Below are positions 1 to 64,000 of a DNA stretch of 64,000 bases, piece by piece (positions within the stretch are counted from its first letter, which is position 1; every line of letters starts with the position of its first letter). The translations under genes and the position numbers were made by a program. Under the pieces are notes generated by a model. It made no database searches. It was not told the DNA's origin and worked only from the letters and a program-made list of their open reading frames with translations. This stretch comes from Beverwykella pulmonaria (lineage: Eukaryota > Ascomycota > Dothideomycetes > Pleosporales > Melanommataceae), in contig BCHH01000018.1 of assembly GCA_001599595.1 (NCBI GenBank), positions 520,258-584,257 on the forward strand. The letters are read 5' to 3'.

Positions 1-2799
1 AGCAACGCCATACCAGATGATGGCTCAAGCGACGAATAGGATACAGAAAGTCCAGCCAAGCCACGTCCTTTTGCCCCTTCGTTAGCTCGATGTTGGTGGC
101 AGGATTCACATACAAGGTACTGGGAAAGGGTTTTCAAGGTCACGTCGTATGGTGCTGGCATTCGAGCCAATGTGCTGCATGTTTTCACGCACGCTTTAGA
201 AACAGCCACGTAAGATGGGAAACTAAGGGTGAGTGGAAATTGCATTTCTCATCTGCTGCTGCTTTGGGACACTGCTTCAGGATACGACCAATTGTGTTGG
301 AGATGGGAAAATAGAGCGAGAAATGTTGGTGAGCATTCATCATTACAGCCAGAGGAAGACATTGCCAGGGTAAGGTTGAATCGTGATTCATATGAGAATA
401 TAGGAGTAACTAGACATCTACAGATAGAGGACGTAACGGGGCATCACTCTTGCCTTCGTATATTATTCTCTTTACAAAGAAACTGTAAGATGGGGCTTTA
501 CGAACAAACAAAGTAGGGGAGTTCCTCGCAGTGACAAAAATTTAGAAACAGCTAAATCTGTCGGGCGAGTGAGCAACATCATGAGCACAACCCACAACAA
601 CCATTTAACACGGGATGTCTCTGCGCGCATAAACAATGGAAATTGGGTTTGAGAGAATGCAAAGCCCCAGTCCAACGCGGGATAAGCATCTGCTCACTGT
701 TGCCTGTGTTAGTAGCCAATCCCGCAACGCAGTTGGTACATCATCTGAGCATCGGAGTATGGGAATGATGTCAAAGCTACAAAATAGGACTATACTAAGC
801 ACGGACTTCTCTTGATTTACACATCGACAGCTACTCAAGTTTACTGTGATAATTTTGTAGAACTCACACTAGATCCCAGCTCAGGGCGTTGCACGCTAAA
901 TAGCAAGCGAGCAGAATGTTTCGTTTCGCAAATTATTATAAGCAGTCGTGCCACCAAATCAAACACGCGTTTCGACTTTCGATCATCGCTGACAGCACGT
1001 GAGCGGCGAGTCTTGTACCAGCCCATCACTCGTTCAGTGCTGCTTACATGCAGTGCTTGCTTACCCGCACGCACCCACATGCGTACAGAGGCTTACGGCC
1101 CGTCGGCCGCTGCACGGTGCGCCTTACAGGCTCTCATGACCTGCAGAAACTCGACGTCTTACGGGCCGAACTTTTTTCTTCCCACCATGTGTTTGTGCTC
1201 TCCAGCGGCTGACTGAGTACGCCCCGAAGTGCATGAACTGCGCAGTACGTACGCCCCACAGGCCGCAAATGGGGCCGTTGTTTAGCTTTAAGGTCTTAGT
1301 GTGACGTAAGTTTTGATTACATCTGGTAGAGAGATTACGAGATGCAGGGACTGAGGGATCTATAACATCAGCACATATAGATGAATAATGCGGACTCAGG
1401 ATCCTGGCTCTTGAGTGTGACTAGAGGTCTCAAAGCAGGAATTCTGATTTGTGTGTTATGTCGGGGGTTGTGGTGCTTGGATGCAACATCGATGTTCCCA
1501 GCGGGAGGTCGAATGAGTTGTTTCGAAGGGATCATTGGCTTGCATCATGTATCAGACTGGATATTGATAGCTTCCATTGATGTCGGATTACTGCATACAG
1601 TAATTCTCGAGCCCGAAAATCACCAGATGAAATGGTTCACCAACGGAAGATAGGGGGAAGGAACTCGTCCTAGCTTGATTTTGTTCTGTAGATTGCAGAA
1701 ATTCTCGTGCATCTTTTTTGAGGTGTACGCAACAAGAGGAGCCTGCCTGTAGTTGGTGAGGGGAGCATAAATGAGCTGGCTTTGGTTAAAGAGAGGACTA
1801 GCTGAAGAGAGGGATGGATCTCCGATTGATACGAAATTGGGCTTAAGAGTTAGACTAACGTGGGTGCATTGAAACCTGTTTTCAGCACAGGAGTAGTATA
1901 TCACTCAGAGTCAGACATTAACAACCATTGAGGTAAGTGGTTCTACACTCGTAATATTAGAAGGCCTTTCAGCCCGGTGGTCTGATGCAAAATGTTTGGG
2001 GGACCTTTTCATTTTCACCTCCTATTCACTCAAGCTTCACAATCCGGTCATTTCCCACCCACTCTCCCTTCGCATCCTCGCCACCTCAAGTCACTACACT
2101 CTAGCCATCCTCCATATTATCTCACCCAAAAAATGATCTTGGCCTCGGATGTAGTTTCCCCTCTATGTGTAGCTGATCCAGAGCAGGCACTTAAACATCG
2201 TCCTCGGCCCAAGTGTACATTCCCGACTCTGGCCCTAGGAGTCCCGATCGGGTAGCGTCTTTGATGTTCACCAGATTGATTTTTTTACTGGTTGAAAGTT
2301 TTGGTTTGGCGCTCAGGTGGCTCGATTGGGGCTGCTGCATCTGCATATCTCTCCATTGCGTTACGTCCTCGGGATGCATTGTGCGACGGCTTCTCGAGGA
2401 AGTAAATAAGAAAATTGCGGCCATAGCCCGTGATTATGGGGAGAAAACCGCCATTGTCCCGTGGCCGAGGCCCGGGCGCCATTGGGTTCGTGGGAAAGTT
2501 TGATCGTCTTCCACTTCACGTCTATGCGTGATGAGACATCCAGATAATGGAGTTGACCGCTCATAGGATCGGAGCTTGATATCAAGTAGAGGCAGACGTT
2601 GACAAAAGTAACACTTGACGTCGAGATTAGAGTCTCGCAGATCTGCGCCCAGGTGTGCGTGTCCATGTCGAAGTTTTAGACATGTTACTACTGTGATCCA
2701 ATCACGTCGTCACTGGTATTCCCCACCAAAGGTCCAGGACACACCAATTTAGTGCTCTCGCCGATTCATCCCCAAATTTACGTTGCCCAGCATCACCTT
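1..2799. other. Intergenic, no gene recognised
   Basis: No reading frame here exceeds about 134 codons, and none shows a recognisable family motif, signal peptide or conserved splice pattern on either strand. I saw no tRNA, no long inverted repeat and no LTR with matching flanks. It is 3' of the minus-strand CFEM-like gene. A divergent, poorly conserved small gene cannot be excluded. Confidence 0.5.
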
Positions 2800-3746
2800 C
2801 TACTTCTTCTCATCTGATTTCACCTTAACAATACCGCCTTCTAACTCCACTCTCTCACCCAACCCTCGATTCTCTAACTCATACCGATACTTCACAGAAT
2901 CGCCCTGCACCTCCTGTGTCTCCACATAATCACCAGTCAACTCTCCCCTCACATTCCCATCCGTCTCCCCCGGTTTTGCATCGTTAAACGCCGGGTCTTC
3001 GGATGCTTGCGTGCGTTGCGCAGCCCGTCGTCGTCGCCACCAGAAAAGAAAACTGACGACGCCGGCGGCGATGACGAGAACGCCCACGACGACCGGGGCA
3101 GCGATGGTGACGACGGGGGGTTTCTTCGAGTTGGTGGGTGTGGTGATGGGAGTTGAGGAGGTAGATTTTGATGGGGGGATGGCGGTCGTGGTTGGTGGGG
3201 CTTGAATGATTGTTACTACTGCTGTTGCATTGTTTGCATCTGATCTCTAGGTTAGACCATCTACTGCTTGGAACGATAGGTGCTGGACGTACACCAAGCC
3301 AACTCAGTCGTCTTCATGCAGTAACTATGGAAGAGGTTGAGCGCGCTCGCAATCTCCGCCACCACGGTCGCGCTCGGCGACCTGGTTGGCGTGATCCGAC
3401 CAGCTCGTGTACTCGTAGCCGCGCAGTTCGCGCCTACGGCTGTAGATATAATGCTTGAGAATTGCCTGAGTCCTTTGTTTAGCTGCCAATATTCTCGGAG
3501 ACAAGGATGTGGAGGAACAACGTACCTGCTGGAATCTACGCAAAAACAGCTAAAGCTCGTCAGTTGCATGTCGTCACCGCATCCCGACGACTGAGCTCTA
3601 ACAATCGCGCTGATGCGGTCTTGGGCGCATTCTGGTAGCGAGGAGTACAATGGCACTTGGTCGATGAAGATCAATGTCTTGCTCGCCTGTATACCTAGGA
3701 CAAGAGCAGAGAGTGCAAGTAGAAATGGTGAGGTTGAAAATCGCAT
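2800..3746 (-). CDS. CFEM-like single-pass membrane protein
   Basis: Three exons on the minus strand, 3746-3526, 3465-3293 and 3239-2800, join in frame to 277 aa; introns are 60 and 53 nt (GTACGT donors, CAG acceptors). The start is the ATG at 3746, which opens directly into a signal peptide (MRFSTSPFLLALSALVLG). Residues 30-125 form a cysteine-rich ectodomain with Cys at about 40, 56, 67, 69, 88 and 123 (LPECAQ, SGCGDD, SCFC). This resembles the CFEM-like ectodomains of Pezizomycotina but has six rather than eight cysteines. A Thr/Ser/Pro-rich stalk follows, then one membrane helix at about 179-198 stopped by WWRRRR, then an acidic cytoplasmic tail of about 75 aa. Likely a cell-surface sensor or adhesin-type protein; the ligand is unknown. 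The fold class is solid, the family name is inference. Confidence 0.8.
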
Positions 3747-4495
3747 CTCGTCTGTAGAATCTGAATTCACAGTTGCCAAGTCGATCCGGGAGACAGAGAA
3801 TTGGGGGTACTCCAGAGCTGTGGGTCCCGCTGTTCTTTCTTACTTCGGACGATCAACTCTGGCGCAGCTTGCTTGCACTACCCTCACACTCGCTTGGCAT
3901 TTACTTTCGCGTTTGCGAACCAAGCCATTGCAAGCGTACCATTCCGATGGGTGGTCGCTCGGCGACTCATTAATTACCTGCCATTCCCGACCGGGAATTT
4001 ATAGCCAATCAGATTTCAGTTCTACCTTCGCTAGCGTTCTTCACGCCTATGAGGCGCAATTTAGACGCCTGACCAAGCATATAGAGGCGCTGGTGAACCG
4101 CAGATCTATTGTTCTAGTCTTCATTCCGGTTGGTGGAACCTTGATCTCAGGAGTGGACGAAAGAGGGCTGAAGATCGCGTTTTACTGCATGGGAATTTTT
4201 AGATCTTAGTGCAGGAACGGACCGCCTTGGCCTGTTTTAGACGTTGGGGGCTTTATTTACCACTTTTGAAAAGAAATTTTGTAGTATCAGTGATTTGCAG
4301 TACCCTTCGGCCGTACCTGATGTAGCGTAGAGCGGGAAGGCGTCGCGAAGTTGTACATCAAGCCCATTAACTTTTCTCGGCTTGCCACTGGGTCTTGACC
4401 CATGAATTGCTCTGAGGGACATAGCTGAAACGCAGAGATTTGCAGATTTACATTCCAAGATTGGATATTGGGAAAACAATGACATGTTCAAAAGG
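3747..4495. other. Intergenic between two minus-strand genes
   Basis: This is the upstream region of the CFEM-like gene and the downstream region of the GH127 gene. A 198-codon plus-strand frame at 3613-4209 lies partly antisense to the CFEM-like exon 1. It shows no family motif and I treat it as chance. Nothing else is supported. Confidence 0.5.
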
Positions 4496-6716
4496 TCAAG
4501 AGAGTTTCAGCACGGGCAAATCCACCAAATGCAACTTCGCGCCACCCAAGGGTTCTAACTTGACGCTCTTCGCATTTCCAATGCATTTCCTATCCTCCCC
4601 CGTAGGCGGTGCATCGGGCACGCCCTTGAAAATTCCCCACTCAATCTCGCACCCCATCGCTTCGATCCAGACTGGACTCGCACCCGGCTCAAAGATCGGG
4701 CTGGGCAGTCCCGTCACGTTGGAAGTTCGAACAACCAGCGTGTCTGGGTCAATCGCGTAATTCCATGCAGATTCATTGTGATACTGGTGATCTCTTGATT
4801 GCACGGGCGCATACCCACCAGGGAGGAAGTCGTTGCCGCCATTTCCGAACGCTTTCGGAGCGGTGGAGACATTTGAGGAGGGGATGGCGAGCGCGAAGAC
4901 GAGAGCGCCGTGATGGATGGCGATCGTGTCGTTTGCGCGGGGTTCCTGGATGATGCCTGGGTTGCCGATTGTGTATACCACCTTTGAAGTCCCAGCTGGG
5001 ACTGATATCTTGTGCAATCCCGTATGGCTGTTTGGAGTGACACCGGACGTTGAATCACCAATGATGACAGTGGTTTTCAATACGTCGGCCCATGCGGGAA
5101 CGCGGATGTAGAAGTCGAACGAGGAATTTGCAGTGATACTATAGGTGAGTGTATCACTAAACGGGTAGTCGGTCTCACAGTCCACCTTCGTTCCTCCAAT
5201 CTGCACACTGCCCGGCGCCAAAAGTGCATGCGCGATCCCAGTATCCGCAACACTGACATACATCGCGGCTGCAAACTTCGGATACCCCTGCGGATGATTC
5301 ACTGTGCAACATGGGTAGTCTACCTCGAGGCCATATGACTGGCCCCACGAATTCACGTTCCAGAATGGAGTATTGGACAAGTTCTCTGCGTATGGTTGAT
5401 TAGGCTGCGAGACGTACTGCCGCGCCCACCAGTCAGGTGTGAGCTGCACGGGGAGCGCATTAAAAGCTGTCTTCTCGCAGCGGTCTGCATAGCTCGCATC
5501 ACCGAGGGCTTGGTACAGATAGGAAAGCGAGTACATGGTCTCCACGAGTGTGCAAGTTTCAGAGCCGTAGTAGGGTGCGAGACCAGCGAGCCGCTCGTCG
5601 GCGAGAATTGCACCAGAGGCCGCGCCGTGGTATTGAAATGTCCAGTCCACGGCGTCTTTTGTCGCTTGGACAAGCGAGTCGTTGTGCGTAAAGCGGCGGA
5701 ACACGGCAAGCGCTTTGAGGCCCTGACCGACGTTCACGCCGTGTTCATATGGGAAGAGCGGTTCTGTCTCGCTGATCGGGAGAGTGTTCAGGTCCTGTTT
5801 GATGTACGTGGTCGGATTGTACCAGTCAGCCCAATTGAGCGAGCCTTTGATCAGAAGATCCATGTTTTCAGCAAGTTGTGTCGAGTTCTGACCATCGGAG
5901 TGGGATTCGTATAGCCATTGGAGTGTGATCAGCATATCCTGGACACGAACGCGACCCCTACGATCAGAGTCAGTATTCATAGTTTCGACACATAAAATGA
6001 GGACAAATACCATTGCTCATCACCCTGTTGCATCTGATCGCCATCATGATAGTGGTAACCGGTATAATTGTCCCTCAGCATGCTGTTCATTAACCCTGAG
6101 AACTTCCACAGCGCATCCACAATCTTCCCTTCATACGCTACTTCTGCCTCTGCCATCTGCATTAAGCCGAGGAAGAACGGCATCCTTCCCCAGAAATTCC
6201 TCTCCGTGCCGATCTCAGGCCCCAACCACCCATCATCTTGCTGATTAGCTAGAACAAAGTCCGCAGCACTGTGCACCTGGTCGAGCAGTCTCAGGTCGTC
6301 AAGTGTATACGCAAGAGGGACAAGACCATTAAACCAATACGGGAAACCTTCGCGGAGAGAGGAGTATTCCTTGGTGCCACCGAGCCAAGTAGAGTGCGCG
6401 ACGTAGTCATAGAAGTCATGTTCGTGGCCAGCAAGTCCGTTGGCGGAGAGTGCAAGTTGATCCTTGAGCCAGCCTGAAGGTCTTATAGAGCCCAAGGGTA
6501 GTGGTTGGAACGCGAGCGGAACCACTGGAAGGGTTAGACAGGCACAAAAGAAGTGCCAGAGAGTGATTGGGACTTGAGCATAGACAGGGGAGAAGAAAGA
6601 AAGAAAGAAAGCATATGCTATCAGAGGCCAACTTAACAAAAGAATTAAACCGTACAATTGCGGGTACCTTGCGCCCCACCTCCCAACGCTATAATAGCAA
6701 CACACCATCTCTTCAT
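4496..6716 (-). CDS. Secreted GH127/DUF1680 beta-L-arabinofuranosidase
   Basis: Exons 6716-6668, 6524-6011 and 5957-4496 join to 674 aa. Intron 1 is 143 nt and intron 2 is 53 nt, both GT..AG. The ATG at 6716 gives a short signal peptide ([16 protein letters not shown]) that splices directly into the conserved entry motif of the family ([15 protein letters not shown]). Three zinc/catalytic elements known from bacterial GH127 are visible: GSETC at about 320-323 (Glu and Cys) and the Cys-Cys pair in YPCCTVNH at about 404-405. In the family, one of these cysteines is the nucleophile. The (alpha/alpha)6 barrel fills the first two thirds, followed by beta-sandwich regions. Expected role: removal of beta-L-arabinofuranose from arabinan or hydroxyproline-rich wall glycoproteins outside the cell. 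Substrate is inferred from family only. Confidence 0.88.
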
Positions 6717-9034
6717 ATCGATCTTCCATTCCATGTTGATTTCGGATATGAATAAAAAATAGAGCAAGGCAAATTTTTTTTAGAAAATGATGAGAGTACC
6801 AAAAGAGGAAAGATAAAAGGCGATGTGCAGAGAAGCAGATACTAAAGCTTTCTTCGGCTTTAATAAATTATGCGATCCTTTCAACACCGCCACACCCAGA
6901 AATCCGACCTTCCTATCAAACCGACCCCTTATATCCATGCCCTTGCATAGATCCCCCCAGACTAGCAGCCGGTAAGCCGGCTATGCATTCAAAACCCCAG
7001 CGCCGTTGTCGCCTTCGTCGATTTCCGGTTATATACAAGAGCGACTGCCACTGTTCAAATACGGTATTATTTTCGTTGGTTATTATACGGATTACCAGCA
7101 GCGGAATACGTTTCACGAAGATGGGCGAGATCTAAGCAATCCAAATTGGCTTGCGGTATCGTTTGGGAAAGAGAGAAACTCGAGAAATGACGTTGCAGTA
7201 AAAGTGGAGGTGGCTAGTGCGTTCTGTTTCCGGGATAGTCGGATGACAATGCCCTGAGAGCCGTTGATCACGGATACTATTATTGGCCCCGCCACTAACA
7301 TGCCGATACCAAGTGTTGATTTCGTGTATATAGAAAAGCATGTTGATCACATGAGATGAGATCATTCGCACATGTTATAGCGTTATAATCAGACCTAAAC
7401 ACCGAGCTAGAATGAGGGAAGGGGAGAAGGATCCTGAACAGTGGCCATTCAGATGAGAACGAGGACTTGAAGAGGTTGAAAGGCTGACAAGATTTTGGTG
7501 AGAGAGTAACAAACTAAAGTAAGATATCCATCATGCATGCGTCTCCCTGGCCTCTATATAACAGTACCGGCCATAAAATCCCTCCGCAAAGAACAGGCAA
7601 ACTTCATGGTTCTGTGGACGGCGTAGACCACACCAAATGTATATGCTTAGCCCGGATCTTTGTATTTTGACTTCCAACAGTGACAGTGTACCAATCCTAT
7701 CTTGAATGTGCGCATCACCTGGCTCCGCTTTGGGGGGGGTGGTAATAGGGTTCGTAAGGCTAGGTCGACGAGATACGTGGAGGTAATGGTCGTTGAAACC
7801 TGTTTAAAAGTCATCCTGAAGGGTAGTGGCTATCTTTTGGGCCGACCCAGGCCCTTCGCAACGGGATTCGGTACCCGAATCGTAGCGACATTCATCATGC
7901 GCTGCCCGCTTTCAGAAGGCGAGCTGTCATCGCTTCATCAAATAAATTTTTTCCAGCTCCTCATATTCCTCACTGGTGCTCCTAGCAGGGTCTCCGTCAC
8001 TGTAGTCCTCTTCTAACGTATGGTACCGCAGTCGCAGTCTTCTGGTCGATACGAGTTTGGGATAGGAGGCCGATGATAGGAGCTACGGATGTTCGGGCTG
8101 TAGCTACGACCTGGAAGCCCAATGCGTGCGGTGTAGAGGATGGAAAATGCCTTAGATTTTGCAAAAGAGGGTGAGACGAGAAGAGACGAGTATTGAGATA
8201 GGAGGATTGCCGCTGGAAGAAGCGTCTTATCCAGTGGGTAGGTGCCAAGACCGAGGCTCGGAGGCAGTTGTTCCCCGTCAGTGCTACTCCCAAACAATGC
8301 CGAATGGAACGAGATTCCCATCGCTCGGCCACCTTTAGCCACGATTCATGAGTTCTGCAACCAGAGACACTTACATGATCATCTCTCTGCGAATGTCACC
8401 TGTACAGGCGATTTGCTCTGCTCGCCCCCCCCTCCTCTTCCGAGGACACCCTGGAGCCAGCATCTGATCCATCGGCCATGGAGAGACTGCAACTTGCAGC
8501 ACACTCAGGCAGGAAAAAATAAGATTCTCCGCCAATACGCGAAGATCAGCACTCGAGAGGAACGCTGTAATGCATGATCCGGATCCCACGTGCTTTCCTC
8601 CAAGGCTGGGACCGGCTAGCGCCCGTTGAAGGGAACGACGCTGGGAGCCCATGACTTCAAACGGCGCCAGAGACGGACGGAAATTTATTTATTTTTTCCG
8701 CACGACCAACCCAGAAGCGTTCTTTGGCTTCTGGAAACCAAGTCGCTTTCCAAATTTCGGTGCCTCCCGTTTCTGTGATTGGCTTCCAGCTAACCGTTTC
8801 ACGTCCGCCCTAGGCTTGTACTTTAGCACCGCAGCAAAATTACTCCTTTGGCACCAAAGATTGCAAGTCAAGCGTTGAAGCCAGGATGCGGCGATATATG
8901 TTAGGTGCACATCCCGTTCTCAGCCACCGTTTTTCTTCCACCACACACATTCGTTACAGTTCTTCTTTTCAAGCTATATCTTTTATCTGCCTCTGCTTCT
9001 TCTTCGTATTCAGTGTCCCTTCGTTTCTATCACC
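6717..9034. other. Shared upstream region of GH127 and pectin lyase genes
   Basis: A 2.3-kb gap between two divergent secreted-enzyme genes. Open frames reach only about 111 codons and none is recognisable. A TATA-like TCTATATAA lies near 7552. Close to the pectin lyase start the plus strand becomes pyrimidine-rich (about 8970-9030), as is common just upstream of highly expressed fungal genes. No repeat with duplicated flanks was found. Confidence 0.45.
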
Positions 9035-10267
9035 ATGAAATTCACCATCCTCGCGCTCGGGAGCGCCATCTCTTGCGGCCAGGCTGCTGTCCTCGGAGAC
9101 CGTTCTATGTTCGACGAGAGAGCTACCTATGCAGTGGTTGGCAAGCCAGAGGGTTTTGCGACCGGCACCACGGGAGGTGGAAGTGCAGCTTGTGCCATTC
9201 CTTCAAGTGTTGCAGAGCTGAAGACTTGGCTCACTGACAGCACTGCTCGTTGTATTGTGCTTGACAAGGAATACAACTTCAAGGGAACTGAGGGCACCAC
9301 TACGGAAACTGGCTGCAGACCAGCCTCCAACACGTGCCCTGGCAATGGTGGCCAAGATGCCATCAACAAGGCTAGCTGGTGCACTAATGGCAATGCTGGC
9401 GCTGGTGTCACTTCCATTAGCGTTACGTACGACACGGCGGGTGTAGCTGGCATCAACGTCGGCTCCAACAAGTCCATCATTGGAGTTGGAACCAAGGGTG
9501 TGATTCGGGGCAAGGGTCTCCGTATCGCTAATGGCGCGAAGAATGTCATCATACAAAACATCCACATCACGGAGCTCAACCCCCAGTATATCTGGGGTGG
9601 TGATGCTATCACCGTGGATGGCTCTGATCTTGTGTGGGTTGGTAAGTCTGGCTAGGTCCCTCACTAACATTCCATATCCTAATCTATTATCATAGATCAC
9701 TGTAAGATCTCCCTCATCGGTCGCCAAATGTTTGTCGCCGGCAACGGCGCTTCCAACCGCGTCACACTCTCCAACAACGAGTTCGACGGTGCGACCAGCT
9801 GGTCCGCCACATGCGACGGACATCATTATTGGGCCATCTATCTCACCGGCTCCTCGGATCTCATCACCATGAAGAACAACTACATTCACCACACCTCCGG
9901 CCGTAGCCCCAAGGTTGGCGGAAACTCACTCATACATGCCGTTAACAACTACTGGTACGCCAATAGCGGCCACGCCTTCGACAATGGTGCCGGCGGAATG
10001 GTCGTTGCAGAGGGCAATGTCTTCCAGAACGTTGTTACTCCCCTGCTTGCCAATGCTGGGCAGTTCTTCGGCTCCCCAAGTACCTCGGCCAATGCTGTTT
10101 GCAGTGCTCACCTTGGCCATGTCTGTGCGCTGAATGCTTTCGGAAGCAGTGGAACTCTGGGTGGTACGGATACTGCGTTCATGTCCAACTTCGCAGGTAA
10201 GTCGGTTGCCAGTGCTGGAACGGCAAGCGCGAGTATTGCAAATGTGGCTGGTGTTGGAAAAATCTAG
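9035..10267 (+). CDS. Secreted pectin lyase, PL1 family
   Basis: Exons 9035-9641 and 9696-10267 (54-nt intron, GTAAGT..CATAG) give 392 aa, the usual length for fungal pectin lyases. The signal peptide is [18 protein letters not shown]. The parallel beta-helix hallmarks follow: [18 protein letters not shown] near the mature N-terminus, [24 protein letters not shown], then [11 protein letters not shown] across the splice join, TCDGHHYW, and the conserved HTSGRSPKV whose Arg (about 272) is the catalytic base of the family. The lack of the aspartate cluster that binds calcium in pectate lyases, together with the aromatic-rich cleft, favours pectin lyase (cleavage of methyl-esterified galacturonan by beta-elimination, EC 4.2.2.10) over pectate lyase. 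It acts extracellularly on plant pectin, alongside the divergent GH127 gene. Confidence 0.93.
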
Positions 10268-10797
10268 GGGTGATAAGACTCTTCTGCTGATTGAGCTTCG
10301 ATCGCCGTGTGGTGCTTGGAGCTTTTTCCCGCGATCTATTTTATTCTTATGTACATATCATTCGATTCATACGAACAGTCTTAATTTAACATTGTTGCTT
10401 CTTGCTCTATTCGTGGACGCGTTCATATCATGAGCAGGTGTTGAGTTGTGAGACATGATACCGCACTGATCTAATGACAGTTCCACGGACCTTCGGACTG
10501 TATCGCCTAGTATACCAGCTGGACACGAACGCACTTTTTCGATGGAAATTTTGTGGCACCTGTTATTGCTGCATCTCAGGCCGTCGGATTTGGGGTAAGC
10601 GCGCCTTAACAATCTCGATTTCCAATGGATTTCCTGTTCTATTCTTCCTATCTCACATCCTGCATTCCAACCATGTCTAATACGCACATAATCAGGCCTG
10701 ATCTTGATAGTAATAGATTTTTAAGCTCTTGATTTGACTCTATCTCTAATGTACATTCCCTTCCCACGCACCGTTCCCGAGACGCCTGCTATGAGCT
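10268..10797. other. Intergenic between convergent genes
   Basis: A 530-nt gap between the 3' ends of the pectin lyase and the nitrilase genes, so it should hold both polyadenylation regions. AT-rich stretches occur at about 10330-10400 and 10700-10740. No gene is seen. Confidence 0.45.
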
Positions 10798-11894
10798 CTA
10801 TTCAGTCTCATCCTTCTTGCTCTTCTCCTTGTCTCCAACCCTTGGGCCGAAACGGTTCAAATTCTGGTCGGCCCAGTGCGAGTGATTGTCGAATTTGAAT
10901 TTGAGAATCTCAGGGCGCTGGTAGTGACCCACTGCATCGATCCACACTTTGACGGCCCCCATTTGCGAGAAATCGATCTCACCTTGCACAAGTTTTTCTT
11001 CTCCTCCCATGTGCGGGCCAGCAATGAAAGCACAGAACGGGTGAAGAATGGAAGACCAACCGCCTCCGGCTTTGACGAGGTTCTGTTCACCGAGGTTCTC
11101 CTTCATCCAGTCGAGACACGTGTCGTCGACATAGTTGGAAGCGGTAATGACGAACACTTGAGCAGTCAAAGCATGTGCCTTCATCAGAGCTTCGATCTGG
11201 ACATCAGCTACTGCTTCGAAACCTGCCATAGTCGACAGCGCCGGCCAGGCACCAGCGTGAATGTGCTGGTTCTGCTGGATCAGGGCCTGTCGCGCGCCGT
11301 TCATGGTGTGCTCCCAGCAAGCCAGACCACCGAGATTGTAGCCCAGCGAAAGCGGCCAGTTGCGGAGAGTGCTGCCATCACCCTGAGCCCATACCAGTCG
11401 CTCCACGTAAGTGGGTTGTAGCTTCCGGTGAACGCCCAGAATGCTTCCATCACTTTCGACAATGACTTGGGAGTTGAATAGCGTGTGGCCACCCAACATG
11501 CGCTCCGAAATTCCAAGGTTGATGGCCACGCCGCTTCGCTGACAGGCGTCCTGGATGGCGCTCATGTCTTCGCCGTTGCTTTCAACGACGACGCTTTCCT
11601 CTGCATACTTTGCTAGTGCACCGACCTGCTTGAGGGGTGCATAGCATTCGATCCAATACTGTAGAGATGATTAATAAACCTGTACTATACATATCTAGGC
11701 TTTCATTGCCGGCGCGCATAGCAACATACAGGGTAGCCGGGCACAAATGTTTCGGGAAAGACTAGCAGCTTGATGTCGTCCTTCGCAGCTTGCTCGATCA
11801 GACTGACAACCTTTTTGATGGTGGCAGCTTTGTTCATGAAGACGGGCGCCGCATGGGCCGCAGCCACTTTGAATTTGGGTGAATTGGGCGACAT
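10798..11894 (-). CDS. Nitrilase (carbon-nitrogen hydrolase)
   Basis: Exons 11894-11730 and 11658-10798 (71-nt intron, GTATGT..CTACAG) give 341 aa. The intron falls exactly inside the conserved VPGYP / YWIE block. The catalytic triad of the nitrilase superfamily is complete and correctly spaced: Glu48 (FPETF), Lys134 (VHRKLQPT) and Cys169 (GGLACWEH). The region after the cysteine (about 169-200, including AGAWPALSTMAGF) resembles fungal aliphatic/aromatic nitrilases more than cyanide hydratases. There is no signal peptide, so it is cytosolic. Reaction: R-CN plus water to a carboxylic acid and ammonia. The C-terminus is short and lysine-rich. It is transcribed divergently from the rhodopsin-fold gene with a 598-nt shared upstream region. 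Substrate preference cannot be read from sequence. Confidence 0.92.
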
Positions 11895-12492
11895 TAGAAT
11901 CTGGTGCAATGCGAGATGAGATAGAGGGCAACGAAGGTGTCAGGGTGTGTCTCGAGATAGAAAGAAAGTGTGAGAGAGGATGACGGCCGAGCGCCTTTAT
12001 TGCGATGCCTTGCAGCTTTAATGATGAGTTGCATGCATAGCGTGCCCAGCCGGAACCTTGCAAGTATCCGTGTCAGGCAACATCCATCTGGCAGCGGCAC
12101 GGTGCGAGGTGACGCTGCAGCGGGTACATGGTTGCTTCGGCTAAGACAGGTGGAGTGTAGATCGACTAAGCATTTTTGGTCCGCACGCCCCGTTCTCAGA
12201 TCTTTGCCGTGTGCGAGAGAGCGAATTCTATGAGAGGCAAGGATGACCATTGTGGTCTCCACCAAAGCGCCGAAGACACAGCGATGTAAGACGAGGAGGC
12301 AGGTCCCCGCCTTGGCCAATATTTTAACAATCTCACTGATACGCTACATAGCACTTGAGAGTTTCGTTGTTTCTTTTTCAATCGCAGTCTCATATTTTAA
12401 GAATCTCTTTTATCTCCTATAAAGTGCTCGAGAGTTCATTTAGTTGCGTTTATAATAACAGTTTTTGTTGTCTTGTGTTGTCTTGTATTGTT
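11895..12492. promoter_or_regulatory. Divergent upstream region, nitrilase / rhodopsin-fold gene
   Basis: 598 nt separate two divergent start codons. Longer open frames here overlap one another on both strands and carry no motif. AT-rich sequence lies near 12320-12360 and 12410-12490 on the receptor side. No specific binding site can be assigned with confidence. Confidence 0.4.
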
Positions 12493-14009
12493 ATGGCTGT
12501 CGACTACTTCGCTAACCCGCCGCCGGGCATGGATCTGTTCGAATCACGTACGGCATCCAACAATGCCATCGGGATCGTACTCTTTATTCTTTCGGCTATT
12601 TTTGTGGCACTCCGCTTGCTCACACGATTAAGGTACCAGAGCGCGGCGTTGGAACTGGATGATTATTTGATGTTTCTGGGGCTGGTATAGAGATCCCCAA
12701 ATCCATTCACACTGAGATACTGCTTACAATAATGTACAGGCCCTGAATGCTGGCAACCTGGCTTGTTGTATTGCGGGTAGGCATTGTTATCCACGTATAG
12801 CGAGGTTCATAACGGACTAACCAGTCTAACAGGCAGCTTCTGGGGACTTGGAAAGCACATCTATGTTTTACAGCCATCAGACATGCGGCAGATATCCATA
12901 GTACGAATTTCGTCCACTCCATCTTGTGTTTTGATACTGACTCCTATCAGATTACCTTTGCGTATGTCTTCATTTATGCTTGGAGCGTCTGCATCATCAA
13001 ATTTTCCATCATCGCCCTCTACCGCCGCATCTTCGGTATGAGCTGGTTGGGTTGGTGGTGCGTCTTTCTCACAACGGGGTATCTTATCACAAATCACGTT
13101 GTGCTTCCATTGTACACGAAGCCGCTTTCGTACTACTGGGATCAATGGTACGGGGCGGAAGGCATCGTCCAGGTTGACGAAGCAAAGGTTCACTCCTCTC
13201 TTCCAGTTTCTGGCCACCACTAAGATCACGATAGTTCTATCTTGCAGTCGGCATCATCAACCTGTTTGGTGACATATGCATTCTCGGTGTCCCCATACGC
13301 AGCGTGTGGAAGCTTCAGATGAATAAGACGCAGAAAGTGGCTGTGTCTTTCATGTTCCTGCTAGGCAGCTTGTAGGTCACCCACAACTTACTTGCACTCC
13401 TCCTACCTTGCTCAACATCTCATCTAATATCTCTCCAGCGTCTGCTTCGCCTCTCTTTACCGTATCGTGACCATCATCCGTCTCACCAGAACTACCGACA
13501 TCTCCTGGGCCAAAAGTGACGTCTTCATCTGGTCCAGCGTCGAGCCTTCGATCGGTATCATTTCCGGTTGCCTTCCCACTCTCCGTCCACTTCTCATTCG
13601 AATCCTAAACACCTTCTTTGGGTCCGTTCCTTCAGCTGGGAAAGATTCCGCCCCAAGTGGAGAGGGGTCACACAGGCTCAACACCCTCGAAACGATTTCC
13701 AAGAAACGCACACGCAAGATCTCAAAGCGTGATCTACTGGATGAAACTCAGTGCACCACCCTAGCTGGTGAGGAAGAAGGAAAGATGGATGGGTATGACG
13801 AGCTTGGGAGCATGAAGCCACAGAAGATCAGCCATAGTCATGGACAGAGTGGGACATGGAGGCCGGACGAAGATGAGATGTGTTTGACAACCACGATAAT
13901 CCAGGGGAGGGACGCCCAGGGAGGGGATGCGCAGAGTCTTGAGAGCGGGTTAGGATGTGGGAACGGGATCACAATTAAGAAGGAGTTTGACTGGGGTGAG
14001 AACAAGTGA
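12493..14009 (+). CDS. Fungal rhodopsin-domain (Pth11-like) 7TM protein, copy 1
   Basis: Six exons (12493-12684, 12740-12776, 12833-12900, 12951-13187, 13235-13371, 13439-14009) join in frame to 413 aa. Introns are 47-67 nt. Exon 2 is a 37-nt microexon inside the second helix. The start at 12493 is chosen because homologues begin with a short hydrophilic N-terminus; an upstream in-frame ATG exists at 12355. Family signatures are ALELDDYLMFLG after helix 1, GSFWGLGKHIYVL, WSVCIIKFSIIALYRRIF in helix 3, the NLFGDICILGVP helix and LYRIVTIIRLTRTTDISW. About 150 residues of charged cytoplasmic tail follow. This family includes Pth11-type receptors, which act at the plasma membrane. Ligand and G-protein coupling are unknown. 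The intron-4 acceptor (13234) was picked by frame. Confidence 0.83.
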
Positions 14010-14341
14010 AGGCTGGGGAGGGAGAATGCGTAGAGAAGAGATATGGTGTATACAGGGAAGTAAGCTGCGAGGTAAATTTATCCTGACGATGAGTACCGGA
14101 ACAGACAGTCAGCGCGACAAATACCGACATGTTTCTGTCTCTGTTTGATATTCAGGGAAGAATTGGGCGCAATTCGTGGGGTAATACATGGGCCACGATG
14201 CTTGAACAGTCAACTTTCACTTGTCCAGTCTTCAATTCTCCGACATTCTGAATGTTGCGATTTAGGGTCTTAATAGCGTTTCGGTTTTAATTCAAAATTA
14301 GTAATTAATGTAACGATATTCCAATAAAGCGGTTAGAATTG
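14010..14341. other. 3' flank of rhodopsin-fold gene
   Basis: 332 nt, AT-rich towards the right. It ends with AATTG, the left target-site duplication of the adjacent solo LTR. No gene. Confidence 0.4.
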
Positions 14342-14404
14342 TGTAACCAAAAAGACGTCTTGAATATATATTTCTAGAATAGACATATATGTATACTGCT
14401 TACA
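14342..14404 (-). repeat. Solo 63-bp LTR (family 1) with AATTG duplication
   Basis: 63 bp running from TGTAACC to GCTTACA and flanked on both sides by AATTG (14337-14341 and 14405-14409). The sequence is nearly identical to the two terminal repeats of the complete element at 31294-32168. A lone LTR between a perfect 5-bp duplication is what remains after recombination between two LTRs. The strand given is the sense inferred from the primer-binding site of the complete copy. Confidence 0.88.
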
Positions 14405-15792
14405 AATTGCCTGCAAAAGTAGTACTAGATTATCGAGGGCGTGTCGCTCCTTCCCTTAACACCACGGCCAAGCTTCACGATACCTGCGACATCAATTACT
14501 CACGTCTACCCTCTCACGTCCCTCTTCATATTCCTTACCCACTGGCGCAGGTGTGCTTCCCTATGTATTTGATGCTTCACTGCTGCATTCTAGCTCAGAA
14601 CGCTCACACGGCTTTCCCCACCTTCTAACGCTTATATCATGCTACATCCTACCAATCTTCTCATTTCGGCCCATACTAGCGAATTCAACACCCCCCAAAA
14701 GTTCTCGCGCAATGAAGAGGACAAAGCTGTCGCCGAAGCGTTGAAACAATGGTGGGGCGATGACTACCGGCGAAAGTTTGGCGCTGAAGGCTTCAATTTT
14801 CCCATGAATTCAGGCCAGCATTTCTTGCAGGAGCAGTGGAGCTTTTCCAGATAGCAATATGGAATTATCGACTCAATTGAGGCTATGAAGTCAATGTTGG
14901 AGGTCAGGCGACATACTTGCCCTGATTTCCCTACAACGAAACATTCCAACCGCGAGGCGCAGAGGATCGATAGAATAGACACTCAAATGAACGTCAAGCA
15001 GACGAGTGATATTGTAGTTGTGTCAGTAGCAAATAACGCAACCGATGCAAAACACTTAGTAGGCACTTCGCAATCGCTTGAACCTATTCCAGTTGCCGGC
15101 AGTCATGGCTAGTGGAAACAGTTCCCTTGATAATTAAGTTGCCAAGTAGCGTGGTTCTGTGGTAAGCGCGGAGCAAAGCAAGAACAGGAAAGAACCTACT
15201 TCTATCTTCGAAGAGATACAAACTTGCTACCACCCTCACCCCAAACTTGATCATACGAGCTCTTCGACGCATCGTCCAACAGTGACCGGTCACCGTTCCT
15301 TCATCCTTCTATAATTCATTTCGATTTTGATGACAATTTCTTGCTGCTGAATGAAGGTGCAATGGTTGCATTCTAACCCTGTGCGAAAGCGATGCAGCGT
15401 CTTCAAAATGCGCGACTTCGTCTGAAGAAAAGAAAGAGCAGTCGGCAGTGGGATCTAAAATCGCTCTCGAAACGTCAAGCAACGACATCAAGGTCATGCA
15501 AGATGCCATCACTGTCTGCAGTCAAAAGTTCAGCTTGCAAAAAAAAAACCCCCCAAAAAATAAGAAGATCATTGCCTCCGCGACGCGGAGGAGTTGAAAT
15601 TTGACCGATAAGAATGTGGCTACATTTGCTAAAGTTTTCCACAGCATCATGTCAGTTGTTTTAGCTTCTTTCTATTACTGGATTTCAGATACAGACCTGC
15701 TACAGCGTGCCTACCCCATACGTTAAAAAAATGCCTATACCCTATGATTGAGCAACAATTCATAGAGGTATTGCGGTGGATTAAAAGGTGTG
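14405..15792. other. No confident gene; possible coding remnants
   Basis: Three short plus-strand frames look mildly protein-like: 14639-14854, 14885-15112 and one around 15390-15560 rich in Lys/Ser/Glu. They match no family I recognise and lack consistent splice joins. A 10-A run followed by C6 and A6 at about 15540-15560 is a likely mutation hot spot. I cannot tell a decayed gene from chance. Confidence 0.3.
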
Positions 15793-15989
15793 TGTTGGTC
15801 TCACAGGGCTATTGCAATAGCAATGGGTGGGTTTTAAGCAAAGTAATTGATTCGTGTATGTCTCTATCTGAGGTGAGGCTCAGGAGGTTGTATCATCCCT
15901 TTGCCGCCAAGCGTCGCTAGTGTCTCATGTGATAAACACGTGATCACGACATCACCACGTGATCACCACGTTCGATATATATTCCAACA
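15793..15989. repeat. Solo LTR (family 4, 197 bp) with GTGTG duplication
   Basis: 197 bp starting TGTTGG and ending CCAACA (6-bp terminal inverted repeat in the TG..CA form), flanked by GTGTG at 15788-15792 and 15990-15994. Near its right end it holds repeated CACGTGATCAC motifs and a GATATATATT TATA-like box, as expected in the promoter part of an LTR. No second copy of this LTR was found in the window, so sense is not assigned. Confidence 0.75.
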
Positions 15990-16084
15990 GTGTGTGTGAT
16001 AGAAATATAATCACACGGGGGTAGGAGGGCAACTCGCAGCCATGCGATGTCCGAAGCAACAATGCACTGAAGGAGGGAGAAGGA

Positions 16085-16407
16085 TTACGTTGGAGGTTTG
16101 GCAGTAGACTATTTGCAATTTCGTTCTATCTAGGCTACCAAACCAAATGAAAGATGAAGGAGTGATGAAAAATAAATGAAGCATTCGTGATGTCGTTGGG
16201 GTCGGTTCGTGTGTGCTTCTGCGATCGTTGTGCGATGGGTGTCGATGCTGATCAGTTGTGTGTGGGTGTCGTGTTCGGGTCCCCATATATATACCGCGTT
16301 GAGTGATGATGAAGCAAGCAGCTGACAGAGAAATTAAGACCTGTTCCCTGCACCATGCATCCAAGCCTTCCACCCATGCCAGTTGTATATTCGCGCAAAG
16401 TAGCACT
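16085..16407 (-). repeat. Dispersed repeat, copy 1 (unclassified)
   Basis: Read on the minus strand, about 320 bp match 23625-23932 on the plus strand. Shared landmarks in the same order are GTAGCAAAGTGCTACTTTGC, GTGCAGGGAACA, a TATATAT box, CCGAACACGAC, and ATG followed by CTTCATTTATTTTTCATC. Several differences are C/T or G/A. Function is unknown. It has no clear terminal repeats or duplicated flanks, and could be a duplicated promoter/leader rather than a transposon. Confidence 0.7.
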
Positions 16408-17060
16408 TTGCTACGGCGCAGTATCTCCGTTAGGTGGGTCCTCTATTGAAGGTCTGCAGTCGATCAAAGCTGCCTGGAGGTGAAACGAGGGTGCAATACT
16501 CAATCACATGTTACCCTATTGCTCATCCGATCATTTCAACTCTTCCACTACATCATTCGACGCTACACCTTTCTTTTCCCCCGCATTTCAGGGAACACAC
16601 TTTTGGAGTACCGAAAAGGAGCTACTCAGCGTGAAGCATCTTACCGCTTGCATGTCAAAGAGATAGTTCGACATGCGTTCAACGACGGATCTGAATTTGC
16701 GTTTGACGAAAGCATAGAAATCATTGACCCATCAAACTTGGAGAAGCTCGACGCCAGCCCTTAGCTATATGAAAAGACAAGGATATTCATTTATGCGCTT
16801 AGCTAGGTGGATGCATAAGTCAAGGGTCAATGTTACAACATTACAAGCTCTGACTCGAGAGATGGTTATATCAAGGCCTAGTTGTAAGAATCCTACAGCT
16901 ATTTTCTCAATGGAATATTTTCAAAGTTGCTATCCTCGCCTCATCGTATTGAAAGAAGGCATTGCCTGTCATGTATCTGTATTTATGATGATTAGATACG
17001 CTGCTGTTGGCGCTTTATCGCTAGCATTCACACTGAATATCTCCCCCATTTTTTTCCTGT
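16408..17060. other. No gene recognised
   Basis: 653 nt at the 3' side of the GH131 gene. Open frames of 94 and 120 codons on the plus strand (16480 and 16724) have no motif or composition suggesting a real protein. No repeat is seen. Confidence 0.4.
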
Positions 17061-18120
17061 CTACGAAAGCGACACAGTGCCACTAGCGCTATCTTCTACA
17101 AAAATACCCCCATAAATGACACCCTCATCGATACCATTCTCCTGGAATCCAGACCGCAGTGAGTCTGCACCTGGATCCGTGGGATTCTTGTTTACACCAA
17201 AATGCAGCTCTCCGTTCCCACTTAGATCATTAGCCAGAGGCTTTGTCGCCTGGGCCAGTGCTTTAGAGCCAGTGGATTGGAAAACCTGGATCGTACTGCG
17301 CTAATCAGCCCATTGCCCTTCGCCCTCGCCAACGGAAATCAAGAATACTCACTTCGCAGTAAAATCTAGCTTCAGTGCTATGTTCGTGAACTCCCCTTCC
17401 ACAAACGGCGTCGTGAATAGTGGGTCATTGCCAGTTGCGCTGTTGCCCAGGATCAAAATATCTTTTTTGCTAGCGCCGTCGCTGCCGATCAGTGTGCCAG
17501 TCTTGATGCGGAATTGGTTGGCAGAGAAATCGGACGTCTCGAGGAATACGAGGAGGTACTCGTGAGATACGTTCAGCGGACGTGTCGAGTCGGGCATAAT
17601 AGAGAAGTGCAGGGTTTTTACACCTGTTGTGATGACGTTGTTCGCGGCGAGGGAAGATGCGGGTTGGAGTTCTGCGCGTCGGATAGCGGATTGGGGTTCT
17701 TGTGTTCCGGGGCGGAAGATTGATTTGTCACTGATTAAGGTCAGTTATAGAAAGGAGGAAGGGAAGAGATGATGATGTACCTGATGGTTATTTCGATGGA
17801 TTGGGCGCCGACCTGCGCATCGAAGAAAGAAGTGCCACCTGGGAGGAGAACGAGTTCGCTGAAATTCAAGTCTGGAATTCGTCAACATATGATACTTTGG
17901 AATGGTATAGAGAAGACACACTTTCGCCTTTGGTGAAATCAGACTTGAAAGGTCCAGTAGCCAAATCGAAGTCTGCCACCGTCGCCTTCTGCGACACACG
18001 TCCGTCCCATACTATTTTACCGCCTGCGGTGTTTGCTTGACGAGATTGCAGACGAGGATGGATGGTAGCTGCATGAGAAACTGCAAGACCCGCTAACACA
18101 CACAATGTTTGTAGGTACAT
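17061..18120 (-). CDS. Secreted GH131 beta-glucanase
   Basis: Exons 18120-17922, 17871-17781, 17730-17353 and 17295-17061 join in frame to 300 aa (introns 50, 50 and 57 nt). Signal peptide MYLQTLCVLAGLAVSHA is followed by a short pro-segment. Family landmarks in order: GGKIVWDGRV and ADFDLATGPF, GENLNFSELVLLPGG across the first join, SIFRPGTQEPQSAIRRAEL, VKTLHFSIMPDSTRPLNVSH, ETSDFSANQFRIKTGT, and the closing YGGIFVEDSASGTVSL. Length and order match a single-domain GH131; no cellulose-binding module is present. The family hydrolyses beta-1,3/1,6- and beta-1,4-glucans, so it could act on plant cellulose or on fungal wall. The third intron acceptor (GCGCAG, ending 17296) was chosen over a nearer AG because only it restores NTIQVFQS. 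Confidence 0.87.
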
Positions 18121-18815
18121 TATCGCTTTGTACAGTTGTGCAAAGAATGAAAGACTGGGGTGAGTGAAATATGTACAAGAACCGTAAGAAATGAGAATTT
18201 GAAAGGAAGGATTGGTCTGGGGAATATATATTGAGGCTGTTGGAGATCATATATGTAGTGGGGAAGGCCGAGGATGTGCTTCCCTGTCACTGTTTCGGCC
18301 AAGGACCCGCATGATCTGGAGAAGAGCCGCATTATCGAGGCTGCTTTAAGCATGGCAAGGACGGGCCGACAAGTGTCCGAGGAAGGTGGTGACGGATTTT
18401 GGAAAGAGTATGCTCTGTAAATATTGTCACACTAGGAATATTATATTTTGAGTTCGCAATGGCTTGCGTGCAACGTCTGAAAAGGAGAGTTGGGATGTTG
18501 ACGAAAGACGACGCGTCGACAAGATCTAATTAAACCCGTTTTAATGTGCAAGCGAGAAACTAGGACTAAGTGCTTCCAGAAAGTCGTTTTGTCTTTCTTT
18601 CCCCTTGTTCCAGAGCCGGCCTTTGAAGATTAAGCTTTGGCCACGTTTGACGTTTTCGCTGCGGGCCGAAAATGACTTTCACCTCCATTTCTGCGTAGTG
18701 TGAATTGTGGGGGCGAATTTTGCATATATATTATTGTGTTCTTCCAAGATCAGGGGTTCGTCTTGCAGTATATTTACTGATCAAATCCGGGTTCAAGTCC
18801 TCTAATTGACAACGA
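18121..18815. other. Upstream region of GH131 gene
   Basis: About 695 nt between GH131 and the dehydrogenase relic. Apart from the TATA-like box nothing is recognisable. A GGGTTCAAGTCC string at about 18789 resembles a tRNA B box but has no A box or cloverleaf around it. Confidence 0.4.
18223..18232 (-). promoter_or_regulatory. TATA-like box upstream of GH131 gene
   Basis: AATATATATT lies about 103 nt upstream of the GH131 start codon on its coding strand, a usual distance for a fungal TATA element plus leader. Assignment is by position only. Confidence 0.4.
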
Positions 18816-20000
18816 CTATAGTCTTGTAAGAAACCTACCGTGATCATGCCTCTGCACATATTCCTTGATTATATCTCCTAGAGTGCGACAGCTACTGTTG
18901 TCAAAATTGGGGGGTCTTATCACAAGAATGGAGACTATATGAAAGAGAACATACCCAGCCAACGCTATAGTGACTTGGAGCTCATGCATCAAAATTTTGA
19001 GTGCAACTCAACGCCCGCTTGGCCATTGTACTAGTTCTTGTTAATGCATAAAACCTTGCTAAATAGGGTGTTTATAGGTTTGATAAACTTACAGCGAGAC
19101 ACCAGATCGCTATCCGACCAATAAAGTAATGCTGGGCCCCGAGAGCCAGCGCTTTGAAGATATTAGAACTACGACGAACACCTTCATCAATACCAATCAG
19201 TATTCTCCCGCGTGCAACCTCAGCACATTCAAATAGAACGTCGAGAGTAGCGGGCATGCTATCAAGTTGGCGACCACCATTGTTGGAGATCACAATCCCG
19301 TTTACACCATACTGGACTGCTAATTCGACATCTTTAGGACTATTCACTAAGGTGACTAAATTTTAGTCAAAGATGTGCTTCCTAGTGTGGTTGTGTCAGA
19401 TTTAAACTTACCACCCTTCAACCGTATCTGCATTTGAGTCTTCTGCCGCAACCATGGGATGATTTCGTCCCATTCTAGGGTGTCATCTATTTATCTGCGT
19501 ATTAAAAGGGCCTTCTACAAATATATCTCCCTACCGAATGCCTTCGGACCATTCGCCTTCTCCTCTTCGGAACCATTGAACTCCTGTGCACCTTCACTTA
19601 GTATATTGGGAAACTTTAAGCCCTCAGGCAGTTCAAATTCATTCCTCATCTCATTGAGCCTCCGTCCCAATGCTGGGCAGTCGACCGATAAGAAGAGCGC
19701 GCGATATCCCGCCGCTGTTGACCCGTGCACTGCGTCAGCAGAGTTTCGCACTGGGAATCACATGTGTTATTTACATACCCCCATCCCGCCGAAGTAACTG
19801 TAGCGTTATATTTCGATCCTTAACAACGCACATCTGCATCATATACGGATTCCTCTTAGAAACTAAAATGACTTCTTCCAGTGAAGTTGTGGAGTAAGAA
19901 GATAAACAAATCGGTAACCCCATTTTGATGCAGCACGAGAAGTACCGAGTTCACCATCTGGGTGTGCGAGGCGCTGCATAATTGCCGGATCCAGGGTTTA
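18816..20000 (-). pseudogene. FMN-dependent alpha-hydroxy-acid dehydrogenase, broken
   Basis: Minus-strand remains of a lactate/glycolate-oxidase-type flavoprotein. Readable blocks in order are AIMQRLAHPDGELGTSRAAS (near 19960), SSYSTTSLEEVI, MQMCVVKDRNITLQLLRR, AAGYRALFLSVDCPALGRR, DDTLEWDEIIPWLR, GVNGIVISNNGGRQLDS, ALALGAQHYFIGR and a C-terminus ending at 18816. Between them lie plausible GT..AG introns, so the gene was once spliced normally. Lesions: a frame change between AASKWG and SSYSTT (about 19905-19925), another after GVELHS (about 18985), and loss of the N-terminal third, where the sequence runs straight into the 3' end of the neighbouring regulator. The FMN-binding core is partly intact. 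Once a peroxisomal or cytosolic 2-hydroxy-acid oxidase; now almost certainly non-functional. Confidence 0.82.
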
Positions 20001-23000
20001 TCAACTGGGTTGGCTCGTCTTGTATTTTCCAAACCTCCTTCATTACCTGGTGAGAAGCCTCGAAGTTCTCCATCCACATTTCTTGAAACCTTTCTCAAGC
20101 TATATTAGAAGAAATTTTCGATTTCTCTGCGACTGAGTCTCGCAGTTGGCTATGAAAGCTGACCAAGCGGATCCAGGCCCCTGTTTGCCTTGAGATACGA
20201 TCATGAAGTCGAAATCTCGAAGTGCCTTTACTACAGAATTAACGTGACCCTGTAAAATAAGAGGGTTGACGTTTCTGATCCGCCGATAGAACAGAATGAC
20301 GAGGGCTTTGTTCATAGCTTGAAGCATGTGGTGGTTGAGTTGACTCGGGTCAGAGGAGCTTGGAGAGTCGTCTGCATCTGCATCGCCCTCGTCATTAGTC
20401 GGATCATTGAGGGCAAAAGAACAGATTATGTTCTCCAGGCATCGTTCCCAATAGTCGGTCCGACTGTTAGTTACTGTTACTAACAGTCGGATTCCTGGGC
20501 AGTCGGTCAGTAAGGGGACCCCCCTCCGTAACTGACTGATGGATGAGGCTGTAGTTACTGCAGTAACTGGCCTATACAGACTTTTTATTGGTGTTGCGGC
20601 TGGAGATGAGACCTGCCAAGGGCGCCGGTGATAAGCTGTGGAGATTTGATGCCGGATTCGTCAAATCTCCATAATAAACTCAACTCTCTCTCCTGGTCAC
20701 AGCCCGAGACCCTTCAATATGAGGTCCTTCTTGACGTCCTAGAATCGTACGCCTCGTCACCCGACGCTGTCGTCCCGCCGTCTCGAGAAGGCAAGGGCGA
20801 CCTCGCCAACACCCTCTATGTCCTCCTCCATTGTTTCGTTGGGCCCAACGCCCTCAACGCCCAAGGCTCCAGCCAAGTCGCTCTTGAAAACCTTCCCCTG
20901 CAAAGTGGGCCAGAACAACCGCGTTGAGTTCCCAGTGGAATGGGGCAATATACACTACGCCAACAAGCCCCTGCTTGCGTTGCAGGTGGGATATTGGGTG
21001 CGGGACCTAAACGAGCTTACAGCTCACATCTTTGCTAGAGGGATATTTGAGGATATGGACGAAAATTTGGGGTTTACGACTCCAGTTACTCCAGTAACTA
21101 CACCCTTCAGTTACGGAGCTATTATGTAGTAAGCCGTTACGGTAGCCCTCAGTTACGGTACCCCCCTGTCCCCCCATCAGTCGGTCGGTCGGGCGAAGAC
21201 GTTTAGTTACGGCTTCAAATGTATACAATAGTTACTAGTAACCGACTATTGGAAACGATGTCTCCAGGCACCCCGCACGTCTTTGCAGGAAGTCGAGGAA
21301 CTCCATATCAGTCTCTTTCCTATACCTCCATGAATCCAGAATGTTGGCCAATCGAGTAGTCTGAGATACCAGAGTCAGCCACGCCTCAGAAATTCCATAA
21401 ATATGGTACATGGTATCTCTGAAGTGACGTGAGTCCTCCAGATGAACGTCATGCAGTCCATCCGTGTCTTTCGGTTCGTCGATGTCTAGATCGCAACCCG
21501 AAGAATGCGGTTAGAGTCTAAGGAAGTCGTCGAGACATACATAAGGCCTGAGCCTAGATCGGGCGATCGCTGTTCGTTGTTCATGACTTCCGTGTAGTCG
21601 ATCGGCCCGATATAAAGCATTCATGTTGTCGACTACTGGCGCGTAGCCTTCATAATCATGTAGCACGTAAGTGCTCTCTCCCACGATGCGTATCCAAGAG
21701 TAGACGTGATGTAGGAGACGACATTTTCAAGGAATTTCTCGCTTGGCTAGACCTTGCAAGAGACGCCCTGCATCTAGTAGCATCTTCCGTCCTTTGATTG
21801 CAGGAATGCTCTAGCAATGCCATCAGTCTATATCTTGGTTTGGACCTTGCATGTGAATCTACCGTGAATGCGAGCATGTTGAGGGTAGCCATAAGCTGTT
21901 CTTTGTACTTCGCTTTTTTGAACCCTTTCAGCTCGTCTCGCAATGAAGTTTGCAGGTGTCTCTTCGCTCTTTCCTTTAATAACCCGGATAGGTTTCCCAG
22001 TAGCCATTAGTTTCACTAGACTCGCCCGATGAGCTAACTGAAAAATGGTAGGTCGAGCAAACCATCAATGCGTATAGATTAGCAACATTGGCGTGATCCA
22101 AGATTCCAGTATGTAGATACGTCAGATCCGACAATGTGCGCATAGCCTCCGACAACTGCAGGATTGACCAAGGAGACTTTGAGTTGAATGGCACAAAGGA
22201 TATCTAAGGAATCACCGGATCATGAAAGTGTTTCAATAGAAACAGAGCTTCCGTGCCAGATTTGACATTGGTAACGGCTATCGGAATTGTGTTTGGTGTT
22301 ACACCTGTTATATGCATCGGAACCTCTTTTAACGGAAAAACACCGTAAAGGGGGAGGATCTCCCATGTTCGGTTCGGCATCTGGCTCAACGTTCCGGAAG
22401 TCCGTATCTGGAGGGTCGAACTCGAATGTACTATCGAAAATGAAATCGGAATGAGGTGTGGCTTGAATTTACATCAGCAGAACGTTTCTAGCATCAAAAT
22501 CAACTCCAAAAAGATCGGTCCAACGTGCTGTCGGACCAAGGATCGGATCAAACCAGTCTATAGCCTGGAGCTGATCGAATTTGCTGTACAATCTCAATAG
22601 CAGAATCTGGTGGATTTGGATTGACAAGGGGAGCCTAATTCGTTTGCAGTGATGGTACTGGAGGAGCGTCACAAGGTGCAGGTCCTATATCGAGCACCTT
22701 GAAAGGTCCCACAGAAATGTCTGCATGGTTTTTGACTTGAGCTTCTTCGGTTAAAGCATCGATTTTTGCGAGTGATCCGTCAACCAAAGCCGAGCCAAGC
22801 TCTGTGACAAGTGCTGTGCTCATCAACGCTCGCGACTCCTCTTAAATCAACAATCAGAGCACAAACTCCTTTGCCGCAGCTACAGACTTACCAAAATAGG
22901 GATAATACCTTGTTGTTTTCCTAGTGCATTCATCCTCTCCAACCTGTGTCGTGTCTGCTAATACTAGGGTGGTCAGGGCATCCATCGCACGTCGGAAGCG

Positions 23001-23158
23001 TAACCCTCACAAACTGCGTTTACAGCCTGACGAGCCAGGCAGGAAGGTCGCACCTGGTTACACTTTACGTGCCTCTTTCGGCATGTTCGACAGCCCCCAA
23101 GTAAATGTTTTCGGCGTTTTGGGAGCTTCTTCGTAGTAAGGCGACTGGCTCCGGACAT
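20001..23158 (-). pseudogene. Zn2Cys6 transcription regulator, split by hAT element
   Basis: Minus-strand relic of a fungal binuclear-cluster regulator. The DNA-binding motif is at about 23090-23000 (GGCRTCRKRHVKCNQ, then RPSCLARQAVNAVC). The fifth cysteine is replaced by Arg (CGT instead of TGT), which should destroy zinc binding. The middle homology region survives in pieces: SPWSILQLSEAMRTLSDLTY (near 22150), ANLYALMVC, RDELKGFKKAKYKEQLMATL (near 21930) and WIRIVGESTYVLHDYEGYAP in a shifted frame (near 21680). The C-terminal block LQAMNKALVILFYRRIRNVN is at about 20325 and ends in EVWKIQDEP near 20010. An 821-bp hAT-type element sits inside this last exon; removing it and one copy of TCTCCAGG rejoins the frame (GCLE then NIICSF). 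Frameshifts and stops elsewhere show decay beyond the insertion. Confidence 0.83.
20440..21260. mobile_element. Non-autonomous hAT-type element, copy 1
   Basis: 821 bp with terminal inverted repeats (CATCGTTCCCAATAGTCGG at the left; the right end, inverted, differs at one base) and an exact 8-bp duplication TCTCCAGG (20432-20439 and 21261-21268), the size made by hAT transposases. The outer 150 bp at each end are full of short AGTCGGT and GTAACTG repeats in both directions, typical transposase-binding subterminal repeats. The GC-rich middle carries two overlapping open frames (20628-20927 and 20818-21129), none resembling a transposase. A second, inverted copy lies at 48610-49431. It interrupts an exon of the Zn2Cys6 relic. 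Confidence 0.9.
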
Positions 23159-23624
23159 TAGTGACACTTTGGGGTGCAGAGTAGGCTCGTATCAACTGGA
23201 ACGAGGCATCTAAGATCTAAGATGTAACGTTATGTTTATCATGAAAGGGCCTGAAAGCAGTTGCTGACCGTGCTCATCTCAGTAGGAAAAAACTCAGGGA
23301 AACCTTCTGTGTAGACCTGTGATGATAAGTTGTGGAGAAACGCTATGGCTGAAATCGGAAGAAGCAAGTGATTCCGATGACACTAAAATAAGCCAAGCAC
23401 GCTAGATCGTACTAGGCGCTAAATTCCTTCTCGAAAGCCATTCGCATTAGGAGAGATCGGAGTAGTCTCAAAAGAACCTTTGGGCGCCACAATGACTCGT
23501 CAAGGCCGCATTGCCCCTCCTTTTGTTATGTTAAACCCTTCACTGTGCGACCTATGAGCTCTCGGGACGCCTTGAATTGTTTACCTCGAAACATGCTGCT
23601 TGCCCCAAAGTCTTCATATATTGC

Positions 23625-23932
23625 GCTGTAGCAAAGTGCTACTTTGCGCGAATACACCATTGACACAGGTTGAAGGCTTGGGTGCATAGTGCAGGGAACA
23701 AGGTTTGGTTTCTGTGTCAGCTGCCCGCTTCGTCATCAATCAACGCAGCATATATTATATGTGGATCCGAACACGACCACAATTCACAAGAACAATCTTT
23801 ATCAACCGAACCCCAACGAGAGCACGAATGTTTCATCTGTTTTTCATCACACCTGCTTCTTTCATTTGGTTTGGTAGCTAGATACAACGAAACTGCAATA
23901 GTCAACTGCCAAACCTCACATTGATTCTCACC
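23625..23932 (+). repeat. Dispersed repeat, copy 2 (unclassified)
   Basis: Plus-strand partner of the repeat at 16085-16407 (minus). It lies directly upstream of the epimerase relic, and holds a TATATTATATG stretch and an ATG-led short frame of 18 codons that is similar in both copies. It may be the former promoter and leader of a gene rather than a transposon. Confidence 0.68.
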
Positions 23933-24149
23933 GTCCCTCGAACGCAGCTATCTTAACATTGGAGTAACAGACTTCGTTGAGCACAAAGCGCGCAACGTGG
24001 GCCTTTTTGTCAACCTGGCTGCTACTAAAAATATTAGTAGTGTAGTAGCCATTTCGACGGGCCTCATGAACTCACGTAGAAAGAAGCCAGCACACTGGAT
24101 CTAGATAAGCGGTGCCACTCTACTCGCCGGGAAGGAGATTGCAGTGGGT

Positions 24150-24833
24150 TTGAAAGTGAAAAGATGTACAACAATGTGAAAGATTCAGATGAGATTCTTT
24201 CCATCATAAAGGAGAGCCTCACAAGAGCGGTCGAAAATCTTATTGTTGCTCAGGATGTGTCAAAGATCAGAACCGCGCTAATTGTTGGTCCACTTATATA
24301 TAGAACAGGAAGAGGATCCGGGAATACCCAGAGTGTCCAAGCACCAGAGATTGTGAGGGTTACAGTTGAACAGAAGGAGGTATTCCGCTCGGCGAGGGAA
24401 AGAGTATTTGGAGTAACATCCATGTCCACAATCTTAGTGATTTAATTGTGCTGCTGGTGGACGCCGCAGTGAGTAGCAAGAGTGGACTGTGGAACCTAGA
24501 AGGCGTTTATCTTCCTAAGAATGGAAAACTGGTAATTATGAATACCTCCAATCTGGATGTAATTGGTCATCCTTTGGCTAAGAGACTTGTATTCAGGCAT
24601 TTGGCAAACTGTCTGCCCAAATCGCAGCTAAAACACATAAGCAAGGACTGATCCACGACGGTTCAGCATAGAAGGTCATCGACGTTAAAGAGGCAGATGA
24701 GCTATCAGGGCATAACTCTATTCTACAGCGTAGCGACGCGTTGTTGTATTCGTTGAGGGCGAACTCACTACTTGGCTGGGCTCCATCCAAGCCATCGTTG
24801 ACCGAGGAGATCCCGGGTATTGTTCGTGTATAA
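24150..24833 (+). pseudogene. NAD-dependent epimerase/dehydratase, broken
   Basis: The C-terminal half of a fungal Rossmann-fold epimerase-type reductase can be read in three frames. First comes a block from about 24161 with RTALIVGPLIYRTGRG and SVQAPEIVRVTVEQKEVF. After a frame change at about 24400 follow NIHVHNLSDLIVLLVDAAV and SGLWNLEGVYLPKNGKL. After another break near 24590-24660 comes VIDVKEADELSGHNSIL to LLGWAPSKPSLTEEIPGIV, ending at TAA 24831-24833. The N-terminal half with the GxxGxxG nucleotide-binding loop is not recognisable upstream; 23940-24160 holds only scraps. Non-functional. It shares a neighbourhood with a dead regulator and a dead flavoenzyme, suggesting one abandoned small cluster. 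Confidence 0.8.
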
Positions 24834-25061
24834 GGCACAGAGAAACAGCGATAAACTATACCCACCAGTCAGTCAAGTATTGGGAACACTCCTTTATCTT
24901 CTTTGAATCGATCCTTGGTTCGTTACCTATGTATTCTCATAATCTCTACCAAATAACGCCCATTAAAGGTTCACCACACGTTGCCATGCTCCCAAAAAGT
25001 CTAAGTACAAATCCGTCATTGGAAACTACACATGGCCCTTGCATCAAAACCTCGAAATGCC

Positions 25062-26434
25062 CTAGTTCTTCCGAATAATAATCCTCTGCGAGTCATGGCT
25101 AGCAATACTCTCATTCTCCAACACAATCTCTCTCTCGCCTTCTCTAGACCTCCGTATTGCTCTTGAGGGTGACTCACTCGGAACAGACGTGACATACGCG
25201 ACAGAATCGGAGTAACCATTTGGTAAAAGATCGCCGCTGTTCTTTGCCTTTGGTTTGTTCAAGGAAAGCATCTGATAGCTATTACTATATCCACTGCTTC
25301 CAACCCCTGTGCTCATATCTCCTGTGTAGCCCATACCACCTGTAATAAAGTTCGTCATGAAGCCCTTGAGTGCGGGAATAGTAGCTGACATGAAGTTGTA
25401 GGATAAGAGCGCATTTTGCCATACTACAGGTGCTGAGATGGAGATTCCAGTATAGCTGTCATGGATAAAATGTGAGTAGTTGATGAAGTGCTTAACGGAG
25501 GTAAAGATGTTCCTATGTAATATTTAGCAAGTGACAAGGAAATTAGTAATTTACTCACGGAAGTCGGAATAAGAAAGCCAGCATGACCATGCATTTGCGC
25601 TGCCAAGGCATTTGTAGCGTTATCAGAGGTACGAGTGGTAGTAGAAAAATCCCGATTTCAGTGATGATGTCAACGATAGTGATAGCCTTTAGTCGAAGAA
25701 TCTGCAAGTCTGGTCAGTTAATAGTTATTGCTGAATAGTCGTTATAACATGTACACTTACGTCATTTGCTTGATGCGCAGTGTCTTGGTTTTCCACAATG
25801 AGCGTTAGTGAGTGCCCAATCGAGACTGCGAGCGCGCTTGCTAAACCCCAGGCAACGACAATGCCCACCATCATGTTGGCAACCGTTTTCACTCTCATGG
25901 AATGGCTGAATATGCCTTGAATAAAAATGAGAACGGAGCATTTTGAGAGTGTGAGTCCGATGAAGAGTAGAATTCGACTTGCAAAGTACGCCTAGACAGA
26001 AATTACTTACAATCAGGACTTGAAGCGTGCGAACCCAGACTATTTCGTTAGAGGGTGAAAGAATTCCATCTTACCTTGTTCATATGAGGTATGTCTGTTA
26101 CGCTGACCAAGGTTATGGCCTTCCCTAGCCCGTGATTCAGCGATGAAAATAACGCAGCCCACATTCCCATCCCAACGACCTTCGCACTAGTCAGCAGCGA
26201 GTCTGAATTCATGCTTGCTGGATGACCTACATGTGCAAGCGTGAGGAGAAAGTCATCAAGACCGTAAAAATTCCGCTTCACAAACACAAGCCGTACACCC
26301 AATATAAGGTATGCATAGACGAGGGCAAGAATTGACGAAATCCATATCGGCGCACTGTGATCATAAGGTGTAAACCGGGCAAACCGATTATCGACGTCGG
26401 AGGGGGGATCTGGAGGGTTCGCCATGCTTGACAT
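25062..26434 (-). CDS. Fungal rhodopsin-domain 7TM protein, copy 2
   Basis: Exons 26434-26231, 26179-26075, 25991-25761, 25701-25559 and 25512-25062 join to 377 aa (introns 46-83 nt). Two starts are possible (26434, or 26425 giving MANPPDPP). Landmarks: helix 1 ending LGVRLVFVKRNFYGLDDFLL, then MWAALFSSLNHGLGKAITLV, AYFASRILLFIGLTLSKCSV, GIVVAWGLASALAVSIG, ITIVDIITEIGIFLLPLVPL and the last helix PVVWQNALLSYNFMSATIPA. A cytoplasmic tail of about 95 residues is rich in Ser and Arg. Same superfamily as copies at 12493 and 47194 but a different subgroup (SLNHGLGK and TIPALKGF pattern). The first intron acceptor (AAG at 26180) is weak; it was chosen because it keeps the frame. Plasma-membrane protein, ligand unknown. 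Confidence 0.82.
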
Positions 26435-27365
26435 AGGCGTTCCATGCTAGTACTTGTACTCTAGTGTCTCTTGCACAAGGCCTTGTCAGCAGAAGCAAGC
26501 TTTGATCTGTGCCCCATCCTCTGTATCTTGCACCAACTCTAATTCGTCCTCTTCATTCCCCAAAGTGCGATTTGGGAGGGTTGCCTGTCTGAGTGGACAG
26601 ACATGGAACTTGACCCGGTCCAAATCGGCGATGATGGGCAAGTTATAGCGCGGAGCTTCTCGGGTGCGAGTGGGGCGGGACGGGGAGCGGGGAGGAGGAA
26701 GCCGCACACCCTGCAAACTGGACCCTCTCTAACTTGAACGAGGCTCGAGCATCGCTTCGCGGCGTCGCGCTTACCGTCCATGGCCAGACCATGACTCGCT
26801 GCTTATCAACCTTATTCTCAGATCTATCAACTTCCTTCACGCTCCATCCAGAGATATTTCATAGGATTGGCAGCAGATCCTGATTCTTGTTAAAAAGCCA
26901 AAAACGAGCTTGGAAACCATCAAATGATACGGTATTAACGGCATTTTCCCACGACAGCAGCGTCAAAAGTCATGGTATCTCTGGGGAGAAGGATGCCTGT
27001 CATGAACCTTGCCATGGTCAACGGCAACAGGGCCTCTTGCCGTGGGCGCTTACCCCGGCAGCAGGGTGAGATGCAGCTGTCGCTGTCGCGGCAACATTGG
27101 CATTCGGGTCTGTGACTCTCGACCAATGAAAACATCAGCGCTTACTTACAATGGAAAGCGCAGGAGAGATGCAGCAAACTCGCGGCCTCGGCGCCAGCTT
27201 GGCGCATGAGTCGGTTCGAGGTGTCGTCTCGTGGCCTGTTATATAGCTTCCGACGAAGAACTCTATTTCGCAACACGCCTCTTTCGTAGCATTTCCAAAC
27301 CGTCGGGTCTAGAAGTCTCACCTTAACCCGCGAGGCTGCTAAACATCGTGGTCCATTCCTCACTC
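26435..27365. promoter_or_regulatory. Divergent upstream region, receptor / permease
   Basis: 931 nt between the divergent starts of the rhodopsin-fold gene and the APC permease. Open frames up to 80 codons on both strands have no motif. The part near 26640-26700 is GC-rich. No repeat or recognisable operator was found. Confidence 0.4.
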
Positions 27366-29262
27366 ATGTCCCTCGATGGAATGCCCAAGAGCGACGGCGC
27401 GGTTGCGTCCCGCTATGTCGACAGGAATATAGAGGATGCGCACACGACAGCCACACCCGAGAAGGGCGATGGCAGCCAACACGATGAGATGGACATGGAT
27501 CGTATGGGAAAGCTGCAGGAGTTGAGAGTGAGTACTGCCTCAGCACGCACAACGCGATGGATAATTAGTGTGCAAAGCTAATAAACGATTACATTAGCGA
27601 AACTTCAAATTCATGTCGATCTTTGGCTACGCAGTCATCCTCGGAAGCACTTGGGAGTATTCATTAGTGTAAGTCATATGGTTCATGCTCTTCCTCCAGA
27701 GGTCGGAATCAAGTTGTGCTAATTGTTATAGAATTATCGGTATCGCCCTGAGCAATGGAGGCACAGCTGGAGGTATCTGGATGTTCCTCGCCGTCTGCTT
27801 TGGCATGTTCTTCGTTATGCTGTCGATGGCCGAGATGGCATCCATGTACGAATCATTTTGTGGTGATATCATACCTTCACAGACTGATGCATGATAGGGC
27901 ACCTACTTCGGGAGGTCAATACCATTGGGTATCCGAAATGGCTCCAAGAAATCATCAGAAATTCCTCAGCTACATGGTTGGTATGTTGCATTTTACCTGG
28001 GCCTTTTCCACTAAAACGTATCTGATCGGTTCTTGTAGGGTGGCTATGTGCTGTCGGTTGGCAAGCGGCCATGGCAACTACAGCTTTCGCCACTGCCCAG
28101 CAGCTAGAAGGTCTGATTGCCCTGAACGTCTCTTCATATGCCATCAAAGGCTGGCACAGCACACTCCTCTGCATCGCCATTACCTCCTTTGCGATCGTGT
28201 GGAACACAGTCTTTGTTCGAAAACTCCCCTTGATCGAAGGCGTGGGGCTAATTCTTCACGTATTTGGATTCATCGCCTTCCTTACCGTGCTGTGGGTCAT
28301 GGCGCCTCGCACGCCATCCAAAGTAGTGTGGACTACCTTTGAGGACAACAGCGGGTGGGGAAACACCGGGTTGTCTACTCTTGTCGGCATTCTTGGTCCT
28401 CTTGTAACACTTATTGGATCCGATTCCTCTTGCCATCTGTCTGAGGAACTGAAAGATGCGGCGTGGGTTCTACCACGAGCAATGGTTGCGACTGCCTTGG
28501 TAAACTATGCCATGGGCTTCATCATGACGGTCACCATTCTGTCGACTCTCGGAAGCGATGTCAGCGCTATCCTTGGCACGAGGTTCGGCCAGCCGTGGAT
28601 TCAGGTGTTGTTCAACGCCACAGAATCGAGAGGTGGAACCTCGGTCATGACCGCCATACTCTGTTTGCTGCTCTTGTTCTGCTCAGTCAATCAGATCACG
28701 ACTTCATCGAGACAGCTCTTCGCATTTGCGCGAGATAAGGGCCTTCCGTTTTCGGACTTCCTGGCCAAGGTAAGACGCCTTCAATCCTCTCTCGGGTCCT
28801 GTCTTGCAAAGCAAATAACACCCTGTTTAGGTTCGTCCAGGTTGGGACGTCCCCGTCAACGCCGTTCTAGTAACCCTCCTCTTCACCACACTCCTCTCCC
28901 TCATCATCGCCGGCTCAACAATCGCATTCAACGTCATCACATCACTCGGACAGCTCGGGCTCGTCTCCTCCTACATAGTCGCAATCATGTGCATATTCTT
29001 GAAGCGTATGCGAGGGGAGACTCTCCTTGCTTCTCGATTCAATCTCGGGAAATGGGGGCTGTTGGTCAATATCATTGCGCTCTGCTTTCTGATGCTGGCA
29101 TTCATCTTCCTTTTCTTCCCTGCGGCGCCTCACCCAACGGCCGCGAGCATGAATTGGAGTTGCCTGCTCTTTGGGTTCATTTTGTCGTTTTCACTTATCT
29201 ATTACTATGTGTGGGGAAGACATAATTATGTGGGACCGGTAGAATTAGTCAAGAATCTATAG
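27366..29262 (+). CDS. APC-family amino acid / GABA-type permease
   Basis: Six exons (27366-27527, 27598-27668, 27732-27845, 27898-27980, 28039-28769, 28831-29262) join to 530 aa, the expected size for a 12-helix APC transporter. The start is the ATG at 27366; an earlier in-frame codon at 27348 is GTG. The N-terminus is hydrophilic, then RNFKFMSIFGYAVILGSTWE opens helix 1. MLSMAEMASMAPTSGGQYHW is the classic loop of fungal GABA/choline/amino-acid permeases, assembled correctly across the third intron. Later come WQAAMATTAFATAQQLEG, SDSSCHLSEELKDAAWVLPR (the family usually has H/A-SEE) and SSRQLFAFARDKGLPFS. It ends with YVGPVELVKNL. It imports amino acids or related amines across the plasma membrane with protons; the exact substrate cannot be told. 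Confidence 0.9.
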
Positions 29263-29476
29263 ATGCTACCGGAAGGTATGAGAATAGAATAATGACAAAA
29301 GGAACCGACGGAGTGACTGCTAAGTCTGTCATCGCGATAGGTACAGTTCCTATTGCTTTATTCCGTACCTGCAGTGTGTATAGAAATCCAGGTCCTTCCG
29401 CGGACCTCACGCAGCACAACAACGCCAGACTTATGTCTTAGATCCCATTCTCAATCCAACCTCGTGCTAGTCTATT

Positions 29477-30477
29477 TCAAAGGTCAACATCGTTCACTAA
29501 AGCCGCCCAATACATCAGCCCTTTGGCTCCCTCTCTGAAATATCGCTCATCCATTTCCCGTTCATTGGGAAAGAACTTCAGGTTAAGTGCCTGCCAATGC
29601 TGGTAGTCCAGTTTTCCTCTCAGTGAACGTGCGTGATGTTGAAGGCTATTGAAAGTCGGATCATCAGAACACAGAAAGTCCATGCCAACATCTCGCAACG
29701 TTTGTGTAACAAGAGCCTCGTTATACGTAAACGTTCCAACTGAGCCTGTGGCTGGGATTTTTTTCTTGTGGGTGTATGTGAAATTGGGAAGAATGATTCG
29801 CACGGAGGCTTTTAGGTGCTGGTCGCAGAAGGATGTGATTTGTATGTGATCTTTCAGAAACAATCCTTGGAGGAGGAACTTCTAAGGTTGGTGATTTCTA
29901 TAAAACTCATAGTGTAGTGGCGATAGCGATTTTGTTCAGCCAGTCAAGTTTGGCGGGCGTACAGATCTGGGCGAACTCGAGGAACTGAGGGGCTGCTTTT
30001 GTCTCTTTGAATGTTTTCATCGCAATGTAATTTCGTTGAATTGGAGTTAGAAACCCATAGTCTATTTGTACAAATGCTTGCAAGCATACTTGAGAAATAT
30101 TGAATTCGTACGCGGCAACAAGTAATTTTCTGTCCAGATCGCTTGGATATAGAATGATCGTCTTTCGAGTCCTCGAGTTCTTTCCTCTTAGTTCCTGCTT
30201 CTGGTATTGTAGGCCGTTCGGTTTATTCTACAGGTCGAATTTGAATATTTTATTCCGCAGTTCGGCTGGGAGTTGAAGGACCGAGGGCGATGAAAAGGGA
30301 CTAAAGTTTGGAGGAGTCGTAGTCTCTAGAAGTTGGGTGTCATGAATGGTACGTGGGGTGGGTGGGAGGAGCACAAGGCTCTTGAAAGCTGCGGGTTTGG
30401 TCGTATCTGCGTGGGGCGAGGGTGTGACGACAAGGATCTGAGGCCGTCAGGGACCGCAGATGCAGTACTGTCGCTGT
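29477..30477 (-). pseudogene. 2EXR-like fungal protein, probably broken
   Basis: Read on the minus strand, a frame around 30290 contains LQLPAELRNKIFKFDL, the N-terminal signature of the large fungal 2EXR/F-box-like class. It is followed at once by an in-frame TAG (about 30227), then about 100 more codons (QKQELRGKNSRTRKTIILYP, LTPIQRNYIAMKTFKETKAA). A second frame, 29863-29477, carries the C-terminal part (ASVRIILPNFTYTHKKK, ALVTQTLRDVGMDFLC, GLMYWAALVNDVDL). No good donor/acceptor pair bridges the two parts, so both a stop and a frame break are present. No molecular function is known for this class. Intron-based rescue of the stop cannot be fully excluded. Confidence 0.55.
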
Positions 30478-30948
30478 ATTAAACCCATTCACCGAGCTGC
30501 AGGCTATTCACCATGTTGTCTGGAATGCACCTATGCGCGAGGAGTTGGGAGCTTCGTGGGTGAGATGGGATGAGGCGGTGAATTGATATTATAGCGCGGG
30601 GTCATCGATGAGGCTATAGGACACTGTCAATTCTGGGTTGTTGACTCGCCAGATCACAACGCATACAAATACTAGAAAAATTAAATATTTCCGTCGTCCA
30701 TGTGAATATCTGCTGTGAATATCTGTTGTTAATATATTGTGCGAGTAAATTCCAGACTTCTAATCGATTGTGGTGTAGGTTCTTCGTCCAGAAAAGAATT
30801 CACCACGATAAATGCTCTCACGAAGGCCGAATCACCACTTCTTCCAATTTTATCTGATACCCATCATGTGAGTTTCAACCCGACCAAATCCTTGGTCCTG
30901 GCATCTTGTACTTCATCAAATCCACCCTGGATACAATATCTGGCGTAA
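30478..30948. other. Intergenic, no gene recognised
   Basis: 471 nt between the 2EXR-like relic and the 3' end of the AA9 gene. AT-rich around 30660-30740. No repeat or gene seen. Confidence 0.4.
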
Positions 30949-32850
30949 TCAAAACACCTGCATAATATTAATGATAGCCTCATTCAATTCTTCCAGTGAC
31001 ATTTTGAATAGTGACATCATACCTGGATCATATTCATCAAATGCACCAGGAAATTTCACCGTTGGACCCGGAGTACTTCCACCTCCTGGCCCAACAAGCT
31101 CAACTTGTGCACAACTGGCGTACAGTTGAGTCTGGTTGAGCACAGTCTTTGGGTATATACCATCTGCTCGCAAGAGATAAAAGCCGGGTGGTGTAGTGGC
31201 AGGGATGGTGAAATTGAACTGAAGCTTGTGTCAGAAACATTTGTGTCATATTCTTTCAGAGCGTCCAGGTAGCGGATGCAAGAAAGCTGACAATGTAACC
31301 AAAAAGACGTCTTGAATATATATTTCTAGAATAGAGATATATGTATACTGCTTACACACACCCCTCAGTTTTGAACACTTGAAGCTGATGTGATCAAAGG
31401 CCATCCTCTACCTTTCTCAGGCAGAGCTGCAAATTTGTGGGTCTGTCCTGCTGTAGTACAGGCCTGTCAACCACTGCTGGTGCAGTTCCAGATTGGCCGA
31501 TCGATATTTGCTTTCGCGTTCTGTATGGAGGTTGACGTGGGCATTTTAAATGTTTTTTGGTGGCAAAAGCTCGCTTATGGTGCCTCACCCATGTACCAGT
31601 CCTCGCCAACGCTGCTTCTATTTATCACTCCGGCCTGCAGGAAGTAGGTAGTTTGGTTGTGGAACGCTTGTATTGGGGGCCAGAGCTCGTCTCGCCTCAC
31701 GTAATTGACCGATAGGCTCGTACTCAGGCTCGTGATAGGCCCCGTGAGCGTTGTGCTTGCCTTGAAGCTTGCCGTGAGCTTAGCAAGACAGGCCTATCAG
31801 AGTAGAGATAGTAGAGCTTCTCTATCGATCAGTGAGGTGTTGATCCCCCTGAACGGAGACCGAGACGAAGCTGGGAGATGCTATCTAAAAAACAAAAACA
31901 AAAAACAAAGCTAAAAGGGACGGCGGGTGGGTGATTCAAATCGTCGATCAAGCGTCGCGTGAGAGGCTTGATGAGATGAGCTCACATGAGGTGGATGTGA
32001 TGAGGCTGAGATATCTCGTCGCGAGAATTCTTGTAGATGAGGTTCTTGGCAGCCTAACTGTAAATAGAACAATACATAAATGCGGAGACGGTCCGGGCTC
32101 ATAACTGTAACCAAAAAGACGTCTTGAATATATATTTCTAGAATAGAGATATATGTATACTGCTTACAGACAATATACTTCACTGAAACGAATCGGTGGA
32201 TCCCACAGGTTGAACCCCCTTGTCTTATTGTACGGGCCCATCTCTGCTATCTTGAAGTAATCTCCATCTCCGTCCCAACTCTTCAGGCCATCCGCAGTCT
32301 GTTCGGGGCTTTTGCTGAGATATGCGAACAATGGGCCGTCGTGGAACGCCGTATCTCCAATCTAATATACTCGTAATATTAATAAACCCATCAACTACAG
32401 GAGTATCTTAATACTAACCCGGACATTCCAAAATCCAGGACGAAATTCGATTTTAGATCCTGCAATAACTGTCGCGATATCGGAATTATGACCTGTGAGA
32501 GTGCCATTCCGGCCGCAACGATAGTCAATCGAGTGGATGTTGTATATGGGGAATACTAGTGTGTTGTTTGCCGATTCTGGTGGATTTCTCGCGAGGAAAT
32601 CTGGGTCTACCACTAGAGTGTATCTGGACGGAGACGTGTGAGATCTACAAGCACCTGGTTTTAAGATGTGCGTAGTGAGTTTACCGGACATATTTCCATT
32701 GGTCATATATTGTGTCGTTTATGATCAATCGACCGAATGAGTCTAAGGTATGTCAGACAGAGACTTGGTTTAAAGATGAGAGGGCGGACAGTGAGCTGAC
32801 GAGATTCGCAAAATGAAGAAATTGAGGAGCCGGAACACCATGGACTTCAT
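30949..32850 (-). CDS. AA9 lytic polysaccharide monooxygenase, TRIM in intron 4
   Basis: Five exons, 32850-32790, 32742-32685, 32644-32419, 32361-32179 and 31218-30949, join in frame to 265 aa. The signal peptide ends ISSA and leaves His20 as the mature N-terminal copper ligand (HYSFGRLIINDTIYDQW). The second copper histidine is His122 in AFHDGPLFAYLS. The axial Tyr is in QLYASCAQVELVG (Gln207, Tyr209), and the disulfide partner lies in IDYRCGRNG. These are the AA9 (former GH61) hallmarks, so the protein should oxidatively cleave cellulose or related glucans outside the cell. Intron 4 is 960 nt because an 875-bp LTR element plus a 5-bp duplication landed 5 nt after its GTATA donor; without it the intron would be 80 nt. 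The coding exons remain open, so the gene may still work if the long intron is removed. The C-terminal 20 residues are atypical. Confidence 0.82.
31294..31356 (-). repeat. 3' LTR of the TRIM element (63 bp)
   Basis: Second terminal repeat of the element, same sequence and direction as the one at 32106-32168, preceded on the sense strand by the purine tract CTGAGGGGTGTG. Confidence 0.88.
32082..32104 (-). promoter_or_regulatory. Primer-binding site, half-tRNA(iMet) type
   Basis: One base after the 5' LTR the sense strand reads TTATGAGCCC, complementary to the anticodon stem-loop of eukaryotic initiator tRNA-Met. Internal tRNA-fragment priming of this kind is known from Copia-class elements. 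The match beyond the first ten bases is imperfect. Confidence 0.7.
32106..32168 (-). repeat. 5' LTR of the TRIM element (63 bp)
   Basis: On the minus strand it runs TGTAAGCAGTATACATATAT to TTTTTGGTTACA. It has TATA-like runs and a TTCTAGAA palindrome at its centre. With the following G the ends read GTAAGC..TTACAG, the form of a fungal intron. Confidence 0.88.
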
Positions 32851-33435
32851 GGTCAGTTTTCTTTGGGTCATGAATTTTGAACTAAAATTGAAGTTGAGGC
32901 AGATCTTTCAGCCTTTTATTCACCGAGACTTGTGCTTCTGGCTCGCTGCTGCATGATCAACTTGTAGTTGCATATCTCGCGCGATATTTCATGTAGTTCA
33001 TTGTAGGCTATTATCCTCCACTTCAAGTTCATCAATACTCATATAACGAAGCCAATCAGGAAAATTCCAGCGCCATTTTTTAAAGCGCTAGGCTGACTGT
33101 AGGGTCACTCATTGAGTACATTTTGATCAAATACATCCTATTGAGAGTGAGGCACGCCAATTCTTAGCTAGCTGACAAAGTGGATATGTACCAATATTAG
33201 TGTGGAAGAATCTTAGTTCCTTATATCCGTTACAGTATCTGGAGCTACAATTTCTTCCTAGGATATCTCTATATCACCTAAATGCTAGACCTACCCTCGG
33301 ACTGGTTGGCCCTGACCATACAATCTTCTACAATGGACTAAACTGCCTAGACTTTTAATATTCCATCGCAATACTTCGTGCAAGATGTTAGTTCTTTTTT
33401 ATAGGTAGCTAGAGATTTAGAAAAGATGGAAAAGA
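32851..33435. other. Upstream region of AA9 gene
   Basis: 585 nt of non-coding AT-rich sequence with no recognisable gene. It ends with AAAGA, the left duplication of the adjacent solo LTR. Confidence 0.4.
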
Positions 33436-33568
33436 TGTAAGCTGGAGGGCGGAGGAGAAGGTGTCAAGATGTGTATTGTATGTGATGTATGTACAGCTGA
33501 TATATATATATGACGGACTGATTAGTCAGTGGCATGTCCACGTGACATTATGGTGTCCTCGGCTTACA
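33436..33568 (-). repeat. Solo LTR (family 2, 133 bp) with AAAGA duplication
   Basis: Runs TGTAAGC to GCTTACA and is flanked by AAAGA (33431-33435 and 33569-33573). It shares a long core with 59242-59386, including CAGCTGATATATATATA and CGGACTGATTAGTCAGTGGC, then CCACGTGAC. Sense is inferred from the purine tract beside the related LTR at 40586-40722. Confidence 0.88.
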
Positions 33569-36475
33569 AAAGAAGAGCTGGAAGACCGCAAAAAGGGAAT
33601 CAGATATCACGTGACACATGTAATTTCTTGAGGTAGTCAATGATCTAAGAAATCAATGTATATATAAGGCGTGTGGAGGCAGTTTCCAGCTGATAGCTCG
33701 CAGGAGGACTATATATACCCATGTCAGGGGAGCTAACTAGAATGGCAGTGGCTGGATACATGGAACACGTGACACAAATGTCGGGCAAAGTCAACGATAT
33801 CTAGAACCAGCTATTCTACAGTGAAGATTAGTATTTAGGAATTCGAAAATGATGCTTCCGCTTTGAAAAAGCCGCTTGACTGGCCAAACCATCTTCGCAC
33901 ACATCATTCAGTGCAAAAGTATTGCTATTCTATGCCATTTCAAAGGATGCGAGAACAAGTGGCCCAGTTACGGGAAAGTGGGCGTCACACCAGAGTATTT
34001 CACTTACGTGAGATAAGCATATTATATCCGAGGAGAGATTCTCTTGCGGGTTTTGCTGGAACACAAACCAAGCCACGTCCCACCACGTTCTCTTTGAAAC
34101 CCAGCCTTAATCTTCATCCACAGAGCGTGTCCGTCAAACATACAACCAAAGTTACACGAATCAATCCTCCAGATCTGGTTACTGAACTCAAGGATGCTCA
34201 GCCCTGGAACCCAAGAGACAACTAAGAATAGCCACCCAATCTCCACTTCCGCATGAGCAAAGTCACGGTCTTCGCCACGCCCTGGGTTACCTCTATACGA
34301 GAGCCTTCCCCCCCCCCTTCCCCAGCTCATCGACGTCGACGGGAAGCTTGATTAACTCGATGGGGATCTTAACTGTGACAAATTAAACGATGGTTTCGAC
34401 ATGAAGTGACGGCTTCTGCTGCTCCTAAATGACCTAACTTGTCATACCCATCCTTTCTGATTGCCACGAAAAGTAAGTAGTCAGAGTTTCAAATGCTCAC
34501 CTGTACGCATCAAGTATATAAATTGCCGGGCCAGGTTTTATTAGTTTGCCTAATGTAAGCGAGAGCTGTGTTCGGCATTAGCAAATCAGCGATCGCGGAA
34601 TCTTTCATAATGTCGCAGCGGCCATCTTGCAACTTCATCTACCTCCACCATCAAAACGAACCATATGGCTTTACATCTCGCCCCGATTTCTCTATCTTCT
34701 CCGTTGGTGGCTTGCGATACGAATTGGAGGCAGCAATTTCCTGTCATGAGACATCTACGTAATCCGCCACAACCTTGGCGCCTTTTGAAAAGCCTCAGCG
34801 CACTTCAGCTACACCTCCTTCGTCCTAACACTTCGTTCCACAAAGAACATCTTAACACATACGAATAAATGACTAGACATACTTATCGGTAAGACAGCCA
34901 GATCTTGCGTGCCATCTCCTCAGCACAACGTTATCATTGGGTTCGCCACAAAATGGTAGGCTGTTCCGTCTACCTTGACATGCAGGCAGATAAACCTGGA
35001 GGCTACCTCCAGGCGACATACGTTCGGCTTTCTTGTATGCTTGCTTCGAAAAACTGCATATCCTGATCGTCGCTGGCCTGGCAGAACTTGTGAACAAGGA
35101 TACAATGTCTAGACCCGACATGTACGTTTCATTTCACGGCAGTGACCTTGTAAACTTGGCGGTTGTTATATCGCGGAAGCGAGGCGTTGTACAGAGAGCT
35201 AACTGTAGATCTCACGTTCCATATCACCGAAGATAAGACTGGTCTAACAGATCTCAAGAGCTACAGGTTGTTCTATACTCCTAGACTAGTTATTGATCAG
35301 CTAATCACAACTACTGGAATTTTACTCGTAAACCTGGAGTCACCACACATCACCCGAACGATAACGTCATGGATCTACAGCTGCTATGCAGACTACTATC
35401 ATTACGATTGTCAAGAAGACCTAGCAGGAAAGATATAGTGAGCACCTTTCCTACTGATCGTTGTCGGAAATGAGTTGATATCTGTGACACGGTTGAGAGT
35501 GGAGAATGCCTCCGGTCTATCAGAGACCCCAACGGAATGGTTTTAGGTGGTATCCTTTTGATTGCAGCCCCTCTGCTGGAAGTGAAGCTAACGAGGGGCA
35601 CAAATAGACTGGCTAAGTGCCTACTCGCAATGAACTCGTGCTTTAACTAATTCGGACCTGACGTCTCTCTGGAAGACGTTTCCGACGCTGCTGCAGAAGA
35701 ACAATTGATCTTTATTTATTTTTGCGTAACTCAGTTATCGAGAGCTGCGAAATCAACTCGAGACGTCGAGATATTTTTATCTGTGAATGAACCAAATTTC
35801 GGAGACCATATCTTGGTAATGCCAAATTTTCAAGGATTAGAAGCGATTGATCACAAGTTCGAGTCGGGGGCCTCGTACACCTTAAGTCTCTCTCACAGGT
35901 AACTAAAACTCCCTTTCCTGCGCATTCGCAATTGCGCCATATATATCTTCTTAGGCATTAACAAGTGTCTATGGACCCGTGGAGCACCCGCATCTCGGTT
36001 AGGATATGCGATATCGGCTAGCAGACAAAGAGACCCCGCCCTGATGTTGTTTTACGAGAACGATTGGCTATCGTATTCGCCTATTTAGGTGTGCCTTCAC
36101 CAAGCATATGCAACCAACCCGCCCAACAGAATCTCGCTTCGCCACGTCCAGAATGCCTAGACCTTGCTTACATCCTCGCCCTTTCCCCGGTCATCGGTAT
36201 CCACACAGATGCTCAATATTGGAGGCTAAGAAGTGGCGGTTCGGCAGTACCTATCTGTCCGCACTTCTGCCCTGAACTGCATGCGGTCAGCTCTTGGCAT
36301 CTGCTCATTGGTAAATGCTAGCGCAATTTGGGCGGAGCATCCTTGAGCAATAGTACAGCTCAGTACTTCTCAATGCTAGGCTAGAAGTCTTGGTCTGCAG
36401 GCAGTGACAATATAAAAAGGCCATATGCAAGGACCCGTCTCCTCTAGTTGTCATCGATATACTTCGCTCGTCACA
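33569..36475. other. 2.9 kb without a recognisable gene
   Basis: Plus-strand frames of 120 codons (33863-34225), 91 codons (35163-35438) and 65 codons (35705-35902) have no family motif. Two CACGTGACACA strings about 155 bp apart (33608 and 33765), with TATA-like runs between them, suggest another eroded LTR, but I could not find matching flanks. The right end is the promoter of the berberine-bridge oxidase. Confidence 0.4.
36411..36418 (+). promoter_or_regulatory. TATA box of berberine-bridge oxidase gene
   Basis: TATAAAAA stands 58 nt upstream of the ATG at 36476. Close spacing and a consensus sequence make this a good core-promoter candidate. Confidence 0.55.
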
Positions 36476-38620
36476 ATGATAGAACTCTCAAAGCTGTTTG
36501 TTCAGTCGCTTTTGATTTTGCCTGCGCTTGCTAGCCTAGCAATTCAGCCTCGCGAGAACATCGTAACCTCCAATGGTCGTCGATATGACTGCAAGTGCTA
36601 CCCCGGCGACCGCTGCTGGCCTTCGGCAGCAAATTGGAAGGCTCTGAATACCACAGTCAATGGCCTCCTCAAAGAGGTCATCCCAGATGCTGCCGTTTGT
36701 TACAACACCTTCGAAGGTAAACCTACCTATAACGCCGCAGCTTGCGCTGAAGTAACCCAAAACTTTCCGGGCGAACAATGGACGTCCGTACAACTCTTCC
36801 ATTGCTAAAATCCCCCAAAGTTGCTGATAATACCTGCAGCACCGACCGAGACGTAACCAACCTCTGGATCTTCTGGACAAACAACACCTGTCTCCCTACC
36901 ACCAACCCCAATAATCAATGCACACTCGGATACTACCCCGAATACGTGATTCTCGCAAAGACTAAAGCTCACATCAAAGCTGGCATTGACTTTGCCCGGG
37001 AAAACAGCATTAGACTCGTGATCAGAAATACGGGGCACGACTTCATGGGTCGCTCAACTGGCTTTGGGTCGTTGGCGATTAACACGCATAGTTTCAAGAA
37101 TGTGGAGTTTGTTAAGAGTTATGCGGGCCCCGGTGAGTGGAAGGGTGGGGCGGTGAAGGTTGGTGCAGGGGTCCAGGGAAGGGAACTGTTGAGGAAGGCG
37201 TTTGCTGAGAGTCCGAAGGTGGCAATTGTTACTGGAGAGTGTCCGGTACGATAACTCCCAAATCAATTTGAGTCAGCATCTTGGCTGACCATACTTCAGA
37301 CAGTTGGGTTCGCAGGCGGATACATTCAAGGTAAGCCACTCCTATCAAAGGTCTTCAGAATACTGGGGCTCACACATTCATCAAAGGAGGAGGCCACGGC
37401 CCACTTGCGACACTCCATGGGCTTGCGGCAGACCAAGCTCTTTCGTTTGATGTGATCACCGCGGACGGAGTATACCGCACCGCGAATGCTCGCGAGAATC
37501 CAGACCTCTTTTGGGCACTCAAAGGAGGCGGACCATCCACCTTTGCAGCAATCGTGTCCGTGACGGTAAAGACATTTCCAGAGACACCATCTGCAGGCGT
37601 GATCCTTCGAATTAATGGGACACATACGAATGACACTGAAGTGTTCTGGAAAGGTACGTTCACACGTGCAATTTACATCCGATAAGGTCGTTCGAGTCTA
37701 ATCTCTCCCGTCAGGTTTCCGTGCTTTCCATAACCTCTCCAACCGCTGGGTTGAAAATGGCATGTTTGTATACTTCGAGCTGTCCCCGGGCTCCCTCAAT
37801 GTCCAACCCTTCGTCGGGCCCAATATGAACGCCGCCAAAATCCGACAAGTTATCAAACCTTTGACGGACCAGCTCAACCGCGAAGGGATTCCGCATGATC
37901 TTGTTGTAAAGGATTTCCCTACCTTTTTCGAACTGTATATTGATCTTTTCGCGGATGAAGGTGCTGGCGCGAACATGTTAGTTGGAGGACGCCTATTCTC
38001 GAAGACTGATATCAGAGAGAATGGTGATGGGATTGTCGATGCGATGAGGCAGTCGCTTCAGGCTTCTCAGGGCAGTAGGTGATGAGTGACTGCAATAATC
38101 TCCCCTTTTTTTCGATTCCCTCCAAAAATTGCGCTGACCTTTCACCTCGAACACAGGTATAGTCGGCCACATTGTTGGACCCGGCTACGGCGCACCAGTT
38201 GTAGATAATGCCATTAATCCTATCTGGCGCGATGGATCCTCATTCGGCATCTCGATTGTGCTCATGCCGACGAATGCCAGTCTCGCCGAGAAAGCCGCCG
38301 CACAGACTCTACTTACCAATGACGTAGATGGTCCATTGCGCGCAGCGTCCCCACATGGGGCTGCATATGTGAACGAGGTAGGATCGACAACACTATCTTT
38401 TCTGTGTTCCTTTTTGAAATGTGAAGTGGTAATTAATTTTGGCTAGGGCAATCTCGAAGAGCCAAATTGGCAAGACACGTTCTGGGGTAACAATTATCCC
38501 CGCCTGTTTCGATTGAAGAAATTGTGGGATCCGAAAGGAGTATTCTACGCCAGAACTACACCAGGCACAGAGCAGTGGGAGGTCGTTGATTATGGGACCA
38601 GGCTTTGCAAGAAGCTGTGA
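36476..38620 (+). CDS. Secreted FAD-linked berberine-bridge-type oxidase (AA7-like)
   Basis: Seven exons (36476-36783, 36840-37245, 37300-37330, 37387-37653, 37715-38074, 38157-38377, 38447-38620) join to 588 aa. Signal peptide MIELSKLFVQSLLILPALAS. The FAD-binding domain shows RNTGHDFMGRSTG, whose His (about 169) takes one covalent flavin bond. TGECPTVGFAGGYIQGGGHG spans two exon joins and its Cys (about 237) takes the second. The C-terminal BBE motif is NWQDTFWGNNYPRLFRLKK with WDPKGVFYARTTPG. Bicovalent FAD is typical of oligosaccharide oxidases and of secondary-metabolite oxidases. The signal peptide and carbohydrate-enzyme neighbours favour the former. The first intron (GTCCGT donor at 36784) is a non-ideal choice forced by frame; a donor at 36788 is the alternative. 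Confidence 0.87.
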
Positions 38621-40585
38621 TTGCGTTCCTGCCTTGTAGCTTAGAAGTCTGACTGTTCAAACTCTCGCTAAGATACAATCAAGAGACAAATTTTGTTATT
38701 CAAGTTCTACAAGTAATGGCGGGACCATTTTGCTCAACTTTATTAAAGAACCAAGATATTGAGGTTGTGTCAGCTGACGCACAAGATGGCTATAGATGTG
38801 CGACACCCGGGCTTCCGGGAACATCTCCTCTTCAACGCTTTCTGTCGAAACCTCTCAAAAATGACCTATTCACTCCGCATATGGGTTTACCATGTCCAAC
38901 TAATCCTCCTCTCCATGACCCTCGCCTTCATTAATACTACTCACCACTTTCTCATTAGTACTCACATCAGATGCTAAATTATCATCATCTGTTTCATCCT
39001 CTCACCCGCTAATTGCCGCAATTCACTCCTAATTTGTTCCTCAATCTGGATTCTCTTGAATGCCAACTGCTTCCCGCCCTTGCGTCAAGCGCCCCTAGCA
39101 AAGCGCAATATTTCCAGTCTGGAGTCTCTCAATGGCAAAGAGCTTGTTATTTTAATGTTTCTCAATAGCAGTCCTGTTTTCTGGCATGAATAATTGGTGA
39201 GAGGAAGCTATTGCCGTAGCCAGAGGTTCCTGTTACGTCTGGCCTGCTTCGTGAATATAAGAGGGAGATCTTTGACGGCTTTGAGGTCTAGTCATCACTT
39301 CCGGCGAGAGTGCTTCGACCAGGTATAGGTTTAAGGAAGAGCCGTTTGGTAAATCAAGGTCTATTGGGTTTGCTGACCAAGGTTGATCACAGTTCTGTGC
39401 TAGCTATTATATAAGTGGGATGTCTAGGGATGAAGAACGGGATAGTGTAGAATGCTCATCGTCTACGGTAGCAAAGGAGGGAGGAAATAGTGGGCTTGGA
39501 CTTCTGAGGTTCACTACCATACCCGATGCCTCATTGTTGAATTGTAAACCCAATAATTGAGAGGGTGATTCAATGCTCTCTCAATTGAGCTAATATATCA
39601 GCGCCCATCGGGGTAACGCGATGGAATGCCTAATATCGAAGCAGCAGTTCGGGGAGCGTCGACGGTGACTGAATACGGGTGCTGGTTGGCTCCGGAGCAC
39701 GCAACAGCTCCCAATCAACTCTGCAGGTTATGGTTGTCGCGTCATGGTGCTAGAGTAGAGACAATAATCTGCTCAAAATCATCCTAGAGGACTTAAAGAT
39801 AATGGCAGCCTCTGCTATTCCACTAGGTTAGTCTGCTTGTTTTTACTCCATAATCAAGTCCTGCATTTAAAAGGGTGCCACAGCCGTCTAGCGGAATCGA
39901 AAAAATACTCACTCATACGTCAAATCGAACCAAATAACGCCGCATTTATGGTCCTGTGTGGAGCTCATTGTCTTGTAGGATGAAGTGCTAGTAAGATGGC
40001 TTAGTGATAACCCGTGGTGACCAAACACCTATCAAGCCATAAGAAGCAGCTAGCGAAATTGTTTCCACCAGCTTGACTGAAACCCATTATTTGGCCTGAA
40101 CCTCACAAAAATCGCAAAGACGGTTTCATTACCAGACACAGCACCAAACCACACCGATGAAAGTGATATGGTCGCCGCGGGACAAGATGCCCCTGATGAC
40201 ACTGCTGCCTGGTAACAAAAATATGCCTTCCGAGCGAAGTCAGATATCATCCCCAAGTATTATGAACGCGGCGAAGTATACGATTCCCACGAGGAATGCA
40301 ACGGCTTCTAGATCACAATGTAGAATTAGATATGACTTTAAAAGTTTCTCAGTGCCATTTATATAGCAAATGAGCGGAGAAAGAGTGATTAAAGGCTCGG
40401 CTTGATCAATTGGAGAAGACCAGTTATTGGGTGACCGAATTTGCGAACAAAGGGGCGTGCGATGAGAATACCGTTTGAGTTGAGCAGGACAAGAAGATTT
40501 ACAAGAAACGGAGACGGACAAAAGCGCTAGTGATCTGTACACGGATGGTCAGCCCCTGCCAAGGGAATCAAATCTGAGGAAGGTG
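38621..40585. other. Mostly featureless; possible membrane-protein remnant
   Basis: No convincing gene. On the minus strand two overlapping frames (40542-40240 and 40256-40050) are hydrophobic in a way that suggests a decayed membrane protein (LVGIVYFAAFIILGDDI, then AVSSGASCPAATISLSSVWF), but I do not recognise the family. An AATTGAGAG / CTCTCAATT hairpin lies near 39555-39590. The last 15 nt before 40586 (CTGAGGAAGGTG) resemble the purine tract of the TRIM element. Confidence 0.35.
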
Positions 40586-40722
40586 TGTAAGCAGAATGCT
40601 ACTGCAGTGCTTATTTATCTGCTATATTGTGCATCTGGCTCTACTTATCGTACATCACTAAACACATACACACACAACATCATCTTCATACCCTCTGATG
40701 ACTACCAACCACTCTGCTTACA
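40586..40722 (+). repeat. LTR of family 2, diverged, no matching flanks
   Basis: 137 bp from TGTAAGCAG to CTGCTTACA. Its reverse complement shares the AGAGGGTATGAAGA and TGTGTGTAT..TGATGTAC stretches of the LTR at 59242-59386. The flanks AGGTG and AAAAG do not match, and a purine tract precedes it, so it looks like a 3' LTR left from an element whose other end was deleted. Confidence 0.65.
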
Positions 40723-41326
40723 AAAAGGAGGAGGAGCTGGTTTTGGGATCAGGATTAGAGTAGATGAGAAGCAATGAGCGAGAAAGTGGAAAAAATAGCA
40801 TCATTACTTGTCATCGCTACCACTGGAGACGAACAGAAATGCTTTAAGAAAATAATGACGTTACTGTTGGTATTACGGTGGATTGCTCTATAGATAACGA
40901 TGACTCAGAAGGGGGACTGTGTGGATTGAGCGAGCGAGATCCGCACAGGCATAAATATACGGCCCCGGCAATTTAGAAGGAGGACGAACCCGAGAATCAA
41001 AACCTACAATTGGCAAGCTAGCAGAGGACTTCGACGTCGCTGCTAGCCCTTGCTACGTAGAAGATTCATGGTCACAAGCAATCCATACTCTTTCTACCGT
41101 ACCTGCGCTCTTGCACCGCCGTGGACTAGCGTTCTGCGAAACCCACGGGCAGTCGATTAACAGCGTCCAGAGTACCTTCCCATTTCACGGGCGGGTATAA
41201 CGACAGTTACAGTCACGCGTCAAAAGTTTTGCCCGCTACCCCACATTTCAACTTGCAACTACGACGCCGCAAAGTCGTCAATTTGGCATAGAAATCTCAG
41301 AAAATAGGTGCCGGAGGCCTAATTTA
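40723..41326. other. Intergenic, no gene recognised
   Basis: 604 nt between the diverged LTR and the transposase relic. No frame, repeat or motif was recognised. Confidence 0.4.
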
Positions 41327-41670
41327 ATGCTAAAACAGCGACTGCAAATCATCTCCAAGGCCTCAGCTGGTACTACAACTGTAGAGCTCGTCAAGGAGTT
41401 TGATCGCAACCCCACTACAACACGACGCCTACTACGCTCAGCTGTCACCCGCACAACCACAATTGAAGCTCACCGTACTAGCCGTCCTCCTATACTATCA
41501 CCTCACCAGAAAAAGCTAGTGTATCGACCTGTGCGAAAAAAAACCCTAAAATTCAATACAAAGGGCTCCAAAAAGTAGCCCAGCTTGCGCTGCCTACTGG
41601 CTCCCTTTCTCCTGCGCCTAGCAAGTGTACGCAATACCAGGCAATTAAGCAGACAACACGAGGGGTATAA
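41327..41670 (+). pseudogene. Tc1/mariner-type transposase N-terminal relic
   Basis: A frame from 41327 reads LKQRLQIISKASAGTTTVEL and then ILSPHQKKLVYRPVRKK, the paired helix-turn-helix region of Tc1-like transposases. A poly-A slip at about 41536-41543 breaks the frame; in the next frame it continues KNPKIQYKGLQKVAQLALP to a stop at 41668-41670. The DDE catalytic domain is absent. An old truncated copy without visible terminal repeats. Confidence 0.65.
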
Positions 41671-41860
41671 AGCTATAATTCTTATATTTGTAATATTTAA
41701 AAATAAGTAGGGCATTATATTTATTATTTATTCTTGCTTACCGTCTGTTACCATACCTCTATACAATCTCATCGGCCTGAGCAAGGTGTGGTGGTTGTTT
41801 TTTTGGGAGAAAAACAAGGCTATATTTGGGGGCGTAGGCTCGAAGTGGGTTCACGTGACT

Positions 41861-41958
41861 GCTATCTTGATGAGGTTCTTAAGCTGCCGTGAGCGTCAAA
41901 CCTCATCAAGGGGGATTCAGCTATCTTGACCAGGTTCTTAAGCTGCCGTGAGCGTCAA
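41861..41958. repeat. Two-unit tandem repeat, 59-bp period
   Basis: GCTATCTTGA..AGGTTCTTAA followed by GCTGCCGTGAGCGTCAA occurs at 41861 and again at 41920. The first unit also pairs with itself (CTTGATGAGG with CCTCATCAAG at 41866-41875 and 41901-41910), a possible hairpin. An AAGCTTGCCGTGAGC string inside the TRIM element is similar, so this may be transposon debris. Confidence 0.5.
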
Positions 41959-43320
41959 TACCTGATCCTGAATCTCACTCAGCGCGTCAATCGTGAGCCA
42001 GCTGTTCGGCCGAGCGCAAAGCGTGATAACTATCTACAACGGGCAAAAAAACAGAGAACTATGGGATGGTGGGCGGGATCGCAGAATTGTACAATCTGGG
42101 GCCGAATTGATTGCTTAATGAGGTTGCTGATAGTTGATGGTTGAGGCTCTGAGGCATCCTGGGATCGACTCAGGAACTTCTGCTGAGAAGCTTGGCGGCC
42201 TAACCCAGTATAGAACAAAACATTTTTGGGCCACGCAGATTATTACCACTATATAGATGTACAAAACAAACCCCGTTAGCCATGCGTAGAAGCAGCTCCC
42301 AAAGACTTGCCTGTGCTGGGAGAATACACCTGTCCTCATTCGTGCCTTAAGTGTGTCCCTAGGCAGGCGCAGGCGTGAGGCCTACGCCTGTGGATTGCTG
42401 TTGTCCGCCAGGCCTTAACCGCCACCCTGCCACACTTGCTGTTAATAGTAATGTCTCCCTTGTATATAGAAATTGTCTTTTGCGTACCATAGTTTGTTGC
42501 TTCTAACCTTCTCCTCTCCTCCCCTCCCTTGTGCTCTGTTGGTGCAGACACCTTATCTGCCGTTCTCCTGGCAGCCACTATTGTCGTACATTCTGTTGCG
42601 ACATAACAGCTGGTGGGTAAGGTTTGTGTCTCGCTAATAGGGTTGAGAGTAGGCTTTGGGGTAGATAGGAGTGTATTGTAGAGGGACTAATCGCTGCTAA
42701 GTCACGATGGCAGCGGGGAAACACTGATAGGTTAAACACATGATACCTGAGCCATATTGCCTCCGTACAGGCCAGAGTCGGCCTTGCACATACCAGCTGG
42801 TGGGCAAGGCCAGCTGTCATGAGAGGTCTGTCTACGTAGCTGCTGGCGTCTGTCTGTTGCTGACATGGTGCTGCATAGGTTGCCCACTGAACACCTAGGG
42901 GACTAGAGGTCTAATTGTTGCTGTTTCGTCCGCGCGCGGGTGAGGAGGTTGGGGCCTGTTGGGTCGGGGGTTGTTACTATTGTGTAGTTGTTGTAAAGTG
43001 CTGCTTGTGAGGTATTTAAAGGTAATCCTTATCTTAATAGCGTTCGGGAATTGTTTTCTAACTGTTGTGGATGTGTCACATGTAGTTGTGGTAGTACACT
43101 GTCTCACTACAGGCAGCTTCAACCACCACCGCCGCATACACAACGCGACATCTCTGCGCTGGCTCTGTGTCAGGAGCAAGCTCTATACCACTCGAACAGC
43201 ACTACCTAAAAAGGTGCAGTGAACCCAATAGGGTGAGGTGCGTATAGAATAACATATATACCGTGACACTCTGAGCTCTTAGGGAGTTAGGTCCCTCGGC
43301 TTCACCACGTGGTCTATAGC
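41959..43320. other. Repeat-derived, non-coding
   Basis: No gene. Short internal duplications such as AGCTGGTGGG(T/C)AAGG (about 42609 and 42790) and a weak tRNA-like box (AGTCGATCCCAGG, minus strand, near 42160) suggest old transposon remains. Open frames on both strands are under 95 codons and overlap. Confidence 0.4.
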
Positions 43321-43385
43321 TGTAACTAAAAAAACGTCTTAATTATATATTTCTAGAATAAACATATATATGTATATTGCTTATA
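43321..43385 (-). repeat. Degenerate solo LTR, family 1
   Basis: About 65 bp aligning throughout with the 63-bp LTRs but with C-to-T and G-to-A changes (GTAACT for GTAACC, AAAAACG for AAAGACG, ATTGCTTATA for ACTGCTTACA). Flanks ATAGC and ATACC differ at one base. Older than the other copies. Confidence 0.75.
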
Positions 43386-44125
43386 ATACCTATTAAGAAT
43401 GGTATTGTGCGGATTCTGTGCGGATTCTGTGTGGGTATTAGGCTCCCAACTTTAATTTTCCTCGGGTCGGATAACAGCTCGGATCGATTTTGAAAATAGG
43501 AAATATCTTTGGGCCATTAGGCCCGAAGTTTAGCCTTAGAATCCGGAGGCAATTGAGACTGTAAATTCACTACGCTCGTTCCTCGCTCCGTGAACCAAAC
43601 AATACGAATGGGATCGCTTCGAGTCATCGTAGCACCAACACGACCTGAATTTTTTTTTTCTTTTTCGCAATTACGCCTGCATTCTCAAACGAATAACTAA
43701 CCTGAATTCGCCCTCGGGGAGTGAGGTGGCGGAGACGGGACGATATATTTCTTTTCCAGAGTCCAGTATCCTTTTCTAATATCAATTGCGTCTGCATATT
43801 CAAAGTCCCATAGCATTAGTTCTAGCGAGCATTTTATCAGATGGATCAAGTCATACGAAAACGCGCCGGCTTTGCTTCCTCGCTTTAATTACGCCCCCTA
43901 TTCAGGGCCCGCCAATTCCGCTAAACTTCCAGATAGATAAGAATCTAATTTGTATCCAGGCGTTTGATTCGTTCGGGGCCACCCGTTTGCTTGGCGCTTA
44001 CCTCAGCCCCAGCCGTCGTTAACTCCAAACTATCAACGAGTTCCAACCACTTCAATATTCTTTTGCGATTCACATCTCTTCCTTGAGTCTTTTAGTAATT
44101 TTTCCTTCACGTCACTCTTTACAAG
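43386..44125. promoter_or_regulatory. Upstream region of GH76 gene
   Basis: 740 nt without a gene. A pyrimidine-rich stretch (about 44060-44120) precedes the GH76 start codon. A T10-run with CTTTTTC lies near 43650. Confidence 0.4.
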
Positions 44126-45595
44126 ATGCTTTCGCGTACATGCGCTCTCTCACTCGCTCTTACCTTTCTTTTTGTCTCGGTTGATGCGATTACATTGCAA
44201 GTCGATAGTTCAGGTACTGTAAATCGCAGCAGCATTTTTAGGTCATTAATAATTCCTAGAACAGACTCAATCAAAGGGGCCGCAAAGATTCTCGCTACCG
44301 GCATTATAAACGCATACAACGATCAACTTGAAGGTAGCCCAATTGGGATCTTTCCCGACCCTTACTTTTGGTGGGAGTCTGGTGCTGCCTGGAATGGGTT
44401 AATCGAGTACTCACACTTAACCGGCGATTCTCAGTTTGACGATGTTGTCGCAAATGCCCTGCAGGCCCAAGTTGGCGACTTGAATGCTTTCATGCCACCA
44501 AACCAAACCAAAACTCTTGGAAATGATGACCAAAGTTTCTGGGGCCTCGCCGCATTAACCGCCGCAGAAGTTGGTTTCACTAAACCGAAAAATGGCAAAT
44601 GGGTGGATCTGGCAAAGAACGTTTTTGATACCCAAGCAGTCCGCTGGGACAATGCCTCGTGTGGTGGCGGCTTGCGATGGCAAATCTTCCCCTTCAACAA
44701 TGGGTACAACTACAAAAATAGCTTCAGCAATGGCAACTTCTTTCTTCTCTCGGCCCGCTTGGCCCAGTTCACGGGGAACAAAACGTACTCTGAATGGGCG
44801 GACAAGTCATTCAAGTGGATGCAAGACATTGGTATAATCTCGGAAGAGTATGCAGTTTTCGACGGAGCCAACACAGATACTAAGTGCTCTTCTGTAAATC
44901 ACATCCAGTGGTCATACCCTTTTGGAGTCGTCTCTGAGGGTGCTGCCGTTATGTATAATTTGGTGAGTTCTTCCAAGTTGGGGCACATGAGATGTATTGT
45001 AAACCTGACCTTCTAGACCAATGGCAACGACACATGGAAAGCCGCTGTTTCCGGCTTCTTGAACCACACATCAGTCTTCCAGGACAACGACACTTCCATT
45101 CTCTTCGAGCCCGCGTGCGAGAAGACTGGCAGGTGCGATGTTGACCAAAAGGCCTTCAAAGGCCTCGCTGCACGCTCTTTCGCTCGCGCTGCAATATCCG
45201 CACCGTTCGTTGCAGACGATCTCCGCGCAATTCTGGAGCAGTCGGCAACGGGCGCGATGGATAGCTGTGATGGGGATGAAAAAGACGTGAAATGTGCTGC
45301 AATGTGGTACAAAAAGAGTGTGGACTCGTCTGCGAATAGTGCGAAAGATGGTGGGCTAGGAGAGACGTTGGGTGCGTTGGAGGTTGTGCAGGCTCTACTG
45401 TATCCGGAAGCCAAGGTTGTAATTAATGGGAACACGACGACACCAACTGGTACGGCTAACCCAGCGGCTTCTGGAACTGGAACGCTATCCGGGACTGGAA
45501 GTGCAGCTGCAGCCGCAGCGACGGGTGGAGCTGCCAACATGAGGGTGGCTTGGGATGGGCTTGTATTTGCGGGTCTACTCTTAATGATGGCTTGA
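44126..45595 (+). CDS. GH76 Dfg5/Dcw1-like GPI-anchored mannosidase
   Basis: Exons 44126-44213, 44265-44962 and 45017-45595 join to 454 aa (51- and 54-nt introns). Signal peptide MLSRTCALSLALTFLFVSVDA. The GH76 domain starts at DSIKGAAKILATGI and shows PDPYFWWESGAAWNGLIEY, then LGNDDQSFWGL with the catalytic Asp-Asp pair (about 117-118), CGGGLRWQIFPFNNGYNYKN and SYPFGVVSEGAAVMYN. The C-terminus is a Gly/Thr/Ala linker followed by a hydrophobic tail (DGLVFAGLLLMMA), a GPI-attachment signal. Dfg5/Dcw1 proteins process GPI-anchored mannoproteins and attach them to the cell wall at the plasma-membrane face. The first intron acceptor (AACAG at 44264) was chosen over a nearer TAG because only it keeps the DSIK frame. 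Confidence 0.9.
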
Positions 45596-47193
45596 TAGAG
45601 CCGAGGGGTAGTATAGATAGAGACGCAAGTGTGGAACGGAGCAAGAACCTTGATGGAATGGACTCACTGGATTAGCATCACAGCGAGCTGTATGCGAGGC
45701 AAACCAAAATCGGCTTCCAGCAAACCACTGAACAATAATCGTTTATTCTAGCTTCCATTTTGTGTAGTATGGAGATTATTTCTCATACCATAATGCGTAC
45801 CCCTTTCGAGGATCCCGGTTGCAAGAGTGCCACTTTCCTTGGCTCGGCTATCAAGTTTTGTCGACTGCTTCTCATTCTCTATGGAACACACTCATGCCAC
45901 TTTTCACACAAGCTGAAAGACTGATCACAGCTCATTAAAATGAAGTAGCGTCTTTGAATGATAGAAGCGTGTCGTGATGTACTGATATCAGTCGAGCTAT
46001 GAAACTTGGGATATGGTTAAGACGCGAACTTCGTGCGCAAGACCTTCGTAAGCAGAAGGTGAGGCGAATAAAGTGATGTGACTTTGGAATATCAGCAGAG
46101 CGACCGACTATTTTATAGTTTTATCAGTACTCACTTGCCCGCAATAGGTAGCTGCATCAGGATGGCGTCACACGAGCCAAATCTAGATGCCCATTTACGT
46201 GTGGCCCGTGGTGTTCCCGGACTCCTTGCCGATATGGCGTTCGGCAGTTCTGTATATAGGCATCGGCCGCTGGAACTGCTCCTGAGGCCTCGAAGCTTCG
46301 AGGCCTTGAGATGTGAGTCATGAGAATGCAACTATGGCGAGAAATGTAAGGAGGGACATTCCTACCAAGCAATTGGTGAATGCAAAGAACAAGAAGACAC
46401 CAAGCAATCCACACTCCAGAGAGCACGTGCAGACGGTGTTCCCGACAACCCTGAGTTGCACACTCCACGCGAGGTTGTCAACCCAAATCAGGAGTGGGCG
46501 TGACATGTTGTCGCTTGAAGGAGAATAGTCAAGCTCTTCGTCACATTGACGGTGCAGGAGTCGGGAGCGAACCATGTCGGCTCTTTGAACTTGTTCCCAG
46601 TTTTGGACTTTTCGATGCACGCGCGACCTTCCACATCTCGTCTAGCCTGAAACACGGTCGCAGGGTGCGGGGCAAAAACAGGTTCAAATCCGCTTCTATT
46701 ACTCTTTTTCTTTCCCTACCGGTATTGCTTTTGCAGAGAATAATTCAAGTCTTGGCACTGGAGATTCCCTTGAACGTGAGTTATATAAGGTGACTTTGGT
46801 AGTTGTAACACGTAGGCATTCCTGAGCCCCTTCCTCGCCTCTCTTCGCTAACTAGTATCACCATGCGTTTTAGACAAGCGATGGAAAACTTTAGTGGTAA
46901 CGAGCCACGTTTGTTTTGTGGCGTTATCAGAACACCACCGCTGATCCAGCACAAGTCTAGGCAAGCCCCGGCGCCTTAGCCGTTTTCACGATCCCTTCAT
47001 GCACGCTTGTGACCGCCACGCAGAAGATCGTCAGGTCAGTCCCCAATAACGTTGAGCTATGAGTCGCGATACGCTGTACCCCTGTGAGCGGGGTCTCGAC
47101 ACCTCCCCCAAAGCTACGATCATCCTTTAAGATGCTGAGCGCACGTCGAAATCTCCCTTTCCTGCAGAGCATCGTGGTGCAGCATAATTTGTG
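45596..47193. other. 1.6-kb intergenic region
   Basis: Between the GH76 and the third rhodopsin-fold gene, same direction. No recognisable gene. It holds a perfect 22-bp palindrome at 46285-46306. Frames up to 103 codons around it lie on both strands and mirror each other. Confidence 0.45.
46285..46306. repeat. Perfect 22-bp palindrome
   Basis: AGGCCTCGAAG followed directly by its reverse complement CTTCGAGGCCT, with no loop. It could be a dimer binding site or a cruciform-forming site. No gene start lies close by. Confidence 0.6.
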
Positions 47194-48457
47194 ATGGCGG
47201 ACACACAGCAGCTTAATTACCCAGATGTCGATAGAGGGGCGCAGCTTGCTGCAACCTACATCGCTGGATGCGCTGTCTCGTTTGTGTTCGTTGCGATGCG
47301 ACTATGCGCGCGGTTCAGTATTACCAGTGTGGGAATTGACGACTGGTTCATGTTGGTGACTTGGGTATGGCCTCAATTGGGAACTCCAGAACTGAACATT
47401 TGCTAACCCTCTTTTCTTAGATAGTCTTCCTTCCCGTCACAATCCTCCTCAGTATCCTCTGCTTCTCTGGCGGTACGCGACATCTGGCATACCTCAGCAA
47501 AGACCCAACCCATGCTCAATACATTATCAAAATGAACTGGATGGCCCACCCGCTTGTGATTTTTTGCCTTGGGACCGGTAAGGTTGCCGTCGCCTTTCTG
47601 ATCGTCCGTCTCCTCAACCGTGCCTCCGTCTGGAGGAAGTGGAGCCTCTACATTGCCAGCATTTGGACAATGATCAACACATTCCTTATGATCCTCTTCA
47701 CATTCATACAGTGCAAGAATCCGGTGGCACTCTGGGATAACGAAGTGAAGAGCAGGACAACGTGCTGGGATCCGAGAGTTCAGAGCAGCTTTTCCATATA
47801 TGGTGCGAGCTTTCATGCTGTCTTGGATATTTTCCTCGCAGCGTTGCCAATTACGCTTGTGTGGGGGTTGAAGATGACGTTAAGGAAGAGAATAGCATTG
47901 TGTGGATTGCTCGGATGTGGCAGCTTGTAAAGATGAACTGTTCCAGACACAAAGACTGTGCTAATTCTTGGACAGGACTGGAATCTGTGCGGCCATCAAA
48001 ACAACTAAGCTCGCTTCATTGAATGATAGATCGGACTTCACATGGGAGACATTCTCTCTCTTCATGTGGACTGGGTATGTTTCAGCACCTCGATCCCACG
48101 TCTTGTCTTAGCTAACCTCAAACTACACATAGCATCGAGATCATTCTTCTAATCGTCTGCGGTTCCATTCCAGCACTAAAACCTCTCTACGCTATATGTC
48201 TAGGACGAAAGCCGATGACAGCTCGATCAAGCCAGCGGTATATGCACGGCACCGGCGCGAGCACGAAACCAACGTCGAGGAAGTCTTACGCAAGGCATAA
48301 TGACGAAAACACAGCATACGCGCTAGCCCAAGTTAGTTTACCGGGAACGGCTGTGCAGGATGGCATGTCGGAAGATGAAGTTGCGTTCGCAAAGGACGTG
48401 GAATTCCGGGAAGAGGACAGGCAAATACATGTGACTAAGACCTTCCAAGTTGAGTAA
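47194..48457 (+). CDS. Fungal rhodopsin-domain 7TM protein, copy 3
   Basis: Exons 47194-47364, 47421-47926, 47976-48074 and 48133-48457 join in frame to 366 aa (introns 49-58 nt). The ATG is at 47194; the preceding in-frame GTG is not used. Landmarks: ITSVGIDDWFMLVTW after helix 1, GGTRHLAYLSKDP, IKMNWMAHPLVIFCLGTGKV then LIVRLLNRASVWRKW, FIQCKNPVALWD, FHAVLDIFLAALPITLVWGL, SDFTWETFSLFMWTGIEI and CGSIPALKPLYAICLG. This is the classic fungal rhodopsin-domain layout (DDW, ALW, D in helix 5, W..IE in helix 6). The tail is about 80 residues and ends acidic. Membrane sensor of unknown ligand. The second hAT element lies 152 bp downstream. Confidence 0.86.
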
Positions 48458-48609
48458 TAATAATAGTAATAATAATGTAAGATTCCCACTGAACCCCTGA
48501 GTATCGTAACGTTTTGAATACATGTTGATGGGCATATTTGTAGGTCAATAGCGTGGCACGCTGTACTTCGTCGTGGAGAGAAAGTCCAAACAGCCAAGTG
48601 TGACTACTG

Positions 48610-49431
48610 CATCTTTTCCAATAGTCGGTTACTAGTAACTATTGTATATACATTTGAAGCCGTAACTGAACGTCTCGCCCGACCAACCGACTGATTGGGG
48701 GACGGGGGGTTACCGTACCTGAGGGCTGCCGTAAAGGCTTACTACACAATAGCTCCGTAACTGAAGGGTGTAGTTACTGGAGTAACTGGAGTCGTAAACC
48801 CCAAATTGTCGTCCATATCCTCAAATATCCCTCTAGCAGAGATGTGAGCTATAAGCTCATTTAGATCCTGCACTCGATATCCCACCCGCGACGCGATCAG
48901 GGGCTTGTTGGCGTAGTGTATATTCCCCCATTCCACTGGGAACTCAACGCCGTTGTTCTGGCCCACTTTGCGGGGGAAGGCCTTCGAGAGCGACTCGGCC
49001 GGAGCCTTGGGCGTTGAGGGCGTCGGGCCCGACGAAACAATGGAGGAGGACATAGAGGGCGTCGGCGAGGTCGCCCTTGCCCTCTCGAGACGGCGGGACG
49101 ACGGCGTCGGGTGGCGGGGCGTACGATTCTGGGACGTCAAGAAGGACCTCATATTGAAGGGTGTCGGGCTGTGGCCAGGAGAGAGAGTTGAGTTTATTAT
49201 GGAGATTTGACGAATCCGGCATCAAATCTCCACAGCTTATCACCGGCGCCCTTGGCAGGTCTCATCTCCAGCCTCAACACCAATAAAAAGTCTGTATAGG
49301 CCAGTTACTGCAGTAACTACAGCCTCATCCATCAGTCAGTTACGGAGGAGGGTCCCCTTACTGACCGACTGCGCAGGCATCTGACTGTTAGCAACAGTAA
49401 CTAACAGTCGGACCGACTATTGGGAACGATG
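48610..49431. mobile_element. Non-autonomous hAT-type element, copy 2 (inverted)
   Basis: 822 bp, the reverse-complement counterpart of 20440-21260, with an exact 8-bp duplication GACTACTG (48602-48609 and 49432-49439). On the minus strand an uninterrupted 136-codon frame (49152-48742) ends inside the element. In copy 1 the same frame is cut by a TAG where copy 2 has CAG. Internal sequence is strongly similar, with scattered C/T differences. It lies between the third receptor gene and the HET relic and interrupts no gene I can see. Confidence 0.9.
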
Positions 49432-49645
49432 GACTACTGCTAGGTAGTCCCAGTCGGGAAACGCGCAAGTCCGGTAAACTTAGTGCCTGTCTTTGAACTT
49501 CTGCATCAAAATACCACCAACGAAAATCAACTGCCCCATCGCAACTGAATGGAGCGACAGCTATCACGGTAAACCTAGGTCTCAAATTTCGAGCGTTTGA
49601 CGAAAAGGTGTTGTCAAACAGCTCGCGCTAAGGCCTTACATCATC

Positions 49646-51395
49646 ATGACAGAGGGCGCTTTTCCCAAGACTTATCAATACCGACCTCTCGAAGGCGATC
49701 GTATATACGCATGCTTCAAATCCTTTTCCACAGGAATAGCGGAAGTAAGCAGATACCGCAGTACAAGATTGTGTAGCGAGAGTTGCCACACGAAGATAGA
49801 GGGTCACAGCGAGATTTCGAAGCAGTATTCTACACTTGGGGTAAACCAGACCGAATTGTCGGACTGGCTGTTCAAGACGATGTTGAAGGACCCGCCGACA
49901 TTATTGGTCTTACTGAGAGTCTCTCTTAGGCGCTGTCACACCTAAACCGACGTTCAGCTTCTGACCTTCTCTGGATCGACAGCTCTGCATCAATCAGGTT
50001 GACACGGGAGAGAAGTTGCACCAAATTGGCCTTATGGCTCATATCTAGTGTGGCTCAGGCCTGAAAATGGAAACAGCTCTCTCTGCAAAGAATACCTTAT
50101 AGGAGTCGCGGAGTGTAAGGAGACTGTCGGCAGGAGATCAAAATATGGGTATAAAGTGTATTCAAGACGAATCCTTGAGGAGTACTCAGGAGTCGGAGGG
50201 TAACTATATACATATCGGCACGTGACTGGAGATCACGTGGTCCGAGACCTGGCCGAAGGCTGGCCGAGGATGGCCCGGAGGGGAAGGTTGCTCGTGACAC
50301 GGAGTTTATTCGAGGAATGCCCAACGCTGAAAGAATGACACTGTGAGGCGCTACCTTTAATTCAGATACACGATAATTGTTAGTTTAAAGCACTTCCAGA
50401 AGCCTTGTTACAGCTTCCAGGTACGCGCAAGCCATCCGGGGATTCTGGTCGCGTCCATGTTTCTCCAGTGCTCGGTTATGCAGGGGCTTCGGCTTGCCCG
50501 CAACTCCACCTTTCTCACGGGTGACATCCAATTAGACATGCGGGACCTTTCGGATCTTCATAAAGCCCCGATATCGCATAATATTTGCGACCCAGGAAGC
50601 TCATACGACTACAATGTCCTCATGAATGTCAAGTGGCATCCATTCGCTAACGACAATCAGCCACCCGGTTTCTCAGGTTAATATATCAAGTTATTCAAAA
50701 ATTCCAGACGTCGGTGTTAGGAGATCGGCTTTATTCCCTTCTTGGTATTATGACGACCTCTTTGACCCTATCACACGACTTCGCTTATTCCGTGTATATA
50801 CTGTAACCACGTTGCCGAGTTACCTCATCTCGGCACCCAGTTACCTGGTAATACAACCCGCTTTCAGCTCTCTGCTCAAATAACTGCTCGTCACAGGTAT
50901 AGTTCAAGGCTCCGGATTCACTTTCGTGCCCGACTGCGAAGTCTCCACCAGGACAAACTTCACCAGATTTTCCGCATCCCTAGTGGAAACTTTTGGCTCC
51001 CTTCACTTTCTACCCCTTTGATCCGCCAATCTAGACGCGCTATTTCCATGCACGCCTGCAGAGTTGAAAGACTTCCCTTCCTGTTCTATCCAGACATCTA
51101 CGCCATCGTCGACGTCCTTTCGACTTTCTACTGGAGAGAGTGTGAGCTCTTTGAAGCGAGATCGCCTAGAACGCAACAAAGAACCGGCGACACGTACACC
51201 ACCAATTCCACAGTAAAAGGCGCATATAAGAACGTCGCTTCAGAATCCGATCGTCTAATAGTCGAAGGCAAGATCATCAACTCTGTAGATACAGTGAGCA
51301 ATGGGCGTTTCCATCGGTACTGCGATGTAGATGTTGAGTATCTCGATGGCCTCGTTACGCAAATTAAGAATAACTTGCCTGGCCTGGATCTCTAG
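49646..51395 (+). pseudogene. HET-domain (heterokaryon incompatibility) gene, broken
   Basis: The opening MTEGAFPKTYQYRPLEGDRI is a typical HET N-terminus. In a second frame come DFEAVFYTWGKPDRIVGLAV (near 49815), SASDLLWIDSSASIRLTREK and VWLRPENGNSS. The block before the WID motif carries an in-frame TAG at 49927-49929. Downstream of an inserted solo LTR (50114-50299) the gene continues with LQLPG near 50420, GDRLYSLLGI near 50730 and a C-terminal stretch to 51395 (YKNVASESDRLIVEGKIINS), in several frames. HET proteins trigger death of incompatible fused cells. Here frame changes, stops and an LTR make the allele null. One exon start is intact, so a short N-terminal peptide could still be made. 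Confidence 0.78.
50114..50299 (-). repeat. Solo LTR (family 3, 186 bp) with CGGAG duplication
   Basis: Starts TGTAAGGAG, ends CGTGACA, and is flanked by CGGAG at 50109-50113 and 50300-50304. On the minus strand it reads TGTCACGAG.., with CACGTGATCTCCAGTCACGTG and a TATGTATATAG TATA-like box in the usual promoter order, so minus is the likelier sense. It sits inside the coding part of the HET relic. Confidence 0.85.
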
Positions 51396-52175
51396 ACGTA
51401 GAAAGAGATGATTCCTTTCCTGGACGTTGTATCTCCGAATGGCTGTAGTCCAGACAGATCCGTAGAATAGACCTGGAAGTTCCAAAAAAAAACCCCCACC
51501 CAATACTAGAAGAAAAGGTCAAGGATATAGCAAGATCAAAGGAAGCACTGGGAACATGTCTCTCTGTAAGCAGAGGACGCCGATTCGAAAGAAAAGAAGG
51601 ATGGGAGGCTGGTTCTTGCCCCCGCAATTGGGACGAATGTTGCGGCTAAAACATTTTAGAACGGCCAGGTGGCAGCTAACACACGTGGGTCTTTGATTGC
51701 GATACTTTATGGGTGAATTATTCACATGATATTGGAGTCTATAGACGAGAAACTAAGTGAGTACAAGATGGTCGACGACTGCTATGTAGAGCGATTAATA
51801 CATGGGGAGGGAGCGGCGTTGGAGGAAGAGTATGCGGAGGTGTTTGTGCTCACTTGAACATTTACGTAAAGACATATACTTCGGTCCGTCTGTCTCGAGA
51901 ACTGAGTTGATACTAGGTGAAAAGACGCACAAGAAGAAGGGACAAAGGCTGCACACTATGACAAAGGAAATATTTCAAATTCGTACTAAGCCCTCCATGG
52001 GGCCCAACGGCAAGTGTGTTGAAGCTAGAAAGCGAAAGATTGAGTAAGTTAAAGAATAGTTCAATGGGAGACAAGCTTGATGTGACAAATGAAAGAAAAC
52101 GAGATGCAAACAAATTAGCATATCGACAGGTAGAAAGGGGCGATAGTGCGACCACTGCAAAGCGCTAAGAGGAAT
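51396..52175. other. Intergenic, no gene recognised
   Basis: 780 nt between the HET relic and the 3' end of the multicopper oxidase. Overlapping frames of up to 87 codons on both strands, no motif. An A9 run precedes CCCCCACCC at about 51485-51500. Confidence 0.4.
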
Positions 52176-54130
52176 CTATACAACAAACCGCCTGTAGCGA
52201 GGAATAGATCCAGACTCCGCGCGCTCGTAGTCCTCACCTCGCTTCGTCTTTGGGAGGACCTGTGCGGCCAACGCGTCTTCGACCTCGGACAGCTCACTGT
52301 ACGGCTGCTGAAGTGCTAGAGCCTGCACCGCAGCAGTGATAGCTTGCTGACTGAAAGGCCCAGACTGAGCAGTGAAGTCAGCCTGCACGTATGGCTTGGC
52401 TCTCCATCGAGCGTCCATTGGGTCCGAGAAGTCGGTCTCCTCATTGTAGCCAAAACTCTCTAGCGTAGTGACGTTGAATGCGGCCATCATATCCTGATCT
52501 TCGTGAATCAAATTATGGCAATGGAACATATATACTCCATCCCAAGGCGCATAGTGCGCTTCAACAATTACAGTCTCGCCTTTGCCGAGCCAGACTACGT
52601 CCTTGAGACCTGCGGCTTCATAAGGCTCAACGCCACGATCGGTACGCGAGACGACTTTGAAGTCTACAAGGTGCACGTGGATGGGGTGTGTCCAGCCGCC
52701 GGACGAGTTTTCCAGCTCCCATATCTCGACTTTGCCTCGGGGTACCTTGGCTAGGACTCTGTTCTCGACATCTGCGAAGCCAACGCCGTTGATGCGCCAC
52801 TCTCCATCCGTTCGATGAAAGCGGAAGTGATGGTCAATGCCAGTGGATGCAGAGGGAAAGGGAACAGAGCGGAGATTTTGGGGCACGACGGAGGCATCGG
52901 TGACAGGTGTGTTGCTGACAATGAAGCGCATGACCTTGTCCGTATTCGCATAGTCGTCGTCAACACCAATGTCACCTGCCCTGGGGAGGTTGCGTAGATC
53001 AATGGTCTGGCCCGCATAGGACGTGAAGTCAAAGACAACTTCATAGCGCTCGGCGCAAGATACTAGGAGATCTGAAGTCTGTACAGGGTGTTCTGTGAGA
53101 CCCGCATCCGTAGCAATCACATTGAATGGAAGTTTCGTGTTGAGAGCTGTGGACCTGGCGAAGTACAACGCAAAGTTGCGCGAAACGGCGGCGTTGAGAA
53201 AGCGGAAGCGGTATTTGCGTGGCTGGACGTTCAGGAAGGGCCATGGTTGACCGTTGACATGGATCATGTCGCCCCACACACTCGTGTCCTCTCCTTCAGT
53301 GGACTGGAGCGTGCCGTCTTGGTTGTAGATCTTGGAAGATAGAATGAGCGGGATGTCGAATGTACCGTAGCCTGATGGAAGGCCAAGAGCAGCTTCTGCA
53401 GGATCGGTGATGATGTAGGCTCCGGCTTGGCCGAAGTATGCATTCTCAGCAGTCTACAGTGGTCAACAATTGCACAGATATATGTTACCATTGACACTTA
53501 CGAAATGCATAGCATGATCGTGATACCAAAGGAGTCTAGCAGACTGAAAATTTGGGTAGTAATAGTCCTTGTACTGGCCGGGAAGTGTCACATCCTCGGC
53601 CCAGCCATCGAAGGGAGCTCGAGAAGGTGAACCATGAAGATGGACAGAGTTCTCAATAACAGCGTTATTGATGAATCGAACAACGGTTTCGGTACCCCTT
53701 GGGATCACAAATGTAGGACCGGGGGACATTCCATCGTAACCAACCAGTTGAGCGGGCTGCTTGTTCTGATAGACTTGATGCTGAAATGACTTGATCTCAA
53801 CTTCGTAGTACCAGATCTCGTTGCCGGTGACTGGGTTTGTGACAACCCTATATTGTGTCAGTGTCATATTATATAACTTTAGCTGGCAGACTCGACTCAC
53901 TGCTTTGGCTGCTTCACTGGAGGGATTGGAAGCGCCACTTGGTAGATCTGGTTGTACACTGGACTGATCCAGCCACTTCCCCTATGGGCAGGATTTCCTG
54001 GATCATCCTCTACGATCTGGTCAAGAGCTTCCTTTTCAGTAGCGGGAATCTCGGAGAAGAGTCGATCTTGAGCAAAGGATGGAGAAAGGAGTGAAAGCCC
54101 AAAGGCTACTTGGAGAAGGCTCGACCTCAT
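52176..54130 (-). CDS. Secreted multicopper oxidase, bilirubin-oxidase type
   Basis: Exons 54130-53901, 53847-53502 and 53453-52176 join to 617 aa (53- and 48-nt introns). Signal peptide MRSSLLQVAFGLSLLSPSFA. All four copper motifs are present in order: HLHG in NSVHLHGSPSRAPFDGWAED, HDH in LLWYHDHAMHF, HPIHVHLVDF and HCHNLIHEDQDMM. The last has the Met that is the axial type-1 ligand in bilirubin oxidase. The three cupredoxin domains and the spacing fit fungal bilirubin oxidase and bacterial CotA rather than classical laccase (whose L2/L4 motifs differ). It oxidises phenols or tetrapyrroles and reduces oxygen to water, outside the cell. A tail of about 80 residues after the last motif is longer than usual and of unknown role. 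Confidence 0.93.
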
Positions 54131-57100
54131 GCCGTAAGATTACTATCGGAGAAGAATAAGGATATCGAAGTAAAAAATGCAAGTATATTGTGGAAGACAC
54201 AACTGAAAGTTGATGCCTATCAAAAAAGGCTCCCAGCTGATATATATACCTTTCCTTCGATTGTACACCGTATCCCTTCATCCATTTGAAGCCGAAGATA
54301 TCTGCCGCAGTCCACACAATGAGTTCAGGACTGATCACACTGCATCAGACTATTGGATCCAAGGGTAAGGGCTTGTCTCTACTTTTCCAGCTGAGTGTGG
54401 CTTTATTACCTCCGAACGCTGCCCTTGGGCATATGAAAGGCGTTAGCTAATGTATCCTGCGGCCGAGGAGAGTTAGAGGGCGTTTCGTATAATGGGGATA
54501 GACTAATTCAGGATCTATGGCCTGGTCGACTGAATGTGCGTCCGAGCCGGTATAGGCGCCACCAATACACCAAACGCACGTAAGAGATAGAGATCGCTCT
54601 AATTTTTTGTTCTCATTTTATGTGTTCGCTTTGAGTACATGAGACCACACTGGTTATTTTCTGGGACCTGAGGTGGCAGCCGTGTTTGCGATCATCAAAA
54701 CTTCGCCGACTTAAATATATAGCCCACCATAGTTCAGAACTCGTTCAATGAAGGTTCATGGTATGAATTCGTCCTCAAGCACCTCAGTGGCGTTTATTGT
54801 TCACTTGCGCCCTTAAAACGAAAACCTTTGAGTGCTCAATCCGAATGTGCTTGACCGTATAGCTATAATCAAGGGGTAGTGCACATGCAGCTCGTCAAAA
54901 TTATGTTAGAGTTGTTTCATCTTAGCAGTGGAGCCGATTTCGAAGAGGAAAAGGACGGATTGCTAAATTTCGTGATAGCTGGGCAGGAAGGGCCTCGGAA
55001 TAGCAGCAGCCAAGTGTCTCACATACTCATCGAGTCAAGCAAAGCTTAGTGGCGGTGGCAATCTTGGCAAAACTGTGGGACGTCGTCATGAGAAGAAGAG
55101 GGTGTCATGGCATCACGTTATAGTGGCGTTTAGTGAAAGGAAAGATTCATGTAGTGGAAATGGACGGGTGAAAGTCGCGTATACGAACCACATGATACCC
55201 AAGATTTTGTAATCATCGTCCGTTAGGAAGATTGGACTTTGCTCACAAAGAAAACAAACGGCGGTTAACTTATACCCCAAAACATATAAATGAGGCTTTG
55301 AGTTCGGAGAAACCTTAGGCCTAGAGATACCTTGCCGGCTCCCGTACAGTCCTTTGATTTTGCTCCAGTTCAGTGGGATCCTTAAAGCTCTATTGGTCTC
55401 TTTCAGGATTTCTTTCAGGGGAATCAAACATGGTTCACACTGGGCCGGCCCGCTACCGTCAGGGTCCCGTAGCCGATGAGTTCAATCGACTGTATCCTCA
55501 TTGGACAAATGTAAGGGATATGTGAGTTTCCACTGCCAAGCGAAGTTGGGCTGTAGAGGCGGCTCGTATGGCGTCCCGCGGGCTTGGCAAAGGGAATCCT
55601 CCATGGAGGTGGAAACCACATGGGTGTCTCGGCATCTTTTTTTCATTGAACAGGCGGGACGAAAGGAATAGTCTGGTGCCAGGATCTAGTTGTGGGAGGG
55701 ATACGGGAGAAGTTGCAATCATGCTATTTCACTCTGAGTCGTAGCAAAGCGTCTCTATGCGCTAGTAGTCACGGTAATCTTCCGGCAGCACGCGGGGGTA
55801 GAAAAATACATGGGTCATTCCGATGAAGTCCTACACGGCTTTAACCAGGCCAGTCTCTTTAAGAATAGAACTTATAAGAATGAATTTCGAAGAGTAAGAT
55901 CCGGTTCTCACCGATTCCCAGAATTCCAGCTACCAGGCATCAAATGCTGACCTCAATACAGGCCGCACGATTTGTGGTTGCGGTCCTGGTTGCTCTCGGA
56001 ATGCTCTTGGCGGGCTAAAACGCGGAAGCCACCCCGCATGTGCATAGGCTGAGGGTTGGAAGCGATTGCTTGGCCGCCTCTTAACATCGCATATTGGAAG
56101 CTTGAGGCTTACCCACGTGCTCCCCCCTACTTCGTATTCTGTAAGAATAGTCACTGCTCCGTATTATACACTACTTCGGGACTTAGATATTCCGACAGTT
56201 TGGATGAGAATCTTGGTACCCCCAAATCCCTCCAAAAGCGGCCACATTTTCCACCATTGCCAAGGGCTTGGGAGAGGAGCCTTCAACAGCCCGTCCTTAT
56301 TGGCAAGGCTGCCCCACCTACAAATTACGGTTCGACTCAAAATCGATTCAGTTTTGCAGACCTCGGGATGAGCTCGGTTACAGGTTCATGCAAGGCAGTT
56401 ATCTTTCTTTTCTTTTTCTCTCGGAATCTATCAACATATCAAATGAGGAATCATGCACATTTGATAAGCCTCTCTCAAGGAGTCAAAGCTATTGAACTTG
56501 TGGGATCCGTGTTTTTAGAAAGAGTACTTATTTGTCGCAACGAAGGGAAAGTAGCACCGGAGGTGAAATAACTTTCAATATGGGTATCTCGAGAGAAGCA
56601 AGGGTCAATGTGCTACAAAATTGGTTGGAAACACTTTCCATCTCTATAATCGGTTCCTCTTTCCTGTTCTTATATCGGCCCTCGAAGTTTCCACTCAGTT
56701 AATTTCAAGGCAGCAATCAAATTCCCTCCACGCCATGTTTTAGAGAGTCGTCCAGAGAAGCGAACCGTCCACCCCAGCAATATTCTACCACTCTAAAACA
56801 CAATAACTCTACAACGCAAGAAGATAGAGACCGTCTACAATTTGCAAATTAATATGCAGTAGTTTCTGCACCTTTCTCACGAGTGCAAATATTTTGACCT
56901 ATTTCTTTGCAGCAGCTACAGCGTGTCTGCTGAGCCGTGTTGGTACTAAAGCGCGCCCTACCTTGGCGCATTTCGCCCTCAAGTTGCGCACCAACGTCTT
57001 TTTGAGCGATTATATTAGCGCCCTCTATTTTTTTAAGGGGCCCTTGCTTCTATATCTGCTGTCTTTTGCGTGCTTTCGCTTTGTTGCAGCTTTATTCTTG

Positions 57101-57357
57101 GGAAATAAGGCTTACGTACCTCGCACACCAGAAATGCCACCACCCTAGTTTATAAATAGAATAGTGAATTAATCAATACTATGTCATAGACCCAAAGTAG
57201 GTGTGTATTCACTTGGAGAGGTGTTCTGGGTAGAAGTCAATCGGAATCCTTATTTCCCGAGAATATTGGCGCACTAGAGCCTGTATCTACTCAACATTAC
57301 TGAGCTACGGTAGCATGCAGCTGCTCTTCTTACACTACCTACCTCTCGTATTCAAAT
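54131..57357. other. 3.2-kb gene-poor region
   Basis: Beyond the multicopper oxidase promoter no gene could be recognised. The largest frame (56056-56571, 171 codons, plus) is low-complexity in places and overlaps other frames. One frame at 56894-57148 is hydrophobic but unsupported. No LTR with matching flanks was found. Confidence 0.4.
54241..54248 (-). promoter_or_regulatory. TATA box of multicopper oxidase gene
   Basis: TATATATA lies 111 nt upstream of the start codon, in a position usual for Pezizomycotina promoters. Confidence 0.5.
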
Positions 57358-58818
57358 CTACGACCGAAATAATCCCCTCCGATCTCCATCCCCAAACACC
57401 GGTTTACTATTTCTTTCCGTCCTAATATCATATTCCGTCGTGATCTCAATTGCCATATTCTTACTGTTCCCATCGAGGCCCAACACACCATTGCTCTTCC
57501 CCACTTTTACTCCGGCCTCCGGATCTACACTCTTAAGCTTATAGCTCTTGCCCCCGCTTTGTTTCTTGAACCCAAAACTGCGACTACCGGATCGAGACCG
57601 ATTTTCTGATGAGAAGGAGAGGATGTACGGCATATACTGTTGAAAGAAGGGCTTGAGGATAACGAGACAGCCGCAAACGACGGCGGAGAAGATGCAGGTC
57701 GCGGCTTGTTGGTAGGTTGAGTCGGGATCGCTAATGAGACGATAGACGTAGATGATGCGGACGATGGAGGTGATTGTCACGCTGGGGATGTTAGCATCTC
57801 GTTCAATTTCAAGTCTCAAATTCGTAACAAGGAGGGTGTCGGACTATATACATGTACATAAATATATCACGTGAATGTGGTCATAGCTCACCCGCGACCG
57901 GAACCCCTCCGGTACGCATACATGTCCGGGGGACACATCATCACCATCAATATCATCATTTTTCTACAATCTCACAGAGGGAAGCGTGATTACTCACCAG
58001 GATCCAAGGGAGAAGACCGCCCCGAGCAAGACCTTCTGCTTCATTGGCAATTGCAGCATGTCCAACGTAGGAATGGGAACGGCGAGGACTAAGAAATCTG
58101 TGATGATGTTGATAATGGCCATGAACAAATTGAGAGACTTCAGATACTGGCCATCCGAGTGTGTAAGCGGATTGCAAAGTCCTGCAACCACGATTGTAAT
58201 AGCGAGCGAATACCCAAACACGACTGCGCCGACGGCTTAAATTGCAAAACGAATATAATTCCCCGGATTGATACAATGGTACAACAACAGAAGTGAGAAT
58301 TTTAGGGCAGGAGTCCAGACGTAGATGGCACAGATCCCCACCAGCATCTAATATTGTTGGCCTCAACCGCTTTAATGGAGACGTTACCAGAGAGAGCTCA
58401 CCTTGGAATACGGGATCAAGTCAAGAGTAGGCACATTCCATAAGTGCTCCCAAAATCCAAACTGAAACGCTACACCACGCTAGATTCCGAAACGGGGACA
58501 GGCAGTGTTGATGGCTTTGCTGTGAACGCATGCCGCAAACCACGCGATGCATCCCAGCTCAACGCAATGAGATCTATTTGAGGTTATTTAGCCTTCTAGG
58601 AAGACGTGGCAATGCTGGATCTTACAATCGTCCAGCCCCATGGTGCGGACAATGAGCCCCCGTGTAAAAAGCCGCAGAAATAGGAAGACAGTAGACAGCG
58701 CAGTTGCAACTGAGTAGATGACCACTGTCTTGTTCTGCAAATTTGTCTTCCTCCCACTGAAATCAGGCGTCACACCTGAGGGAGCTGGCATGGCGTCGAC
58801 AACTTCGTTGGTGGCCAT
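57358..58818 (-). pseudogene. Rhodopsin-domain 7TM gene copy 4, broken
   Basis: Minus-strand gene starting MATNEVVDAMPAPSGVTPDF at 58818. Recognisable segments: FLRLFTRGLIVRTMGLDD, CIAWFAACVHSKAI (out of frame with the preceding exon), FGFWEHLWNVPTLDLIPYSK, ICAIYVWTPALKFSLLLLYH, VVFGYSLAITIVVAGLCNPL, INIITDFLVLAVPIPTL, VTITSIVRIIYVYRLISDPD and a charged tail. Lesions: a frame change in exon 2, an in-frame TAA at about 58238-58240 just before AVGAVVFGYS, and a missing segment between CIFSAV and VCGCLVILKPF where homologues have the E-N-F-G helix start. The set of three lesions makes loss of function likely. A rare-intron rescue of the TAA is the only alternative I see. Confidence 0.75.
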
Positions 58819-59241
58819 GATACCAGTGCAAACAGCGAAGAAAATAGGAAGAAGAAGTAGAGCGAAAAGAAGGACGAGGTGAGCGAACAGATGCACGACT
58901 CACGCTTCGAGGATTTGGCGCCACCTGATGATATTTGGAGAATTGCCATCAGTGCTTTCTCTCCGAAACAAACCCCAGAAACAGATCCTCCCGAGACGTT
59001 TGCCAATTCTTACGCCAATGTTTTTGTGGAATGTTAACCGTGATGCGGAGGATTGTTTTCGCTCGTTAATTGTTTCCGCTGATCATAACTGCTTCCAGCA
59101 ACTCAGCCATTTAGCATTAAGATTGAGATCCCCACGATCCAACGCGAACCCTTCCTCGAAATGACATGTTGACAGAGAATAATCTGATTTTGAATCTATA
59201 GTGTGCGCCACATAAGTACCTCCACCTGGCCTATCTGAGTC
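58819..59241. other. Upstream of rhodopsin-fold relic
   Basis: 423 nt, no gene. It ends in GAGTC, the left duplication of the next solo LTR. Confidence 0.4.
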
Positions 59242-59386
59242 TGTAAGCAGGGGTGAGGATAAGAGAGGGTATGAAGAAGTGCATTGTATGTCTGTATGTG
59301 TGTGTGTGATATGTACAGCTGATATATATATATAACGGACTGATTAGTCAGTGGCATATCCACGTGACGGTAGTGTCCTGCTTACA
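59242..59386 (-). repeat. Solo LTR (family 2, 145 bp) with GAGTC duplication
   Basis: Runs TGTAAGCAGG to CTGCTTACA and is flanked by GAGTC (59237-59241 and 59387-59391). It shares a nearly unbroken core with 33436-33568 and has an extra TG-rich stretch (TGTATGTGTGTGTGTGAT). Sense inferred as for the other family-2 copies. Confidence 0.9.
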
Positions 59387-59904
59387 GAGTCCCTACTTAA
59401 AGCAAGAGTGCTCTTGGGCTGAGTTTTGAAACTGGCTAAATATGTAGGATGAACGATTCCCTCATCCTCTCTTATAGCAGAGTGTAGGCGTATCAAACTC
59501 TGTCTGTCGATGACCCATCCACAACGTTAGGTATAGTTGTCGTGATACATATTTTCCGAAGAGTAGGGTCCATGCTAAACGCCTTAGCCTCGCGAACTTG
59601 GCACCTGGTGGAACCTGAACACTTGACATCATCCGAACAAACAGTCTGGCCAATACTAGAGCGCGAGGATAGCTGTTTAATGGGCCCCGATGCTGATCGG
59701 ATTGTTTTTGGACTTAGTACAACAGGTTATCGTTTTGCGTCAAGGATCTCGCCTTGGGCGCCAGCAAAGGACAGATACCGCACCACGAAATGAAACAACA
59801 GTCCGACCGAGCAGATTACAACGCCCTATACGAATTCGGTAAATGTCCAAGAGTACTGAGGAATGTCTCTTCATCAATAAGAGATTTAGCAGACCCGAGT
59901 ATAT
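59387..59904. other. Intergenic upstream of P450 relic
   Basis: About 518 nt with no recognised gene. Overlapping short frames have no motif. Confidence 0.4.
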
Positions 59905-61916
59905 ATGGGCAAAGACTCCCTCAACTTCTCCAACACCTATCTCTCACCCACTACAATGGCCACAATAGGGCCCTCCGCAATTGGAGTCCTCGTTATTGCG
60001 CCTATCTCCGCCATCCTTCTCCACGAGGTGGTTTTAAAGCGCGTCGAAGTCGCCCATTTGACTCTCCAACTCCTCGCAACTTCTACTGCGGCGTTCTGGC
60101 TCGTGGTCTACTATGTTGGGTTCGCGTTTGCAAGATTGACAGCCATGGCATTCTTTATTCCGTTGTGGCTCTGCATATTACTGTACCGCGCGTTCTTCCA
60201 TCCGCTGAAAGACTTCCCCAGTCTGGTTGGTGCCCGAATTTCGAAATGGTGGACTGTCAAGCAGGTGTTGAGTTCCAACTTGCACTGGCATCGGGTCCAG
60301 CAAGACTTGCAGGAAGAGTATGGCGATTATGTACGGACGGGCCCAAGAGAACTTGCAATATTTGACCCAGCAGCTATTCAACAGCTTCTGGGGTTCAAGT
60401 CGAAGACAACAAAGGGTCCGTTTTATGATGTCATGGAGACCAGTCTCCATCTGAACCGCGACAAAGTCTTCCATAGGTAGCGAAGGAAGATTTGGGATAA
60501 CGCGATGAAAGATTGTGTGTATTCCTCAACTTCCAGGATTAGCCATGTACTGTAAACTGACGCATTGTAGCCCTTTCGGAATATGCGCCACATGTAGAAG
60601 AGTTCACTTCGCAGCTTCTGACCCGGCTTCGACAGGCAGATGGAGAGCCAGTACCGCTCCTCGAATACTGTGTTTATTACAGCTACGATGTAATGGCCGC
60701 CCTGGCCTTTGGAAAGCTAATGGGCTTTGTTAAAGACGAGTCTAGCGATATTGCAGAGAGTATCCTACGCAAGTTCACCGATGGTCTTGATGTCATGGGT
60801 GTGCTATACCATATTCCGTGGTTCATGAACGCAATCGGTATCTTGACGTTACTGGCAGGACCACTCAAACAGTGGGCGGACTGGTCCCAGCAGCAGATGA
60901 GAGAACGTATGGCGGTATGCATTCCCGCTTCTTAGGCGACAATTGAGTGGAGATTGACAGAGTGTTGAATAGGTCAGAGACCCTAAACCCAATCTCTTTA
61001 TGCATCTTATTCGGAACACACCACGTAATTTCAAAGGCGACGCATTGCTCTTTGGCGAATCGCGACTGATTATCAGCGCTTGTAGCGAAACTACATCGAC
61101 TGCCCCGACATTCATCTTCATGCAGCTTGCTGTTCACACAGAGTACCTCCGAGGCATTCGAACAGAGTACCGCGATTCGGAATCTTCATACTCTTGTTTA
61201 CGCCCCTCACCACTCCTCGACGCTGTTATCCATGAGTCCATGAGGTTGTAGCCCTCCGTTTTCTTTGCTCCACAGCGAGTTGCTCCACCAGAAGGCATGA
61301 CCATCAATCGGCACTTAATCCCAAGGAACACTATCATCTCAATACCACCGTTTGCGCTTAACCACGACCCACGGAATTTTGAGCAGCCCGTGGAGTTCAT
61401 ACCAGAAAGATGGACAACAAGACCAGAGCTGGTACTGAATAAGAGTGTGTTTCTTCCATTCTCAACGGGTCCATACAACTGCGTTAGGAAGGGATGGAAT
61501 TTTTGTTACCTGAAGGATTTGACCAGGAGGTACGGAGGTGCCTTTCAAAAGTTCTTGCCCACCTTGGCGAGCAAGGGTATGGAGTCCATGCGTCACCGCC
61601 TTCAAGTTGCCCAAGCACCCTGCCCAGCGATGGGGATTATGCCGCCTGTCTTTTGGGGGCTCAGCGCCTGCAGAATAGCGCCTACAGCCCAGCCTAAAGG
61701 CAGGTAGCCCCCGTAGCATAGGCGGGTAGGCGCCGCAGCTCGGCGCCCCCTTTCTGCCGGCAAAATCTGAATCTGGAGGCGGTGACGCATGGACTCCATA
61801 CCCTTGCTCGCCAAGGTGGGCAAGAACTTTTGAAAGGCACCTCCGTATATTTCAGCGGGATCAAGGATCATTTCACAACTGGCCCTCCAAATCAGATGGT
61901 AAGTGTCCCTACGTAG
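59905..61916 (+). pseudogene. Cytochrome P450, inactivated
   Basis: The N-terminus has three hydrophobic segments (from 59905 or 59956), then RAFFHPLKDFPSLVGARISK, the substrate-recognition region and RKIWDNAMKDSLSEYAPHVE across an intron. The I-helix motif survives as ISACSETTSTA, then the ExxR helix DAVIHESMRL, the PERW segment FEQPVEFIPERWTTRP and the haem loop FLPFSTGPYNCV. Lesions: TAG at 60478-60480 (family has a codon for Q or similar before RRKIW), TAG at 61249-61251 (normally Trp after SMRL), the first residue after the haem Cys loop altered with the helix that follows deleted, and a 313-bp MITE inserted just before the C-terminal YFSGIKDHFTTGPP. Both stops can arise from C-to-T or G-to-A changes. 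Resembles P450s of fungal secondary metabolism. Dead. Confidence 0.87.
61533..61845. mobile_element. Mariner-type MITE with 69-bp inverted repeats
   Basis: 313 bp with perfect 69-bp terminal inverted repeats (61533-61601 and 61777-61845; outer ends CGGAGGTGCC / GGCACCTCCG), flanked by TA on both sides (61531-61532 and 61846-61847). TA duplication is the Tc1/mariner hallmark. The 175-bp interior is GC-rich and non-coding. Taking the element and one TA out restores the P450 C-terminal frame (EGFDQEVYFSGIKD). Perfect arms suggest recent insertion, or recent inversion-type repair. Confidence 0.88.
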
Positions 61917-62018
61917 ATCTCGATAGTTCTGGTGATGCATCTTTAGAGCATACCTCGATCAGTAGTCGAGCTATCCTCTAGACATTGATGCTGGAGAGCC
62001 TGTCTGAACCCCAGGTCT

Positions 62019-64000
62019 TCAATTTTTGAATATAGACCAAGACCTGTACTTCTCCTTCATCGTCTTCCTGATGCTCTGCGAACCCACTCTTTGATGTCCC
62101 TGTGCTTGCAGTCCGGCTAATGTCTGATTCCCTTTCGGCGACTTCCCTTCCATCTGCTTCACTTGCAACAACTTCACTTTCTTCAACAGCGCTTCTCGCT
62201 TCTCATAATCCATGTCTTTGAAAATGGTCTCAAAATCATCTAGGCGAATTGCCATGAGATCCGCACCACGATGGATGGACAATTCTGCTACATTGCATAG
62301 ATTGTGTTTTTCTTCTAGGACGTTGCAACTTCGTGCATACTTGAGAAGTTGAGTCCATGGGGTGCTTGATTTGCCACATTTGGCATTGGGATCTGCGCCA
62401 AGCTCAAGCAGGGCGCGGACCATTGTGTAATCATTGTATTCGATGGAGCGATATAACAGTGTACGACCTTCAATACGATGTTGTTGCGCAATTGGACTCG
62501 TCAACTTTGCTAGAACATAAGCGGTAAGCCCCTTCAAAAAAGCGAAATCGAAAAAAGAAGAAAGGAGTATGATATCAGCTCCGAGGCTGTTCGAATAGGA
62601 TACGATATTTGATTCAGCAAGATGAATCGTGTTGACCCAGTGTGGAACTCTATCTAGAGCTCCAGGGACACCGTTGAGCGGTACGTGAATCTGCAGAACG
62701 GTACGCCAGGCTGCATGAATCGTTCTTGATGTCGACGTATCAATGAGCTCAGCTAGCCAGGTGGCATATTTTTTTGGATGTAGTGGTGTCTGGCCCCAAT
62801 ATGTATCACCCGCCTGGCTCAACCCATCCAGAATAGCAATAGATGCGGCCGCATCTTCACATTTCCGTGTATATTCGATGCAGAATATAGCCGCGCGCCA
62901 AAACTCATCGAATACTCCGGCACGGTCACGAAGGCTAGGCATTTTGGCGAGTCGTAGGGCCGAGACGGCCAGATGAAGAGGCGCATCAAAATCCGGCGCG
63001 CCAGAACGAATGTAATGCCATGCTTCTGTGCTCTTGAAAAAGTCGCGCACAGTCCGATGTAAGTACTCGACCTTGGCTCGGTCGCGGTCGATGTGGGATC
63101 TCGGTGTTTCGAGTAGACCTTTGCATCGGCTCATGATGCGGCGTCTCATCGTTTCAGCGCGGAACGAGAGGTCCTCCTGGCGGAGTTGGCCGAGTGGTGC
63201 GCTGATGGCAAATTCATAACTATCTTGCGCGAGGGACATCTCGAGAAGAGTCGGTGGTTCGAAAGCGGTGAGAACCATCTGGAACATCTCGCATGCTTGG
63301 ACGAAGTACTCAGGGTTTAGATGATCGAGGATCTTCTTGAATAAGTCTTCCAATGTAGAAGGTAGTGCGTCGAGGCGGTGCCAGAGATCTTCAATACTGT
63401 CTCCGTCTCTCAACCCGCTCAGCAGTGATGCCACGACCAAAATGACCCAAAGAAATACTCCGACAGCTTTGTCTGTAATCTCTGTGACGATCTTGGCCGA
63501 CTCTTCGGGCATGAATTGCTGCAATTCCTTCCATCTCGGGCTTTCTTGCATATTTTCTTTGATGTATAACTGTATATCTGGCCTCGTCAAGTCCTCCATT
63601 CGAAGCCAGGGTATGTTCCGAAAAGATTCTTCAAAAACAAGCCAGGGACGACTAGCAACGCAGAGCTTGACCGTTCGAGGTGATATCTTGACCAACTCTA
63701 GGACCAGAGACACAATCGCCGAAGGAGGGCCATCAAACTCATCGAGGCCATCGATGAAGATGAGAAAGCTGAACTGTCTCATCGAAATGAGCGTTTTCAA
63801 GGCACTGGTCAGCTCCAGCCAGGTCCAGGCTCGTACATCACCGCCGAAAAGAGTATAGTTGGTCCACCGGGTAGGAAAAAGGGAGGGAATGAGGCTTGCA
63901 CGCCCATGCAGACACTGATATAGCAGAGTCTGGAGTAGTCCCATCCTCGACATTTGCATCGATGTTCCTGAATTCCAGAAAAAGAAGCCAGCTGGAACAA
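62019..64000 (-). CDS. NACHT NTPase (NLR-type) with ankyrin-like end, 5' partial
   Basis: An uninterrupted minus-strand frame of about 660 codons runs off the right edge, so the start and the P-loop (Walker A) are outside the window. It begins within FFFWNSGTSMQMSRMGLLQT, a segment typical of fungal NACHT proteins just after the P-loop. Walker B is in FSFLIFIDGLDEFDG (about 63780-63740). WVILVVASLLSGLRDGDSIE and LHRTVRDFF are also diagnostic of this NACHT class. The middle is helical with no named domain. The C-terminus has an ankyrin-like pair (GRTLLYRSIEYNDYTMVRAL then LELGADPNAKCG). Such STAND ATPases act in non-self recognition and programmed cell death. No stop or frame break is seen in the visible part. 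Confidence 0.88.
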   Translation of the reverse strand, partial: VPAGFFFWNSGTSMQMSRMGLLQTLLYQCLHGRASLIPSLFPTRWTNYTLFGGDVRAWTWLELTSALKTLISMRQFSFLIFIDGLDEFDGPPSAIVSLVLELVKISPRTVKLCVASRPWLVFEESFRNIPWLRMEDLTRPDIQLYIKENMQESPRWKELQQFMPEESAKIVTEITDKAVGVFLWVILVVASLLSGLRDGDSIEDLWHRLDALPSTLEDLFKKILDHLNPEYFVQACEMFQMVLTAFEPPTLLEMSLAQDSYEFAISAPLGQLRQEDLSFRAETMRRRIMSRCKGLLETPRSHIDRDRAKVEYLHRTVRDFFKSTEAWHYIRSGAPDFDAPLHLAVSALRLAKMPSLRDRAGVFDEFWRAAIFCIEYTRKCEDAAASIAILDGLSQAGDTYWGQTPLHPKKYATWLAELIDTSTSRTIHAAWRTVLQIHVPLNGVPGALDRVPHWVNTIHLAESNIVSYSNSLGADIILLSSFFDFAFLKGLTAYVLAKLTSPIAQQHRIEGRTLLYRSIEYNDYTMVRALLELGADPNAKCGKSSTPWTQLLKYARSCNVLEEKHNLCNVAELSIHRGADLMAIRLDDFETIFKDMDYEKREALLKKVKLLQVKQMEGKSPKGNQTLAGLQAQGHQRVGSQSIRKTMKEKYRSWSIFKN

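Follow-up and report, generated by a model that had tools for sequence, protein, structure and literature searches.

The window analysed here is a 64,000-nt stretch of the Beverwykella pulmonaria genome (C18:520258-584257; assembly of 45.6 Mb in 31 contigs), and it contains a short LTR element. Two direct repeats of 63 bp with TG..CA ends, as the initial annotation had described, agree at 63 of 63 positions (31294..31356 and 32106..32168, both on the minus strand), and an exact 5-bp duplication, GACAA, stands outside them on the left (31289..31293) and on the right (32169..32173). The primer-binding site, GTTATGAGCCCGG (32093..32105, minus strand), abuts the LTR at 32106, which sets the element on the minus strand, with its 5' LTR at 32106..32168 and its 3' LTR at 31294..31356, and a plus-strand reading is rejected. 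On the element strand the LTR ends read TGTAAGC...GGTTACA. Adjoining the 3' LTR is a purine-rich tract (31357..31368, minus strand), CTGAGGGGTGTG in the window copy and CTGAGGGGGGTG in other copies, which is near-identical at the same position in the Copia partner described below and would serve as the plus-strand primer. An ORF scan of the site found no stop-to-stop frame of 120 aa or more across 29881-33839, and Rfam and tRNA scans of the 64-kb window returned no matches. With short TG..CA repeats, a 5-bp duplication, a primer site, a purine tract, no coding capacity and multiple copies, the element is a TRIM; the miniature LTR element first proposed for this site is borne out both by this structure and by four further complete copies.

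The TRIM lies within a gene of the AA9 family of cellulose-oxidising enzymes. PF03443 is matched on both sides of it, downstream at profile positions 128-195 with 51.4 bits, above the cut-off of 27.8, and immediately upstream at 76-117 with 24.3 bits, below that cut-off; a third match, further upstream, is weak (13.7 bits, E 0.057). Frame and splice signals would place a 960-bp intron at 32178..31219 on the minus strand, in agreement with the location inside an AA9 intron given by the initial annotation. Without the element and one duplication this putative intron would measure 80 bp and carry the signals GTATAT...CTGAC...CAG, and the insertion point would fall at its nucleotides 6-10, leaving GTATA intact.

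The 749-bp interior had been described as non-coding, which agrees with the ORF scan, but it is not one unit. Positions 31617..32076 are a nested repeat of 460 bp that is not TRIM sequence and is dispersed on its own, and we therefore rejected the reading of the interior as a single unit. This repeat occurs in at least 40 places in the genome, the window included, at 90-100% identity and in part as partial copies (the best 40 of 166 candidates), and its ends are shared: the first base is the same in 19 of 19 fetched copies and the last base in 18. It has an asymmetric inverted repeat, TCTATTTA at one end and TAAATAGA 8 nt from the other; the 19 copies have unrelated flanks and no target duplication, and a T follows the repeat in 15 of them, the preceding base being variable. 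In its asymmetric inverted repeat and lack of target duplication it resembles the Helitron2/HINE elements as characterized in Fusarium (PMC5148889). Its 90-100% identity across the places listed suggests that it was perhaps recently active. Because this separate repeat sits inside the window copy, the undisturbed TRIM interior is shorter than 749 bp, and without the repeat the window TRIM is 415 bp long. The near-identity of the LTRs had been taken to imply a young insertion, an argument that proves weak: zero differences over 63 bp give a 95% upper bound of 4.6% divergence, and with LTRs this short and another repeat since landed inside, a recent insertion is weakly supported.

By the initial annotation's own test, the element would be refuted if no further complete copy had 5-bp flanks unlike its own; a genome search with the TRIM sequence found four (L053, L038, L054 and L055) with four other duplications, so that all five complete same-LTR copies, the window copy among them, have perfect and mutually different 5-bp duplications. 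The four undisturbed complete copies measure 415, 422, 423 and 435 bp, and the two LTRs of L055 are not identical. Solo LTRs are abundant as well: among the best 40 of 63 LTR candidates, 11 are parts of elements or fragments and the other 29 solo, with a perfect 5-bp duplication at 27 of the 29 (L089 has none and L093 matches at 4 of 5 bases). Fragments of the TRIM lie at C15:40868, C21:459077, C5:756746, C1:4390911, C3:180627 and L077. The family thus stands at a minimum of five complete same-LTR copies, one TRIM with mixed LTRs and 29 solo LTRs examined, all copy counts being lower bounds because the genome DNA searches score the best 40 candidates; L095 and L096 were used solely in the LTR search. 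In solo LTRs L025/L046 and L048 the 5' flank closes with a sequence resembling an LTR tip (TTACATAC), as might result from insertion beside another LTR.

Within the window itself, a 20-base LTR probe has four matches at up to three mismatches, against none in 100 shuffles. LTR probe matches include a solo TRIM LTR with the duplication AATTG (14342..14404, minus strand; L032) and a diverged LTR copy with flanks ATAGC/ATACC and without a perfect 5-bp duplication (43321..43385, minus strand). The window also carries an approximately 820-bp repeat in two opposite orientations (20440-21260 and 48610-49431; the principal 757 bp agree at 94%), a 317-bp unit at 61531-61847 whose 74-bp inverted ends are 99% complementary and which is possibly a MITE, and a minus-strand gene at 4496-6016 that is GH127-type by its matches, the top named ones including Lophiotrema nucula at 77% and Paraphaeosphaeria sporulosa at 76% identity.

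How might such an element be primed and copied? Two tRNA-Met genes of the host have an anticodon arm that complements the TRIM primer site at 13 of 13 positions, and by their features these genes look like initiators. The idea that the site by itself fixes the initiator tRNA as primer was dropped because the same 13 letters occur at three other fetched near-match sites that ARAGORN did not call. The primer would be the 5' half of a tRNA-Met, probably the initiator. Drosophila copia is known to use a tRNA half as primer at an internal site. For the fungal FunCo1 Copia elements, the primer site is described as complementary to an internal stretch of tRNA-Lys (PMC5445492).

A 185-bp piece of the TRIM 3' end that takes in the purine tract and the opening 7 bp of the LTR is present, at 84-90% identity, in 21 fetched elements (L056-L076). 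These end in an LTR unlike that of the TRIM, measured in three cases at 131, 133 and 134 bp. Of the 21, 18 have an RVT_2 match no more than 0.9 kb away; in L059 the match is at 2.5 kb, and L070 and L071 have none near (none of these three has one within 1.6 kb). The presence of RVT_2 in the same elements makes the partner family one of Copia type. Genome-wide there are 56 RVT_2 matches, 51 of them with stops, a count that includes other Copia families. A stop-free match at C9:1437012, within an open frame of 1493 aa, belongs to a member of the partner family whose 133-bp LTRs are identical, which is flanked on either side by GGAAT and which shares the TRIM's 13-nt primer site. The two families have in common the LTR tips TGTAAGC/TTACA, the primer site, the purine tract and about 180 bp of 3' interior, and their LTRs are otherwise unlike. 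The Copia-type partner with matching LTR ends and primer site that the initial annotation envisaged is therefore present as a candidate with the right primer site and LTR tips, but its LTRs are different; an autonomous element with 63-bp LTRs was not found among the best 40 of 95 candidates or with a junction pattern allowing up to three mismatches.

The partner has left traces in the window too, where repeat comparison identified a 133-bp solo LTR with the duplication AAAGA (33436..33568, minus strand); a solo LTR of a related type, 145 bp with the duplication GAGTC, lies at 59242-59386. Three relatives with a different leader (C2:620495, C2:2981053 and C4:963997) look like a further subfamily. 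L079 (C2:620495 to about 622300) and L078 (from C4:963997) represent a relative of about 1.8 kb with a Copia-type LTR, its own leader and ATCAATC-like repeats inside, perhaps a second non-autonomous derivative. The ts/tv ratio from pairwise sums, in which pairs are not independent, is 5.0 at the Copia pol end (L056-L076) vs 1.7 in the TRIM. The Copia value is a transition excess of the sort RIP would leave; the contrast hints that the Copia partner suffers RIP and the TRIM less so, and RIP may pass over short elements. RIP indices did not cleanly separate TRIM from Copia copies.

Two of the insertions found, and only two, join the families directly, each with one LTR from each family and a perfect 5-bp duplication. 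L052 (C4:1453219-1453700) reads GGTAG, a 131-bp Copia LTR, TRIM leader and interior, a 63-bp LTR, and GGTAG again. The other extends on C5 from 2407472 (L027) to about 2418600 (L076) and begins with AAGAC, a 63-bp LTR, and the Copia leader and gag; inside gag sits a nested LTR element, itself flanked by a duplication (CTACT), after which gag continues (L081 vs L082), and the insertion ends with the Copia 3' interior, a 134-bp Copia LTR (L076) and AAGAC. The middle of the C5 insertion was read in part, and its continuity rests on the continuation of gag, an RVT_2 match at C5:2416752 and the AAGAC duplication. In both insertions the foreign LTR is the 5' one and the interior agrees with the 3' LTR, with the families in reciprocal order. 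A census of 5' junctions (49 sites, up to three mismatches, classes sorted by hand from the matched letters) gave 9 TRIM/TRIM, 27 Copia/Copia, 3 of the related subfamily and 8 other, together with one Copia LTR on a TRIM leader and one TRIM LTR on a Copia leader. At 29 3' junctions, sorted by a few letters on each side with a pattern that missed L055, we counted 6 TRIM/TRIM and 23 Copia/Copia (C21:6075 being uncertain) and none mixed. Two swaps among 38 classified 5' junctions against none among 29 at the 3' side is too small a sample and does not prove asymmetry.

The interiors are also mixed. Over 27 diagnostic events, the window copy, L038 and L052 (with one event unassigned) read TRIM-Copia-TRIM, and the Copia-like middle part includes an 18-bp deletion; in the window the Copia-type block spans 31400..31477 (minus strand) between its outermost diagnostic sites, with positions set by hand. 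The TRIM type was defined by L053, L054 and L055, chosen after looking, and the Copia type by 21 Copia rows. The 27 events are a manual collapse in which the 18-bp gap counts once and single-base gaps are included, two gaps being alignment-dependent; the first six "indel" columns were left out as an artefact of where rows were cut. For 17 and 10 events, the chance of three or fewer runs in the window copy is about 3e-6. At the ten middle events the outgroups show the TRIM state at 7 (L078, L079) or 6 (L077), so that the direction of transfer was likely, though not certainly, from Copia to TRIM.

We consider it likely that the TRIM is non-autonomous and is copied by proteins of the long-LTR Copia family in the same genome, and that co-packaging of the two RNAs, template switching and an intermolecular second transfer gave rise to the mosaics and the mixed LTRs. 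The priming, the helper proteins, the co-packaging and the strand-transfer step are what we infer from sequence; the mixed-LTR insertions and mosaics bear only indirectly on transposition in trans by an autonomous Copia element. The TRIM RNA would be primed by the 5' half of tRNA-Met on the 13-nt site and copied by the Copia proteins; TRIM and Copia RNAs would at times be packaged together, and switching between the co-packaged templates would yield mosaic interiors. The second (plus-strand) transfer would sometimes proceed onto the cDNA of the other molecule, and each family would then contribute one LTR: the plus-strand strong-stop DNA from one element would anneal, at the primer site, to the minus strand of its counterpart, which would give a foreign 5' LTR, a prediction we derived from the standard reverse-transcription scheme as laid out in PMC5651808. 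Recombination at the first transfer yields hybrid LTRs, as recounted for Onsen (PMC5668417), unlike the whole 5' LTR swaps seen here. For HIV, the introduction of PMC5651808 treats second-strand transfer as generally intramolecular, and its abstract argues that either route is possible. On balance, and with some reserve, we lean towards regarding the two insertions as reciprocal fossils of intermolecular second-strand transfer between elements with unlike LTRs, mediated by the shared 13-nt primer site, with LTRs as exchangeable modules. In the predicted fold of the shared 3' interior, 0 of 37 pairs carry a two-sided, compensatory change, so that a packaging signal in that part is unproven.

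An alternative that we regard as unlikely is that the TRIM owes its mobility to an autonomous element bearing 63-bp LTRs like its own, now extinct or missing from the assembly, and that the mixed-LTR copies are unrelated accidents. The TRIM leader, about 110 nt counted from the primer site, matches only TRIM copies and fragments among the best 40 candidates scored, the body of the TRIM LTR is unlike that of the partner, and the partner copies are mostly decayed, as the 51 of 56 RVT_2 matches with stops indicate with other Copia families counted in. Yet the 63-bp LTR appears at only 1 of 28 Copia-leader 5' junctions, in an element that itself ends in a Copia LTR, and it is with the Copia partner that the TRIM has recombined and has its 3' interior, purine tract and primer site in common. 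That the repeats are a chance pair or a segmental duplication, with only their shortness to recommend it, is hardly credible and already refuted by the four other complete copies with different duplications, the tRNA-Met primer site, the purine tract and the solo LTRs with duplications of their own.

Gene conversion, too, can produce internal mosaics. Ectopic conversion between integrated copies, with no part for reverse transcription, could explain the mosaic block taken alone, and very short homology is available to it, as TGTAAGC and TTACA plus the primer site are common to both LTR families. To convert a whole LTR, however, crossovers would have to fall within the 7 bp of TGTAAGC and within about 18 bp (TTACA plus primer site) while leaving host flanks and duplication intact, and the swapped LTR is the 5' one in both cases, matching the prediction of second-strand transfer. 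We therefore judge conversion improbable as the source of both features, and for mosaic blocks and mixed LTRs together template switching appears the simpler explanation.

On our best reading, this TRIM family is a new one of a kind already known, and what is unusually direct is the evidence for its helper. LTR swapping between autonomous and non-autonomous partners has reportedly been seen in soybean, to go by the title of a 2010 study by Du et al., and would likewise be an exchange of LTRs between such partners. FRetro129, a SMART of grasses, is presented as a non-coding element of 292 bp with TGT..ACA ends, 85-bp LTRs and 5-bp duplications, and its candidate partner FRetro64 as sharing the interior (96%) and the primer-site and purine-tract motifs, with just an 11-bp motif in the LTRs (PMC3281118). 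The TRIM is similarly a short non-coding element whose partner shares interior but not LTRs, and differs in its fungal host, its 63-bp LTRs and the mixed-LTR insertions that link it to its partner; solo LTRs outnumber complete copies here, whereas the account of FRetro129 gives 27 complete to 8 solo (PMC3281118). The LTRs, called unusually short by the initial annotation, are short but set no record, as the plant TRIM CcaRetroS9 is published at 233 bp with 52-bp LTRs; plant TRIMs of this sort match the fungal one in size class, structure and location in genes, but their larger relatives are credited with LTRs shared at 79-98%, whereas the Copia partner shares LTR tips only (PMC4717578). The remark that TRIMs are rarely reported in ascomycetes was overstated, since Cochliobolus heterostrophus has non-autonomous TRIMs, 7 of 9 of them Copia-related; these are likewise ascomycete and mostly Copia-related, and mixed-LTR insertions are not among the features described in that account (PMC4112212). 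Template switching between co-packaged RNAs is invoked for Onsen recombinants in Arabidopsis, with hybrids inside the LTRs via the first transfer (PMC5668417), for Ty1/Ty2 hybrids (PMC4022208) and for three-LTR complexes in Triticeae, where intact duplications are likewise taken as support for one integration (PMC1950507). As these sources present them, such hybrids lie within LTRs or in coding regions or involve a third LTR, and arise between close relatives, unlike the exchange of whole dissimilar LTRs at the 5' end seen here. A single insertion with two unlike LTRs and one duplication was not found in the open-licence literature searched, which is weak evidence of absence.

TRIM helpers are as a rule deduced from sequence similarity. 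In this case, LTRs of both families within one insertion, bounded by a single intact duplication, point to the two elements having shared a reverse-transcription complex, and the shared LTR tips, 13-nt primer site, purine tract and roughly 180 bp of 3' interior mark what may be needed for copying in trans. Reciprocal mixed insertions offer a genomic test of intermolecular second-strand transfer. If this account is true, LTR-divergence dating would be misled by mixed LTRs, and the LTR of a parasite can end up driving its helper, or the helper's LTR the parasite.
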